Of a stretch of DNA of 56,722 nucleotides, positions 1-56,722 are shown in pieces. Each line of letters begins with the position of its first letter. Positions within the stretch are counted from its first letter, which is position 1. A model generated the notes under the pieces. It saw only the letters and a list, made by a program, of their open reading frames with translations. It was not told the origin of the DNA and searched no databases. A program made the translations under genes and the position numbers. The DNA comes from Candidatus Sulfotelmatobacter sp. GTDB lineage: Bacteria; Acidobacteriota; Terriglobia; Terriglobales; Acidobacteriaceae. The stretch covers positions 1 to 56,722 of the forward strand of contig JASHNU010000099.1 in assembly GCA_030041475.1 (NCBI GenBank), written 5' to 3'.

Positions 1-1034
<1,034 letters not shown>

Positions 1035-1061
1035 TTACGAGATGGCCGGCGACCCTGCTTG

Positions 1062-2348
1062 CTACTGAATAATGATCTTCTTCTGCTGCGTATTTACTCC
1101 GCCTTGCGCCGTCTGCGCCGTTACCGTGATCACAGCCTCTCCCGCCGGCAACGGCGGCGTGAAGTAATGGAATGAGCCATCGGCACCGACAAACGGCACC
1201 TCGCTCCCATTCACCATCACCCGCGCGCCCGTCTGTGTCTTCCCGGTCACTTCGATCACGTGCCCGTGCTGGATAAACGGATCCAGCTCTAAATCAATGG
1301 CCTCGGTTCCCTTGCCCTTGGAAATGATGGTGAAGCGGTTCTTCTCGCTCTCCACCGATTCCTTCCCGGACGAATCGTAAGACTGCACCATCCAGTAGTA
1401 CGCGCCCTCGCCCAGCCCGCTTACCGTTACCGCCGCCGCGTTGACCTTTTTGTCAACCAGTGTAGAGGAAAAGTATGGATTGCGGGATATCCTCAGACGG
1501 TACCCAACTGCATTCGCCATCGCGGTCCAGGTGAACTCCACGTCCTTGGCAGCGTCGCCAGAGGAAAACAGCGGCGCCATGTTGGCCGGCGCAATCGGCG
1601 TGGGAGGACCAATTTCCTTGGCCTTCTCCAGATGCGACTCCTGCCCATGGAAACTGACTTTTTCCCAGTTGGCCAACTGAACTGTCTCGCCGTTTCGCGT
1701 GACTTCGCCGGTTCCCTTTTTCATCAAGATTTCGTGCTGGTCGGCCTTAGGATCGTTATGTACCTGCGCCGCCGACTCGGGCGCCAGGGAGGCCGTGGCC
1801 CCGGCTACGATAACTTGCGATTTCGAACCAGAGCTGTACGTCGCGGTGGAAAGATCGACGGTGCCGGTGCTTACCGCGACGGCGACGTTGGTCTGTTGCT
1901 GATCGTTCGCGGAGTTCTCTTGAATCACGATCAGTGAATCCTGCTTCACGGTATAGCTGGTGCCGTCGTTAAAAACGACCTTCGCCATGCCCTCTGATCC
2001 GGTCTGCACCACGTCGCCTTTTTCGAGCAGCACGCTGTAGTCGGCCGTCACCCAGCTGTTGCCGGTACTTTTCTTCACCCGCACGGTGCCATCCAGCGCG
2101 GTAAAGTGCGCCTGCTGCGCGATCACGGTTCCCGAACCAGCTGCCGGGGCCATCCCGGCAACCTTCTCCAGCAACTTGCCGGCAACGTCGTTGGCTTTCT
2201 TGATGCCGCTCTCGGTGAATTGCGGGAACGCCACCCGCATGGCGATGAAAAACACCGCGGCCCCTGCCAGAATCAGCAGCGCCACACTGCGGTACGTGAC
2301 CGTCGTCCAGGCAATGTGAATTCCCGGTTTGCGATTGGCCGAAGACAC
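1062..2348 (-). CDS. FecR-domain secreted/membrane-anchored protein
   Basis: 428 residues with a GTG start at 2348. An N-terminal membrane segment (about 18-38, SVALLILAGAAVFFIAM) is followed by a FecR domain (about 90-160; DGTVRVKKS, GDVVQTGSEGMAKVVFNDG), a fibronectin III-like stretch (about 265-340; VGYRLRISRNPYF, YYWMVQSYDSSGKES) and a C-terminal Ig-like/carbohydrate-binding-like sheet (VIEVTGKTQTGARVMVNG). In iron-signalling systems FecR senses across the inner membrane, but in Acidobacteria such domain mixes are usually stand-alone envelope proteins, and no sigma factor or TonB receptor lies nearby. It is followed, 111 bases on and in the same direction, by the broken mreB copy B. The exact role is unknown; a surface or periplasmic scaffold is the best guess. 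Confidence 0.75.
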   Translation of the reverse strand: MSSANRKPGIHIAWTTVTYRSVALLILAGAAVFFIAMRVAFPQFTESGIKKANDVAGKLLEKVAGMAPAAGSGTVIAQQAHFTALDGTVRVKKSTGNSWVTADYSVLLEKGDVVQTGSEGMAKVVFNDGTSYTVKQDSLIVIQENSANDQQQTNVAVAVSTGTVDLSTATYSSGSKSQVIVAGATASLAPESAAQVHNDPKADQHEILMKKGTGEVTRNGETVQLANWEKVSFHGQESHLEKAKEIGPPTPIAPANMAPLFSSGDAAKDVEFTWTAMANAVGYRLRISRNPYFSSTLVDKKVNAAAVTVSGLGEGAYYWMVQSYDSSGKESVESEKNRFTIISKGKGTEAIDLELDPFIQHGHVIEVTGKTQTGARVMVNGSEVPFVGADGSFHYFTPPLPAGEAVITVTAQTAQGGVNTQQKKIIIQ

Positions 2349-2568
2349 CTTGACTGAGGAACCTTGTTATTCCCTTGTGAATACGTCGGTAACATTCAAA
2401 GTTAGCATAAGCAAAAAGTGTGGAAGAACAGGTAATCAGGCCCGGAAGTTACCTTGGTGTGGGAAATCCCGACTGCAGGACCTAGCTCACTTCGCCACAG
2501 GCTGAGCAAAACCTGGGTCAGAAGCCATTCGAACAAAGACCGCCTTCCTTCGTAACCATGGCTCAGCT

Positions 2569-4182
2569 ATGCTTGATCGCTCTATGGCCGCAACTGTAGC
2601 CAGCGCTCCGACCACCCGCGGAGCGCTTCTAAGCTCCGGTATGGTATTGGTTTGGGCTATTGCGCTCGCCAAGTTGCTCTTCCACATCTACTTCAACAAC
2701 CGCTACGGATACTTTCGCGATGAGTTCGACTACATGTCTTGCGGCGACCATCTGCAATGGGGATACGTCGACCAACCGCCGATGGTCCCGTTCCTGATTC
2801 ACATTTCGCGCGCCCTCCTCGGAGACTCGCTGCGCGCCATCCGTTTTCTCCCTGCGCTGGCGTCGTCGCTGCTGATCGTGCAAACGGCCGTGCTTGCGCG
2901 CGAGCTCGGCGGCCGCCGCTTCGCTCTCGTGCTCAGCGCTGTCTGTGCCCTCATCGCGCCGCAGTATCTGTCGAACGGCAGCCTGCTGGGGACGAATTGT
3001 CTGGAGCCGAACCTATGGATGGGCTGCGCTTATTTCGCCATTCTGGCGATCAAGAGCTCGGGTAAGAGCGAGAAGGCCCCGCGTTACTGGCTGTGGTTCG
3101 GCGTGTGCGCCGGGTTGGGCCTTGAAAATAAGTATTCGATTGCGGTTTTCGGTGCCGGGATAGTCGTCGGTCTGTTGCTTACTGAGCAGCGACGCGCCTT
3201 TCGGAACAAGTGGATCTGGCTTGGCGGCCTCGCTGCGTTTTTGATCGTCCTGCCGAACGTCTTTTGGAACATCCGCAATGACTGGCCATTCGCGCAGTTG
3301 ATGCACAACATCCGCGCCGAGGGCCGCGACGTGGTTCTCGGTCCATTCGAATTTTTCTTCCAGCAACTGCTGCTGGTCAATCTGTTTACCGCTCCGATCT
3401 GGCTGGCAGGATTGTTCGCCGTGCTGTTCTCTGCGCGGCTGAGACCCTACCGCGCCCTGGGATGGTGTTATCTCTTCTGCTACACGTTCTTTTTCTGGCA
3501 GCACGGCAAGAACTACTACCTGGCACCGGTCTATCCCATGCTGTTTGCCGCCGGAGCCGTGGTGATTGATCGGGCCATCGGCGATCGCGAACAGGCGCCC
3601 CGGCGGCAGTGGTTGAAGCCCACCATCGCAATCATTCTTCTGGCCCACGGCGCCTACCTCGTCCCCATCGTCATCCCGGTCTTCTCGCCGGAAAAGTTCC
3701 TCACCTATACCGAATACCTACCCTTCAAACTTCCAGTCATGGAGCATTCTCACGCTCGCGCCGCGTTGCCGCAGTGGTATTCCGACCAGTTCGGCTGGAA
3801 AGAGATTGCCGACGAAGCCGTCGTGGCCTGGAACCGCCTCACGCCTGAGGAGCGTCAGGATAAGAACTGCGGTATCTTCGCGCAGGATTACGGGCAGGCC
3901 GGCGCCATCGACTTTTTCGACCCCAAGCTGGGCTTGCCGCCAGCGCTGAGCGGCGACCGCACATATTGGATTTGGGGACCGCGCGGCTATTCCGGCGATT
4001 GCCTGATCGTGCTCGGCGATCGCAAAGAACGGCTAGAGCGACTGTTTGGACAGGTCGAATTCGTAGGCCTCTCGGCGGACAATCCCTGGGCTCTGGAGAA
4101 GGAAATCGGCGTCGATATCTGCCGCAAGCCGAAGTTCGGGACGTTGAGCGATCTTTGGCCGCGACTCAAGCGTTGGCGCTGA
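2569..4182 (+). CDS. Glycosyltransferase family 39 (ArnT/PMT-like) membrane protein
   Basis: 537 residues with about ten hydrophobic helices. The first periplasmic loop carries YFRDEFDY (about 46-53) and WGYVDQPPMVPF, the acidic loop that holds the catalytic Asp in the PMT/ArnT superfamily. These integral inner-membrane enzymes move a sugar from a polyprenyl-phosphate carrier to protein or lipid on the outer face. The C-terminal 150 residues are soluble and contain an acidic, aromatic-rich stretch (FFDPKLGLPPALSGDR). ATG 2569 and ATG 2584 are both possible starts; neither has a strong ribosome site. The gene stands alone, divergent from the FecR gene. The acceptor cannot be told from sequence. 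Confidence 0.8.
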   Translation: MLDRSMAATVASAPTTRGALLSSGMVLVWAIALAKLLFHIYFNNRYGYFRDEFDYMSCGDHLQWGYVDQPPMVPFLIHISRALLGDSLRAIRFLPALASSLLIVQTAVLARELGGRRFALVLSAVCALIAPQYLSNGSLLGTNCLEPNLWMGCAYFAILAIKSSGKSEKAPRYWLWFGVCAGLGLENKYSIAVFGAGIVVGLLLTEQRRAFRNKWIWLGGLAAFLIVLPNVFWNIRNDWPFAQLMHNIRAEGRDVVLGPFEFFFQQLLLVNLFTAPIWLAGLFAVLFSARLRPYRALGWCYLFCYTFFFWQHGKNYYLAPVYPMLFAAGAVVIDRAIGDREQAPRRQWLKPTIAIILLAHGAYLVPIVIPVFSPEKFLTYTEYLPFKLPVMEHSHARAALPQWYSDQFGWKEIADEAVVAWNRLTPEERQDKNCGIFAQDYGQAGAIDFFDPKLGLPPALSGDRTYWIWGPRGYSGDCLIVLGDRKERLERLFGQVEFVGLSADNPWALEKEIGVDICRKPKFGTLSDLWPRLKRWR

Positions 4183-4225
4183 AATGAAAACAAAACACCC
4201 AGCAGATGTTCTGTGAGATCTTCGC

Positions 4226-4255
4226 CGAGGATAGTGTCCTCAGGACACTTCCTCG
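4226..4255. terminator. Hairpin after GT39 gene
   Basis: Arms CGAGGATAGTGTCC and GGACACTTCCTCG close on a TCA loop, forming a stem of about 13 pairs with one internal defect. There is no following T-run, so it may stabilise an mRNA end rather than act as a classical intrinsic terminator. Confidence 0.45.
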
Positions 4256-4357
4256 CCGAGGCGTGGCTTGACATCCGATTCCAGCGTCCACCAAAATTCT
4301 GCCCCTGAAATGGTGCGGGTTTTCATTCGCTGTTCAGACTCCTGTGCGAGGTTCCCC

Positions 4358-6418
4358 ATGTTTTCCAGTTGGTTTCGCAGCGCAGTTGTGACAATCCTTC
4401 TTGTCCTCTTCGCAAGTATGCTCTCTGCCCAGAGCATATCCGTCTCGCAGCCTACACTCTGGGCCACCAAGCCCGATGTCGCCGGCTTCGAAAAAATCGA
4501 GAACGACCGTCTGGCGGGTGCGAACGCGTCGATCGACACTCTTCTCGCGGTCAAGGGCGCACGCACCATTGAGAACACGCTCGTTCCCTTCGACGAAGCG
4601 ACCCGTCAGGTCAACTCCGCAGCCTACCTCGCTCAGCTCATGCAGCAGGTGCACCCCGACGCTGCCTTCCGCGATCACGCCACGGCGATGCTGACCAAGG
4701 CCACGGCCGTGCAGACGGCCATTTCGCTGAACCGCGACGTTTACAACGCGCTCGCCGCCCTCGATCTCACGAAGGCCGACAGCGCCACACAGTACTACGT
4801 GAAGCGGCAACTGCTTGAGTTCCGTCTGGCCGGCGTGGACAAGGATGACGCCACCCGCGCCCGTCTCAAGAAGCTGAATGACCAGGCAACTGAGGAACAG
4901 TCCACCTTCGATCGCAACATTTCCGACGGCCAGAAAACCGTCGAAGCCGAGCCCGGGGAACTCGACGGCCTGCCTCAGGATTACATCGAGCACCACAAGC
5001 CTGGCGCCGACGGCAAGATTCACCTCACCACCGATTACCCGGATTCGCTGCCGGTGTTCACCTTCGCGAAAAGTCCAGCGTTGCGGCACCGCATGTTTAT
5101 GGCCTTCAACACCCGCGCCTATCCCAAGAATCAGGATGTCCTTACCAGCCTGATGAAGACGCGTTACGAAATCGCGACGCTGATCGGCTATGCGTCATGG
5201 GCAGACTACAACGCTGCCGATAAGATGATTGCCAAGGGCGGCAACATCGCCGACTTCATTCACCAGATCAACGACGCCGCGCGCCCACTCGCCAAGCGCG
5301 AGTTCGACATGCTGCTGGCGGAAAAAAGGAAGATGAGTCCGGGAGCAACGGAAATCCTGGACGATGAAGGCAACTATCTATCAGAACTGGTGCGCCGCTC
5401 GCAATACAACTTCGATTCTCAATCCGTGCGCCCGTACTTCCCGTTCATGCAGGTGAAGCAGGGCATTCTCGACGCCGCCAGCGAACTGTTCCACATCAGT
5501 TTTCAGCAGGAAATGAACGTTCCCAGCTGGGACCCGGCGGTCGAAACCTGGCTGGTGATTGATCACGGCAAGCCCATCGGCCGTTTTTATCTCGACATGC
5601 ATCCGCGCGCCGGCAAATACAGCCACGCCGAAATGGCCCCTGTGCTTGATGGCATCAAAGGCAAGCAGCTGCCGGAGGCCATTCTGGTCTGCAATTTTCC
5701 CAATCCCACCGCTGACGATCCGGCCCTGATGACCTACGGCGACGTCACCACGTTCTTTCACGAGTTCGGTCACCTCGTGCACCACATTCTCGGCGGGCAG
5801 CAGCCTTGGGCGGGGATCGCGGGCATCAGCATGGAGTCTGACTTCGTTGAAGCACCATCGCAAATGCTGGAAGAGTGGATCCACAGCCCGCAGGTGCTGG
5901 CCAAATTCGCGCGCCATTACAAGACAGGCGAGCCTATTCCGGCAGAACTGGTCGAGCGCATGAATCGCGCCTCGGCCTTCGGACGCGGCGGCTGGGTGCT
6001 GCGGCAGAACGACTATTCCGCGATTTCCTACGACATCTACAAGGCTAAGCCGGAAGATGTTGACCTGGATGCGGTCACGCTCGGCGACGGGCGCAAGTAC
6101 ACGCTGTTCACGCCAATCGAAGATACCCACATGTGGGCGTCATTCGGACATCTTGGCGGCTACTCTTCCGCCTACTACACCTATCTCTGGGACAAAGTAA
6201 TCGCCGAAGATTTCTTCCTGCAGTTCGATCACAAGAACCTGTTGGCGGGCGATGCCCCGGCGCGCTACCGCCATCTGGTGCTCGAACCGGGAGGGTCGAT
6301 GTCGGCCAACGACCTGGTGAAGAATTTTCTCGGCCGTCCCGCCAACATGACCGCCCTGCAGAAATGGATGGAGGAAGAATTCGCAGGCAGTGAAGGCGCC
6401 AGAGCGGGAGGAAAATAG
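4358..6418 (+). CDS. M3 family zinc oligopeptidase (thimet/Dcp type), exported
   Basis: 686 residues from ATG 4358. I prefer this start to ATG 4268 because it opens a signal peptide (MFSSWFRSAVVTILLVLF, cleavage after SAQ) and has GAGG six bases upstream. The zinc site is HEFGH at 468-472, with the downstream Glu in DFVEAPSQ (E498), both canonical for peptidase family M3. The all-helical N-terminal half and the length match thimet oligopeptidase/oligopeptidase A. The family cleaves short peptides inside a closed channel. The signal peptide puts this one in the periplasm, where it would finish peptides released by secreted proteases such as the S53 enzyme at 8245. Transcribed alone. Confidence 0.92.
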   Translation: MFSSWFRSAVVTILLVLFASMLSAQSISVSQPTLWATKPDVAGFEKIENDRLAGANASIDTLLAVKGARTIENTLVPFDEATRQVNSAAYLAQLMQQVHPDAAFRDHATAMLTKATAVQTAISLNRDVYNALAALDLTKADSATQYYVKRQLLEFRLAGVDKDDATRARLKKLNDQATEEQSTFDRNISDGQKTVEAEPGELDGLPQDYIEHHKPGADGKIHLTTDYPDSLPVFTFAKSPALRHRMFMAFNTRAYPKNQDVLTSLMKTRYEIATLIGYASWADYNAADKMIAKGGNIADFIHQINDAARPLAKREFDMLLAEKRKMSPGATEILDDEGNYLSELVRRSQYNFDSQSVRPYFPFMQVKQGILDAASELFHISFQQEMNVPSWDPAVETWLVIDHGKPIGRFYLDMHPRAGKYSHAEMAPVLDGIKGKQLPEAILVCNFPNPTADDPALMTYGDVTTFFHEFGHLVHHILGGQQPWAGIAGISMESDFVEAPSQMLEEWIHSPQVLAKFARHYKTGEPIPAELVERMNRASAFGRGGWVLRQNDYSAISYDIYKAKPEDVDLDAVTLGDGRKYTLFTPIEDTHMWASFGHLGGYSSAYYTYLWDKVIAEDFFLQFDHKNLLAGDAPARYRHLVLEPGGSMSANDLVKNFLGRPANMTALQKWMEEEFAGSEGARAGGK

Positions 6419-6543
6419 AACTCCGCCAGCAGCTGTAATACTAAAATCGTGACGCCTGATCCGCCCCCGCCTTGCCGCACCTCTCGCTGGGGTTGTAGCA
6501 TCAACTGTTCAGGCATTCATACCGCAAGCCCCAGGAGACATTT

Positions 6544-8079
6544 ATGGCGACTGATACCCTAGCGAGCCCTGCTACGCTCAGCAACAGTCAGGCGAAAGTT
6601 TTCAAGAATTTCATTGACGGCGAGTGGATCGAATCCTCGTCCGGAGACACTTTCGAAAACCGCAATCCCGCCAACACTCGTGATTTGGTCGGCATCTTCC
6701 AGAAATCCAACAAAGAGGACGTGAACGCAGCCGTCGACGCGGCCAAGCGCGCCTTCGCCAAGTGGCGGCTGGTTCCCGCGCCGCGCCGCGCGGAAATCGT
6801 TTTCCGCGCCGCCGAAATTCTGATCGAGCGCAAAGAGCAGTATGCCCGCGAAATGACGCGCGAGATGGGCAAGGTTTTGGCCGAGACTCGTGGCGACGTG
6901 CAGGAAGCCATCGACGCCGGGTATTACAACGCGGGGGAAGGCCGACGGCTCTTTGGGCCAACCGTGCCATCGGAAATGCCCAACAAGTTCGCGATGGCGG
7001 TGCGCCAGCCGATCGGCGTCTGCGGCATGATCACGCCATGGAACTTCCCCATGGCGATCTCGTCGTGGAAGTTGCTACCGGCTGTGGTGTGCGGTAATAC
7101 CTGCGTCATCAAGCCCGCGCAAGATACGCCGCTTTCGACTTTCAACCTCGTCCGCGCACTCTACGACGCCGGCCTGCCCAAGGGGGTCATCAATGTTGTC
7201 GCCGGGTTCGGCTCGATGGTCGGCACACCGCTCGCCGAGCATCCCGACGTGCGCGCGGTCTCGCTCACTGGATCGAGTGAGGTCGGCCGCATCATCGGCG
7301 GCATCGCGGCAAAAAGTTTCAAGCACTGCTCGCTCGAACTGGGCGGCAAAAATCCCATGATCGTGCTCGACGACGCCAACCTCGATCTCGCTATCGAGGG
7401 CGGACTGTGGGGCGCGTTCGGGACGACCGGCCAGCGCTGCACCGCGACCAGCCGCATGATCGTGCAGAAAGGCGTGTATCGCGAATTTGTCGATCGCCTG
7501 GTGGAACGCGCCAGGAAATTGAAAGTAGGCAACGGCCTCGACGAATCCGTACAAATGGGCCCCGCCGTTAACGAAAAACAGCTTCAAACGGATCTCAGCT
7601 ACGTCGAGATCGGCAAGAACGAAGGCGCGAAGATGGTCTGCGGCGGCAACCGCCTCGACCAGGGCGAGTATGCCCACGGCTGGTTCATGGAACCGACGGT
7701 ATTCATCGACGTCGATCCCAAGATGCGCATCGCGCAGGAAGAAATCTTCGGGCCTGTCGTCTCGATCATCCCATGCGACGATCTCGAGAATGCCATCGAA
7801 ATTGCCAACGGCATCGAGTACGGCCTGTCGTCGGCGCTCTACACCAAAGACGTGAACAAGGCGTTCAGCGCGATTCGCGATCTCTACGCCGGTATCACGT
7901 ATATCAATGCACCGACCATCGGCGCCGAAGTGCATCTGCCCTTTGGAGGAACAAAGGCGACCGGCAACGGCCACCGCGAAGGCGGCATCGGCGCGATTGA
8001 TTTCTACACCGAGTGGAAGTCGGTCTACGTGGACTTCTCCGATAAGCTGCAAAAAGCGCAGATCGACCGGGAAGACTAA
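6544..8079 (+). CDS. NAD(P)-dependent aldehyde dehydrogenase
   Basis: 511 residues with the full ALDH fold: ITPWNFP (oxyanion Asn167), cofactor Lys190 in [15 protein letters not shown], general-base Glu265 in LELGGKNP and nucleophile Cys299 in GQRCTATSR. ALDHs oxidise aldehydes to acids in the cytoplasm. The closest remembered relatives are the 2-oxoglutarate-semialdehyde/succinate-semialdehyde group ([15 protein letters not shown] near the C-terminus), but substrate cannot be fixed from sequence alone. AGGAGA lies eight bases before ATG 6544. A single-gene unit between the M3 peptidase and an intergenic repeat. It shares only family resemblance with the second ALDH at 23338. Confidence 0.93.
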
Positions 8080-8081
8080 AG

Positions 8082-8149
8082 TTTCACCACGGAGACGCGG
8101 AGCAACAATTGCTTTTCTTCCGTGCATTTCCCGTGCCTCCGTGGTCAAT
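8082..8149. repeat. Intergenic palindromic repeat, ACCACGGAG type
   Basis: Exact 9-base arms ACCACGGAG (8086-8094) and CTCCGTGGT (8137-8145) enclose further GGAG/CTCC-rich sequence. It lies directly after the aldehyde dehydrogenase stop. Elements of this look are common between genes in acidobacterial genomes (recollection, not searched). It may also act as a 3' hairpin. Confidence 0.6.
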
Positions 8150-8244
8150 TCTCAGACCGCCTAGAGTCCATCCTCTCCTTGTCTAGGTCTCTGATTCCGT
8201 TGTAAAGTAACTGCCCCCTGACTACTCCCCTGGAGACCAAACAT

Positions 8245-9906
8245 ATGAAGTTTCTTGTAGTGACGCACCCGCAGCGTTTCGCCGCCACTTTTCTCGCATT
8301 CATCCTCCTTGCAGCTGCCGCAGTCCAGGCCGAGTCGCGCGCACTTCTCACCAGCCATGTTCCGGACGCAGTTTCCAGCGGGCTCGCCCCGCTCGTCGGC
8401 CATGTCCCGCCAGACCAGCACCTGAGCCTGGCCATTTCGCTGCCTTTGCACAACGAAGCGGCGCTCGACAACCTGCTGCAGCAGATCTACGACCCGCAAA
8501 GCCCCAGCTATCACCGCTACCTCAGCGTACAGGAATTCACCAGCAGATTCGGTCCGGCCCAGACCGCCCACGCCGCGGTTCTTCAGTTTGCCCAGGCGCA
8601 CGGCTTGTCTGTGGTTGACACGGCCGCGAACCGCCTGGTCATTGACGTCGAAGGCCGCGCAGCCGACATCGAAGCTGCATTCCATGTTTCGATGAACGTC
8701 TATCAGCATCCAACGGAAAACCGCGCGTTCTATGCGCCCGATAGCGAGCCGACGGTTGACCTGGACGTGCCGCTTCTGCATGTTTCCGGACTCGACAACT
8801 TCAACGTGCCTTATGCCAAGAACATCCGGGCGTCGCAGCAGAGCGTGCAGATGGATGGTGTTGCCAAGGCGACTGGCTCCGGCCCCGGCGGTAACTTCGT
8901 GGGCAGCGACCTGCGCGCGGCCTACTACGGCTCCGGTTCTCTCACCGGTGCGGGACAGTCGGTTGGCCTCTTCGAGTTCGCTGGCTACAACATCAAGGAT
9001 GTTCAGAATTACTTCAGCAAACTGAAGCAACCGCTGAACGTCCCCGTCAACGGCGTTTCTCTGAATGGAGTCAGCATAAATTGCCCTCCGCAAAGCTGCG
9101 ACGACTCCGAGCAGGCGCTCGACATTGAGATCGCCATTTCCATGGCTCCCGGTCTTAGCCAGGTGGTGGTCTATGTGGGATCGAAAGACGTTTCCATCTT
9201 CAACCGCATGGCGGCGGACAACACGTCCAAGCAGCTTAGCTGTTCCTGGGGATGGACCGACAACGAGAGCAGCCTGGACCCGATCTTCAAAGAAATGGCG
9301 GTACAGGGCCAGAGCGTGTTCGTCGCGACAGGCGACAACGGGTCCTCGACCCCCGGCGACGTTGTATGGCCGGCAGACGATCCCTTTGTGACCGCCGTTG
9401 GCGGCACGGACCTGGTCACCACTGGCCCCGGGGGAGCCTGGAGCTCGGAGACTGGCTGGAACGGAAGTGCCGGCATGCCTTCCAAGAACGGCATTCCAAT
9501 CCCGAAATATCAGAAGCTCAACGGTGTCGTGAACTCGCAGAATCACGCATCCTCGACCTTGCGCAACATCCCCGACGTCGCGGCCGAGGCCAATACCAAC
9601 CAGTGGAGCTGTTACGACGCAGGGTGCTCCGACGGCAATGGAGGCACCAGCTATGCGGCTCCACAATGGGCAGGCCTGGTTGCGATGGCCAATGAGCAGG
9701 CGGTCAGCGCCGGCGGGACTACCCTCGGCTTCCTCAACCCGAAGATTTACCACATTGGCGTGGGATCGGCTTACGACACCAACTTTCACGACATCACCAG
9801 CGGCAGCAACGGCCAGTATTCGGCAGTCACGGGCTTCGACCTGGTGACCGGCTGGGGCTCTCCTATTGGCCCCAACCTGATTGACACCCTGACGGGGAAA
9901 GACTAA
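8245..9906 (+). CDS. S53 family pro-kumamolisin (sedolisin) peptidase, secreted
   Basis: 553 residues: signal peptide (1-29, cleavage near VQA), pro-kumamolisin activation domain (about 40-180, with SPSYHRYLSVQEF) and sedolisin catalytic domain. Catalytic Glu289 and Asp293 sit in DDSEQALDIE, the oxyanion Asp364 in ATGDNGSS and nucleophile Ser469 in GGTSYAAPQWAG. The C-terminal calcium site is FHDITSGSNG and GFDLVTGWGSP. All motifs of an active, acid-optimum serine-carboxyl endopeptidase are present. The propeptide must be cut off after export. Such enzymes are numerous in acid-soil Acidobacteria and digest extracellular protein. It stands alone between two intergenic repeats. Confidence 0.95.
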   Translation: MKFLVVTHPQRFAATFLAFILLAAAAVQAESRALLTSHVPDAVSSGLAPLVGHVPPDQHLSLAISLPLHNEAALDNLLQQIYDPQSPSYHRYLSVQEFTSRFGPAQTAHAAVLQFAQAHGLSVVDTAANRLVIDVEGRAADIEAAFHVSMNVYQHPTENRAFYAPDSEPTVDLDVPLLHVSGLDNFNVPYAKNIRASQQSVQMDGVAKATGSGPGGNFVGSDLRAAYYGSGSLTGAGQSVGLFEFAGYNIKDVQNYFSKLKQPLNVPVNGVSLNGVSINCPPQSCDDSEQALDIEIAISMAPGLSQVVVYVGSKDVSIFNRMAADNTSKQLSCSWGWTDNESSLDPIFKEMAVQGQSVFVATGDNGSSTPGDVVWPADDPFVTAVGGTDLVTTGPGGAWSSETGWNGSAGMPSKNGIPIPKYQKLNGVVNSQNHASSTLRNIPDVAAEANTNQWSCYDAGCSDGNGGTSYAAPQWAGLVAMANEQAVSAGGTTLGFLNPKIYHIGVGSAYDTNFHDITSGSNGQYSAVTGFDLVTGWGSPIGPNLIDTLTGKD

Positions 9907-9926
9907 AGGTTCATAAAATCGGTTTG

Positions 9927-10019
9927 TCATTCCAAGGAGCGAAGCGACGAGGAACCTGCTTTCGGCGAGTGCCTTGGGAAGCGGATTCCTCGCGCAAAAT
10001 TCGCGCTCGGAATGACAAA
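9927..10019. repeat. Intergenic palindromic repeat with TGTCATTCC ends
   Basis: It opens with TTGTCATTCC (about 9929) and closes with GGAATGACAA (about 10010-10019). The inner portions AGGAACCTGC and GGATTCCTCG are also roughly complementary, so the whole can fold as one long stem. A related element sits at 20857-20983. Probably a REP/MITE-like dispersed repeat; no coding capacity. Confidence 0.7.
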
Positions 10020-10102
10020 GTGAGTGTTGTCGACAGCCGAGGTCCGAGCTCTAATACCTTTTTCTCTGCGTTCTCGGCGTGCTCAGCGGTTAGAATTCTG
10101 GC

Positions 10103-11332
10103 ATGCCGCTGACTCAAACCCGCGAAATCGCCGCCGCTTCCAGGCTGGAAAATGTCCGCTACGCTATCCGTGATCTGGCCTGCATGGCCGACGAGGTCAT
10201 CGCCCAAGGACACAGAGTTCTGCCGCTCAATGTCGGCGATCCGCTGAATTTCGACTTCCAGACGCCGGCGCACATCATCGAAGCCGTCCACAAAGCCATG
10301 CGCGACGGCAAGAACGGATACGCTCCCTCGCCCGGCGTCCCTGAAGCGCTCGCCGCCATTCGTGGCGAAGCCGCCCGCAAGGGCATCACTACGGTGCGCG
10401 ATGTTTTCGTGACGTCAGGTGTCAGCGAGACGGTCGATCTCTGCCTTTCCGCGCTCGTCAATCCCGGCGAAGATGTGCTGACGCCCAAGCCGGATTATCC
10501 GCTGTACTCGGCGGTGTTATGTAAGCTGGGCATTTCTCTAAACGCCTACGATCTGAACGAAGACGACGCCTGGCAGCCTGAACTCGCCGACATCGAACGC
10601 AAACTAACGCCGCACACGCGCGGCATCGTACTTATTAACCCCAACAACCCTACAGGCTCGTTGTGTACTTGGGAAATGCTCGAGCAAATCGCGGAGCTTG
10701 CGCGGCGGCACAACCTGATCGTCTTCTCCGACGAGATCTATGACAAGCTGATTCTCGATTGCGATGCTCAGGGAAAAGACATCCCCCACATCGCCTTCGC
10801 CGCCGTCGCACCTGACGTACCCTGTGTAACCTTCGGCGGCATGTCGAAGAACTACCTCGTTCCCGGATGGCGCATCGGCTGGGGCATCGTCTCGGGCGAT
10901 GCCGCCGCGGTCAAGACCTACACGGAGGGCGTGCACCGCCTGCTGCGCGCGCGCCTCTGCGCCAACCACCCCGAACAATATGCGATCAAACCCGCGCTCG
11001 AAGGCCCGCAGGATCATCTCGTCGAAGTGAAGCGCAAACTGCGCGCCCGTCGCGATCTGACGCAGAAGTGGTGCGAGGCGACGCCGCGCGTGAGCTGCGT
11101 CGCGCCCCGCGGGGCGTTTTATGCTTTCCCGCGCATCGATATTCCGGAGAGCGATGAACTGTTCGTCAAAGAGTTGATCCGCCAGAAGCACGTCATGGTC
11201 GTTCACGGCTCCGGGTTCGGACAAAAGCCCGGCACGCAACACTTCCGCATCGTGTTCCTGCCGGATGAGAAGACGCTGACGAAGGCGTATGCAGGAATCG
11301 CCGAGTTTATCCGCGAGCGTTACGAGAAATAA
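10103..11332 (+). CDS. Class I/II PLP aminotransferase, AlaA-like
   Basis: 409 residues of fold-type I aminotransferase. Visible motifs: NVGDPLNF at the N-terminus, YAPSPGVPEAL, the cofactor Asn in NPNNPTG (182), Asp210 in VFSDEIYD, and the Schiff-base Lys249 in GGMSKNYLVPGWRIGW. The GMSK-x5-GWRIGW pattern and the N-terminal R-x4-R-x-L segment resemble the glutamate-pyruvate aminotransferases AlaA/AlaC. It probably moves amino groups between alanine or another small amino acid and 2-oxoglutarate in the cytoplasm. The upstream 196 bases hold a repeat rather than an obvious promoter. Monocistronic as far as can be seen. Confidence 0.88.
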   Translation: MPLTQTREIAAASRLENVRYAIRDLACMADEVIAQGHRVLPLNVGDPLNFDFQTPAHIIEAVHKAMRDGKNGYAPSPGVPEALAAIRGEAARKGITTVRDVFVTSGVSETVDLCLSALVNPGEDVLTPKPDYPLYSAVLCKLGISLNAYDLNEDDAWQPELADIERKLTPHTRGIVLINPNNPTGSLCTWEMLEQIAELARRHNLIVFSDEIYDKLILDCDAQGKDIPHIAFAAVAPDVPCVTFGGMSKNYLVPGWRIGWGIVSGDAAAVKTYTEGVHRLLRARLCANHPEQYAIKPALEGPQDHLVEVKRKLRARRDLTQKWCEATPRVSCVAPRGAFYAFPRIDIPESDELFVKELIRQKHVMVVHGSGFGQKPGTQHFRIVFLPDEKTLTKAYAGIAEFIRERYEK

Positions 11333-11579
11333 TGGGAGACTAAGACGCAGTCACTCAAATATCTCTCCGCTTTAGTTGTAACCATCGCGCTCTGTCCGAA
11401 CGGTCCTGGCTCTGATAACCGCAGACCAGGCAATCCGCAAATCCCGCGCGGTGCCGACCATCTGGTGATCGGCTGATCCTCTGTGTGCCGCTTCCTCTTT
11501 CCTTGGGAATCTGCTTAAATCAAACCATGCGCAACTGCGGGGCGCGCGGCGGGTTCATTGAATCGGTATTCCTGTAGCC

Positions 11580-12338
11580 GTGGTCGATATTCATTCGCAT
11601 ATCCTTCCTGAGGTAGATGACGGTCCCCAGACCTGGGACATGTGCGTTGCCATGTGCCGCACGGCAGCGGCCGACGGCATCACGCACATGGTAGCCACGC
11701 CTCACGCGAACGATCGCTATCACTACGACCGCACCTATCTGCAGTCGCTCGTCGACCACCTGCAGCAGCTGGTCGGCGAGGCGCCCCAGCTAAGCTTGGG
11801 ATGTGATTTCCACCTCTCTTACGACAACGTGCAGGACGCCCTCGCCAATCCCACGCGCTACGTCATTGGAGGGACGCGCTATCTGCTGGTCGAGTTTTCC
11901 AACTACAGCATTCCGCAGCAGATCTCGGACTCTTTTCACAAGCTCGGAGACGCCGGATTGACGCCGATCATCACCCATCCCGAGCGCAATCCCATCCTCC
12001 GCGAAAATCTGCAACGCGTCATGGAGTGGGCTGAACAGGGTTGTGTGATCCAGGTGACCGGCTCAGTCCTGACCGGATTCTGGGGTGAGCGCTCACAGCG
12101 CGCTGCCGAGTGGCTGCTCGAACATCAGGCCGTACACGTGCTGGCTACCGACGCGCACGATACCGTAAAGCGTGTGCCCATTCTTTCCACCTCGCGCGAT
12201 GCGGCATCCGAAATCTGCGGAGATGAAATCGCCGACGCGCTGGTCGAAGCCAATCCTTACGCCATCATTACCAACCAGCCGCTGCCATACTTTCCGCGGC
12301 CGGCAGCAACGAGCTACCGCAAGAGCGGCAGAAATTAG
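11580..12338 (+). CDS. CpsB/YwqE-type PHP-domain tyrosine phosphatase
   Basis: 252 residues from GTG 11580. The metal site of the PHP superfamily is plain: DIHSHILPEVDDG (3-15), ATPHAND, the Glu in LLVEFSN, ITHPERN and ATDAHD. CpsB/Wzb-like phosphatases dephosphorylate tyrosine kinases that control capsule or exopolysaccharide export; no such kinase or polysaccharide locus is adjacent, so it may act in trans. Length fits the family (about 250). The upstream gap 11333-11579 shows no recognisable gene, only a weak stem near GCCGACCATCTGG (about 11452). A histidinol-phosphatase-like role is the main alternative. Confidence 0.85.
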   Translation: MVDIHSHILPEVDDGPQTWDMCVAMCRTAAADGITHMVATPHANDRYHYDRTYLQSLVDHLQQLVGEAPQLSLGCDFHLSYDNVQDALANPTRYVIGGTRYLLVEFSNYSIPQQISDSFHKLGDAGLTPIITHPERNPILRENLQRVMEWAEQGCVIQVTGSVLTGFWGERSQRAAEWLLEHQAVHVLATDAHDTVKRVPILSTSRDAASEICGDEIADALVEANPYAIITNQPLPYFPRPAATSYRKSGRN

Positions 12339-12406
12339 CATCCTTCCACTGGCCGCCGCTTCGAAAAACGAATCATTCAAGAGAACAACCTGGTTACAAC
12401 GAGACT

Positions 12407-13021
12407 TTACTGCGGATGGGGCGTGTCCTGCCCGGGAGTCGTGGCTGGCCGCGGGTCGGCGGGCGAGACAGCGTTCTTATTCGTGATTCCAGCATCGGCG
12501 CTGTGCGAGGCTGCAGTTGAAGAATTCGCTTTAGGTTCAGCGGGGCCGGTCATCGCGCTCTCCGGATTCAGCAGATGATCGTGGCTTGGGCCGAGCCCGA
12601 GGCTGATCAGAGCGCGAGAATCCGGAACTTCCTTTGTCTGCCAGCCGTGATCGCTCTGGTAGCGCCGCATGGCTTCTTCGCTGGCCTGGTTCCACGTTCC
12701 GCTCGGCTCGCCGGTCAGGTAGTGTTCGCGGATCAAAGCGGCTTGAATGGCCTGGGCGCGCTCGGAATCGATTTTCTGTTGACCGCGAGCGCGGCTGGAT
12801 TTCCTTTTGCGAGAAGAGTGCTTTCCGCTGTGAGTAGATTTTGCACCGGGCGAAGATGACGACTTCATTTGGGCGGCCGGTTTCTTGGCGGCGTCGGCGT
12901 CTGAAGCCTGCGGTTTTCGCGCGCTAGCCAGCGGAATCAGAGCACACGTCAGCCAAAGCGCACAGACGGCGCACCGTGCAGAACGTAGTTTCGACCAACC
13001 CAAGGTCAATAATTCTCCCAA
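12407..13021 (-). CDS. Exported protein with peptidoglycan-binding-like domain
   Basis: 204 residues: signal peptide (about 1-35, CALWLTCALIPLASARK), a low-complexity Ser/Lys/Arg-rich linker (about 45-85) and a short PG_binding_1-like module (about 88-135; IQAALIREHYLTGEPSGTW, EEAMRRYQSDHGW). A Ser/Pro-rich tail follows. The module resembles the three-helix fold that docks enzymes on the wall, but no catalytic domain is attached. It likely binds peptidoglycan in the periplasm. It lies downstream of htrA on the same strand, separated by a strong terminator hairpin, so it probably has its own promoter. Confidence 0.65.
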   Translation of the reverse strand: MGELLTLGWSKLRSARCAVCALWLTCALIPLASARKPQASDADAAKKPAAQMKSSSSPGAKSTHSGKHSSRKRKSSRARGQQKIDSERAQAIQAALIREHYLTGEPSGTWNQASEEAMRRYQSDHGWQTKEVPDSRALISLGLGPSHDHLLNPESAMTGPAEPKANSSTAASHSADAGITNKNAVSPADPRPATTPGQDTPHPQ

Positions 13022-13025
13022 ACAA

Positions 13026-13096
13026 CAAAAAGCCCAACCGGCGCTGGCATTGTCATCATCTCTGATCCCAAGGATCAGTGCCAGTGCCCGCTGGGC
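13026..13096 (-). terminator. Intrinsic terminator of htrA
   Basis: On the minus strand GCCCAGCGGGCACTGGCA (13096-13079) pairs with TGCCAGCGCCGGTTGGGC (13049-13032) with three mismatches, with an inner GATCC/GGATC stem, and is followed by a run of five T (13031-13027). It is placed right after the htrA stop. Confidence 0.8.
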
Positions 13097-13105
13097 GAGT
13101 TTACG

Positions 13106-14698
13106 TTACGGAAGTGTACCGGCGTCGAAGATGGTTCCGTCTTGCCGCGACGAACCGCGCGGGCGCACCAGGAACACGACATCCTGGCCGCTCTTCATGC
13201 TCGCCTCAATCCGGGTGAAATCCTCCTCGCTGTTCACCGGCTGCTTGTTGATCTCCAGAATGATGTCGCCGCGACCCAGGTTCACGTCTTCGGCGAACGA
13301 TCCCGGTTTCACTTCCTGGACGATCACGCCTTTACCGGCGGGCATATCGAGCCGATCGGCCATCTCCGGAGTCACTTTGCGCACAGTCACGCCGAACTTG
13401 CTGGGTTTAGGCGTGTTGTCGTCCCCGCTGTCGCGGTCTTCTCCCAACCGCGCCGCAAACAACTTGGCTCGATCGGCGATCGTAACGGTGGCTTCCTGCT
13501 GTTTTCCGTTGCGAATGAACGTCAGAGTCACCTTCGACCCGGGCTTGCGGGAGGCGATGTCGGACACCAACTCGTCTCCCTTCAAAACTTTCTTGCCGTC
13601 GACCGCAGTAATCGTGTCGCCGACCTTCAATCCCGCCTGATCCGCCGGACTGCCGGCTACAACCGTCGATACAGTGATTCCTGAGCCGGTACCGTAAACG
13701 CGCGCAATGGCCGGGTTCTCCACCTGATCAAACATGATTCCGATCGAGCCGCGCGAAACGCGGTGCTCCGGCCCGGTCAGCTGGTTGTAGACATCGACCA
13801 CGGTCTTCGAAGGCAGAGCGAATCCCACACCGGCGTAGGCATTGGTCTCGCTCAAAATGGCGGTGTTGATACCGATCACTTCGCCGTTCATGTTCACCAG
13901 GGGTCCGCCGGAGTTGCCGGGGTTGATGGCGGCATCGGTCTGAATGAACGTCTGGAACTGGCGCCCGGGCACAATGTCGCGTCCCTTGGCTGAAACAATT
14001 CCCGCGGTCACCGTTTCCGACAAGCCGAACGGGCTGCCCACGGCCAGAACCCAGTCGCCCACCTGCATGTTGTCGGAGTTGCCCATCCTGGCGGCCGGCA
14101 GTGCGCGATCCACATCAACCTTGATCACAGCCAAGTCGGTTTCCGAATCCGTACCGATAACTTTAGCGTCGTGCTGCACACCTGGGGGGTCATCCTCGAA
14201 GCGCACGCGAATTCGGTCCGCTTTCTCCACCACATGCCGGTTGGTAACGATGTATCCCTTGGGATCGACGATCACGCCGGAACCGAGGGCGCGCTCGCGA
14301 ATCGGTCCATTGTCCTGGAAAGGGTTCTGGCCGCCGGGTCCTCCGAAGAAGTGATTGAAGAAGTCATCCATGCCGTCGTTGTCGTCGTCATCCTGCCCAC
14401 GGCGTCGGTGGGGGTTCTTGATGGTCGAGTCGGTGTTGATGTTGACCACGCTTGGCTCCAACTGTTTAGCAACCTGAGCGAAGGCGTTCGAAAGCTGCTG
14501 CGAGAAGCCGTTGCCCGCCGACGATGATGAAGGCATGGTGAGCGGCGTAGCGTCACTCTTCCCCTGGCCCTCTTTGCCTTTGACCTCCGACGAAATCACC
14601 GTTCCGATCAGAATGCCGATCGAAAGCGTCGCCAGAATGCTCAGCCCATATGTCCAGCGATGCGCTTTCATGCGCGTCCACATTGCGCCCGAATCCAT
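13106..14698 (-). CDS. htrA: DegP/HtrA-type periplasmic serine protease
   Basis: 530 residues. N-terminal membrane anchor (about 16-36), then a trypsin-like domain with His155 (TNRHVV), Asp188 (SETDLAVIKV) and Ser263 (GNSGGPLV), then two PDZ domains (about 300-390 and 425-515; GSPADQAGLKVGDTI and PGSFAEDVNLGRGDIILEI). An acidic Gly/Asp/Phe-rich loop (about 100-130) lies between anchor and protease. DegP/DegQ proteins degrade or chaperone unfolded envelope proteins. The start at 14698 follows GGAGG in the leader and a TATAAT hexamer at 14740-14735. The single gene ends in its own terminator. Envelope-stress induction is likely from the family, not shown here. Confidence 0.95.
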   Translation of the reverse strand: MDSGAMWTRMKAHRWTYGLSILATLSIGILIGTVISSEVKGKEGQGKSDATPLTMPSSSSAGNGFSQQLSNAFAQVAKQLEPSVVNINTDSTIKNPHRRRGQDDDDNDGMDDFFNHFFGGPGGQNPFQDNGPIRERALGSGVIVDPKGYIVTNRHVVEKADRIRVRFEDDPPGVQHDAKVIGTDSETDLAVIKVDVDRALPAARMGNSDNMQVGDWVLAVGSPFGLSETVTAGIVSAKGRDIVPGRQFQTFIQTDAAINPGNSGGPLVNMNGEVIGINTAILSETNAYAGVGFALPSKTVVDVYNQLTGPEHRVSRGSIGIMFDQVENPAIARVYGTGSGITVSTVVAGSPADQAGLKVGDTITAVDGKKVLKGDELVSDIASRKPGSKVTLTFIRNGKQQEATVTIADRAKLFAARLGEDRDSGDDNTPKPSKFGVTVRKVTPEMADRLDMPAGKGVIVQEVKPGSFAEDVNLGRGDIILEINKQPVNSEEDFTRIEASMKSGQDVVFLVRPRGSSRQDGTIFDAGTLP

Positions 14699-14734
14699 AG
14701 TCCTACTTCCCTCCAGGTAATTGAAACCGCTTCT

Positions 14735-14740
14735 ATTATA
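14735..14740 (-). promoter_or_regulatory. Candidate -10 element of htrA
   Basis: TATAAT on the minus strand, 37 bases before the htrA start codon, with GGAGG between it and the ATG. No convincing -35 hexamer is seen 16-18 bases further upstream, so an activator or alternative sigma factor may be needed. Confidence 0.45.
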
Positions 14741-14893
14741 CCTATTTAGATAAGGCGGCCAGACTCGCCTGAAATGCGACGTTGCCGCCCTAGGTTAGAC
14801 GCTTCAAAGTGGAGAACCGTTTCCTGGAACGGAGGCTGGGAAATCCCGCTTGCGCCAGGACCTGAAGCGAGTCCGGGATCCGTGCAAGCTCGG

Positions 14894-16645
14894 TTACTTC
14901 GCCTCGTATACGGTTTTGCCGCCGACCACGGTGCGCAAGACTTTCGTTGCCAGCAGTTTTTCGGGCGAGGCAGCAGTAATGTCACGGTCGAGGACCACGA
15001 AATCCGCCAGCATTCCCGGTGTGAGTTTCCCTTTTTCTTTTTCTTCAAATTCCGCGAAGGCAGAGTCGGCGGTGTAGGCCGCTATGGCCTGATCCATCGT
15101 GATGCGTTGCTCGGGGAAAAACTCCTGCTTGCCGTCTTCGCTCTTGCGCGTGATCGCAGCGTAAAGACCGCGGAAGGGCGAGACGATTTCAACCGGGTAA
15201 TCCGTGCCGAAGGCCAGCATGACGCCCTTATTCAGAAAGGCCGCCCACGGATAACATGTCGCCGCCCGCTTTGGCCCCAGGCGGGCTTCGGCCCAGCGCA
15301 TGTCGCTCAGTACGTGGCTGGGCTGCATGGAAGCGATGACTTTCAACTGTTTGAATTGTCCGATCTGCGCCAGCGTGGGACATTGCGCGTGTTCGACGCG
15401 CAAGCGATAGTCATCGCCGCCGTTGGCTGCCTTCACGTTGGCCTCCTTGGCCACCTTCTCGGCGCCGGAGAATGCGTCGAGCGCCATCTGGATTCCTTTG
15501 TCGCCAATCGCATGGAAACCGAGCTGGAAGCCGGCCAACACGCGTTCTTTCGCCATCGTGTTCAACTTTTCCGCGTCGTAGCGCGGCAGGCCGGAGGTCT
15601 TCGGGTCATCCGCGTAAGGCTCAGACAACGCGGCGGTATGCCCACCCATGGAGCCGTCCATAAAGCCCTTGAGCATGCCGGTGTGCAGCATCAGGTCTGA
15701 TTGCGGATGGGAATCGCGTTTTTTCTGCAACGTGTCGATGGAGTCGTCAAAAGGCAGCCACTCGCTGATGCGGGCCGTGAGCTTGCCCTCGTTTTCGAGC
15801 TCCTGGTAAACCTGAAAGTTCTCCCAGTTCGGTGAATAATCCTGCGCCGATGTAACGCCATGCTCGGCCAGATCGGCGAGGGCTACTTCAGCAGCACGAC
15901 GCAACTGGTCGTGACTAGGCGGGGGAATTACGGCCCGCACCGCGTGCTGCGCGGTGTCGCGCAGAATACCGGTCGGCTCGCCGGTTTCGTTGCGGTCGAT
16001 GTGTCCGCCCAAGGGGTCGCGGCTGGCCAGATTGATGCTGGCTAGCTGCAGTGCGCGTGTGTTGGCGACGGCCAGGTGACCGTCCACGCGATCGAGAAAC
16101 ACTGGATGCCCGTTGGAGACTTCGTCGAGATCCCAGCGGTTGGGCAACACCTTCACCGGCCACACAGTTTCATCCCATCCGCCGCCCAGGATCCACTCGC
16201 CCGCCCTGGCCACAGCGACCTTGGCGGCCAGGCGTTCGCGCAGCTCATCGATGGACTTCACGCCCTCGAGATCGACGCCCAGTTTTTGCGCACCGGCATC
16301 GGCGAGGTGCAGATGGGCATCATTGAATCCGGGCATGACGAAATGCCCGCCAAGATCAACGACTAGGGTTTCCGGGCTTTTCATCGTCTTTTGCAGATCA
16401 ATGGTTTTGCCCACGGCAAGAATGCGGTCGCCGCGCACGGCAATAGCTTCCTCGCGGTCAATCGAGGCAAACGGTGTGTTGGCAGGCACGCCGGTGTACA
16501 CGTTGGCGTGAACGAAGAGAATGTCGGCCTTGGGTTTGGCGTCAGAGGGATTCGGAGCGGCGTTTTGAGCGGATGCGGCGAACGAGCCTAAGAAGAGCAC
16601 AAGGATCGCGCGCACATGGCCCGCAGGGGCTAAAGCCCGTTTCAT
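14894..16645 (-). CDS. Exported amidohydrolase family 3 (YtcJ-like)
   Basis: 583 residues from ATG 16645. Earlier in-frame ATGs would overlap the upstream M20 gene and lie before the signal peptide (MKRALAPAGHVRAILVLFLG, cleavage after SAQ). The metal-dependent TIM barrel is shown by MPGFNDAHLHLAD, HAIGDKGIQMALDAF, VEHAQCPT and LAFGTDYPVE. YtcJ-like enzymes hydrolyse amides or cyclic ureas; the substrate is unknown. The signal peptide places it in the periplasm. The first ten or so codons are contributed by an intergenic repeat (16618-16685). It follows the M20 peptidase by 56 bases on the same strand, so the two may be co-transcribed for peptide or amide turnover. Confidence 0.85.
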   Translation of the reverse strand: MKRALAPAGHVRAILVLFLGSFAASAQNAAPNPSDAKPKADILFVHANVYTGVPANTPFASIDREEAIAVRGDRILAVGKTIDLQKTMKSPETLVVDLGGHFVMPGFNDAHLHLADAGAQKLGVDLEGVKSIDELRERLAAKVAVARAGEWILGGGWDETVWPVKVLPNRWDLDEVSNGHPVFLDRVDGHLAVANTRALQLASINLASRDPLGGHIDRNETGEPTGILRDTAQHAVRAVIPPPSHDQLRRAAEVALADLAEHGVTSAQDYSPNWENFQVYQELENEGKLTARISEWLPFDDSIDTLQKKRDSHPQSDLMLHTGMLKGFMDGSMGGHTAALSEPYADDPKTSGLPRYDAEKLNTMAKERVLAGFQLGFHAIGDKGIQMALDAFSGAEKVAKEANVKAANGGDDYRLRVEHAQCPTLAQIGQFKQLKVIASMQPSHVLSDMRWAEARLGPKRAATCYPWAAFLNKGVMLAFGTDYPVEIVSPFRGLYAAITRKSEDGKQEFFPEQRITMDQAIAAYTADSAFAEFEEKEKGKLTPGMLADFVVLDRDITAASPEKLLATKVLRTVVGGKTVYEAK

Positions 16646-16685
16646 ACTGCCCACGCATCGGCACGGCTGAAGCCGCGCCCTTCCC
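16618..16685. repeat. Intergenic repeat of the GGCTAAAGCC type
   Basis: Two imperfect palindromes, GGGGCTAAAGCCC (about 16626-16638) and GGCACGGCTGAAGCCGCGCC (about 16660-16679), separated by a short linker. The same two-palindrome design occurs at 44192-44258. One half lies in the gap before the amidohydrolase and the other inside its signal-peptide codons. Confidence 0.7.
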
Positions 16686-16701
16686 AGGTTGTTGTTCCGC
16701 A

Positions 16702-17967
16702 TCATTCTGCCGCTCCTGCCAGCGCCAGCATGGTTAGTAAAATCCGTTTGAGCGCCAGCTCGCGTCCGTTGGAATCGAACCACTCCTGCAGCGTGTGAGC
16801 CCCGCCGCCGGAGCCACCACCGCCAATGGCGATCGCCTCCTGCCCCAACGACAGCGGAATGTTGGCGTCGGTGGAGGCGCGTTGCACCTGCGCCGCGTTG
16901 CTCAACTGCGCGTCCACGGCGCGGATCACCTGCAGAATCCGCGCACTGGGCTGCAACTCTCCCGCTGGACGGTTGCCAATCACCACCACTTCGCAGCTCA
17001 CGCCCGTCGGTCGTTTTTGCGCTGGAGAGCGCATCTCGGCGGTCAAGGTTTCCTCTTCGATCGCGCGATTGAGCGCCAGGCGCAGCGACTGCTCCAGCCG
17101 CTCCATCTCAGTCATGGAAGTAGAGCGGATATCGACCTTCATGCTTGCGGATTCGGGAATCGAGTTAACCGAAGTGCCGCCCCGAACCACACCGATGTTA
17201 AACGTCGTCTTCGGCGCGTTGGGAACGGGGGTCGCGATGAAGGTCTCGATCGCTTTGGCGAGGATCACGATCGGATTGGGCGCTCCGAAATCGCTCCAGG
17301 AGTGACCACCCGGGCCGCGCACAATGACTTCGAAGCGCCGGCTGCCGAGGGCTTCGGCCACGATCGTGTCGGCGCCGGCGCCATCGAGCACAAGGCTGTA
17401 AGCGATGGAATCTTTCCACCGCGGCGTCGAGAAGATGTGGCGCATGCCCCGCAGATCGCCTTCGCCTTCTTCGCCCACGTTGCCAATGAATACAAATGGC
17501 AGCGCATGCCGGATGCGCACCGCCCTAAGCAGCGCGGCAACTGCCAGCATGGCGGCCACGCCCGCACCGTTGTCGGAAACTCCAGGGCCGTAAATGCGGC
17601 TTCCCTGCTGGCGAATGTTCAGCGGTGTGTTCGCAGGAAAAACTGTGTCAATGTGGGCACTGAGCGCGACGTAGCGGCGCCCGAATCCGGGATGCGTGCC
17701 AAAAACATTGCCCACATCGTCCATGCGGACGTCGTCGAGCCCGACTTCTTTAAAGCGCTCGGCCAGCCATGCCGCCCGCGCTGACTCGCCAAACGGAGGC
17801 GCTGGAATGCGCGCCATTTCCATTTGCCATTGCGCCAGCTGCGGCTCCTGCATGCGGAACCAGTTGAATGCCGAGCGCACCTCAGGCGAGGCGGCCAGGC
17901 GCGCGACCTCCTGCTGGACAGCAGGAGCAAGACTCGGCATGTCCGCGCGCGGGGGATTCGGGCTCAT
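16702..17967 (-). CDS. M20 family metallopeptidase
   Basis: 421 residues, the usual M20 length. Metal and catalytic motifs: SAHIDTVFP (His and Asp), GPGVSDNGAGVAAML (bridging Asp), NVGEEGEGDLRGM (catalytic and metal Glu), VRGPGGHSW in the lid domain, and GGGGSGGGAHTLQEWFD with the last His. The family removes N-terminal residues from di- and tripeptides or deacylates amino acids in the cytoplasm. No signal peptide is seen. It is followed by the exported amidohydrolase. Tripeptide aminopeptidase-like by motif style, but the exact substrate is open. Confidence 0.9.
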   Translation of the reverse strand: MSPNPPRADMPSLAPAVQQEVARLAASPEVRSAFNWFRMQEPQLAQWQMEMARIPAPPFGESARAAWLAERFKEVGLDDVRMDDVGNVFGTHPGFGRRYVALSAHIDTVFPANTPLNIRQQGSRIYGPGVSDNGAGVAAMLAVAALLRAVRIRHALPFVFIGNVGEEGEGDLRGMRHIFSTPRWKDSIAYSLVLDGAGADTIVAEALGSRRFEVIVRGPGGHSWSDFGAPNPIVILAKAIETFIATPVPNAPKTTFNIGVVRGGTSVNSIPESASMKVDIRSTSMTEMERLEQSLRLALNRAIEEETLTAEMRSPAQKRPTGVSCEVVVIGNRPAGELQPSARILQVIRAVDAQLSNAAQVQRASTDANIPLSLGQEAIAIGGGGSGGGAHTLQEWFDSNGRELALKRILLTMLALAGAAE

Positions 17968-18086
17968 TAGAGGTTATTTAGCGAGTTTACAACCTGGGGG
18001 AAGTCCCAGGGGTTGCCTAGAGGGGAGACTGGGGGGATGTACTGTTGGACAACGGTTACTAAAGGTCTAGCCGCCCTCGCACAGGT

Positions 18087-18995
18087 CTACAGCCGCTGTT
18101 CGAGGCCTAATCCGGCCTTTTTCTCGACCGCCGCCACCAGCTCTTCCGTGGCCGGAACCTCGATTCCATGTTTCTGCGCACCGCGCAGAATCGGGCCGGC
18201 AATGGCGTCGAGCTCCGGAGGGTTTCCCGCTTCAACGTCTTTCTGCATGGAGCTGCGCATGTTGCCGGGCATCTTCATCACGCCGGCAATCATCGCGTCC
18301 ACGTCGATTTTTGCGCCCTCGGCGATGGCCACTGCGCTCGCCTCCCGCATTACCCCTAATCCCAGCTGGCGCCATTTCGGGTCGCTAAGGATGTAGCCGG
18401 TCGTCTCGCCGGAAGCCGTGCCGGTTAACGCAAACGCTGCCAGAAAAATCAGCTTCGTCCACATGAGCGTGGGCTCGTGGTCTATGAAGCGGCACTCGAA
18501 ACCGATTTTCTGCAGCTCTTCCAGTGTGCCTGCCAGCAACGATTGTCCCTTCGAGGAAACGTTCAGTCGCGCGAAGGGCGAGCGATGAATGATGTGCCCG
18601 GGCGCGACGCGCTCAGACTCGACTGCGATGGTGGCGGCGATGACTTTCTCCACGCCGTATTTCCCGCGCAGCATGGCAATGTGGTCGATGCCGTTCAACA
18701 GCGGAACGATTGTCCGCACCGACTCTGGACGTGTGACTGCAGCGAGGGCAGCATCGAGTTGCGTGGCCTTCACCGTGAGCCAGAGAACATCAGATGGGGG
18801 GACTTCCGCCGCGCGGGCGGCCGGGACACTGAAGTTTCCGAACGGGCTTTCGAGCTGAAGCTGTTCGGGATATGTAGGGAGCGACTCTCGCCGGACAACC
18901 ATCGTGACGGGAGCTCCGGACCGGGCCAGGCAGGCGCCGACCAGGCCGCCAACGCCGCCGGCCCCGAGAATCGCGTGATGCAGATGCTCTGGCAT
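18087..18995 (-). CDS. Ketopantoate reductase family (PanE/ApbA) oxidoreductase
   Basis: 302 residues. The Rossmann loop GAGGVGG (11-17) binds NADPH, Lys76 (LTVKATQLD) matches the family's cofactor-side Lys, and LMWTKLIFLAAF matches the catalytic Lys helix of PanE. PanE reduces 2-dehydropantoate to pantoate for CoA synthesis. It starts only four bases after the DRE-TIM gene ends, so the two are surely co-transcribed. A pair of a 2-isopropylmalate-synthase-like enzyme and a 2-oxoacid reductase raises the chance of a different branched oxoacid as substrate. The start is ATG 18995. Confidence 0.82.
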   Translation of the reverse strand: MPEHLHHAILGAGGVGGLVGACLARSGAPVTMVVRRESLPTYPEQLQLESPFGNFSVPAARAAEVPPSDVLWLTVKATQLDAALAAVTRPESVRTIVPLLNGIDHIAMLRGKYGVEKVIAATIAVESERVAPGHIIHRSPFARLNVSSKGQSLLAGTLEELQKIGFECRFIDHEPTLMWTKLIFLAAFALTGTASGETTGYILSDPKWRQLGLGVMREASAVAIAEGAKIDVDAMIAGVMKMPGNMRSSMQKDVEAGNPPELDAIAGPILRGAQKHGIEVPATEELVAAVEKKAGLGLEQRL

Positions 18996-18999
18996 GGCT

Positions 19000-20247
19000 T
19001 CACCTTTGCTTCACTGCCACGTCCACGCATTCCAGAATCTCCGCCTCGGTCAGTGTGTGGTCACTCTGCTTGGCGCGCCGGTAGATACGCTCGACTGTGT
19101 CGTCCGTCGTTGGGATGCCGCGCCGTTCCAGCCAGAACAGCACGTTCGACTTTCCGCTCATCGGACCGATGTCAATGATCTGGTCTAGGCCGAAGACGTG
19201 TGACGGCACGCCGGAGTAGACCGTGTTGGCGAGCACGACGTCGTTTTTATGATAGGCCTTGATGATCGCCGCGGCGTGCACGCCGGTCGCGGTGCGAAAA
19301 GCGTCATCGCCCACCACGGGGTAGTTCTTAGGAATGGGCACGCCGGTGGCGCGCGAGATTGCCTGGCAATACTCCTTCAGCTTGGTCAGGTCCTGCTGCT
19401 CCCAGGGCGCGATACCCATCAGTTTCAGATTCACCAGCATCTGATCCACCTGCGTGTTCCCGACGCGCTCGCCCAGGCCGATGGCACATCCGTGCACGGA
19501 GTTCGCACCGGCGATGATGGCGGCCATTGAGTTGGCGATGGCCAGGCCGCGGTCGCTGTGGCCGTGCCAGTCCACACGAACCTTTTCGCCCGACGGCCTG
19601 ACGACTTCGGCAATCACGAACCGCACCAGCGCCAGCACGCCCATCGGCGTGGCGTGGCCGGCAGTGTCGCAGATGCAGATGGCACGCGCGCCGCAAGCGA
19701 TCGCGGTCGAGTACAGCCGCTTCACAGTCTCAGGATCGCAGCGGCTGGTGTCCTCGGTGACGTACATGCAGTCGAGGCCGAGCGAAACGGCATATTTTAC
19801 AGCTTTCTCGGTGGTGTGCAGGAGAAAGTCGTCGGTCCAGCCTTCCGTGAAGCGGCGAATCGGGCTCGATCCGATGAACGTTGCCGCCTCGATCGGCAGA
19901 CCGGTTTTCTGCACAATGTCGCCAATCGGGCGAATGTCGTTTTCGTGCGTGCGCGCGGCGCAGTTGGCGCCAATCTTCATTCTGTGCGCGACGATCTCGC
20001 GCGCCAGCGCGGTGACAGCGTCAACCGCGCGCGGTCCGGCGCCCGGCAGCCCAAGATCGAGCGAATTGATCCCCAGCGCCTCCATGAGATGGAGAATTTC
20101 GATCTTCTCCGCAATCGAGGGATCGCGCACCGACGGTGACTGCAGCCCGTCTCGCAGGCTTTCATCATTGATCAGAATCGGTCCGGGCGGCTTGAGCCCC
20201 GGGGGAAAGTTCTGGTTCCAGTCGTAGATGAGGTCGGAGGTGTTCAT
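19000..20247 (-). CDS. DRE-TIM metallolyase (HMG-CoA lyase / isopropylmalate synthase-like)
   Basis: 415 residues from ATG 20247; the in-frame ATG 99 bases upstream would translate repeat DNA. The DRE-TIM signature is NDESLRDGLQ (27-36), with the metal His pair in WHGHSDRGLA and the closing motif CAIGLGERVGN. The superfamily makes or breaks C-C bonds next to an acyl-CoA or oxoacid (2-isopropylmalate, homocitrate and citramalate synthases, HMG-CoA lyase). No C-terminal LeuA regulatory domain is present, so feedback control by leucine is not expected. It is the first gene of a two-gene unit with the PanE-like reductase. The precise reaction is not assignable from sequence. Confidence 0.8.
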   Translation of the reverse strand: MNTSDLIYDWNQNFPPGLKPPGPILINDESLRDGLQSPSVRDPSIAEKIEILHLMEALGINSLDLGLPGAGPRAVDAVTALAREIVAHRMKIGANCAARTHENDIRPIGDIVQKTGLPIEAATFIGSSPIRRFTEGWTDDFLLHTTEKAVKYAVSLGLDCMYVTEDTSRCDPETVKRLYSTAIACGARAICICDTAGHATPMGVLALVRFVIAEVVRPSGEKVRVDWHGHSDRGLAIANSMAAIIAGANSVHGCAIGLGERVGNTQVDQMLVNLKLMGIAPWEQQDLTKLKEYCQAISRATGVPIPKNYPVVGDDAFRTATGVHAAAIIKAYHKNDVVLANTVYSGVPSHVFGLDQIIDIGPMSGKSNVLFWLERRGIPTTDDTVERIYRRAKQSDHTLTEAEILECVDVAVKQR

Positions 20248-20259
20248 GGAGAAACCGCT

Positions 20260-20414
20260 TTTGGCCTTTGGCTCTTGGCTGTTAAGTTGTGGTTCCGAGG
20301 GCGACAGATTGAATTGGCAACTGCCTAAAGAAAAAACGCCACTCACAGTTCAGGGCCAGTGTGGTCAAGCGAAAAGCCAAAAGCCAGGAGCCAAAAGCCA
20401 AGAGCCAAGAGCCT
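20260..20414. repeat. AGCCAAAAGCC short tandem repeats with inverted copy
   Basis: Near 20375-20414 five or six units of the form AGCCAAAAGCCAGG / AGCCAAGAGCC follow one another. A reverse-oriented copy (TTGGCCTTTGGCTCTTGGC) lies at about 20262-20280, so the segment can fold back. It fills the gap between the DRE-TIM gene start and the zinc-ribbon gene stop. Confidence 0.65.
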
Positions 20415-20751
20415 ATTTCTCCTTCGGCGGCAGCGTCAATCCGAAAACTGAGATCATGCCCTGGCCGGCGACGTTAACTTTGGTCTCGCCGGGCGTGGGC
20501 AGGTAGAGCGCCTTGCAATTTTCGCAACGATAGACTTCAGCATCCGGCCCCCAGGCCTTCTCGATGTCGCCGCACTCGCGCTCGACCACGTCTTTCATAT
20601 AAAACCAGCGCTTCAAGTGGCCGCCGCAGAATTTCCCCTTTTCGTCTTTTTCGTTGCAGGCGCGTTGGCCGGCCTTCTTGACCTTGACCTTGTGATGGGG
20701 AAGTTGCTGGATGTTTTGAGATCCGGAAGTCGTGACTTCGCTGCTTGCCAA
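20413..20751 (-). CDS. Small zinc-ribbon-like conserved hypothetical protein
   Basis: 112 residues from TTG 20751, which has GGAG eight bases upstream. An ATG at 20874 would add 41 residues encoded mostly by repeat-flanking DNA, so I prefer the shorter form. Four spaced Cys groups suggest metal binding: ACNEKDEKGKFCGGH, then ECGDIE and YRCENCKALYLP. A basic patch (KVKVKKAGQR) precedes them. I do not recognise a named family; a rubredoxin- or zinc-ribbon-type nucleic-acid or redox role is possible. It sits between two repeat elements and points toward the DRE-TIM/PanE pair but is separated by 165 bases. Confidence 0.55.
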   Translation of the reverse strand: MASSEVTTSGSQNIQQLPHHKVKVKKAGQRACNEKDEKGKFCGGHLKRWFYMKDVVERECGDIEKAWGPDAEVYRCENCKALYLPTPGETKVNVAGQGMISVFGLTLPPKEK

Positions 20752-20856
20752 AGGACTTGCTCCTCTTCGAACGGCTGCGTTCCAAACGCCGCTCGATTCA
20801 GCCTGATGCGGCCATTGTAACTCAGCCGAGACTCCCGAGTGGCGAGTCGGGAGCGG

Positions 20857-20983
20857 GTGCAGTTTGGTTGTCATTCCGAAAAAACGTTCTTTGCGCCGTG
20901 AGGAATCTGGGCGAGCCGCGTCGCGTCGCGTTTATTGCAACGCACTAATCGCGCGTTTGGCTCGCCTCCTCATCAAACTGCAC
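20857..20983. repeat. Large inverted repeat related to TGTCATTCC element
   Basis: Outer arms GTGCAGTTTG (20857-20866) and CAAACTGCAC (20974-20983) are perfect, as are inner arms GGCGAGCC (20910-20917) and GGCTCGCC (20959-20966). TTGTCATTCCG lies just inside the left outer arm, linking it to the element at 9927. It sits directly before the sulfotransferase start. Confidence 0.65.
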
Positions 20984-21031
20984 TACCCGGGAGCGCGTCA
21001 GGTTCCAACATCCAATGTTACGATCAAATCC

Positions 21032-21592
21032 GTGATCACCATCGTTTCAGGACTGCCGCGCTCAGGAACCTCCCTGATGATGCAGATGCTGGTTGCCGGA
21101 GGGATGACGCCGCTTTCCGATGGCGAACGACAGGCGGACGCCGACAATCCTCGCGGCTACCTGGAATGGGAGCGCATCAAGACCCTGCCCGACGATCCCG
21201 GTTGCCTTGCGGAAGCGGAAGGAAAAGTGGTGAAGGTGATTTCGCGGCTGTTGCTCTCGTTGCCGGCAGGCCATGAGTACCGCGTGATCTTCATGGAGCG
21301 GCCGATGCCGGAGGTCCTGGCCTCGCAGGATCAGATGCTAAGGCGCTGCGGCACATACAAAAAGGGCGGGAACCCCGCAGCAATGGCGGCCGCATTTGAA
21401 AAGCATTTGCGGGAAGTCGATGCATGGCTGAACGCAAAGGCGCACGTGAAGATATTGCGCATCGCGTATCACGATGTATTGCAGAATCCAAGAACGATCA
21501 GTGAAAAACTTGCGGACTTTCTAGGAGTCACGTTGAACTGCGAGGCAATGTCCGGCCAGGTAGATCAATCGCTGTATCGCAATCGCAGCTAG
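21032..21592 (+). CDS. Sulfotransferase-like P-loop protein
   Basis: 187 residues from GTG 21032. The frame is open further upstream to 20864, but that part is repeat DNA. The 5'-phosphosulfate loop is SGLPRSGTSLMMQML near the N-terminus, and the helix with DVLQNPRTISEKLADFLGV near the end resembles the 3'-phosphate-binding side of PAPS sulfotransferases. The family transfers sulfate from PAPS to a hydroxyl or amine. At 187 residues it is shorter than most (250-300), so the acceptor-binding part is reduced. No PAPS synthesis genes are adjacent. No clear ribosome site; start uncertain. Confidence 0.65.
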   Translation: MITIVSGLPRSGTSLMMQMLVAGGMTPLSDGERQADADNPRGYLEWERIKTLPDDPGCLAEAEGKVVKVISRLLLSLPAGHEYRVIFMERPMPEVLASQDQMLRRCGTYKKGGNPAAMAAAFEKHLREVDAWLNAKAHVKILRIAYHDVLQNPRTISEKLADFLGVTLNCEAMSGQVDQSLYRNRS

Positions 21593-21613
21593 CCATTCTG
21601 CGTGTAACTTCCC

Positions 21614-22120
21614 CTAGAACTCGAGCTTGGGCGCGGCCTGATCGGCGCCGACACGCCCTATTTCGATGGTCGCCTTATGGTAGTTCTCGGCTTTGATGGG
21701 CGCGGCGGCCATACGGCGCAGCATTGCGATCTGCCCGACGTGGGTCAGGGCGTCGGCAACCGGTCCTTGAAACAATTTTTCGAGCGGCGATTGCACTGGC
21801 TCGCCCGACGCCAGGAAGCCATCGAACTTTTTCAGCGTCGTAAAGAACCTTTCGGTCTCCTCGTCCCACGGCAACGGCGTCGAGTTGTTCCACGTCTGCT
21901 GACCCTTCGCGATCGAAAGCGCCCAATCGAAAAGATCGCCGATATGCGCCAGAATCTGGCCGGGCGTGCGCAGTCCCTCGCCGGCATTGAAATCGGCAAA
22001 ACCGGGGGGTGCATTGCGCACGGCTTTTCCGCCGCGGTAGGCCAGCGTGGCCAGAGTGTGGCGGAACAGTTCGCGTTTCGGATCGGCAGACGGCGAGATC
22101 GCAGGCTGAGTCATGCCCAT
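21614..22120 (-). CDS. DinB/YfiT-like metal-binding hydrolase-fold protein
   Basis: 168 residues from ATG 22120 (ATG 22114 is equally possible; the open frame reaches 22174 but would overlap the cupin start). It shows the DinB four-helix pattern: LFRHTLATLAYRGGKAV, then AHIGDLFDWAL with the first metal His, and THVGQIAMLRRM with the second. DinB-fold proteins bind a divalent metal and include thiol transferases (bacillithiol, mycothiol), but most are uncharacterised. Divergent from the cupin gene with a gap of about 32 bases, so they share a promoter region. Confidence 0.75.
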   Translation of the reverse strand: MGMTQPAISPSADPKRELFRHTLATLAYRGGKAVRNAPPGFADFNAGEGLRTPGQILAHIGDLFDWALSIAKGQQTWNNSTPLPWDEETERFFTTLKKFDGFLASGEPVQSPLEKLFQGPVADALTHVGQIAMLRRMAAAPIKAENYHKATIEIGRVGADQAAPKLEF

Positions 22121-22152
22121 CAGATTACACTGAACAGCAGGAGGCGAAAAGC

Positions 22153-22515
22153 ATGGCCAGAAATGCGGCCCCACTGCGTGCCGTCAACCGTGGCAACGCC
22201 GAGCACTATCGCTGGGGCAACGATTGTGACGGCTGGCATCTGGTGAAGGATGCGCAACTGAGCGTGGTTGAGGAAGTCATGCCGCCGGGCGCGATTGAGA
22301 TTCGTCATCAGCACAAGCTGGCGCAGCAGTTCTTTTATGTGCTGGCGGGCGAACTGCTGATGGAAGCGGAGGGCCAAACCACGCTGGCAAAGGCGGGGAG
22401 TGGGATTCGAGTATTGCCCGGAATGCGCCATCAGGTGCGGAATCCGTCATCAACGTCGGCGCGGTTTCTGGTGATCTCGCAGCCGCCCAGTCACGGCGAT
22501 CGGTTCAACGAATGA
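22153..22515 (+). CDS. Small single-domain cupin
   Basis: 120 residues. ATG 22153 has a perfect AGGAGG eight bases upstream (22139-22144), which decides against the longer open frame. A single cupin barrel is visible: PPGAIEIRHQHKLAQQFFYVLAGE (metal His/His/Gln, then Glu position) and the second motif PGMRHQVRNPS. The family ranges from sugar epimerases to dioxygenases and sensors; nothing fixes the substrate. Divergent to the DinB-like gene. Confidence 0.85.
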   Translation: MARNAAPLRAVNRGNAEHYRWGNDCDGWHLVKDAQLSVVEEVMPPGAIEIRHQHKLAQQFFYVLAGELLMEAEGQTTLAKAGSGIRVLPGMRHQVRNPSSTSARFLVISQPPSHGDRFNE

Positions 22516-22640
22516 TTGCTTCGCCGGGGATCTCCTCCCGCGATAAGTAACCGAAAGCGTGATTCTGCCGCTGACGATCCAAGCCTCGCGATCCAAGTCC
22601 GCATACTTCTTCTCCTAACATGACGGAGTGGAAGTGGATG

Positions 22641-23228
22641 CTAATTGGAGCCATCGGTGCTTCGGAGAAGACCGTGCGGATCAAACAGTGGCGCTTCCGG
22701 GTCATAATCCTTTGTTGGATCGATCCTCTTAAGGTCAATCAGCCATGCTCCGGGCCTGATATTGTCGACAAGCTTCCGTTTCCATTCACCGTCCATGAGC
22801 ACCCAAGTCTCATCCTGAACGGTGGTCGTTTGATAGAGACGCACCTTGCCCAAACTCATTTGGCGCCTGGTCCACTGTTGCAGGACGGTTGCTTTCAAGA
22901 CTGCTGGACCGCAGCTCTGCAAATCCAAAAAGGTGTTGCTGATGGAAATGTTTTCTTTCACCTGATCGAATCCGGCAGTGGAATAAGAAGCCGATTGCTT
23001 GAACGACCACACCTCGCCGTTGGCCATGTGGGCCTCGAAGTCTGGAGCGTAGACCGCAAACAGTTGCTTCGCATTGTTCGCCACCGTCGCCCGCTCCATG
23101 CGGGCGTACTGGCCGTCGAGTTGTTGCCGACGTGCATCGCCCTTCGGCATCGGAGAACAGACCTCCGCAGGTGCGGGTCCTGAGAGGAGGAGATAGGTGG
23201 ACAAAACGGCGAACACCCATGGTTTCAC
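22641..23228 (-). CDS. Exported NTF2/DUF4440-like protein
   Basis: 195 residues from GTG 23228, which follows GGGAG by six bases and opens a signal peptide (MKPWVFAVLSTYLLLSG, cleavage near APA). The open frame extends to 23465 but without a sensible start. The mature part looks like the SnoaL/DUF4440 cone fold: ARMERATVANNAKQLFAVYA at the start, EVWSFKQSASY in the middle and YQTTTVQDETWVLMDGEWKR near the end. These folds bind small ligands; most exported ones are uncharacterised. It lies alone, downstream of the aldehyde dehydrogenase on the same strand but separated by 109 bases. Confidence 0.65.
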   Translation of the reverse strand: MKPWVFAVLSTYLLLSGPAPAEVCSPMPKGDARRQQLDGQYARMERATVANNAKQLFAVYAPDFEAHMANGEVWSFKQSASYSTAGFDQVKENISISNTFLDLQSCGPAVLKATVLQQWTRRQMSLGKVRLYQTTTVQDETWVLMDGEWKRKLVDNIRPGAWLIDLKRIDPTKDYDPEAPLFDPHGLLRSTDGSN

Positions 23229-23337
23229 GATAGGCTCCCTGGAGTGTGCAAAGTGGTAGACGCTCCAACGGGAAGAACGTGAGCCTCTCGGATTCAGGTC
23301 GCCATCGCAATCATTGTTCAGCCGCCTGCGGGCGCGG

Positions 23338-24909
23338 CTACAACTGCTTGCGCCGTACGATGCCCGCCGCGCGCAAGGCGCCGCGCATGCGGGTTCCCAA
23401 GCTGCGGGCAAACTGCATATCCAGGAAGCCTTCCATCTGGCGACGGAAGCTCTCGCCGTATCCATGCCACCAGAGTTTTTTCATGCCCGGCACGCGGTCG
23501 CTGTCCAGGTATTTCACTCTGACCATTTCATCGAGCCCAAACCGGCCGTGCGTGCGGCCGACGCCGCTGGCCTTAACCCCGCCATGCGGGGCTTCGCTGA
23601 TGCCAAAACATGAGACCACATCGTTGACCATGACGGTGCCGGCATGGATACGCCGCGCCATGCGCTCGCCGCGTTTCGGTTCGCGAGTCCACACGCTGGC
23701 GGCGAGACCATACTCCGAGTCGTTGGCCAGCTGCACCGCTTCGTCATCCTGTTCGAACGGCATGACCGGCAGGACCGGGCCGAAAGTCTCTTCGCGCATG
23801 ATGCGCATGTCATGGGTCACGTCGGCCAGCACCGTGGGAGCGTAAAAGTTAGGCCCGAGCTCCGGGAGCCGCTTGCCTCCAACCAGCACACGCGCCCCGC
23901 GCGCCCTGGCATCCTCCACATGCGACTCAACAATTCTCACCTGGCGCTCCTGGATCATTGGCCCCACATCAGTATGCGAATCCATGCCGTTACCCACGCG
24001 CAAGCGAGCCGTCTTATCGGCACAGGCCCGGGCAAAAGATTCGTACAGACTATTCTGTACATAGCAGCGCTCAACCGAAAGGCAGGCCTGCCCGGCGTTG
24101 ACGAACGCTCCCCACACGGCCGCGCTCGAGGCCACGTCAAGGTCGGCGTCATCGAGGACGAGCATCGGATCCTTGCCGCCCAACTCGAGCACAACCGGTA
24201 GCAGCCGTTCGGCGGCGGCGGCAGCGATCCGCTTGCCCGTGGTGACGCTGCCGGTAAAGACCAGCTTGTCGATGGGCGATTTAAGGAGCGCTGCCCCTGC
24301 CGGCCCTTCGCCCACGATCACCTGGAACACGTCCTCGGGAACGCCAGCCGCGTGCAGCAGCGAGTCCAGTTCGAGCGCAACCAGTGGAGTCAGTTCGGAC
24401 GGCTTCAGCACGACGGCGTTGCCTGCTACCAGCGCAGCTAGCGTTTCCGTTGCGGGAATCGAGAACGGATAATTCCACGGGGAAATGATTCCGATCACTC
24501 CATGCGGCTCCCGCAGCAGCGATCCATTCTTCAGTTTTGTCACCAGGTTTGCGTGAGGGACTGGCTCGTCCCGCAGCAGGCCGAATGCGTTGTCGATGAG
24601 AAATCGAGCGGCATCCAGCACGACCAGCACTTCTGTGACCAGAGATTCGACCAGGGGCTTGCCGGCCTCCCGCGTGATGGCCGCTGCGATTTCCGATTTT
24701 CTGGCGAACAGCCGCGCCTGAAATTCCCGTAAGACCGCAATGCGGTTGCGAAGCCCTAGTTCGGTCCAGCCGGCTCGAGCCAACCGCGCGCGTTCGACTG
24801 CACCAAAGACTTCAGCCTCACCGGCACACTCGAACTGGCGCAGGACTTCGCCCGTCGCGGGATTCGTGGGCGCGATTGTTCGCGCCGCGATTTTCACATC
24901 TGTGGCCAC
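23338..24909 (-). CDS. Aldehyde dehydrogenase, succinate-semialdehyde-like
   Basis: 523 residues with Asn146 (ISPWNYP), Lys169 (VVLKPSE), Glu242 (LELGGKDP) and nucleophile Cys276 (GQACLSVERCY), a complete ALDH active site. GQACLSVERCYV and a roughly 60-residue basic C-terminal extension (MKKLWWHGYGESFRRQMEG) resemble the GabD2-type succinic semialdehyde dehydrogenases of actinobacteria and similar soil enzymes. Cytoplasmic NAD(P)-dependent aldehyde oxidation is certain; the substrate is inferred. Different subfamily from the ALDH at 6544. Starts at ATG 24909; no partner genes in the unit. Confidence 0.92.
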   Translation of the reverse strand: MATDVKIAARTIAPTNPATGEVLRQFECAGEAEVFGAVERARLARAGWTELGLRNRIAVLREFQARLFARKSEIAAAITREAGKPLVESLVTEVLVVLDAARFLIDNAFGLLRDEPVPHANLVTKLKNGSLLREPHGVIGIISPWNYPFSIPATETLAALVAGNAVVLKPSELTPLVALELDSLLHAAGVPEDVFQVIVGEGPAGAALLKSPIDKLVFTGSVTTGKRIAAAAAERLLPVVLELGGKDPMLVLDDADLDVASSAAVWGAFVNAGQACLSVERCYVQNSLYESFARACADKTARLRVGNGMDSHTDVGPMIQERQVRIVESHVEDARARGARVLVGGKRLPELGPNFYAPTVLADVTHDMRIMREETFGPVLPVMPFEQDDEAVQLANDSEYGLAASVWTREPKRGERMARRIHAGTVMVNDVVSCFGISEAPHGGVKASGVGRTHGRFGLDEMVRVKYLDSDRVPGMKKLWWHGYGESFRRQMEGFLDMQFARSLGTRMRGALRAAGIVRRKQL

Positions 24910-24977
24910 GGAGAAATTCTAGTCCTTGCTGACATGGGTTGCCAGATTTCAGATTACATACCCGTTCGCGACCGGCC

Positions 24978-25667
24978 TCACTTCATCCCCGGATATTTCC
25001 CCGCATAGATCAGCACCAGATCGATCGCATCGGTAACGCTGTGCGCGATAATTGGGGCGGCCAGGTTGCGGCCGCAGGCCAGATATAGCGCTCCCAGCAG
25101 AAATCCATCCCAGATGTTTTCGATCATGCCCGTCGCACCCTGATCAATGTGCCCGCAGCCGAACACAACGCTTATGACGATGAGACTCGCAATCCAGGCA
25201 ACTTTGGCATTGCGGAACAAACCAGCGAGACGGTTCATCAAGTAGCCGCGATACACGATCTCTTCCCCCAGCGGACCAACCGTCCAGACCAGAACGAAGT
25301 AGATCAGAAACATCTTCAGGTTGCCGACCATGCCGCCAAAATCGGACAAGTCTGGCATCTTGCCCAGCCAGCGCGCCAGCAGCGGCTGGGTGACGAACAA
25401 CTCGAACAGTTCAATACCGAGACCCGCAGCGACACCGATCGCGATTGCATCGCCCCAACTGCGCGGACGCGCGAAGCCGACGTCTTTCCAGCGCAGGCCG
25501 CGCAGGCGCAACGATGCCCAGCCCAGCAAAAACAGGTAGGGTGTCTTGCTGATGTAGATGTGGTGGTAGACGTCAGCCGCGAAGATCGCGGCCACGATGG
25601 CGAACTCGGACAGCGTGAGCCAGACGCTGTCGCGCAGGAGGTTTTGGGGTGGACTTGCGTCGGTCAC
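24978..25667 (-). CDS. CPBP (Abi/CAAX-protease-like) intramembrane metalloprotease
   Basis: 229 residues with about six to seven hydrophobic helices. The three CPBP motifs are present: EEIVYR (135-140, EExxxR), FGCGH (His173) and HSVTD (His209 to Asp213). These residues bind zinc inside the membrane. The family includes eukaryotic Rce1 and bacterial proteases linked to bacteriocin immunity or peptide pheromone processing; no bacteriocin genes are near. It is transcribed in the same direction as the downstream aldehyde dehydrogenase, 68 bases away. Function beyond membrane proteolysis is unknown. Confidence 0.85.
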   Translation of the reverse strand: MTDASPPQNLLRDSVWLTLSEFAIVAAIFAADVYHHIYISKTPYLFLLGWASLRLRGLRWKDVGFARPRSWGDAIAIGVAAGLGIELFELFVTQPLLARWLGKMPDLSDFGGMVGNLKMFLIYFVLVWTVGPLGEEIVYRGYLMNRLAGLFRNAKVAWIASLIVISVVFGCGHIDQGATGMIENIWDGFLLGALYLACGRNLAAPIIAHSVTDAIDLVLIYAGKYPGMK

Positions 25668-25719
25668 AGAGCCTTCCTCGGCGCCATTTCGAGAACCAAG
25701 TCTAGTATTCGCCGCTCAC

Positions 25720-26469
25720 CTAGTACTCGACATTAATTAGGTACAGCCCACCTGCGGGTGCGGTAGCTCCCGCCGCCGAGCGGTTCCGCGCCGCAAGAAT
25801 GCGCGCCAGATCTTCCGGTACGAGTGTTCCCTTGCCCACCAGAATAAAAGTGCCCACCAGATTGCGAACCATATGGTGCAGGAACCCGGAGCCGCTGACC
25901 GTATATACGAACTCATCGCCGTTCCGTTCCCACTTTGACGAAAAAATTGTGCGTACGTTCGACACCGTCTCCTCTCGCCCGCGCTCCGGATCCACCGCCG
26001 CAAAGGACGTGAAATCGTGTTCCCCCACAACCAGCTCCGCCGCACACTCCATCGTCGCCTCATCGAGCGGGTACGGGAAATGCCACACATACCGCGCCAG
26101 AAATGGCGGGCAGATCGGGGCACGATAGATCCGGTAACGATATGTCTTCGCCCGCGCCGAATGGCGCGCATGAAACTTCGCCGCCGCCTCGGTCACTTCC
26201 AGCACGCGCACCGCGGCGGGCAAAATGTCGTTCAGCGCCCGCAGGAAATTTTCCGTAGGAACCGAAGACTCCGTGACAAATGTCACTACCTGCGCCAGCG
26301 CATGAACGCCTGCGTCGGTCCGTCCTGAGGCCTGCGGCAGTACCTTTTCTCCTGTAATTCGTCCAATGGCTGAGGCGAGTGTGCCCTGCACGGTACTGGC
26401 GTCGGGCTGCACCTGCCAGCCGGAAAACTCGGCTCCATCGTAGGAAAGAATCAGTTTGAGATTGCGCAT
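25720..26469 (-). CDS. truA: tRNA pseudouridine(38-40) synthase
   Basis: 249 residues from ATG 26469; the frame is open 25 codons upstream but the conserved protein begins MRNLKLILSYDGAEFSGWQ. Catalytic Asp52 lies in SGRTDAGVHA, and GSGFLHHMVRNLVG is the C-terminal RNA-binding motif of TruA. The enzyme isomerises U38-U40 in the anticodon arm of many tRNAs in the cytoplasm. Length matches the family (about 250-270). It is the first gene before the CPBP protease (52 bases), likely co-transcribed. Confidence 0.95.
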   Translation of the reverse strand: MRNLKLILSYDGAEFSGWQVQPDASTVQGTLASAIGRITGEKVLPQASGRTDAGVHALAQVVTFVTESSVPTENFLRALNDILPAAVRVLEVTEAAAKFHARHSARAKTYRYRIYRAPICPPFLARYVWHFPYPLDEATMECAAELVVGEHDFTSFAAVDPERGREETVSNVRTIFSSKWERNGDEFVYTVSGSGFLHHMVRNLVGTFILVGKGTLVPEDLARILAARNRSAAGATAPAGGLYLINVEY

Positions 26470-26886
26470 GTTTGCTGGTGCGTCTTGAACATCGTGCGAT
26501 TCAGTGCTGCAACTCGCAGGTTCGAGCTCTGATTCTCTGTGCACCTCGTTGCTCGATCTTTCGAGTCTCGCGCTTGTATCGCTTCACCCAATTCCTTTCG
26601 GGCAAAGGGAACTGGCGCAATCGGGACTCAGCCTTCGCTAGCAATGTACCAGCCCTGCAACAGCTTTGGCGGGATTTGGTCAGATATACTGGAAAGTTTT
26701 CGCGGAGCTTTCCAGTATTCTGTCAGTCAGGTTTGCGGAACCTTCGGCCCCTGCTTTGCGTACCAAAATCTGAGTAGGACTCTGGATTCTCGGCGTTCGG
26801 AAGTTCCAGGACGAAAGCCGAGCTTATTGCTGCAAGAAATTGTTCAACCGGTCTTAACGTCAATCGTATTAAACGGAGATGAGTAG
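26470..26886. other. Intergenic region between truA and first tolC-like gene
   Basis: 417 bases without a supportable gene. It must hold the divergent promoters of truA and the TolC gene. The only strong structure is the inverted repeat at 26686-26718. TATACT within its left flank (26685-26690) could serve as a -10 element. Confidence 0.5.
26686..26718. promoter_or_regulatory. Perfect 11-bp inverted repeat upstream of tolC-like gene
   Basis: ATACTGGAAAG (26686-26696) and CTTTCCAGTAT (26708-26718) flank an 11-base spacer, about 170 bases before the TolC start. As DNA it is a good repressor or activator site; as RNA, a stem-loop in a long leader. Confidence 0.55.
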
Positions 26887-28911
26887 ATGCGATTTCCATG
26901 TTTCGCCACACGGCTAGCCGCCGCTGCCTGTCTGTTCTCGATGCTGACTATGTGCTGGGCGCAGGATACGCCAGCCGCGCCCGTTCCGCAGCCGTCGCAG
27001 AAACCGTTGCCGGTGATGAACTATGCGCAGCCGGTATCGCATTTTCCCAACCCGATTGGGCCATACACATCGCGCCACCTGGCCGAGCCCAATCTTTCGA
27101 ACACGCCGCGCATTGACGGCCTGATGCACGACGGCAAGCTCTATTTGTCGCTCGGCGACGCTATCGCGCTCGCGCTCGAGAACAATCTCGATATCGCCAT
27201 CGCGCGCTATAACCTGAATATCGCCGACACTGACGTGCTGCGGGCCAAGGCCGGCGCGTCAACCCTCGGCGTGAACACGGGCATTGTGCAGAACACGCCC
27301 GGCGGCGGCGTGGGCGGACTGGGCGGCCAAGTCGGCTCGGGCACCGGCGGGACAACGCTGGGCGCGGGCGGTGCAGGCGCTGGCGCAGGAGGATTGGTCA
27401 GTTCGACGCTCGGCCTCGGACCGTTGATCACTAGTTTCGATCCGGTCCTGACGGGTTCATGGCAAAGCGACCATTTCCACATCCTCTCTAGCAGCCCGTT
27501 TACACCGACATCGGCGCAGAACACGACGACCGCTAATTTTTCGTACCTGCAGGGGTTTGGGTGGGGGACCAATCTCAGCGTGGGCTTCAATAACAGCCGC
27601 CAGACGGTTAGCAACGCTCCGTTCTCGAGCTTGAGTCCGCTAATTAATTCGAACTTTGCCTTTAAAGTTACGCAGCACTTGCTACAAGGGTTCGGATTTG
27701 CAGCCAATGATCGTTTTATCCGCATCGCCAACAACAATCGTGAGCTTTCTGATGTGGCTTTCCGGCTGCAGGTCATCACCACAGTGGACCAGATTGAGAA
27801 CATGTATTGGGACCTGGTCTACGCATATGAGAATCTGCGCGTGAAACAAGAATCCCTTGCCTTCTCGGAAAAGACGTTGTCTGACACAAAAAAGCAGGTA
27901 GAGATCGGGAGTCTGGCTCCGATCGAGGCTGTTCGTGCTCAGAGTCAAGTCGCAGCAGACGAGCAGGCACTGACTGTGGCCAAGACGAATCTGCAACTGG
28001 AACATCTCCTCATGAAGAACGCACTGAGCCGTACCTTGCACGATCCGGTACTCGCCGGAGCTGAAGTGATCCCAACTTCCACCATGGAGGTTCCGGAAAA
28101 CGAGCAGATTCAACCCACCGAAGACCTAGTCAACGATGCGTTGCGGCATCGAGCCGAACTGGTGGAGGCACGTATACAGCTCAACAGCCAGGAATTGAGT
28201 AACAAAGCCGTCCGCAGCGCGTCGCTGCCCACTCTCGACCTCTATGCTTACTACGGGGGCTACGGCCTCGGCGGCTCGCAGAACCCCACCAACGTTTGTA
28301 CAGAACCTGCCGAGCAGTTTGGCTGCGCTACCCAGAATCCCAATCCGAACCTTGGCCAGAGCCCGCTTGCACCAAACATAGGTTATTCGAGCACGCTCAA
28401 CCAACTGATTAATTCCACTGCCCCCGACAAGGGCCTGGGCCTGCAACTCAACATCCCGCTTCGCAACCGCGCAGCCCAGGCCGTACAGATTCGCTCCGAG
28501 CTCGAATATCGCCAGCTGCAAATGGCGCTGCAGCAAACAGAAAACAAAGTCAGCATCGAAGTGCGCAACGCGCAGTTCGGCCTGGAGCAGAACCGCGCCA
28601 GCGTGGCTTCGGCGCAAGCTGCCGTCGACTATGCCAGACAGTCGCTCGACGCCGAGCAGAAGAAATATCAGTTCGGCACATCGACGACCACGCTCGTGTT
28701 GCAGAACCGCAGCGCTCTGGCCAATGCCGAGTCCACATTGCTCTCGGCCATGGCGGCCTACGAGAAGCAGCGGGTTGAGCTTGATCGCGCCACCGGCACC
28801 TTGCTCGACCACAACAGCATCAGCGTCGACGACGCCGCCCGCGGACAGGTCACGCATCTGCCCAATGTTCCCTACGTTGCGCCGCGTAAGGATCTGCCGG
28901 CCGTGCAGTAG
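26887..28911 (+). CDS. TolC-family outer-membrane efflux protein, copy 1
   Basis: 674 residues with a signal peptide (1-22, cleavage after CWA). GGAG precedes ATG 26887. Two OEP domains show the typical heptad coiled coils (NNRELSDVAFRLQVITTVDQIENMYWDL; QTENKVSIEVRNAQFGLEQNRASVASAQAAVDYAR... pattern). TolC trimers form the outer-membrane and periplasmic channel of tripartite efflux or type I secretion. Unusual is a Gly-rich insertion after residue 135 (NTPGGGVGGLGG, GSGTGGTTLGAGGAG) and a length about 200 above classical TolC. No inner-membrane pump or adaptor is adjacent. Its neighbour at 29122 is a clear tandem paralogue. Confidence 0.88.
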   Translation: MRFPCFATRLAAAACLFSMLTMCWAQDTPAAPVPQPSQKPLPVMNYAQPVSHFPNPIGPYTSRHLAEPNLSNTPRIDGLMHDGKLYLSLGDAIALALENNLDIAIARYNLNIADTDVLRAKAGASTLGVNTGIVQNTPGGGVGGLGGQVGSGTGGTTLGAGGAGAGAGGLVSSTLGLGPLITSFDPVLTGSWQSDHFHILSSSPFTPTSAQNTTTANFSYLQGFGWGTNLSVGFNNSRQTVSNAPFSSLSPLINSNFAFKVTQHLLQGFGFAANDRFIRIANNNRELSDVAFRLQVITTVDQIENMYWDLVYAYENLRVKQESLAFSEKTLSDTKKQVEIGSLAPIEAVRAQSQVAADEQALTVAKTNLQLEHLLMKNALSRTLHDPVLAGAEVIPTSTMEVPENEQIQPTEDLVNDALRHRAELVEARIQLNSQELSNKAVRSASLPTLDLYAYYGGYGLGGSQNPTNVCTEPAEQFGCATQNPNPNLGQSPLAPNIGYSSTLNQLINSTAPDKGLGLQLNIPLRNRAAQAVQIRSELEYRQLQMALQQTENKVSIEVRNAQFGLEQNRASVASAQAAVDYARQSLDAEQKKYQFGTSTTTLVLQNRSALANAESTLLSAMAAYEKQRVELDRATGTLLDHNSISVDDAARGQVTHLPNVPYVAPRKDLPAVQ

Positions 28912-28933
28912 TCGGGAGTCGGGAACTTCGAAT

Positions 28934-28966
28934 CAGCGCCGCTCTCGCCAAGTAACGGCGGCGCTG
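28934..28966 (+). terminator. Hairpin after first tolC-like gene
   Basis: CAGCGCCGC (28934-28942) pairs perfectly with GCGGCGCTG (28958-28966) over a 15-base loop. Only CTTT follows, so termination would be partial and read-through into the second copy is possible. Confidence 0.55.
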
Positions 28967-29026
28967 CTTTGCCCTAAACAATTCTTTACAATCACCTCCC
29001 CGCCCATTAGGCCTTTCCCGCTAAGA

Positions 29027-29074
29027 TGAAGTGACGCTTGACCGGGTTCTGCATCCAACACTGGCGTCACTTCA
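29027..29074 (+). promoter_or_regulatory. 11-bp inverted repeat in leader of second tolC-like gene
   Basis: TGAAGTGACGC (29027-29037) and GCGTCACTTCA (29064-29074) are exact complements over a 26-base loop, ending 47 bases before ATG 29122. It could be a leader stem-loop or a DNA operator. Its arms differ from those of the repeat before copy 1. Confidence 0.55.
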
Positions 29075-29121
29075 GTCTATTACCAAGCGATGCGTGTCGC
29101 TCTCATGCAAGGAGAATCCAC

Positions 29122-31245
29122 ATGTTTTCAGCGCGTTTGAGTTCCGGGCCCCGGAGTTTCTTCGTACGCTTGTCCGTGCGGTATGCGGCTTTCATTGTTC
29201 TGCTAAGCGCGGTTCCAGCCACGGTATGGGCGCAGCAGGCGCCCCCACAGTCGCCTTCTACAGCAGCGCTGCCGGCCGAGCCGCAAGCCGTTCATCTGAA
29301 AGACTACTCGAAGCCGAACTCGCCGTTCCCGAACCTGCTAAAGCCGTATGCCCCGCAGGAAATCGCGCAGCCGAATCTGAGCAACTCGCCGCGCATCGAC
29401 ACACTGATGCACGATGGCAAGGTCTATCTCTCGATTGACGACGCGGTCGCGCTGACGCTCGAAAACAATCTCGATATTGATATCGCCCGCTACAACCTCA
29501 ACATCGCCGACACCGACTATTTGCGCGCAAAATCGGGTGGCACTGTTCTCGGCGTCAACGCCGGCATCGTGCAGAACACGCCCGGCGGCGGCGTAGGCGG
29601 CCTCGGCGGCACCGTCGGATCAGGCACAGGCGGCACGACCGTCGCCGCCAGCGGCATCGGCACCGGCACCAACGGCTTAGCGCAGTCTACCCTCGGCATC
29701 GGTGCACCCATCACGGCATTCGATCCCCAGGTGACCAGCACGCTCCAAGTCGACAAAGACAATACCGAATCAGTCAGTGCGCTGAGTCCTGTGCCCGTCA
29801 TCGCCCAGAATACGTACACAGCGAACTTTGCCTACACGCAGGGATTTCAATGGGGGACAGCTCTGTCACTGGGGTTCAACAACACGCACATCACCACCAA
29901 CAACACGACAACTCTGATCACCCCTCAAATCAGCTCAAACTTCCAATTCAGAGTCACCCAGAACCTGCTGCAAGGTTTTGGTTCTTTGCCCAACCGGCGC
30001 TTCATCAGCATCGCCAAGAACAACCGCGAAATCTCTGACGTAGCATTCCGCCTGCAAATCATCACCACGGTCGATCAGATCGAAGACATGTACTGGGACC
30101 TGGTTTACGCTTACGAAAACGTCAGGGTGCAGAAGGAGGCTCTGGCCTATGCCCAGAAAGCGCTGGCTGACTCGCAACAGCAAGCCAAGGTTGGTACCGT
30201 GCCGCCCATTCAGGTGGTGAGCGCCGAGAGCACGGTGGCCACTGATCAGCAGAATCTCATTCTCGCCCAGAACAACCTGCAACTGGAGCAGCTCTTGATG
30301 AAAAATGCCGTCAGCCGCAGCATCGAAGATCCGATCTTCGCGGAAGCCGACGTGATTCCCACCTCGATCATGCAACTGCCGCAGGAAGAGCCGGTCATCC
30401 CGATTCAGGATCTTATCGCTCAGGCGATCAATCATCGCGCAGAGTTGGTCGAGTCGCGCATCGATCTGAATTCCCGCGATCTCAGCGCGAAGGCAGTGCG
30501 GAACGACCTTCTGCCTTCGCTGCAGGCATTTGCCTACTATGGCGGATCGGGCGTCGGAGGAGACCTCAACCCGCTTTGCAAGACCACCACCAGCAGCGGC
30601 ACCGTCCCTTGTTTTGAATCGCAAACTGCTCCTCCCCCATTCAAGAACGGGGGGCCAGTGAGCTTTCCCAGCACGCTCAACCAGTTGATCAACTCGACTG
30701 CTCCCGACAAAGGATTTGGCTTGAGCTTGAGCATTCCCTTACGCAACCGCGAGGCCCAAGCCAATCAGATTCGCGCCGATCTGGAATACCGCCAGGCAGA
30801 GGTTCGCCTTCACCAGCTCGAAAACCAGGTGCGCATCGAGGTGCGCAATGCCCAGTTTGATGTGAAGCAGAACCGCGCCGCAGTGCAGGCCGCGCAGGCG
30901 GCGGTCGACTTCGCCCGCCAGACCCTTGATGCCGATCAGCAGAAACTGAAAGTCGGGTTGACCACGCAGACGGCGATTCTGCAGGATGCATCCACGCTCA
31001 CTACGTCCGAATCCAGCCTGGTCTCGGCGAAGGCGGCATACGAAAAGTCCCGCATCGAGCTTGACCGTGCTACGGGTTTGTTGCTCGACCATGCCGGAAT
31101 TGATGTTGCCGACGCTACCCGCGGGCAGGTCACGCATTTACCCAATGTCCCCTATGTCGCGCCGCGCACCGACGTTACGCCTACAGGGCAGCCCGCGCCG
31201 CCGTCGCAAACGAGCCAACCGCAGCAGCAGGGCGGACAGATGTAG
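29122..31245 (+). CDS. TolC-family outer-membrane efflux protein, copy 2
   Basis: 707 residues from ATG 29122, chosen because AAGGAG lies eight bases upstream and a signal peptide follows (VRYAAFIVLLSAVPATVWA). It aligns with copy 1 over its whole length: NLSNSPRIDTLMHDGKVYLS, the same Gly-rich insertion (NTPGGGVGGLGGTVGSGTGG), ITTVDQIEDMYWDLVYAYEN and the ending RGQVTHLPNVPYVAPR. A Pro/Gln-rich tail is longer here. Both are outer-membrane channel components. The tandem pair arose by duplication and has diverged mainly in the loop between helices (ICKTTTSS-like Cys-containing insertion versus NVCTEPAEQFGC). The transported substrate is unknown. Confidence 0.88.
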   Translation: MFSARLSSGPRSFFVRLSVRYAAFIVLLSAVPATVWAQQAPPQSPSTAALPAEPQAVHLKDYSKPNSPFPNLLKPYAPQEIAQPNLSNSPRIDTLMHDGKVYLSIDDAVALTLENNLDIDIARYNLNIADTDYLRAKSGGTVLGVNAGIVQNTPGGGVGGLGGTVGSGTGGTTVAASGIGTGTNGLAQSTLGIGAPITAFDPQVTSTLQVDKDNTESVSALSPVPVIAQNTYTANFAYTQGFQWGTALSLGFNNTHITTNNTTTLITPQISSNFQFRVTQNLLQGFGSLPNRRFISIAKNNREISDVAFRLQIITTVDQIEDMYWDLVYAYENVRVQKEALAYAQKALADSQQQAKVGTVPPIQVVSAESTVATDQQNLILAQNNLQLEQLLMKNAVSRSIEDPIFAEADVIPTSIMQLPQEEPVIPIQDLIAQAINHRAELVESRIDLNSRDLSAKAVRNDLLPSLQAFAYYGGSGVGGDLNPLCKTTTSSGTVPCFESQTAPPPFKNGGPVSFPSTLNQLINSTAPDKGFGLSLSIPLRNREAQANQIRADLEYRQAEVRLHQLENQVRIEVRNAQFDVKQNRAAVQAAQAAVDFARQTLDADQQKLKVGLTTQTAILQDASTLTTSESSLVSAKAAYEKSRIELDRATGLLLDHAGIDVADATRGQVTHLPNVPYVAPRTDVTPTGQPAPPSQTSQPQQQGGQM

Positions 31246-31293
31246 CTGTTTCTTCATTCCGCGTGCGCGGGAGGAACGTGTATCCTTCCTCCC

Positions 31294-32130
31294 GTGAACC
31301 TGTCGATCGTCGTCATCACGCACAACGAGGAGGCAAATATCGGTCGCACGCTCGAAAGCGTGCTGCCGCTCGTCGCCGACGGCAAGGGAGAGATCATCGT
31401 CGTCGATTCAGGTTCGACCGACCGCACCGTCGAAATCGCAAGATCGTTCGGCGCAAAAGTGTTCGTCGAAGAATGGAAGGGATTCGCCGCACAGAAGAAT
31501 TCGGCAATAGACAAGGCGGCAGGAGATTGGATTCTGAGTTTGGATGCGGACGAAGAAGTGGACCGCGACCTAGGACAGCTAATCCGGTTTATCATCTCAG
31601 AAAGAAAGCCGCATCCCAAACAAGAGCTCTTGACCGCGATGGGCGTGGCGCTTCCAAAAGCCGACGCCAACGGTTATTGGATGCGTCGAAGGAACAAATT
31701 TCTTGGCCGCTGGATCGAGCACGGTGGCTACTGGTCCGATCCGAAGCTGCGGCTCTTCCGCCGCGGCGCCGGTCGCTTCGAGAGTCGACTGGTGCACGAG
31801 GACGTTCACGTCGAAGGCCAGACTTCAAGGCTCGTCGACGGGGCCATCATTCACCACTCCTACCCCACCCTCTCCGACTACATCGAGCACATGAACCGCT
31901 ACTCCTCCCTGGGCGCAGAGATGGTCGTGGCCAACGGTCCGGTTCGCTTCAGTTTTATCAACATCGTGCTGCGGCCGCTGTTCACGTTTATCTATAACTA
32001 TTTTTTCCGTCTCGGCTTTCTCGACGGTCGCGAGGGCTTGCTGCTGCATCTGTACCATGCGGTCTACGTTTCGTGGAAGTACGCCAAGGCGTGGGAGTTG
32101 TCGCGCAATCAAGCCATTACGAAAACCTGA
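31294..32130 (+). CDS. Glycosyltransferase family 2, WaaE/KdtX-like
   Basis: 278 residues from GTG 31294. GT-A fold: SIVVITHNEEANIGRTLES at the N-terminus, IVVDSGSTDRT, and the metal-binding D-x-D at LSLDADEE (84-86). GYWMRRRNKFLGRWI and RLVHEDV match the WaaE/KdtX branch, which adds sugars (often glucose) to lipopolysaccharide core heptose on the cytoplasmic face. The C-terminus has an amphipathic or hydrophobic segment (FINIVLRPLFTFIYNYFF) for membrane association. It follows the TolC pair by 48 bases. No other LPS genes are close. Confidence 0.88.
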   Translation: MNLSIVVITHNEEANIGRTLESVLPLVADGKGEIIVVDSGSTDRTVEIARSFGAKVFVEEWKGFAAQKNSAIDKAAGDWILSLDADEEVDRDLGQLIRFIISERKPHPKQELLTAMGVALPKADANGYWMRRRNKFLGRWIEHGGYWSDPKLRLFRRGAGRFESRLVHEDVHVEGQTSRLVDGAIIHHSYPTLSDYIEHMNRYSSLGAEMVVANGPVRFSFINIVLRPLFTFIYNYFFRLGFLDGREGLLLHLYHAVYVSWKYAKAWELSRNQAITKT

Positions 32131-32244
32131 CCGACCGGTCGTCCCGATCTCCGTCAGTCACCTTGCCCGATTGCGCCCGCTTCCCTATGATCTAGGTGAG
32201 ATCGCCGGGGTTCGCGGGGTTTGAACAGATAGGCTGAAGAAATA

Positions 32245-34041
<1,797 letters not shown>

Positions 34042-34130
34042 AGCTTTCTGTGCGCTTAAGCTGCAGATTGCGCTTCTACTCGAGACAATTCATCCCCGAG
34101 CGACACAACCCTTCCGCGTGCAATGAACGG

Positions 34131-34168
34131 CCAAACCGCCTGTCTGGCGGCCACTTTGGGGCTTTTTT
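34131..34168 (+). terminator. Intrinsic terminator after mutase gene
   Basis: CCGCC (34136-34140), loop TGTCT, GGCGG (34146-34150), with outer pairing CCAAA/TTTGG across a bulge, then GGGGC and six T (34163-34168). Good intrinsic terminator for the 32245 gene. Confidence 0.75.
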
Positions 34169-34241
34169 AACGTGACCCTCGTAACGGCAAAACGACCTTT
34201 GATCGCTGGAGTCGGGACCACGTCTGCCGATCTGCCTGGCA

Positions 34242-35165
34242 ATGGCAATGCTGTCTCATCGGAAGCCTTGGTCCGCTGCTCTGGTCCTCGCCGTTATCCC
34301 CTGTGTTTCCGTCGCCGGCCGCTCGAACGAGACTCCAGCCGCCTCTTTTCGGACGGGTACCTCCGAGGTGCGAATCGTCTTTTTTGCAACCGACCAAGAC
34401 AATCACCCGGTCGAGACGATCGACAGGGATGATTTCGCGGTGGTCGACAGCGGGATGGTGATCCGCGAATTCCGGAGCCTGGAGCGGACGCAGGAAACCA
34501 GTCTCCACATAGTGGTATTGGTAGATGCGAGCGGATCGGTTACGCCACGCTTCCATGCGAGCATGGAGAACGCGCTGCAGGTGGTTTCGCGGGAGTCATC
34601 GACCAGCGGCGATGATTTTTCCCTGCTGTCGTTCTCGGGATTGCACCCGGATCTGCTCTGCGCCAGGGATTGCGGCACGCCGTCGGCGCAACAGAAGCTT
34701 CTCGCAATACAGTCGGCGGGAGCAACGCCCCTGTTCGATGCCTTGGTTTACGCCGCTCATTTGATCTCAAGCCGCCACACTCCGGGAGCACGAGACGTCC
34801 TGATTCTGTTTTCTGATGGCGAAGACACCATCAGCCGAAGCTCCGGCGAAGACGCTGTGGATGCCGTCACTGCCAGCGGCGCCGCACTCTACACCGTCGA
34901 TTTGAACGAACCGGGGACCGAGTCCAGAGGAAGTCTCGTTCTCCGGCGCGTCGCCGAGGCCAGCGGAGGACGGTCCTTTTCAATGCAAGAGGGTGCCGCC
35001 AAGGTATTGGCGAGCATTCTTGCGGACTTGCGCGCTTCTTACATCGTCACCTATCCACTTCCCAACCGAACGATTGGATCTCACTCTCTACGAATTCTTC
35101 CCAAACATAACCTGAACCTGCGATTTCATTGCCGGAGAAACTACTTCTATGAAGAAATCCCGTAA
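34242..35165 (+). CDS. Secreted VWFA-domain protein
   Basis: 307 residues with a signal peptide (1-25, cleavage near SVA). A short Ig-like lead (EVRIVFFATDQDNHPVETI) precedes a von Willebrand A domain with the metal-ion site DASGS (95-99), TPLFDALVYAA and LILFSDGEDT. Acidobacteria carry many such VWFA-related secreted proteins, thought to mediate surface adhesion or complex assembly. Its last 17 bases overlap the start of the next gene, so the two are translationally coupled. Confidence 0.82.
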   Translation: MAMLSHRKPWSAALVLAVIPCVSVAGRSNETPAASFRTGTSEVRIVFFATDQDNHPVETIDRDDFAVVDSGMVIREFRSLERTQETSLHIVVLVDASGSVTPRFHASMENALQVVSRESSTSGDDFSLLSFSGLHPDLLCARDCGTPSAQQKLLAIQSAGATPLFDALVYAAHLISSRHTPGARDVLILFSDGEDTISRSSGEDAVDAVTASGAALYTVDLNEPGTESRGSLVLRRVAEASGGRSFSMQEGAAKVLASILADLRASYIVTYPLPNRTIGSHSLRILPKHNLNLRFHCRRNYFYEEIP

Positions 35166-35628
35166 TCTGCGAGCTCTCACTCTTCTATGGCCGGTCGTGG
35201 CTGTTTGCGGCCTTTATGCCGCCCCATCAGAGCAATTCGGATCTTATCAACACGGGACGGTCGTGAGAATGCGAATGACCGACTGTCTGCCCGGTCGTCA
35301 CAGATTCATGGTCGCGCTCGGAGGTCCTGCCACTCCGGCGAGCCCGGATGTGTGCCCTGAGTACACACTCGTCTCCGAGAAGGTCGTGTTTGTGATCGTG
35401 GGCCGGTCTTCGGATCAATTGGTTCCACTCGCCGATGTCGTTGACTTCCGCGTGCACAACAGCGAGATCGCTCTGCGCGTGGACGATGCCCCCCGCGAAA
35501 GCAAGTTCAACGTCAAGGAAATGATTCTGCGCTCCGACTGGGATCTGGGTCAAAAGCGCCTGCCGAACGAACAGAACGCCCAGCCGCAACCCGTGGGCAG
35601 CGGTCTGGCCATGCGAGCTGCAAACTAG
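35149..35628 (+). CDS. Exported hypothetical protein coupled to VWFA gene
   Basis: 159 residues with a short signal peptide (LTLLWPVVAVCGLYAAP). Two Cys (DCLPGRH and DVCPEYT) could form a disulfide, and a beta-rich central region (VVFVIVGRSSDQLVPLADVVDFRV) follows. No family recognised. The start ATG 35149 lies inside the VWFA gene, overlapping it by 17 bases, so the pair are probably partners in the periplasm or at the surface. Confidence 0.65.
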   Translation: MKKSRNLRALTLLWPVVAVCGLYAAPSEQFGSYQHGTVVRMRMTDCLPGRHRFMVALGGPATPASPDVCPEYTLVSEKVVFVIVGRSSDQLVPLADVVDFRVHNSEIALRVDDAPRESKFNVKEMILRSDWDLGQKRLPNEQNAQPQPVGSGLAMRAAN

Positions 35629-35740
35629 CACAGCTTTAGGGACGGTTCCGAAACGCTATGGAATAGTCGCAACGCCATGGCGCTTCGGGACCGCTGTCGC
35701 TCGTTCCTGCACTCTTCTTCCCGATTTCGCGTCCCGATGC

Positions 35741-36961
35741 CTAGCGAATCGCCTCCATGGCACGTTCCAGCAGGGTTTGGAAGCGCTGCGACGCTTCCTC
35801 GAACAATTTCTTCGCGGGCGGGCTCTCGCCCCATCCGTGCACCGAGTTTGCGGCGATAATGATTGCCCGTCCGTTCTTCGGGTTGAGAACGAACAGCGCC
35901 ATGAAACCTGCCTGGTGCCCAGAGTGGCTGACGAAGGTCATTGTCCTGTCGCCTGTGCCGCGCGGATACAGAAAAAATGACAAGCCCACCGAAACCGGCT
36001 GCGCCCAGCCCTCCTCCGTGATCGGAATCACTGGTTGCCACATCTCTTCAATCGACTTGCGATCGAGCACCGCACTCGCGCCCGGCGTGGAGTTCGTTCC
36101 TGCAAGGAAGCTGATCCACTTCGCTAGATCCTCCAGCGGAGCATTGAGCCCGCCATTGGGCGTCGTGGTCCCCGTGTCGAACTCACGCGGGTAAGGACGC
36201 ACAATTTCATGACCCTTTTCATCCAATACAATTTCATAGCTATCGGCACGATCCGCCGCCAGGTGATAAGGGCTAACGTTATAAAAAGTGTGTGTCATGC
36301 CCAGGGGCGTGAGAATGTTTTTCTGTACATACACCTGATAAGGATCGCCGGTAATCGCCTCAATAACTCGCGCAAGATAGATGAAACCGGGATTTGAATA
36401 CTGAAACTTTGCGCCCGGCGCGAACGCGAGCTCCTGGTAGGGCATCATGGCCACCAGTTGCGACCACTCTGTTGGTTCGAACGGCTCCCACGCCTTGCCC
36501 TGTTTGTAAGGCCATGTTGGACCTTGAAAGCCTGCGGTATGCGACAGAAGATGGCGGATGGTGACGCGCGAGATGCCGTTGTCCTCACTGTGAACGCGGG
36601 CCAGTTCGGGCACGTACTTCAGAATGGGATCGTCGAGCGAGAGCTTGCCCCGATCGCGCAATTGCATGATAGCCACGGCCGTCAGGGTCTTCGTGATCGA
36701 TCCCCAGTGAAAAACGGTGTTCTTGTCGACGGGCTGCTTCATGGCCGTGTCGGCCATGCCGTAGGTTTCTGAATCGGTGATTCGTCCCTGGTCCAGGACG
36801 ACGTAGGAGGCTCCCACAGTCTGGTCGGCCTGCACAAACTCGCGGAAAGCGGTGGCGAAGGAAGATTGCTGCGCGGCGAGGGGAAATGCCGCGGCCGCCA
36901 CGATCACAAACAGCCAAAGTGCAACTCGAGTGGTTCCGAGAAGTGACACGTTGTGTGGCAC
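35741..36961 (-). CDS. Class C beta-lactamase-like serine hydrolase, exported
   Basis: 406 residues with a signal peptide (about 1-30, FPLAAQQ). The serine beta-lactamase/PBP fold shows the Ser-x-x-Lys at SITK (88-91), a Tyr-Ser-Asn box (FQYSNPGFIYL) and a third motif HSGHQAGF. Members act as carboxypeptidases, esterases or peptidases; few are true lactamases. Third gene of a minus-strand run after the BNR protein and DUF169 gene (gap 17 bases), so a shared operon is likely. Substrate unknown. Confidence 0.88.
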   Translation of the reverse strand: MPHNVSLLGTTRVALWLFVIVAAAAFPLAAQQSSFATAFREFVQADQTVGASYVVLDQGRITDSETYGMADTAMKQPVDKNTVFHWGSITKTLTAVAIMQLRDRGKLSLDDPILKYVPELARVHSEDNGISRVTIRHLLSHTAGFQGPTWPYKQGKAWEPFEPTEWSQLVAMMPYQELAFAPGAKFQYSNPGFIYLARVIEAITGDPYQVYVQKNILTPLGMTHTFYNVSPYHLAADRADSYEIVLDEKGHEIVRPYPREFDTGTTTPNGGLNAPLEDLAKWISFLAGTNSTPGASAVLDRKSIEEMWQPVIPITEEGWAQPVSVGLSFFLYPRGTGDRTMTFVSHSGHQAGFMALFVLNPKNGRAIIIAANSVHGWGESPPAKKLFEEASQRFQTLLERAMEAIR

Positions 36962-36978
36962 GTTGAGCTCCCGCCCAG

Positions 36979-37797
36979 CTAGCCTTTTTTGTTCGAGGCC
37001 GTCGCCTCGCGCTCTCTCAGGTTCTGCATTAGCGCCTTGTACGTTGCAGGCATGGTCACCGTTTCACGCATGGCAACGGTAATCGGGTAGCGCGTTCCAC
37101 CTTTGTGCGTGCCTTCCAGTCCTTCGACGATTTCGCGCGCGTACGCCCACGGAAAAGCGAAAGCCATTTCGTTATCCTGCGCCATGCCGAAGACGCGGTC
37201 GCCGTTACAGGGAAGAATCACCTTCGGCTCGTTGGTGGTGAGAGTCTGGATGACGATCTCGGCGCAATCGAGCCGGCCACCACTGGTTGAAACGACGCGT
37301 CCCCCGCGCTTGTAGAGCGAGGCATGCACCAGCCGCAGCACCTGCGCGCTATTGGCGTACACGCAAACCACTTGCGGCTCGAACGTCGTACGGTTCAGCG
37401 GCGCGACGCAGACGTAGTCGTACGCGCCTGGTTCAAATCTCCACGCGCTGGCCTCCAGACTTGTCGCAGCAGACTCGTCTTTGCAATACATCCCCACGGA
37501 GACGCATCCCTTCAGATACTCCTCGGTTGGCTTGTAGAATCCGAACGCGATCGCCGCGAGCGGGCAAATTACATCTTCTCTGCCCACGGCGATGGCCCAT
37601 CCATAGCGCCGCGCCACGCCGATCGACTGGCACACGATCCATTGCTCACCCATGGCTTTGCTGGGAATTTTCACGCCTTCCGGAATTGCCTCCCCGGGCT
37701 TGAGCATGCGGATCGCGAGCGGGAACGTATCCGGGCGCACATAACGCGCGAGGGCTTCATCGAGCAGCCGCAGGGTTCGAGCGACATCTTCGTTCAT
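36979..37797 (-). CDS. DUF169 family protein
   Basis: 272 residues. The pattern VKIPSKAMGEQWIVCQSIGVARRYGW, then ICPLAAIAFGF with Cys and YLKGCVSVGMYC, and later VILPCNGDRVFG, matches the uncharacterised DUF169/COG2043 family with its conserved Cys positions. Function unknown; several members sit near metal or one-carbon genes. No signal peptide. It lies between the BNR protein (35-base gap) and the serine hydrolase (17-base gap) on the same strand. Confidence 0.7.
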   Translation of the reverse strand: MNEDVARTLRLLDEALARYVRPDTFPLAIRMLKPGEAIPEGVKIPSKAMGEQWIVCQSIGVARRYGWAIAVGREDVICPLAAIAFGFYKPTEEYLKGCVSVGMYCKDESAATSLEASAWRFEPGAYDYVCVAPLNRTTFEPQVVCVYANSAQVLRLVHASLYKRGGRVVSTSGGRLDCAEIVIQTLTTNEPKVILPCNGDRVFGMAQDNEMAFAFPWAYAREIVEGLEGTHKGGTRYPITVAMRETVTMPATYKALMQNLREREATASNKKG

Positions 37798-37832
37798 AAG
37801 AAAAAGTCCTCATTCGTACCAGCAAGCCGTTC

Positions 37833-40800
37833 CTAGTTGGGCGCAGCCACCAGAGGAGCGACATTGCCCTCTGTGAGGACGCGATTGAAAGCGGGGAAAT
37901 CTTCCTTCATGAATTTCTGATAGCCCGCCTCGACTGCGGCGATTTGCATTTCAAACGTTTTCAGCGATTCCAGTTCGGTATCGGTGGGAGCGAAATCCGC
38001 GCCTCCGGCGACATCGCCTCCGCCGGTGCCGACCTCAGCATTCAGCCAGATCAGATTGAGGTAAACCTGGTACGGCTCGACGAAGTACTTGTCGTCGCTG
38101 TTGAGTAACGCCGGTGAGACCAGGCGATGCTCGATCTCCTGCAGCTTCTTGTCGAGATCCTCGGCGGCTTTCAGCAAGTCGGCTTTGCGTTTTGCTTCGG
38201 CTTCGCTCAACTGCGCTTCGGGCGCGGGCGCGGAAGGTTCTTCTTCGCCAAATTCTTCGGCGAAAATCGATTTCTCTTTCGGCTTCTTTTTCGCGGGCCG
38301 GAGCATAGCTTCGATCACCTCGATTTGTTTGCGCTGCCACTCGATCTGGTTCACAGTATCGGATACGTGACTGATGTCGTCGCAGATTTGGCGCAGAGTC
38401 CTCACCGACGACTCGATGTCTGCATCCGATCCGGGCGATTTGGGATCACGCACTATCGTGAGTGGCTGTTCAAAAGATTGGTCGTCCACTTTCAGACGCA
38501 ACTTGTATTTGCCGGGTGCAACGATGGGGCCGCCGTCAGAGTTTTCCGTCCCCCAGTGAGTAATTCTGCGCTCGTCAGAGTCGCGGAAACGCGGCTCGTT
38601 CCAGATATGAGGATTGTCCGGAGCGACCGTGCGTAGTGCGATGAGCCGCGGTGATTCATAGCGCAGGTCCCAGGTGACGCGATTCATTCCTACTTTGCCT
38701 TTCTCCTCGAGCTTGCGCACTACTTTGCCCTCAGAATCCACAATTTCTAACTCCACAGGCTTTTTGGGCGCTGTCTTCAGGGAGAAGTTTAATTTGGCCT
38801 CGCCGCCATGGGTAAAGCGATAAGTCTGGCGCGGTTCAAACAGAACTACCGCTGCATCCGAGTGATTCTTTGCCATCTGCTCGAGCGGCGTAATGTCGTC
38901 GAGAATGTAAAGCCCGCGGCCGTAGGTGGAAATCACGAGATCATGAAATTCTTTCTGGACGACCGCCCAACTCACAGGCGCGTGCGGCAGTCCGGTTTCG
39001 AGAGCGGTCCAGTGGCCGCCGTCATCGAGCGAGTAATAAAGACCGTTTCCCGTGCCGGCGAAGAGCAGGCCCGCGCAGTTGGGGTCTTCGGCGATGATGC
39101 GCACATACGACAGCGGGTGCTTCGGCAGATTGCCCGTGATTAGCTTCCATGTCTTTCCGTAGTCACTCGTCTTGTAGATAAACGGATCGCGATTATCCAT
39201 GAGATGGAAATCGACGCTGATATACGCGGCGCCAGCGTCAAAACTTGAAGGCGCGATACTGGTGATCGAGCCCCACGCCGGCAGTCCGGAAATATTCTTG
39301 GTGACGTTGATCCACTGGCCGCTGTCGTCGGTGTGCCAGACCTGGCCATCATTCGTTCCAGCCCAGATCAATCCCTTCTTAACTTTCGACGGAGCGATTG
39401 CGAAGACGACTTCGCCGTAGAACTGCCCGAGATTGTCCCCGACGATTCCTCCCGAAGGAACGATGCGCGACGGATCGTTGGTGGAAAGATCTGGACTGAT
39501 GACCGACCAGCTCTGGCCGCCATTCGTAGTCTTGAAAATCATCTGGCAGCCGTAATAGACGGTGTTGTGGTCGAAGGGATCGATCGTCAGCGGCGCCGTC
39601 CAGTGGCAGCGGTACTTGATGGCATTGGGTGGAGAATCGAGCGTGTGCATCCACGGGCTGACCGAGCGCGCATGATGGGTGCGGGCATCCCAGCGTGTGA
39701 CTTTATTGCCGTAGCAGGTGGCCCACACGATATTAGGATCGACCAGATCGGGTACGGTAAAGCCGGATTCGCAACCGCCCATGCCGCGGTCCCACCCCAC
39801 TTCACCGAAGCCCATGGGCACGCTCGGGCCCCGCATGTTCCCGTCGTCCTGCATATTGCTGTAGAAGTAGTACGGCACCTGGTTGTCCACATCGACGTGG
39901 TACATCTGCCCGATCGGCAGCTGAACGCGGTGGAACCCTCGGCCATGCACCGTTGTGATGCTCATCCCCGCGTCATCGGTAATCACGAAACGATCCGGAT
40001 TGGTGGGGTCAACCCAGATGTCATGGGTGTCGCCCCCCCAGGGCACTTCCTTAAAATTCTCGCCGCCATCGAGCGATTGGTGAAAGGAGCTGTTGGCCAC
40101 ATAGATCTCGTTGTCACTGCCGGAGGAAACCGCGATGCGAATGTAATAGCCGGCGCGGCCGATCAATGCGCGCTGATAGTTGATCGCCTTCCAGTGCTCG
40201 CCGCCATCATCGGAGCGCCAGACCGAGCCCTGATCTTTGGTTTGAATGAGCGCGAAGACGCGGTTGGAATTGGTCGGCGCAACCGCCACGTCGATCTTTC
40301 CCAACGGAGCATGAGGCAGGCCATGCTCTTCGATATGAATCCATTTCGTCCCGCCATCGTGGGAAACGTAGACCCCGCTGCCCGGTCCGCCGCTGAATTC
40401 GCCGTAGGTGTGCATCTCCACTTGCCACATTCCCGCGAACAGCTTGCGCGGATTATGCGCATCCATGGTCAGGCCGGAGCATCCGACATTTTCTCCGGTG
40501 AAGAGCACGCGGTCCCAGTGCTGGCCGCCGTCACTTGTGCGGTATACGCCGCGCTCCTGTTGCGTCCCGGTCGTGCGCCCTAACGCGCACACGAATACGA
40601 TGTCAGGATTCGAAGGATGTACAATAATGCGGCCGATCCTGCCAGTTTCCGCGAGTCCCATGTTCGTCCAGGTTTTGCCGGCGTCAGTCGACTTGTAGAT
40701 TCCGTTGCCCATCACGTCAACGTCGCGGATGGCCCATGCCTCGCCCGTGCCGGCCCAGACTGTGCTCGGATCCGAAGGCGCGACCGCGAGCGCGCCAATC

Positions 40801-41066
40801 GCCGCAACCGGTTCCTTGTCGGAAATCGGCTTCCAGTGATTTCCGCCATCGGTCGACTTCCAGACTCCTCCTGATGCCGCGCCGGCGTAGTAGGTGCTTG
40901 CATCGCCGGGAATGCCTGCGACTGACGCGATGCGATTGCCTACTCTCGGGCCCACAAAGCGAAACTTAAACGGGCCATGCTCATCGGAATCGGAGTCTTG
41001 TGCAAAGGTTGAACTGCTGCTCACAAGGATGGCGAGGACAGCACAACAGAGTGTCAGTTTTTTCAT
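37833..41066 (-). CDS. Giant secreted BNR/sortilin-like beta-propeller protein
   Basis: 1077 residues with a signal peptide (1-22). About ten Asp-box (BNR) repeats S-x-D-x-G-x-x-W occur from residue 65 to 715, for example STDGGNHWKPI, STDAGKTWTNM, TSDGGQHWDRV, SDDGGEHWKAI, TSDYGKTWKLI and SLDDGGHWTAL, giving one or two seven- to ten-bladed propellers. A beta-sandwich and a helical Glu/Lys-rich domain (about 900-1070) follow. The family (VPS10/Hcf136-like fold) binds peptides or glycans outside the cell. It opens the three-gene unit with DUF169 and the serine hydrolase. No catalytic sialidase residues can be assigned. Confidence 0.82.
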   Translation of the reverse strand: MKKLTLCCAVLAILVSSSSTFAQDSDSDEHGPFKFRFVGPRVGNRIASVAGIPGDASTYYAGAASGGVWKSTDGGNHWKPISDKEPVAAIGALAVAPSDPSTVWAGTGEAWAIRDVDVMGNGIYKSTDAGKTWTNMGLAETGRIGRIIVHPSNPDIVFVCALGRTTGTQQERGVYRTSDGGQHWDRVLFTGENVGCSGLTMDAHNPRKLFAGMWQVEMHTYGEFSGGPGSGVYVSHDGGTKWIHIEEHGLPHAPLGKIDVAVAPTNSNRVFALIQTKDQGSVWRSDDGGEHWKAINYQRALIGRAGYYIRIAVSSGSDNEIYVANSSFHQSLDGGENFKEVPWGGDTHDIWVDPTNPDRFVITDDAGMSITTVHGRGFHRVQLPIGQMYHVDVDNQVPYYFYSNMQDDGNMRGPSVPMGFGEVGWDRGMGGCESGFTVPDLVDPNIVWATCYGNKVTRWDARTHHARSVSPWMHTLDSPPNAIKYRCHWTAPLTIDPFDHNTVYYGCQMIFKTTNGGQSWSVISPDLSTNDPSRIVPSGGIVGDNLGQFYGEVVFAIAPSKVKKGLIWAGTNDGQVWHTDDSGQWINVTKNISGLPAWGSITSIAPSSFDAGAAYISVDFHLMDNRDPFIYKTSDYGKTWKLITGNLPKHPLSYVRIIAEDPNCAGLLFAGTGNGLYYSLDDGGHWTALETGLPHAPVSWAVVQKEFHDLVISTYGRGLYILDDITPLEQMAKNHSDAAVVLFEPRQTYRFTHGGEAKLNFSLKTAPKKPVELEIVDSEGKVVRKLEEKGKVGMNRVTWDLRYESPRLIALRTVAPDNPHIWNEPRFRDSDERRITHWGTENSDGGPIVAPGKYKLRLKVDDQSFEQPLTIVRDPKSPGSDADIESSVRTLRQICDDISHVSDTVNQIEWQRKQIEVIEAMLRPAKKKPKEKSIFAEEFGEEEPSAPAPEAQLSEAEAKRKADLLKAAEDLDKKLQEIEHRLVSPALLNSDDKYFVEPYQVYLNLIWLNAEVGTGGGDVAGGADFAPTDTELESLKTFEMQIAAVEAGYQKFMKEDFPAFNRVLTEGNVAPLVAAPN

Positions 41067-41210
41067 GATGATGGCTGGGGGTCCGCCGCGGACCGTCCGA
41101 ATTCTACAATCGTGATCGAGTCATCGCAATCCCTGCTCTGTTTGCAGCGTGCCGATCCCGCTGATGGCGGCCGTCGCTCGAGACGACGATTCGCCCCTTG
41201 CGGAAGTAAC

Positions 41211-42941
41211 TCAGGAGTGGGTTGAGAGCCGCGTCAGACGCGGGAGCAGGATCAGAACCATTCCGTAAAATATCAGCGAGACCACCAGCGACGCGGCGTT
41301 GCCGAATCGCAAGTCCTCGAACAGGAGCTTCAAAGTGCCGAAAGCGACGGCGGCATAAGCGACCCACCCGAGTTCGACGCACTTCCAGCGCGAGCCTGCA
41401 CAGCCTAGAGCGAGAGCCAAGGCGCAGTTCACAATCGTTCTGATTACAGAAAGACGCGACGCACTCAATTCCATGTGCGCGGCAGCCAGCGACACGGTTG
41501 CAACCACAAGGAGAGCCGCAGCAGTAAAGCCCACTAAGGCAGCGGGAACAACCCAAAGCAGCCGCCGCGAGCGGTGCTCTTCCGAAACTCGCGCACCGAT
41601 GATGTAGCAAAGTGCAGCGCAAACAGCCACACTCCAGAGGCCCCAACTGGGCGCGGCCGGCACGGTGCCGGCGAAAGCAGCTGCGACATAAACAGGAAGA
41701 GATGAAACCGCCGCGCCTGCCGCCAGATAAAACGACGTGTGCAATCCCAGGCTGAACTTGCACGTGCGCGAATACAGAAAAGCCGCTGCCAATGCTGCCA
41801 GACACAAGAAGGGCACCTGAAAGTTGGCAGGAAGAAGGAGGAAGTTTCCGGCCAGCAGAAGGGCGGCGGCCCAGCTAGCGCTGACGCGCCGATTGCGAGC
41901 CTGAGATTCGTCTGTGAACCGGAACAACACTCCCCAATAATTGATGGCCGCCAGCAGCAGGAACAATACACCGAGCGCAGGCGCAGCCGCGCCCTGGGTG
42001 GCGCGCAGGGTGCCCCAGGTCGCGAGCAGAAAAGCCACCACGCCCTGGCCAACTTCCAGGACCGAAATTCGGTGACGCAACGCAAAGGTGCGAATTCCAA
42101 CACTGCCGCCGTAAATCGCAAGCAGCGCGAGACATAGCAGGGTCAAAGTGAACGAGCCGACAGGACGATAACCCTCCGGTACACCCTGGGAGGATGTCAT
42201 CACATACAACGTCAGCCACACCGCGAAATCCGCGGCCATGGCCGGGACCGCTCGCAGGCTGAGGCGATGTCCCACGCAGGCAGCGATTTCGGTTGCCAGA
42301 GCCACCGCTAATAGCGCGGCCGTGAGCGGCGCCAGGTCTCGAGTTGCAATGATCAACGCCAGCGCGGTGATCACCGTTGCCAGCGTCGCGATCCACGGTA
42401 TAACTTGCAGGTTGCGTTGCCATGCCAGCACCACTGTCAGCACAGTAAAAGCCACGAGCACTGCCGCCGCGAAGGCCGGCGAAATAACCTGGAAGCGAAC
42501 GGTGGACTCCCACAGAAGCGGCGAGAGGATGAGCGCCGATGTGATGCCATAGGTGATGCTGGCAAAGTGGTTTGAGTCGTGACTTCTGACCGCCCACACC
42601 ATCCAGCACACCGCATAGACGATCGCGACCAGAAGAACGGGCAACTTTGGGACGGTGCCGGACTCTGCGACCGCGCGCAGCAGATAGGCGCCGGCGATTC
42701 CCAGAACCGCCTTGCCAACAGTCGGCACAACCCCGCCTTGTACCTCTACAGGAGGGAAACCGCGCCAGGTGGCGGGCGGCTTCGGTCTCTGCAGCGCGGG
42801 GGGAGAAGCTGCCGCTGCGTGCAATTCGGAAGGTGATTGCTGGAGATGTCCTTCGAGTGCGCCGACTCGCCGTTCCAGGTCAAGCAGACGCGCGGTGAGT
42901 TCCTGTAAATCGGTTGCGATGTTCTCCACAGCCTGCGGCAT
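41211..42941 (-). CDS. Polytopic membrane protein, DUF2339-like
   Basis: 576 residues from ATG 42941 (GGAG seven bases upstream; ATG 42956 lacks this). A short coiled coil (TDLQELTARLLDLERRVGALEG) is followed by a Pro-rich linker and about sixteen to eighteen membrane helices to the end. This arrangement resembles DUF2339 inner-membrane proteins of unknown role. It ends the minus-strand run that begins with the tetraheme cytochrome and NrfD genes, 36 bases behind nrfD, so it may be co-transcribed with the redox complex although it shows no cofactor-binding residues. Confidence 0.68.
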   Translation of the reverse strand: MPQAVENIATDLQELTARLLDLERRVGALEGHLQQSPSELHAAAASPPALQRPKPPATWRGFPPVEVQGGVVPTVGKAVLGIAGAYLLRAVAESGTVPKLPVLLVAIVYAVCWMVWAVRSHDSNHFASITYGITSALILSPLLWESTVRFQVISPAFAAAVLVAFTVLTVVLAWQRNLQVIPWIATLATVITALALIIATRDLAPLTAALLAVALATEIAACVGHRLSLRAVPAMAADFAVWLTLYVMTSSQGVPEGYRPVGSFTLTLLCLALLAIYGGSVGIRTFALRHRISVLEVGQGVVAFLLATWGTLRATQGAAAPALGVLFLLLAAINYWGVLFRFTDESQARNRRVSASWAAALLLAGNFLLLPANFQVPFLCLAALAAAFLYSRTCKFSLGLHTSFYLAAGAAVSSLPVYVAAAFAGTVPAAPSWGLWSVAVCAALCYIIGARVSEEHRSRRLLWVVPAALVGFTAAALLVVATVSLAAAHMELSASRLSVIRTIVNCALALALGCAGSRWKCVELGWVAYAAVAFGTLKLLFEDLRFGNAASLVVSLIFYGMVLILLPRLTRLSTHS

Positions 42942-42977
42942 ATTGTTTCTCCGCATCTGGCCCGTTGGAAACCGGGC

Positions 42978-44177
42978 CTAGCTGGTTCCGTGCGCCGGAG
43001 TTGCACCGGAGGCGGACAGAGAGACCGCGTCCGGCCACGGCGGCAGCAGTTTCACCAAAACCCAGAGAATCCCAAAGGGGAGAATCATAAGCACGATCGC
43101 GATCAGCAAACCTTCGCGCGTGGCAAAGCCCATCTTGTATGTCGTGTATCCCAGGAAACTCTTGGAGAAGAGCTGGCCGCCGATGACGACGTTCCAGCGC
43201 ATGGCAAAAATCCCAATCACGGTCAGACATCCGGCCAGGGCATAGATTCGTTTGCGGGCTGTTTCGGTCAGCTTCAGAATCTGAGTAAGGCCGAGGAGAG
43301 CGATCGGCGTCACGGTGCCTAAGAGAATTTGAACAATCACCTGCGACTTCCAGAGTCGCGTGTGCACCATGAAGTCCAGGCTGCGGAACGATTCATCGGC
43401 TTCGTAGATGCGCTGGAGAAGGTCGAGCATTTCGAGGCTGAAATCGATGACGAACGTGTACATCAGGTATTGCGCGATCTTATCCAGGCAACGGATATCG
43501 ATCTGTCGCCCCCGAAGCCTCGTGGAGACCATATAAAGCAACATGACCGCCGCGATGCCCGACACCATGGCGGAAAAAATGAAAACGATCGGCATCAGCG
43601 GCGAGGACCACCAGGGGTTGGCCTTAACCGATCCAAAGATGAACCCTACATATCCATGCAGCAAAAAGGCGGAAGGAATTCCAATCAGAGTAATGAAGTA
43701 GCCGAGCCTTTCGTCGATTCGCAGCGAGCGTTCGCTGATATTGCTCGAACCCAGCGTGAGCACGCGATAGCAAAGGCGCGCGAGACCGGTGGAAGTCTCG
43801 GACTTGAGCACGATGTCGCGCCGATAGTCGAGCCAGATTTCCAGCAGCAACACCGCCATCAGGTACCAGAGATAGACGAACCCGAACATCGCCATCGCCG
43901 AAGAGCGGTGTGGTGTAAGGTACATCTCCAACGACCGCTCGGGATGCCCCAGGTGCAACTGCAGCGGTAGAGGAGCAACTAACAGGAACGCCAGCGCCGT
44001 GAGCAACGCCAGGCGGTATGTCGGCTTCACGGCCTGCACGCGAAACACACGCTCCAAAGACGCCAGAATGAATGCCCCGGCTACGAGTCCCGTGATGAAG
44101 GGATACAGAACGATCAGAACGCTCCACTGGAGCTCCACTTCGTTCGGGTACATGAAACCTTCAACGGGAATTTGCAA
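42978..44177 (-). CDS. NrfD/HybB-type quinone-reactive membrane subunit
   Basis: 399 residues, about nine to ten membrane helices, length close to HybB (392). Starts MQIPVEGFMYPNEVELQWSV, then PFITGLVAGAFILASLE; QLHLGHPERSLEMYL resembles the quinone-side loop of NrfD/PsrC. These subunits carry electrons, and in some complexes protons, between quinone and an Fe-S partner at the outer face of the inner membrane. The partner here is the Fe-S protein encoded just upstream. A repeat element fills the 94-base gap between the two genes. Together with the tetraheme cytochrome they form a HybA/HybB- or Nrf-like quinone module. Confidence 0.88.
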   Translation of the reverse strand: MQIPVEGFMYPNEVELQWSVLIVLYPFITGLVAGAFILASLERVFRVQAVKPTYRLALLTALAFLLVAPLPLQLHLGHPERSLEMYLTPHRSSAMAMFGFVYLWYLMAVLLLEIWLDYRRDIVLKSETSTGLARLCYRVLTLGSSNISERSLRIDERLGYFITLIGIPSAFLLHGYVGFIFGSVKANPWWSSPLMPIVFIFSAMVSGIAAVMLLYMVSTRLRGRQIDIRCLDKIAQYLMYTFVIDFSLEMLDLLQRIYEADESFRSLDFMVHTRLWKSQVIVQILLGTVTPIALLGLTQILKLTETARKRIYALAGCLTVIGIFAMRWNVVIGGQLFSKSFLGYTTYKMGFATREGLLIAIVLMILPFGILWVLVKLLPPWPDAVSLSASGATPAHGTS

Positions 44178-44191
44178 TTTGCCTCCTTCAG

Positions 44192-44258
44192 CTTCCCTCG
44201 GCGGCTAAAGCCGCATCATTGTTGACGCCCTGGCGGCGCAGCTTAAGCCGCGCCCTTT
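44192..44258. repeat. Intergenic repeat of the GGCTAAAGCC type, second copy
   Basis: GCGGC-TAAA-GCCGC (44201-44214) followed by a second palindromic unit near GGCGCAGCTTAAGCCGCGCC (44234-44253). Same two-part plan as 16618-16685. It sits inside the operon between the Fe-S and NrfD genes, where an RNA stem could adjust their relative expression. Confidence 0.65.
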
Positions 44259-44271
44259 CAAAACTAATCCC

Positions 44272-45003
44272 CTATCGAACTGATCCATCCATGCCGTTGT
44301 AGAAAACTTTCGCGCCTGTGGCCATGTGAGGTTTCAGGATCTGCACCGTATGAGTCCGCAGGAACTCGTGGATCGGGTCCTTGGGATTCTTCAGGTCGGC
44401 GAGTTGCCGGGCCCCGGTGGGACAGACCTCGCAGCACGCAGTGGTCAACCCCTTGGTGATGCGGTGATAGCAGAGGGAGCACTTCTCGGCGGTATTCGTC
44501 TTCGGATTGATGAAGCGGCATCCGTAAGGGCAGGCCTGTACGCAATAGCGGCATCCAAGGCAATAATTCTTGTCGACCAGGACAACGCCATCTGGCGTGA
44601 CAAAGGTCGCACCCACTGGACAAACCTGAGTGCAGGGCGAATCCGCACAGTGGTTGCACAGCTTCGGGACGAAGAAATTCTTGCCGTCGCTGATTTCGTT
44701 TGGCGGGAAGCCCTGTTTTCCGCCATTCGGTGATTCCACCTCCGGCCTTTCAATCTTCCAGTCCGCAACGTGGTACCGCTCAATCCAGGTCCGGAAATAA
44801 CCGTCGGGAACGTCATTCTCCTCAGCGCACGCCCGCACACAACTGCCGCAGCCGATGCACTTGGGGATGTCAATGAGCATGCTCCACCAGTGCTCGCTGA
44901 GTTTGTAGTTGGGTGAAGCCTCAGGCGTACCCGCCAGGACGAATTTCCACGCAACGGCAGCGGCGGGCAATAGCACGAGGAGATGGCGACGGGTGATGTC
45001 CAT
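44272..45003 (-). CDS. Tat-exported four-cluster Fe-S protein (HybA/NrfC-like)
   Basis: 243 residues. A twin-arginine signal (ITRRHLLVLLPAAAVAW) exports it folded. Sixteen Cys in the ferredoxin pattern follow: CIGCGSCVRAC, CNHCADSPCTQVC, CLGCRYCVQACPYGC and CSLC with ACCEVCPTG, enough for four [4Fe-4S] clusters as in HybA, NrfC and DmsB. It ferries electrons between a periplasmic partner and the NrfD subunit. The ATG shares its first A with the stop codon of the tetraheme cytochrome gene (45003), a tight coupling. Physically it could accept electrons from the hydrogenase encoded 7 kb away or from the cytochrome. Confidence 0.92.
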   Translation of the reverse strand: MDITRRHLLVLLPAAAVAWKFVLAGTPEASPNYKLSEHWWSMLIDIPKCIGCGSCVRACAEENDVPDGYFRTWIERYHVADWKIERPEVESPNGGKQGFPPNEISDGKNFFVPKLCNHCADSPCTQVCPVGATFVTPDGVVLVDKNYCLGCRYCVQACPYGCRFINPKTNTAEKCSLCYHRITKGLTTACCEVCPTGARQLADLKNPKDPIHEFLRTHTVQILKPHMATGAKVFYNGMDGSVR

Positions 45004-45479
45004 TATTTCTTGCCTCCCGGCTTTTCGTCCTCGATCTTTGGCTTGTGCGGCTGATGGCAGGTGTCGCACGCGATTCCCCCCGAATGATCCGCGGTCACTA
45101 CCTGGGGAAAAGATTTCGGCTTGGCGCTGTTGGCTTCGTGGCAGCGGGCACACAGGACTGCCGTGTCGAGTTTGGCGGGCGTGAGGGCTGATGGATCGTC
45201 GGCGTGGCGGGCCAGGGCTCCGTGGCAGGCCTCGCAGGCGACGACCACATGTTTGCCCAGTTTCTTCTGCTCCGCTTCTTCGGTATGGCAGCCCTCGCAA
45301 ACGTCGTGGCCGGCAAAGGCAATCGGTCGTGCTGCGGTCTCGGCGATGGCCGCGCCGCGATAGTGACCGTATTGCCCAAAACTGGCGGGAATGACGGCAG
45401 CACGCAAGACAACGAAGGCAGCCACCGCGATCACGATGACGGCCGCCAGGCGGATGAGATGTTCTATGTCCTTAAACAC
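45003..45479 (-). CDS. Membrane-anchored tetraheme cytochrome c
   Basis: 158 residues from GTG 45479. The open frame extends to 45614, but that part covers a palindromic operator and has no signal. An N-terminal membrane anchor (LIRLAAVIVIAVAAFVVLR) is followed by four heme sites: CEGCH, CEACH, CARCH and CDTCH, with extra His available as axial ligands (GKHVVV, RHADD, ADHSGG). This resembles small cytochrome c7/NapC-like modules. First gene of the cytochrome-FeS-NrfD unit. It may pass electrons from the quinone module to periplasmic acceptors or the reverse. Confidence 0.85.
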   Translation of the reverse strand: MFKDIEHLIRLAAVIVIAVAAFVVLRAAVIPASFGQYGHYRGAAIAETAARPIAFAGHDVCEGCHTEEAEQKKLGKHVVVACEACHGALARHADDPSALTPAKLDTAVLCARCHEANSAKPKSFPQVVTADHSGGIACDTCHQPHKPKIEDEKPGGKK

Positions 45480-45587
45480 GGTCGTTTTCCCGCGCCTGAT
45501 CCTCCCGCGTCTGATCCGGGAGCGACTCGCCGGAAAAGAGGCGATATTCTTCCTTACGTTGGATTGCGTCCCGGAACGATGATTGAA

Positions 45588-45605
45588 GTCACAGGCGCCT
45601 GTGAC
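45588..45605. promoter_or_regulatory. 18-bp perfect palindrome upstream of cytochrome operon
   Basis: GTCACAGGCGCCTGTGAC reads the same on both strands. It contains inverted TCACA and TGTGA half-sites with a 4-base centre and overlaps the CRP/FNR-like site at 45600-45615, giving three half-sites in a row. Centre about 117 bases before the cytochrome start. Confidence 0.6.
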
Positions 45606-45615
45606 ATGGATCACT
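45600..45615. promoter_or_regulatory. CRP/FNR-family-type site, cytochrome-FeS-NrfD operon
   Basis: TGTGA-CATGGA-TCACT: half-sites in the CRP spacing (N6), 9 of 10 consensus bases. It lies in the leader of the minus-strand tetraheme cytochrome operon. See the companion sites at 50222-50237 and 52089-52104. Confidence 0.55.
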
Positions 45616-45727
45616 ACAGAAGATCACTACACGGAGGGGCGCCAGCCGTGGGAACAGGCAGCGTTACGCACGGTCAGCATCCAATCTGCCCTAGAGCAGG
45701 GCGTTGACGCTTGAGTATAACCTCGGT

Positions 45728-46939
45728 TTATTGCCTTCCGATCACAGCACGGATGCGATCAAATGCCCAGTCAATTTCTTCCCGCGTAATGGTGAGCGGA
45801 GGCGCAATGCGCAGGACCTTGTCGTGTGTTTCCTTGCACAGCACACCCTCTTCTTTCAGGGCTTCGCAATAGGGACGCGCGGGGCTGTGCAACTCGATCC
45901 CGATCCAGAGTCCTTTGCCACGCACTTCTTTCAGGTCGGGACTATTCAGGGTTCGCAATCGACTCAGGAAATAGTTTCCTAAATCTGCAGAGCGCTCGAC
46001 CAATCTCTCATCCACCAAAACTCGCAGCGCCGTTCTTGCCACCGCACATGCCAAGGGATTACCGCCAAATGTGCTGCCATGATCACCCGGTCCGAAAACA
46101 CCGAGAACTTCCTTCCCGGCAAGGACAGCGGATACGGGGTAGAACCCTCCTGAAAGCGCCTTGCCCACGATGAGAACATCCGGCCTCACGTTCTCATGCA
46201 TGCAGGCGAAGAGCTTGCCGGTTCTGCCCAGGCCAGACTGGATCTCGTCGCACATCAACAGAACGCCGTGCTCCCGGCAGATGGCTGCTGCTTCGCTGAG
46301 AAATCCGGCTGGCGGAATAATGATTCCTGCTTCACCCTGGATCGGTTCGACCAGGAATGCGCAAGTATTCGGCGTGATCGCGTTGCGCAGCGCTGCAGCG
46401 TCGCCAAAAGGAATGACCGTGAAGCCGGGTGTGAATGGTCCGAAACCATCGCGATACTGCTCGTCACTCGAGAAACTGACGATCGTAACCGTCCGCCCGT
46501 GAAAATTGTTGGCGCAGACGATGATTTCCGCTTTGCCCTCCGGAATCTCCTTAACCTTATATCCCCATTTCCGCGCGGCCTTTACGGCGGTCTCAACGGC
46601 CTCCGCGCCCGAGTTCATGGGCAGCACCATGTCGAATCCGGTCAGCTCGTGCAATTCCCGGCAGAGCAACGGCAACTGATCATTGCGGAAGGCCCGCGAA
46701 GTCAGCGTCACCTTGAAAGCCTGCTGCGTCATTGCGTGCAGAATCCGTGGATGGCAGTGCCCCTGGTTGACCGCCGAGTAGGCGGCGAGGCAGTCGAGGT
46801 ACCGTTTGCCCTCGACGTCGTAAACCCAGACACCTTCGGCGCGTTCAATCACAACGTCGAGCGGGCGGTAGTTGTGCGCACCATATTGATCTTCCAACGC
46901 TATGAGTTCGGCAGAGCGGGTCATCTCCAGCACGGACAT
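45728..46939 (-). CDS. rocD: Ornithine aminotransferase
   Basis: 403 residues of class III PLP aminotransferase. The Tyr/Asn-rich N-terminal motif [12 protein letters not shown] is diagnostic for ornithine delta-aminotransferase as against acetylornithine aminotransferase. Further motifs: [31 protein letters not shown] and the Schiff-base Lys260 in [11 protein letters not shown]. It turns ornithine plus 2-oxoglutarate into glutamate semialdehyde plus glutamate. Last gene of the argF-arcC-carbamoyltransferase-rocD unit (25-base gap). In this company it removes the ornithine produced when citrulline is split. Confidence 0.93.
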
Positions 46940-46964
46940 TAGTTTTCTCCTCGGTCTTAGATAG

Positions 46965-47954
46965 TTATTCCTGATCTCTTTCCAGCAGCATGGTCAGAAG
47001 AGCCATGCGTACGTACAGGCCATTCGCGGCCTGTTTGAAATAAAGCGCACGTGGATCGTCGTCCACGGTTTTGTCCAGTTCCACGGTTCGCGGCAGCGGA
47101 TGCAGAATCAACGCGTCCGACTTCATCTTCGCCAGGACTCCGGAATTGATGGCGTAACGTTGCAGTTCTTTCCGATCCCGAACCCGTTCCGGCCGGATGC
47201 GCGTCTGGTAGACAACATCCACTTCCCGGATCACGCGCTCAATGTCCGCTTCCAGTTCGTAGCGAACCCCGTGCGCGTCCAGATAATCGAGAATGTCGGA
47301 CTTCATCTGTAATTCATGCGGGCTGACGAAGAAGATTTTCACCCTGTCGAACTTCGCCAGCAGATAAGCCAGGGATCGCGCTGTGCGGCCCTTGTCCAAC
47401 TCTCCCACGATCGCGACGCTCAGGCCGACCAGCGGGCGTTCGCGATAGATCGTGTACAGATCCAGCAGGGCTTGGGTGGGATGCTGCCCGCCTTCGCCGT
47501 CTCCGGCGTTAATGACCGGGACCGGCGACACTTGGGCAGCACGCTTGGCGCCTCCGGCCTCAGGATGACGCACAACAATAACGTCGGCATAGCTGCCAAT
47601 GATCCGGATCGAGTCCTCAATTTGTTCCGCTTCCACCTCCGACGAGAACGCGCCTGCATGCTCAGTGGAGAGCACTCTGCCGCCCAGCCGCTGCATCGCA
47701 GCCTCAAAGCAGAAGCGGGTGCGAGTGGATGGCCGGTAGAAAAGTGTGGCCAGAATTCTGTTCTGGTAGTCGAGGGTGCCTCCCCGCGCCACGACGCGCT
47801 CCATCCCTCGCGAGCGGTTAAACAACTCCATGAGCAAGGGCAGCGTAAGTTGTTGCGATTCGATCAGATGATGCAGCCTGGTTGCATCGTGCTTCGGTTC
47901 AGTGTTCGGAGAGCGTGCAGCTCCCAGCTTTTCCGATGTGAGCATGCTTGACAT
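46965..47954 (-). CDS. Aspartate-carbamoyltransferase-like enzyme with altered acceptor site
   Basis: 329 residues. The carbamoyl-phosphate site is intact: STRTR (76-80), Arg129 (VVRHP), His158 (GGQHPTQ), Arg190 (KGRTARS) and ILHPLPR. By offsets of 24 and 23 to E. coli PyrB, the mobile-loop Lys84 is replaced by Glu108 (SSEVEAE where a Lys-Gly-Glu is normal) and Gln231 by Arg254 (TRIRPER). Both residues help hold aspartate in the standard enzyme, so the carbamoyl acceptor may differ. The gene is three bases behind arcC, with AGGAGG inside the arcC end, hence a catabolic setting rather than with pyrimidine genes. Alternatively a diverged true ATCase. Start ATG 47954. Confidence 0.82.
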
Positions 47955-47957
47955 TTG

Positions 47958-48953
47958 TTAGCGTCCTCCTGCCGACACACCAAGGTCCACCCGCAGTTTT
48001 TGGGTGACCAATTCGGCGTCGGGAACAATATGCGTGCCGGCTCGTCCGCCAACCGCCTCGCACAAGTGCTCGTACGACGTTATGACCACTTCCTTGCCAC
48101 CGGTTTTCAGGAAGTGCAGGGCCGATTCAATCTTGGGCCCCATGTTTCCTGGCGGGAATTGGCCCGCCTCGAGGTGCTGTTCGAGTTCGGAAGCGGTTAC
48201 CCGCATCAGAGGGCGCTGAGTCGGCTTCTTGTAGTCGAGATACACGAAATCGGTGTCCGTGGAGATCGCGAAGATTTCAACACCAAGTTGCGAAGCCAGC
48301 AGAGCGGAAGCGCGGTCTTTATCAATGACCGCCTCGACCCCATGAAGGTCGCCCTTTTCTCGCACTACGGGAATTCCGCCTCCGCCGCAGGCCACGACCA
48401 ACACTCCCTCCGCCATCAACGAACGAATCACCTCGAACTCGACGATCTCCACCGGCTCCGGGGACGGAACGACGCGGCGGTAACCCCGCGCGGCATCCTC
48501 CACGATCTGCCATCCCAGTTGCCTGTGGCGCTCCTCCGCCTGAACTCGCGAATAAAAAGGTCCTATCGGCTTGGTCGGATGTTTCATCGCGTCATCATTG
48601 GCCGACACAATGCTCTGGGTCACCAGGCTCACAACCGGGATGTGCAGGCCCGCTGTCGCCAACTCGTCGTGCAGGGCTTGCGCGAGGATGTATCCAATCT
48701 CGCCCTGGCTGCAAGCACCGCACACATCGAGTGTCTGCCCTGGCGCCTGGTCGGCAGCCCGCTCTGACCGCAGCAACTGCGCTCCCACCTGCGGCCCGTT
48801 GCCATGGGTTACCACCAGGTGATAGCCCTCGCGAACCAGTCCGACGATCGCCGCCGCCGTCCGCCGTGCGTTGGCCATCTGCTCGGCAACAGTTCCCTTT
48901 TCCCCGGCCCGCACCAGAGAGTTGCCACCAACGGCGATAAGCATGGATTTCAA
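47958..48953 (-). CDS. arcC: Carbamate kinase
   Basis: 331 residues of the amino-acid kinase fold: AVGGNSLV at the N-terminus, THGNGPQVG, CGACSQGEIGYIL, ACGGGGIPVV, DKDRASALLA and GNMGPKIESA, all typical of ArcC. It makes ATP from carbamoyl phosphate and ADP, releasing ammonia and CO2. Placed 24 bases behind the ornithine carbamoyltransferase and 3 before the ATCase-like gene, so it is the energy-yielding centre of the unit. No arginine deiminase gene (arcA) is present in the window. Confidence 0.95.
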   Translation of the reverse strand: MKSMLIAVGGNSLVRAGEKGTVAEQMANARRTAAAIVGLVREGYHLVVTHGNGPQVGAQLLRSERAADQAPGQTLDVCGACSQGEIGYILAQALHDELATAGLHIPVVSLVTQSIVSANDDAMKHPTKPIGPFYSRVQAEERHRQLGWQIVEDAARGYRRVVPSPEPVEIVEFEVIRSLMAEGVLVVACGGGGIPVVREKGDLHGVEAVIDKDRASALLASQLGVEIFAISTDTDFVYLDYKKPTQRPLMRVTASELEQHLEAGQFPPGNMGPKIESALHFLKTGGKEVVITSYEHLCEAVGGRAGTHIVPDAELVTQKLRVDLGVSAGGR

Positions 48954-48977
48954 AATAGTCCTCGGTTCTTCCCCACT

Positions 48978-49961
48978 TTAAATTTCGAAATCGCTGAACA
49001 CCGGCGCCATTTCCCGGAGTGGCGCCGTCTCCGGCACTTCGCGGTACTGCATCAGTTCCAGCAGGATCGCTTTCTGCGTGTGCAGCCGATTCTCCGCCTG
49101 CTGATAAACCACCGAGTGCGCCGAATCAATCACCTCATCCGTGACTTCGTCGCCACGATGCGCCGGCAAACAATGCATGAACAGCGCATCGTACCTGGCA
49201 TGGCGGAACAGACCAGCATTCACCTGATACGGAGCAAAGACCTTTCGGCGCTCTTCTGCCTCCGCCTCGTGGCCCATGCTCGCCCACACGTCGGTATAAA
49301 TGACGTCGGCGTCTGCCGCCGCAGCGACCGGATCGTATGTCAGCGTGCACGTGCCGCCGGTCTGTGCGCCCCGTCTCAGCGCCCATTCCACCGCCTCTGC
49401 TACGGGTCCATATCCCGGAGGAGTCGCGACCCATACGTGTGCTCCCAGTTGTGCGCCAGCAAACATCAGCGAGTGGCAGACGTTGTTGCCATCCCCGACA
49501 AACGCCACTTTCAGCCCTGCGACCTCGCCTTTCAGTTCCTGGATCGTCAGGTAATCCGCCATGGCCTGGCAGGGATGGCTGTAGTCCGTCAGCCCATTAA
49601 TCACTGGGATGCTGGCATACTCCGCCATGCGCTCGACGATGTGATGCGCGTAGGTGCGGATCATGATGGCCTGCACCATGCGCTCCAGGTTCTTGCCCAC
49701 GTCATAGACAGACTCGCGCTTGCCCAGATTGATTTCGGCATTCGAAAGATAGAGAGAAAACCCGCCCAACTGCTGAATGCCAACGTCAAACGACACGCGC
49801 GTACGCAGCGACGGCTTCTCGAAGATCATGGCCAGCGTTTTTCCCTTGAGCACTCCGGCGTGCGCCCAAGGGTGAGCTTTCATCTCGCGGGCCAGATCGA
49901 GCAGATACCGGATTTCATCCGGCGAAAAGTCCTTGATGGAAACAAAATTATGACGGCCCAT
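48978..49961 (-). CDS. argF: Ornithine carbamoyltransferase
   Basis: 327 residues from ATG 49961 (MGRHNFVSIKDF), preceded by GAAGTGAGG; the frame is open 24 codons further but lacks homology. Carbamoyl-phosphate site SLRTR (51-55), HPCQAMADYL, the ornithine-binding TDVWASMG and HCLPAHRG. Forward it makes citrulline; followed by carbamate kinase and ornithine aminotransferase it more likely runs in reverse, splitting citrulline into ornithine and carbamoyl phosphate. First gene of the four-gene unit. A GTGA-N6-TCAC palindrome lies about 260 bases upstream. Confidence 0.93.
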   Translation of the reverse strand: MGRHNFVSIKDFSPDEIRYLLDLAREMKAHPWAHAGVLKGKTLAMIFEKPSLRTRVSFDVGIQQLGGFSLYLSNAEINLGKRESVYDVGKNLERMVQAIMIRTYAHHIVERMAEYASIPVINGLTDYSHPCQAMADYLTIQELKGEVAGLKVAFVGDGNNVCHSLMFAGAQLGAHVWVATPPGYGPVAEAVEWALRRGAQTGGTCTLTYDPVAAAADADVIYTDVWASMGHEAEAEERRKVFAPYQVNAGLFRHARYDALFMHCLPAHRGDEVTDEVIDSAHSVVYQQAENRLHTQKAILLELMQYREVPETAPLREMAPVFSDFEI

Positions 49962-50749
49962 GGTGCGCCTCACTTCTCCGGGCAGGTTCGAATCGGCGCC
50001 CGGCTTGCAACTCAATGGGATTCTTTTTGCCACGCGCTAACGCGCAGAGGATGCGAAGGATGTCGACTTGCTCAAATTCGTAGTAGGTAGGTAAAAACGG
50101 CTGGTGAATGTTGCGGAATACAACTTCACGGACGGTCTGCTGGTCTTGCTGCCGCTCGCTGTAGCCTGCTGAGGACACGGCAACACCAACTTCAATGTTC
50201 CCTTTTCTGATCCCTGGCGGCAGTGAAAGGCGTCACTGCCCGCGGTGATGGCGGTCACCCACTGTTTGGCTGCGTTAGAAATGGCGAGAAATCTAATCTT
50301 TGCAATCCTCGGACTCAGAATGGTCGATGCGGAGAGGGGCCGATCACCACCAGTAACAAAAGTGACGGCTATTGGCTTCGTTTGGCACCGATCCCGCGAC
50401 GGGTCAGGCGATCACTACATGCGAATGGACCGACCCCTCGCCTCGCTCCTGTTACCGCCCCCGGCAGGCACTCCGGTTGAAAGACGAGTTGAAGTGCACG
50501 TTCGACGTCGTCGCTCGCAAGCGGGAATAATCGCCGACTGAGGTCACCTTCTTTCCGGAAGCGCCTGATTTCACCAGTTACGTCCGAAGGGAGATCACTA
50601 GTTTCAGTTAGTGATATCGGGTTAGTGCATCTGGGGACTTGTGGCTCTGTTAAATCTCTATAAAGTCTGATATGCGCCACGAAAGCTACTCTACCTCCCT
50701 CCCCCGGCTTGGCGGCGTACTCTTCATACTTTTCAAAGGAGGGCAACAA
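49962..50749. other. Long intergenic region between argF and secreted Cys-rich gene
   Basis: About 790 bases carrying divergent upstream regions. It contains the perfect palindrome at 50219-50240. I find no well-supported gene: short open frames (for example 49948-50178 on minus, 76 codons, GTG start) lack ribosome sites and recognisable similarity. A TATAAAG near 50658 may be part of the promoter of the 50750 gene. Confidence 0.5.
50219..50240. promoter_or_regulatory. Perfect palindrome with CRP/FNR spacing, argF upstream region
   Basis: GGCAGTGA-AAGGCG-TCACTGCC: eight-base arms that are exact complements across six bases, with the core GTGA-N6-TCAC at 50223-50236. About 260 bases before argF and 510 before the secreted protein gene. 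Confidence 0.6.
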
Positions 50750-51334
50750 ATGAACAGGACCACAATGCTTGTGGTATGTGCATTGGCCTTCGCCCTGTGT
50801 GCGGGGCCGGCGCTGGCAGCGACTACTCAGACACCGCCACCTGCTGACACTCTGAAGGTCGATTATTTTGCCAATGCCAATACCGCTGGGGCTCCCGACG
50901 CTACTGTGCGCATCACCAACCCAAACAGCGGTGGTGGCAACGTCTGCGCCAGCATCTTCGTGTTCGATGCGGCCCAGGAGATGACCGAGTGCTGCAGCTG
51001 TCTGGAAACTCCGGATGGTCTGCAGACCTTCTCGGTAAACGCGAACTTGACCAACAACCCGCTGACCGGCGTCATTCTCAGTGGCGGCCTGATCAAGATC
51101 GTTTCGACCACCCCGGTCGACGGGACTTGCCCCCTGCCGACTACGTTTACGCCAGTGGCAGCAGTGCGGGCGTGGGCGACGCACATCCAGAACAGCAGCT
51201 ACAGCATCACTGAGACGGCTTCGCAAGACGCCACTCTCAGCACGGCTGAAGTCGGCAAACTGGAAAATGAGTGCAGCGCAATCAACATCGACGGCAGCGG
51301 CTCGGGTGTTTGCAGCTGTGGTACCGGCAAGTAA
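50750..51334 (+). CDS. Secreted Cys-rich hypothetical protein
   Basis: 194 residues from ATG 50750, which has AAGGAGG upstream and opens a signal peptide (LVVCALAFALCAGPALA). The mature part is Thr/Ser/Asn-rich and beta-like, with Cys at NVCASIF, TECCSCLE, DGTCPLP, NECSAIN and GVCSCGTGK; the paired Cys suggest several disulfides or metal sites. No family recognised. It lies between the carbamoyl-phosphate operon and the hydrogenase operon, each with a putative shared operator, and ends before a perfect 12-bp hairpin. Confidence 0.75.
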   Translation: MNRTTMLVVCALAFALCAGPALAATTQTPPPADTLKVDYFANANTAGAPDATVRITNPNSGGGNVCASIFVFDAAQEMTECCSCLETPDGLQTFSVNANLTNNPLTGVILSGGLIKIVSTTPVDGTCPLPTTFTPVAAVRAWATHIQNSSYSITETASQDATLSTAEVGKLENECSAINIDGSGSGVCSCGTGK

Positions 51335-51355
51335 TTCACAGGATCCCAACCGGCC

Positions 51356-51384
51356 CTCGTCGCCGATGTTCAATCGGCGACGAG
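51356..51384 (+). terminator. Perfect 12-bp hairpin after secreted gene
   Basis: CTCGTCGCCGAT (51356-51367), loop GTTCA, ATCGGCGACGAG (51373-51384), starting 22 bases after the stop. Stem is perfect, but there is no T-run, so it may protect the 3' end instead of terminating. Confidence 0.6.
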
Positions 51385-51595
51385 ACGCGGGGAATAGGGC
51401 TTACATTAGCAACCGTGAAACTCAACCCGATCATCGTTTGACGAGGAAACGGGTGTGACAGGTCGCCCGTAATTGTCCCAGGATTTTCCAACTCACTACG
51501 AGCGTTTTTCCTTTGAGGGGGGAGACGACAGCAGGGGTCACTAAATTCCAAGGGGGAGGGAGAACAGGGCTCCTGCTGCCTTCCCATCTGATCAA

Positions 51596-51630
51596 CAGCG
51601 GACATCCCGAAGGAGGTCCGCTGCTTTTTT
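51596..51630 (+). terminator. Intrinsic terminator without upstream protein gene
   Basis: CAGCGGAC (51596-51603) pairs with GTCCGCTG (51616-51623) over a 12-base loop, followed by C and six T (51625-51630). A textbook intrinsic terminator 262 bases after the nearest stop codon. Confidence 0.75.
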
Positions 51631-52088
51631 GTGCCGGCCAACACCCGATAACACCGACTTCCGCGCAAGCGGGAGCGTGCCCAATGGAACACGTGCAAGC
51701 TCCTTCATCTCGAGCGGGTCCGTTCGGTTCGACGGGATGTTGAGATTTCTTTGATCGAAGCCTGGCCCCGTTCCGCCTGGGTCCTTAGTACAGAGTTCAT
51801 GTCTGCGGCCGCGATCCGAGCATCTCGGTGCATTTACCAGAGTCTCATCCATATCGGAAGAGAGTGTCTGTCCTGCTTCTTGGAGTGACCGCGAGACAGA
51901 GATTCGTATGGTGACATCTTGGCTTCGAACACGTCGTGCGAAGAGTTGAGTGCACAGGAATCGCACATCCGGCGGAATGCAGTTCCAGCGCTCCTATTAC
52001 TGACTTGTCGTTTATGCCTTTGCCGTAGGCCACCGACTGCTGGATTCAGGAGCCGAGCAACTCTTTCTCGCTCAGGATCACATCGTAC

Positions 52089-52104
52089 TGTGATGAACGT
52101 CACA
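52089..52104. promoter_or_regulatory. Consensus CRP/FNR-type operator of hydrogenase operon
   Basis: TGTGA-TGAACG-TCACA, a perfect match to the CRP consensus. A further TCACA (52078-52082) makes an overlapping inverted pair with the left half-site. Centre at 52096.5, about 118 bases before ATG 52215. If it acts like a class II activator site, transcription would start near 52138 (inference). Confidence 0.65.
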
Positions 52105-52214
52105 TCCTCCCAAAAGTGACTAGTGGTACTTAACCGCAATCCGCATTCATGACGTGGGGTGTGGTTCAGGTCTTCGCGGACCAAGAACCGCATATTCCCG
52201 GGAAGGATGAAACG

Positions 52215-53306
52215 ATGATCCCGCCGAATGAGACATTCTATGGGGCCCTGCAGAAAAAAGGCGTAACCCGCCGCCGGTTTCTTAAATTCTGCACCGCCAT
52301 GACTGCGACTCTGGCCCTCCCCCCGCGTTACGTGGCCCAGGTCGCTTCCGCGCTGGAGAAAACGAAGAAGCCGGTGCTGGTTTGGCTGCAGTTCCAAGAC
52401 TGCGCCGGAAACTCCGAGGCCATCCTGCGGTCAAGCCATCCCTCGGTGCTGGAGGTCGTCCTCGACCTGCTTTCGTGGGAGTACCACGAGATCATCATGG
52501 CCGGAGCCGGACATCAGGCGGAGGCTGCGCTGCAACGCGTGGTCAAAGAAGAGAAAGGCAAGTATCTGGCGGTTGTGGAAGGGGCCATTCCGCTAGCCGA
52601 TGACGGAGTGTACTGCACGGTTGCGGGGAAGACGGCGATCTCCATCGCCAAGGAAGTCTGCACCAACGCGGCTGCAACGATCGCGGCTGGAGCTTGCGCC
52701 TGGTATGGCGGCCTTGTGGCAGCGTCGCCGAATCCGACCGGGGCCGTAGGAATTTCAGAAGCGGTTCCGGAGGCCAAGGTAGTAAATCTGGGCGGATGCC
52801 CGCAGAATCCGGCGAATACGGCGGCGGTGCTGGTGCACTACCTGACTTTCGGCGAACTGCCGGCGCTGGATCAGTACAACCGGCCGCTGTTTGCCTACGG
52901 ACGTGTCATTCACGACCAGTGCGAACGGCGCGCGCATTACGATGCCGGCCGCTACGTGCAGGAATGGGGCGACGAAGGACACCGCCGGGGCTGGTGCCTC
53001 TACAAGATGGGCTGCAAGGGCCCGCAGACAACGTTCAACTGCCCATCTGTGCGCTTTAACGACAGCACGAGTTGGCCCGTGAAGGCGGGGCATGGCTGCG
53101 TCGGCTGTGGCGGATACAACTTCTGGGAGACCAAATCTCCGTTCTACGAGCGGCTGCCGAATGTGCCCGGGTTTGGAGCCGATGTCAGCGCCGGGAAGAT
53201 CGGTATCGGGATCACGGCCGCAGTGGCGGGAGCGACGGTTGTGCATGGCATCGCGAGCGCGGTTCGCGACAGGATGCGGACTACGCCGCCACCCGAGAAA
53301 ATCTAG
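52215..53306 (+). CDS. [NiFe] hydrogenase small subunit, Tat-exported, unusual proximal cluster
   Basis: 363 residues from ATG 52215 (GGAAGG upstream); the frame is open to 52149. A twin-arginine signal (VTRRRFLKF, 17-25) exports it with the large subunit. Distal cluster ligands His233, Cys236, Cys261 and Cys267 and medial ligands Cys276, Cys295 and Cys298 with Pro288 ([3Fe-4S] type) are normal. At the proximal cluster, Cys63, Cys161 and Cys195 are present but the second Cys of CxxC is Asn66 (QDCAGNSEA). A C-terminal helix (VHGIASAV) anchors it beside cytochrome b as in HyaA. It wires H2 electrons to the membrane. No extra Cys for a 4Fe-3S cluster (position 120 is Gly). Confidence 0.93.
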   Translation: MIPPNETFYGALQKKGVTRRRFLKFCTAMTATLALPPRYVAQVASALEKTKKPVLVWLQFQDCAGNSEAILRSSHPSVLEVVLDLLSWEYHEIIMAGAGHQAEAALQRVVKEEKGKYLAVVEGAIPLADDGVYCTVAGKTAISIAKEVCTNAAATIAAGACAWYGGLVAASPNPTGAVGISEAVPEAKVVNLGGCPQNPANTAAVLVHYLTFGELPALDQYNRPLFAYGRVIHDQCERRAHYDAGRYVQEWGDEGHRRGWCLYKMGCKGPQTTFNCPSVRFNDSTSWPVKAGHGCVGCGGYNFWETKSPFYERLPNVPGFGADVSAGKIGIGITAAVAGATVVHGIASAVRDRMRTTPPPEKI

Positions 53307-53327
53307 AGCAGGCCAGAGGAGGAGCGT

Positions 53328-55040
53328 ATGGCACGCATCGTAGTCGATCCAGTGACGCGTATTGAAGGCCATTTGCGCATTGAAGCTGAAGTGAACGGCG
53401 GCGCGGTTACCGATGCCTGGAGCTCGGGCACGATGTTTCGCGGGATCGAGCTGATCCTGAAAGGGCGCGATCCGCGCGAGGCATGGGTCTGGACGCAGCG
53501 CATCTGCGGTGTCTGCACCACCGTGCATGCGCTGACTTCAGTGCGGGCTGTCGAAGACGCACTCGGTATCGAGGTGCCGGAAAACGCGAATCTGATCCGC
53601 AACATCATTGGCTCCAGCCAGTACGTGCAGGACCATGTGATTCATTTCTACCACCTGCACGCGCTGGACTGGGTGGATGTGACGCTCGCGCTCAAGGCCG
53701 ACCCGGCCAAGACTTCGCAATTGGCGGAGTCTATTTCTCCCTGGCCGAAGTCAAGCAAGAACTACTTCAAGGCAATTCAGGACAAGGTGAAGGCGCTGGT
53801 GGAGAGCAAGCAGCTCAGCCTGTTCAGCAGCGGATATTGGGGGCATCCGGCTTATCATCTGCCGCCTGAGGCGAACCTGCTGGCGGTCGCGCACTACATT
53901 GAGGCGCTGGAGTTTCAGAAAGACTACATTCGCATTCACGCCGTGCTCGGCGGGAAGAACCCGCACCTGCAGACTTATCTCGTCGGCGGAATGTCGACTT
54001 CGATGGATCCGGATGAGCCGGGAGCGACCATCAATCCGGAGCGGATCACATTCCTGACTGAGCTGGCGGCGAAGGCGCAGGCGTTCGTGGATCAGGTCTA
54101 CGTACCGGATGTGCTGGCGGTCGCCGCTTTCTACCGCGACTGGTTCGGGCACGGCGAGGGGCTGGGCAATTTCCTCTCTTATGGCGACTACCCCCAAGGC
54201 GGCGTAAAAGATCCGGCGCGGTTCTACCTGCAGCGTGGAGCAATCTTCGGTCACGATCTGTCGAAGGTGCATCCGGTCGATCCCGCAAATGTGTCGGAGT
54301 ACGTCACGCACTCCTGGTATGAATATGGCGACGGCGACCAGAACGGCAAGAACCCGTATCAGGGCGAGACGAAGCCGCAGTACACCGGGCCCAAGCCCCC
54401 GTTTGAGCACCTGGATGTGGACAAGAAATATTCGTGGCTTAAGGCGCCGCGGTATCAGGACCATCCCATGGAAGTTGGCCCGCTATCGCGCATGCTCGTC
54501 GCCTATGCCTCGGGGCATCCGGACGTGAAGCCAGTCGTGGATGCAGTGCTGGCGAAATTGAATGCTCCCGCGACGGCCTTGTTCTCGACCCTGGGCCGCA
54601 TCGCCGCGCGGGCCATCGAAGCAAAAGTGATGGCGGGCCAGGTGGTGAAGTGGGTGGCGGAATTGGGCGACAAGCTCGGACACGGCGACTTGCGGGTTCA
54701 CAACGGCGAAAAGTGGGACCCGGATACTTGGCCGAAACAGGCGCAGGGCTGGGGGTTCCACGAGGCGCCGCGGGGATCGCTCGGCCACTGGGTCGAGATT
54801 GAAGACCAGAAGATCAAGAACTACCAGTGCGTGGTACCGACGACGTGGAACGCCGGGCCGCGGGACGGCAAAGGTCAGCGCGGCGCATACGAGGCGGCTT
54901 TGTTGAAGACGCCGGTCGCGGATCCGGAGCGCCCGGTGGAGATCTTGCGGACGGTGCATTCCTTCGATCCGTGCCTGGCTTGTGCGGTGCATGTAGTTGA
55001 TGCGCGGGGGAGAAAATACACACCAGTAACGGTGAGATAA
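53328..55040 (+). CDS. [NiFe] hydrogenase large subunit, group 1
   Basis: 570 residues from ATG 53328 with GGAGGAG upstream. The Ni-Fe ligands are complete: RICGVC (Cys60, Cys63) and DPCLACAVH (Cys549, Cys552), with the proton-relay Glu in RIEGH near the start. The 15-residue tail after His555 is the part removed by the maturation protease (encoded at 55820) once nickel is inserted. Length and motifs match group 1 membrane-bound uptake hydrogenases that oxidise H2 in the periplasm. Second gene of the unit, 21 bases after the small subunit. The HypA-F proteins that build the Fe(CN)2CO site are not in the window. Confidence 0.96.
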   Translation: MARIVVDPVTRIEGHLRIEAEVNGGAVTDAWSSGTMFRGIELILKGRDPREAWVWTQRICGVCTTVHALTSVRAVEDALGIEVPENANLIRNIIGSSQYVQDHVIHFYHLHALDWVDVTLALKADPAKTSQLAESISPWPKSSKNYFKAIQDKVKALVESKQLSLFSSGYWGHPAYHLPPEANLLAVAHYIEALEFQKDYIRIHAVLGGKNPHLQTYLVGGMSTSMDPDEPGATINPERITFLTELAAKAQAFVDQVYVPDVLAVAAFYRDWFGHGEGLGNFLSYGDYPQGGVKDPARFYLQRGAIFGHDLSKVHPVDPANVSEYVTHSWYEYGDGDQNGKNPYQGETKPQYTGPKPPFEHLDVDKKYSWLKAPRYQDHPMEVGPLSRMLVAYASGHPDVKPVVDAVLAKLNAPATALFSTLGRIAARAIEAKVMAGQVVKWVAELGDKLGHGDLRVHNGEKWDPDTWPKQAQGWGFHEAPRGSLGHWVEIEDQKIKNYQCVVPTTWNAGPRDGKGQRGAYEAALLKTPVADPERPVEILRTVHSFDPCLACAVHVVDARGRKYTPVTVR

Positions 55041-55076
55041 GACTGGATAGCGCGTTACAGGGAAAGGAGGGCTGCC

Positions 55077-55814
55077 ATGGGCTCATTGGCACCAGGACAA
55101 CATGCGTGGAGCGAGGCGCACAGACCCTACCCCACTACGTTGCCAGTGCGTACCTACGTGTGGGAGCTGCCGGTGCGGGTTTCGCACTGGTTCATTGTTC
55201 TGTCCATTGCCGTGCTCTCTTTCACCGGCTATTACATGCACAATCCGTTCATCGTGGCGACCAGCCGCACTCAGTTTCTGATGGCGAGGATTCGCTTCAT
55301 CCATGAGATAGCAGCGGCGGTGTTCATCAGCGCCTTTATCCTGCGAATGTACTGGTTCTTCGTGGGCAATGACTGGTCGAGCTGGCGATCGTTCTGGCCC
55401 ATTCATAAGCGGCAGTGGCGAGGCATGGGACAAATGGTCGCCTACTACAGCTTTCTCAAAAAAGACCTTGTGCATCACGTGGGTCACAATGCACTGGCCG
55501 CGGTCACTTATCTGCTGATGTTCACCTTCATGCTGCTTGAGATCATTACCGGTCTCACGCTGTATACCTGGGTGCGTGGTTCCTGGTTGCTGGGATGGCT
55601 GTTCCGCTGGATCCCGGGAGTAATCGATATCCAGCATTTGCGGCTGTTGCACTTCTGCATCATGTTCACATTTTTCGCGTTCGTGATTCACCATGTGTAC
55701 AGCGCTGTGCTGGTTTCGTGGGAAGAACGCAACGGGCTGATCGAAAGCATCTTCACGGGATACAAATTCGTCCCCCGCCACGAGCTGGAAGAAGATGCGA
55801 AGCTGCCGAAGTGA
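55077..55814 (+). CDS. Hydrogenase cytochrome b subunit (HyaC-like)
   Basis: 245 residues with AAGGAGG before ATG 55077. Four membrane helices with His pairs for two b hemes (VSHWFIVLS, RFIHEIAAA, HNALAAVTYLL, LLHFCIMFTFFAFVIHHVY). It takes electrons from the small subunit to the quinone pool. Same family as HyaC/HupC. Third gene of the unit, overlapping or abutting the protease start (GTGA at 55811). It means this hydrogenase has its own quinone route independent of the NrfD module. Confidence 0.92.
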   Translation: MGSLAPGQHAWSEAHRPYPTTLPVRTYVWELPVRVSHWFIVLSIAVLSFTGYYMHNPFIVATSRTQFLMARIRFIHEIAAAVFISAFILRMYWFFVGNDWSSWRSFWPIHKRQWRGMGQMVAYYSFLKKDLVHHVGHNALAAVTYLLMFTFMLLEIITGLTLYTWVRGSWLLGWLFRWIPGVIDIQHLRLLHFCIMFTFFAFVIHHVYSAVLVSWEERNGLIESIFTGYKFVPRHELEEDAKLPK

Positions 55815-55819
55815 GCGAC

Positions 55820-56317
55820 ATGAGGGCTGCAACGGCCAAGACAGTAGTACTCGGGCTGGGCAACATACTGCACGGCGACGATGGTGCGGGAGCGCAGGCC
55901 ATCAGCCGGTTGCGCGCAGATCCAAGAGTGCCCACTGATGTGTCGCTCGTGGAGGGGGGAACGCTGGGCCTCGAGTTGCTTCCCCATGTCTGGGACTGCT
56001 CTCGCCTGATCGTGATCGATGCGGTGGATGTCGGCGAGCCGGCCGGCACGCTTGTCCGGATGTCTGGGGAGGAACTTAATTCCCTGCCGGGCAACAGCAC
56101 CGTCCACCAGCTGGGAGTCTCTGATCTGCTGGTCGCGTTGCGAATGCTGGCCGAGCGGCAGCCGGAGGTAGTGCTCCTCGGCGTGCAGCCACTGAGCACT
56201 GATTGGTCCTGCGAGTTGTCCCCTCCGGTTGCGGCCGCCACTGACTTCTTGGTGGAGGCCACCCTGCGGGAGTTGCAGCCGCTAGCAGAGCCTAACGTTG
56301 TTGACGCCAATAGTTAA
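55820..56317 (+). CDS. Hydrogenase maturation endopeptidase (HyaD/HybD family)
   Basis: 165 residues from ATG 55820; GTG 55811, which overlaps the cytochrome b stop by four bases, is the alternative. Nickel-checking residues: LGLGNILHGDDG (Asp near 16-20), IDAVD and TVHQLG with His. This cytoplasmic protease clips the C-terminal tail of the large subunit after Ni insertion. The cognate cut site is DPCLACAVH. Fourth gene in the unit. Confidence 0.93.
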   Translation: MRAATAKTVVLGLGNILHGDDGAGAQAISRLRADPRVPTDVSLVEGGTLGLELLPHVWDCSRLIVIDAVDVGEPAGTLVRMSGEELNSLPGNSTVHQLGVSDLLVALRMLAERQPEVVLLGVQPLSTDWSCELSPPVAAATDFLVEATLRELQPLAEPNVVDANS

Positions 56318-56345
56318 ATAAGCGCGATCAAGGGGTTGGAAGCAG

Positions 56346-56722
56346 ATGCTTCGCTCGACCCGCACAACTTCAGCCCCTAAACCTTGGTTCATCTGCCTGT
56401 GCGCTGTTGGGCTCTTGGGGGCGGGGTCGTCCGGCTGCTCCAATTCCGAGAGCCGGCGAGCCGAGGCCGTCGCTCGCGGGCAGCACTTGTTTGAAATGCA
56501 CTGCAGCGGCTGCCACGGCCGGCGCAGGCTCGACATGGGGAGGGTTCCCCCTGACCTGCATGGCATTTTCGACGGTAAATTCCTGCCCAGCGGGAGATCC
56601 GCCACAGACGAGGTTGTTCGCTCCACGATTCTGACCGGACGAAGCGGCATCATGCCTCCTTTCGAAGGAAACCTGAGCGACGAAAGCATTGATGACATCA
56701 TCCTCTATCTCCACACGCTCAA
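56346..56722 (+). CDS. Lipoprotein cytochrome c, 3' end outside window
   Basis: 125 codons visible, no stop. Signal ends in a lipobox (LLGAGSSGC), so it should be lipid-anchored. One heme site CSGCH, a candidate sixth ligand Met in SGIMPPFEG, and DDIILYLHTL at the edge, all as in class I monoheme cytochromes. Placed 28 bases after the maturation protease, so co-transcribed with the hydrogenase. It could accept electrons at the outer face or link to the terminal oxidase. Partial. Confidence 0.85.
   Translation, partial: MLRSTRTTSAPKPWFICLCAVGLLGAGSSGCSNSESRRAEAVARGQHLFEMHCSGCHGRRRLDMGRVPPDLHGIFDGKFLPSGRSATDEVVRSTILTGRSGIMPPFEGNLSDESIDDIILYLHTL

Follow-up and report, generated by a model that had tools for sequence, protein, structure and literature searches.

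Paired Crp/Fnr-type operators predicted upstream of hydrogenase, tetraheme cytochrome and carbamoyl-phosphate genes in a Candidatus Sulfotelmatobacter genome

Which regulator might bind the GTGA-N6-TCAC palindromes that precede three transcription units in this region, and do the sites unite these units into one regulon? The window (i.e., the whole analyzed stretch of 56,722 nucleotides) had been described as containing three such sites, in front of a hydrogenase, a quinone module headed by a tetraheme cytochrome, and an argF-arcC carbamoyl-phosphate operon. All three are confirmed in position and lie outside genes. The hydrogenase copy constitutes a full consensus (52089-52104, TGTGATGAACGTCACA); as described, the arms of the argF copy match perfectly over 8 bases (GGCAGTGA/TCACTGCC at 50219-50240). 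In all three leaders, the motif belongs to a pair of dimer sites located 22 bp apart (TCAC-N8-GTGA-N6-TCAC), within the following features.

52078..52103, plus strand: predicted hydrogenase operator, TCAC-N8-GTGA-N6-TCAC, in which 52090-52103 form the full dimer site and 52078-52081 the outer half-site
52127..52132, plus strand: putative -10 hexamer TACTTA (dimer center at about -42.5)
52218..53306, plus strand: [NiFe] hydrogenase small subunit (PF14720, PF01058; TIGR00391, 431.8 bits, cut-off 179.5); a further in-frame ATG lies at 52149
53328..55040, plus strand: [NiFe] hydrogenase large subunit (best NCBIfam match NF007550, 648.7 bits, under the cut-off of 1101)
55146..55814, plus strand: hydrogenase b-type cytochrome subunit (TIGR02125, 144.4 bits, cut-off 121.5)
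55820..56317, plus strand: hydrogenase maturation protease (TIGR00072, 127.2 bits, cut-off 47.45)
50223..50258, minus strand: predicted argF operator, in which both dimer sites are full (50223-50236 and, at a distance of 22 bp, 50245-50258)
50195..50200, minus strand: putative -10 hexamer GAACAT (gene-side dimer at about -41.5)
48978..49961, minus strand: ornithine carbamoyltransferase, argF (TIGR00658, 406.6 bits, cut-off 280.85)
47958..48944, minus strand: carbamate kinase, arcC (TIGR00746, 366.7 bits, cut-off 358.25)
46965..47945, minus strand: second carbamoyltransferase, aspartate type (TIGR00670, 279.4 bits, cut-off 236.95)
45728..46939, minus strand: ornithine aminotransferase, rocD type (TIGR01885, 544.3 bits, cut-off 378.4)
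45579..45614, minus strand: predicted tetraheme operator, GTGA-N6-TCAC-N8-GTGA-N6-TCAT, in which 45601-45614 form the strong site and 45579-45592 the weak one on the gene side
45551..45556, minus strand: putative -10 hexamer TAAGGA (gene-side dimer at about -41.5)
45003..45479, minus strand: tetraheme c-type cytochrome, heading the quinone module (PF14522, PF14537; scanned as 45003-45482)
44272..45003, minus strand: 4Fe-4S ferredoxin-type subunit (PF13247)
42978..44177, minus strand: NrfD-type membrane subunit (PF03916)

The window contains seven copies of GTGA-N6-TCAC rather than three: a fourth intergenic copy (50245-50258) is shifted by 22 bp relative to the argF copy, and those at 26273, 33733, and 36018 are inside genes. 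The clustering beyond chance claimed in the preliminary description holds with the corrected count (shuffle mean 0.72; 0 of 100 shuffles reach 7); the genome-wide rate alone predicts about two copies per window. The 4.63-Mb genome encodes 163 copies, compared with 39 for the reversed control. The real core is GTGAY-N4-RTCAC, with 78 of 87 genomic copies intergenic in a genome with 16% noncoding DNA; among the examined copies of other spacer types, 8 of 33 are intergenic. Equal abundance in coding regions, proposed as a ground for abandoning the motif, is thus not observed. Palindromic sites of the GTGA-N6-TCAC type in intergenic DNA upstream of their targets, as found here, are what characterizes operators of the Crp/Fnr family.

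The paired arrangement extends well beyond the three leaders. At 64 sites, the outer half-site is found at exactly N8 in 31 instances, each of the other offsets between 0 and 39 giving 0 to 5, and with up to one mismatch it accompanies 40 of the first 64 core sites. If gaps of 3-25 are allowed, the N8 share amounts to 36/47 in G073, 21/29 in G084, and 27/41 in G119, with 3, 2, and 2 in the respective reversed controls. Of the 78 intergenic core sites, 45 have no exact outer half-site, which makes the pair frequent but not universal. Its side relative to the gene varies (43 sites, at most one mismatch: right 15, left 14, both 10, none 4): the strong site is on the gene side at the hydrogenase, the weak one at the tetraheme operon. 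That the outer half-site might be a promoter element with a constant side was also considered and rejected on account of this variation. Paired operators escape scans for single palindromes, and the 22-bp pair had been overlooked previously.

Conservation in orthologous leaders, which had been suggested as a test, is found within the genus and not outside it. The hydrogenase operator is exact in 7/7 same-genus orthologues with a known gene start, all four half-sites of the tetraheme leader are present in 13/13 same-genus orthologues, and leaders of the second hydrogenase exhibit the paired footprint in 13 of 14 cases (exact outer half-site in 10/14). The argF double site occurs in four of five close orthologous leaders, this one counted, and the fifth contains two sites 31 bp apart. 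Comparison of the leaders indicates that the outer half-site is kept where spacers vary. Among argF relatives at 69-73% identity, the pair is present in 0/7 at that leader, and in one of these (G139) sites are located 338-646 bp upstream. Paired leaders are not kept in orthologues outside the genus (G147 for the hydrogenase; G146, G148, and G156 for the tetraheme operon), the G148 tetraheme leader having single sites only.

The sites also keep a preferred distance from -10-like hexamers. The pattern NANNNT is found at offsets 36 and 37 in 24/95 and 19/95 cases (mean over 76 offsets 5.05, sd 3.4). With the half-site on the gene side, it is located at offset 58, i.e., 36+22, in 17 of 44 cases (mean 2.49, sd 2.66), a peak to be read with the caveat that, when these 44 rows are given a weighted -10 score, offsets within the second site reach the same score as offset 58. 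Regulon-wide, the gene-side dimer would center near -41.5 from predicted starts, with a -10-like element at a fixed distance, which corresponds to the class II activator position. For the three leaders, transcription would be predicted to start near 52139 (plus strand), 50188 (minus strand), and 45544 (minus strand). The hexamer of the window's hydrogenase fits -42.5, not -41.5; in most hydrogenase orthologues, offset 36 or 37 is occupied by a TA-type hexamer, and in the 12 other tetraheme orthologues the -10-like hexamer is TAT-type. Judged by position alone, activation rather than repression would be expected.

The absence of a CRP/FNR gene from the window, noted earlier, is borne out: PF00027 has eight matches in the genome, none on the window's contig (C73). 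Outside the window, the genome encodes three L019-type Crp/Fnr paralogs (L017, L018, and L019) with a nearly identical recognition helix. L018 and L019 score over the cut-offs of PF00027, PF13545, and PF00325, i.e., they contain the cNMP-binding fold and a Crp-type HTH. Recognition residues of CRP follow the pattern R-E-x3-R; the corresponding R201, E202, and R206 are present in 19/19 sequences of alignment A1, which omits two of the twelve phylum relatives (G074 and G061), and in 14/14 sequences of a count covering all of them. In the predicted structure of L019 (mean pLDDT 86), these residues are borne by a helix at 201-213. The operator precedes 69 of the 73 genes of this subfamily, the remaining four having no upstream site; the outer half-site is exact in 66 cases, and the control gives 0/73. 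In this genome, two of the three L019-type genes carry their own. It is found in 9/13 regulator-bearing genomes versus 13/106 without the regulator (Fisher p 2.3e-5); four of the 13 (G009, G061, G112, and G114) encode an L019 relative and lack the three-half-site operator.

Within the 14 sequences, C13, C16, and C64 are invariant and C25 is nearly so (missing in G074). FNR contains an N-terminal CxxC..C pattern and C122, and recognizes TTGAT half-sites. L018 and L019 have three N-terminal cysteines (CxxC-x8-C spacing) and lack a complete set of four ligands at the FNR positions; at the place of C122, both have Gly, while Cys is present in L017 and in 7/14 members overall. The family resembles FNR, FnrN, and ANR in its N-terminal cysteines and in its predicted control of electron-transfer genes, but its fourth conserved cysteine is C64 (LCxG) and its recognition helix is CRP-type (RETxxR), hence GTGA rather than TTGAT half-sites. 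In Rhizobium, a FnrN-type promoter drives hydrogenase accessory genes (PMC3534401).

With a probability of roughly 0.7, the motif represents the operator of an uncharacterized autoregulated Crp/Fnr activator of the L019/L018/L017 type, which would bind as paired dimers and likely respond to oxygen or redox state. The standard operator would comprise two dimer sites with centers 22 bp (two helical turns) apart, one strong (GTGAY-N4-RTCAC) and the other strong or weakened. The gene-side dimer would resemble that of E. coli CRP/FNR class II promoters in its GTGA/TCAC half-sites with N6 and its position at about -41.5; here, however, a second dimer would abut at about -63.5. Tandem CRP promoters are known (Tebbutt 2002, listed among the references of PMC3335776). 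Class II and class I positions are described in PMC5957442, as is deoC, a class III CRP example protected near -40 and -90. The regulator would bind before its own genes and dozens of promoters, many for energy metabolism, including those of both [NiFe] hydrogenases found in the genome, the tetraheme/FeS/NrfD module, and the argF-arcC operon. Due to the four conserved cysteines, oxygen or redox appears the most likely input, probably through a metal or Fe-S center. The sequence directly shows the motif, its spacing and conservation, its distance to -10-like hexamers, and its presence before the regulator genes; from these, we infer the identity of the binding protein, activation instead of repression, the dimer-dimer contact, and the signal. 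Some neighboring genes are not anaerobic (e.g., citrate synthase, transketolase, and ABC1 kinase).

A bolder version, for which the odds seem slightly below even, would see a Crp/Fnr sensor subfamily that is so far undescribed, and that combines a CRP-type DNA code with a four-cysteine set of its own, as the master switch by which uncultured Acidobacteriota control their energy metabolism. This switch would regulate its own genes, acting through cooperative touching dimers at -41.5 and -63.5. If true, this promoter geometry would be new to the CRP/FNR textbook, and the touching dimers would leave little space upstream, where the alpha subunit of RNA polymerase usually makes contact. The analysis provides an exact operator, and a candidate master regulator open to testing, in a lineage represented here by metagenome-assembled genomes alone, with two hydrogenases, ferredoxin-linked oxidoreductases, cytochromes, and carbamoyl-phosphate catabolism as predicted joint responders. 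Literature searches covering a minority of subscription journals gave nothing recognizable about such an operator or regulator in Acidobacteriota, although a description may exist in print.

A Crp/Fnr-type regulator common to the three units, as previously proposed, is well supported at the sequence level. The accompanying idea of a regulon specifically tying H2 oxidation to carbamoyl-phosphate catabolism has to be given up: with 163 motif copies and 78 intergenic core sites, the regulon would be genome-wide, and these two functions would be members among dozens of candidate target promoters, with no private link. ArcR, FLP, and FlpS are Crp/Fnr proteins that drive a carbamoyl-phosphate operon in the absence of oxygen (PMC5039431), and ArcR binds a Crp-like motif (PMC2883068). 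Unlike those arginine deiminase operons, the present one as annotated lacks arcA and is preceded by a paired operator; its candidate regulator differs in its four conserved cysteines and in a regulon spanning the genome.

As for a "single regulon", the shared motif stands and the singleness is unproven because of the three paralogous candidate regulators. These might read overlapping but different subsets of look-alike operators, leaving the three units not co-regulated; the shared recognition helix, the two paralogs with their own operator, and the differing pair order at the hydrogenase and tetraheme operon would fit such a division, which nonetheless seems unlikely. Rather improbable is a cAMP-responsive CRP acting on single sites, the outer half-site being a by-product of overlapping sites or promoter sequence. 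The R, E, and R of the helix, the E. coli CRP consensus TGTGAT-N4-ATCACA (GTGA/TCAC half-sites with N6), and the frequent lack of an exact outer half-site agree with it, but that half-site may flank the core on either side relative to the gene, keeps mainly to one spacing, and survives spacer variation, the regulators carrying the upstream site are cysteine-bearing, and the best NCBIfam matches of L019 are the FtrB and FNR models, all under cut-off (CRP model: 48.7 bits, far under its cut-off of 266). Least probable are operators of Rex, an NADH-sensing repressor of TTGTGAA-W4-TTCACAA (which also reads GTGA-N6-TCAC) relieved at high NADH: TGTGA-N6-TCACA-like motifs before anaerobic genes of S. 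aureus are shared by Rex and ArcR, a Crp/Fnr protein (PMC2883068), but bases 5 and 10 of the Rex sequence in S. aureus are A and T, unlike those of the core here, the wider class GTGAR-N4-YTCAC is rare in the genome and mostly genic (2/13 examined copies intergenic), and sites that are paired at 22 bp, lie at -41.5, and precede Crp/Fnr genes suit an activator of the Crp/Fnr family.

The preliminary description placed one CRP/FNR-type motif, GTGA-N6-TCAC, before three transcription units, and its three sites are present at the positions claimed, together with a fourth intergenic copy:

45601-45614: site in the leader of the tetraheme cytochrome/FeS/NrfD module
50223-50236: site in the leader of the argF-arcC-carbamoyltransferase-rocD operon
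50245-50258: fourth copy, 22 bp off the argF copy
52090-52103: site in the leader of the [NiFe] hydrogenase

The window holds seven copies in total (shuffle mean 0.72; seven reached in 0 of 100 shuffles), the remaining three (26273, 33733, and 36018) lying inside genes. Genome-wide (4.63 Mb, 112 contigs), 163 copies are found versus 39 of the reversed pattern.

Copies whose fifth base is T or C and whose tenth is A or G (GTGAY-N4-RTCAC, the core site) constitute a distinct subclass, and GTGAT-N4-ATCAC alone occurs 37 times in the genome versus 0 for controls. According to a small codon-usage gene finder, applied to the window and 83 genome stretches, 78 of the 87 core sites are intergenic (every one examined: the 37 GTGAT-N4-ATCAC copies and 50 from a hand count); three of the nine remaining sites owe their genic status solely to their own GTG being called as a start codon. 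Noncoding DNA makes up 16% of these stretches. The motif is therefore not equally frequent inside genes, an outcome that the preliminary description had named as refuting its claim. Other GTGA-N6-TCAC copies are intergenic in 8 of 33 examined (out of 76), and the reversed pattern in 2 of 7 occurrences within the first 64 sequences.

The core site is frequently accompanied by an outer half-site (TCAC-N8-GTGA-N6-TCAC). Around 64 intergenic core sites (first 64 sequences), an inverted half-site occurs 31 times at N8, versus 0 to 5 times at each of the other offsets covered (0 to 39); same-direction half-sites peak at N18 and N27 (6 each), corresponding to complete second sites at distances of 22 and 31 bp. 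Over both strands, the counts of TCAC-N8-GTGAY-N4-RTCAC are 35 in this genome, 36 in the same-family genome G073, and 21 in the same-genus genome G084, none of which has a control match; of the 119 phylum genomes, the remaining 116 have 0 to 4 each. If any gap from 3 to 25 is permitted, N8 is still the commonest (hand counts of 36/47 in G073, 21/29 in G084, and 27/41 in a further genome, G119; reversed controls 3, 2, and 2, respectively).

All three leaders contain the paired operator. Upstream of the hydrogenase, TCAC-N8-GTGA-N6-TCAC is exact in 7/7 same-genus orthologues with the gene start covered (88-100% identity; an eighth match, a C-terminal fragment, was left out), and it was not found in the order-level orthologue (G147). 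For a second [NiFe] hydrogenase (46-50% identical), 13 of 14 loci in the genus have a site no more than 420 bp upstream, and 10 have an exact outer half-site, including the present genome:

G000:C50:24950-24975: operator with three half-sites, about 360 bp upstream of the small subunit (49% identical; loci L083 and L265)

The tetraheme leader retains GTGA-N6-TCAC-N8-GTGA-N6-TCAT in 13/13 same-genus orthologues (88-100%). The pair occurs in 0/3 orthologues outside the genus, one of which (G148) has two single sites, one of them lying 528 bp before the FeS gene, and was not found at a 48% paralogue in G136. Two full argF sites lie 22 bp apart in 4/5 close orthologues (82-100%, this genome counted) and 31 bp apart in the fifth; among relatives at 69-73% identity, 0/7 have a pair at that place, although in G139 three sites lie 338-646 bp upstream. 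In each of the three leader alignments (for argF, only the four leaders with the 22-bp pair), the outer half-site columns do not vary, other columns averaging 0.45-0.55 homozygosity. Conservation in orthologous leaders, the lack of which was named earlier as a refutation, thus holds within the genus, whereas the paired operator is missing from the outside-genus hydrogenase and tetraheme orthologues examined.

Measured from the GTGA of the core site nearest the gene, the -10-like NANNNT peaks at 36 and 37 (24/95 and 19/95; mean 5.05, sd 3.4 over 76 offsets), the rows being partly non-independent, as a site may stand before two genes or close to another site. Where the half-site is on the gene side, the peak moves to 58, i.e., 36+22 (17/44; mean 2.49, sd 2.66), the runner-up (offset 18, count 12) falling within the site itself. 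Setting the hexamer at -12 to -7, these peaks would centre the gene-side dimer at -41.5, described in PMC5957442 as the class II activator position, and the other dimer at -63.5. The strong site may be either member: the hydrogenase has it on the gene side, the tetraheme operon on the upstream side.

No CRP/FNR gene lies in the window, as previously stated: none of the eight PF00027 genes of the genome is located there. Three of them (L017, L018, and L019) form one subfamily, and GTGA-N6-TCAC copies occur upstream of L018 and L019. Among 73 L019-type genes of named GTDB genomes (largely MAGs of Candidatus Sulfotelmatobacter and other Acidobacteriota), which are not 73 independent cases because some are paralogues of one MAG, 69 have a site within 420 bp upstream and 66 an exact outer half-site, versus 0/73 with a site in a 430-bp control window inside the gene. 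Across 119 phylum genomes, the operator is found in 9/13 with an L019 relative versus 13/106 without (p 2.3e-5). R-E-x3-R is the CRP code for GTGA; R201, E202, and R206, at the start of helix 201-213 in a predicted structure model, are invariant together with C13, C16, C25, and C64 across 19 members that share 39-89% identity with L019. In a second set of 14, including two members absent from the first, all are present in 14/14 except C25 (13/14). The position corresponding to FNR C122 holds a cysteine in 7/14, L018 and L019 not among them. Copies also occur in a separate region, L016 (G000:C33:8318 and 8415), where two GTGAA-type sites, upstream both of a different Crp-type gene, with an RETVTTQ helix, and of a membrane-protein gene divergent from it, are perhaps the operator of another regulator. 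One contig filed as Ignavibacteria (L221), carrying an L019-type regulator (81% identical) and the operator, is probably mis-binned Acidobacteriota.

Judged from sequence, the paired operator is most likely the target of an autoregulated Crp/Fnr activator; which protein this is, what it senses, and that it activates are inferences. The protein would bind as two abutting dimers, sense oxygen or redox through its cysteines, and control its own genes. Each half of the earlier pairing of H2 with carbamoyl-phosphate metabolism has precedent: arginine deiminase operons are driven by Crp/Fnr proteins that sense oxygen (PMC5039431), and hydrogenase accessory genes by a promoter of the FnrN type (PMC3534401). 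It is the geometry of the pair and the set of cysteines that are unusual.

Core-site neighbours, of which 17 picked by eye from the neighbour list were scanned against Pfam, include pyruvate and 2-oxoacid:ferredoxin oxidoreductases, ferredoxin-type subunits, cytochromes c, 2-hydroxyglutaryl-CoA dehydratase, a corrinoid protein, three universal stress proteins, CoA ligases, and a radical SAM protein, but citrate synthase, transketolase, and an ABC1 kinase are also among them. In G084, 21/21 operators are intergenic and 14/27 neighbour proteins have a relative beside a site in the present genome, some counting only through membership of one large family; in G073, the figures are 22 of 27 operators examined (of 36) and 4/22 proteins.

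The cluster at 45728-49961, which comprises OTC, carbamate kinase, an aspartate-type carbamoyltransferase, and ornithine aminotransferase but includes no arginine deiminase, possibly serves citrulline or carbamoyl-aspartate catabolism; a second OTC (49%) is located on contig C105. Between the argF and hydrogenase units, 50751-51334 encodes a small, secreted-looking, Cys-containing protein without a Pfam match; a hairpin-like stretch containing a T run follows near 51600.
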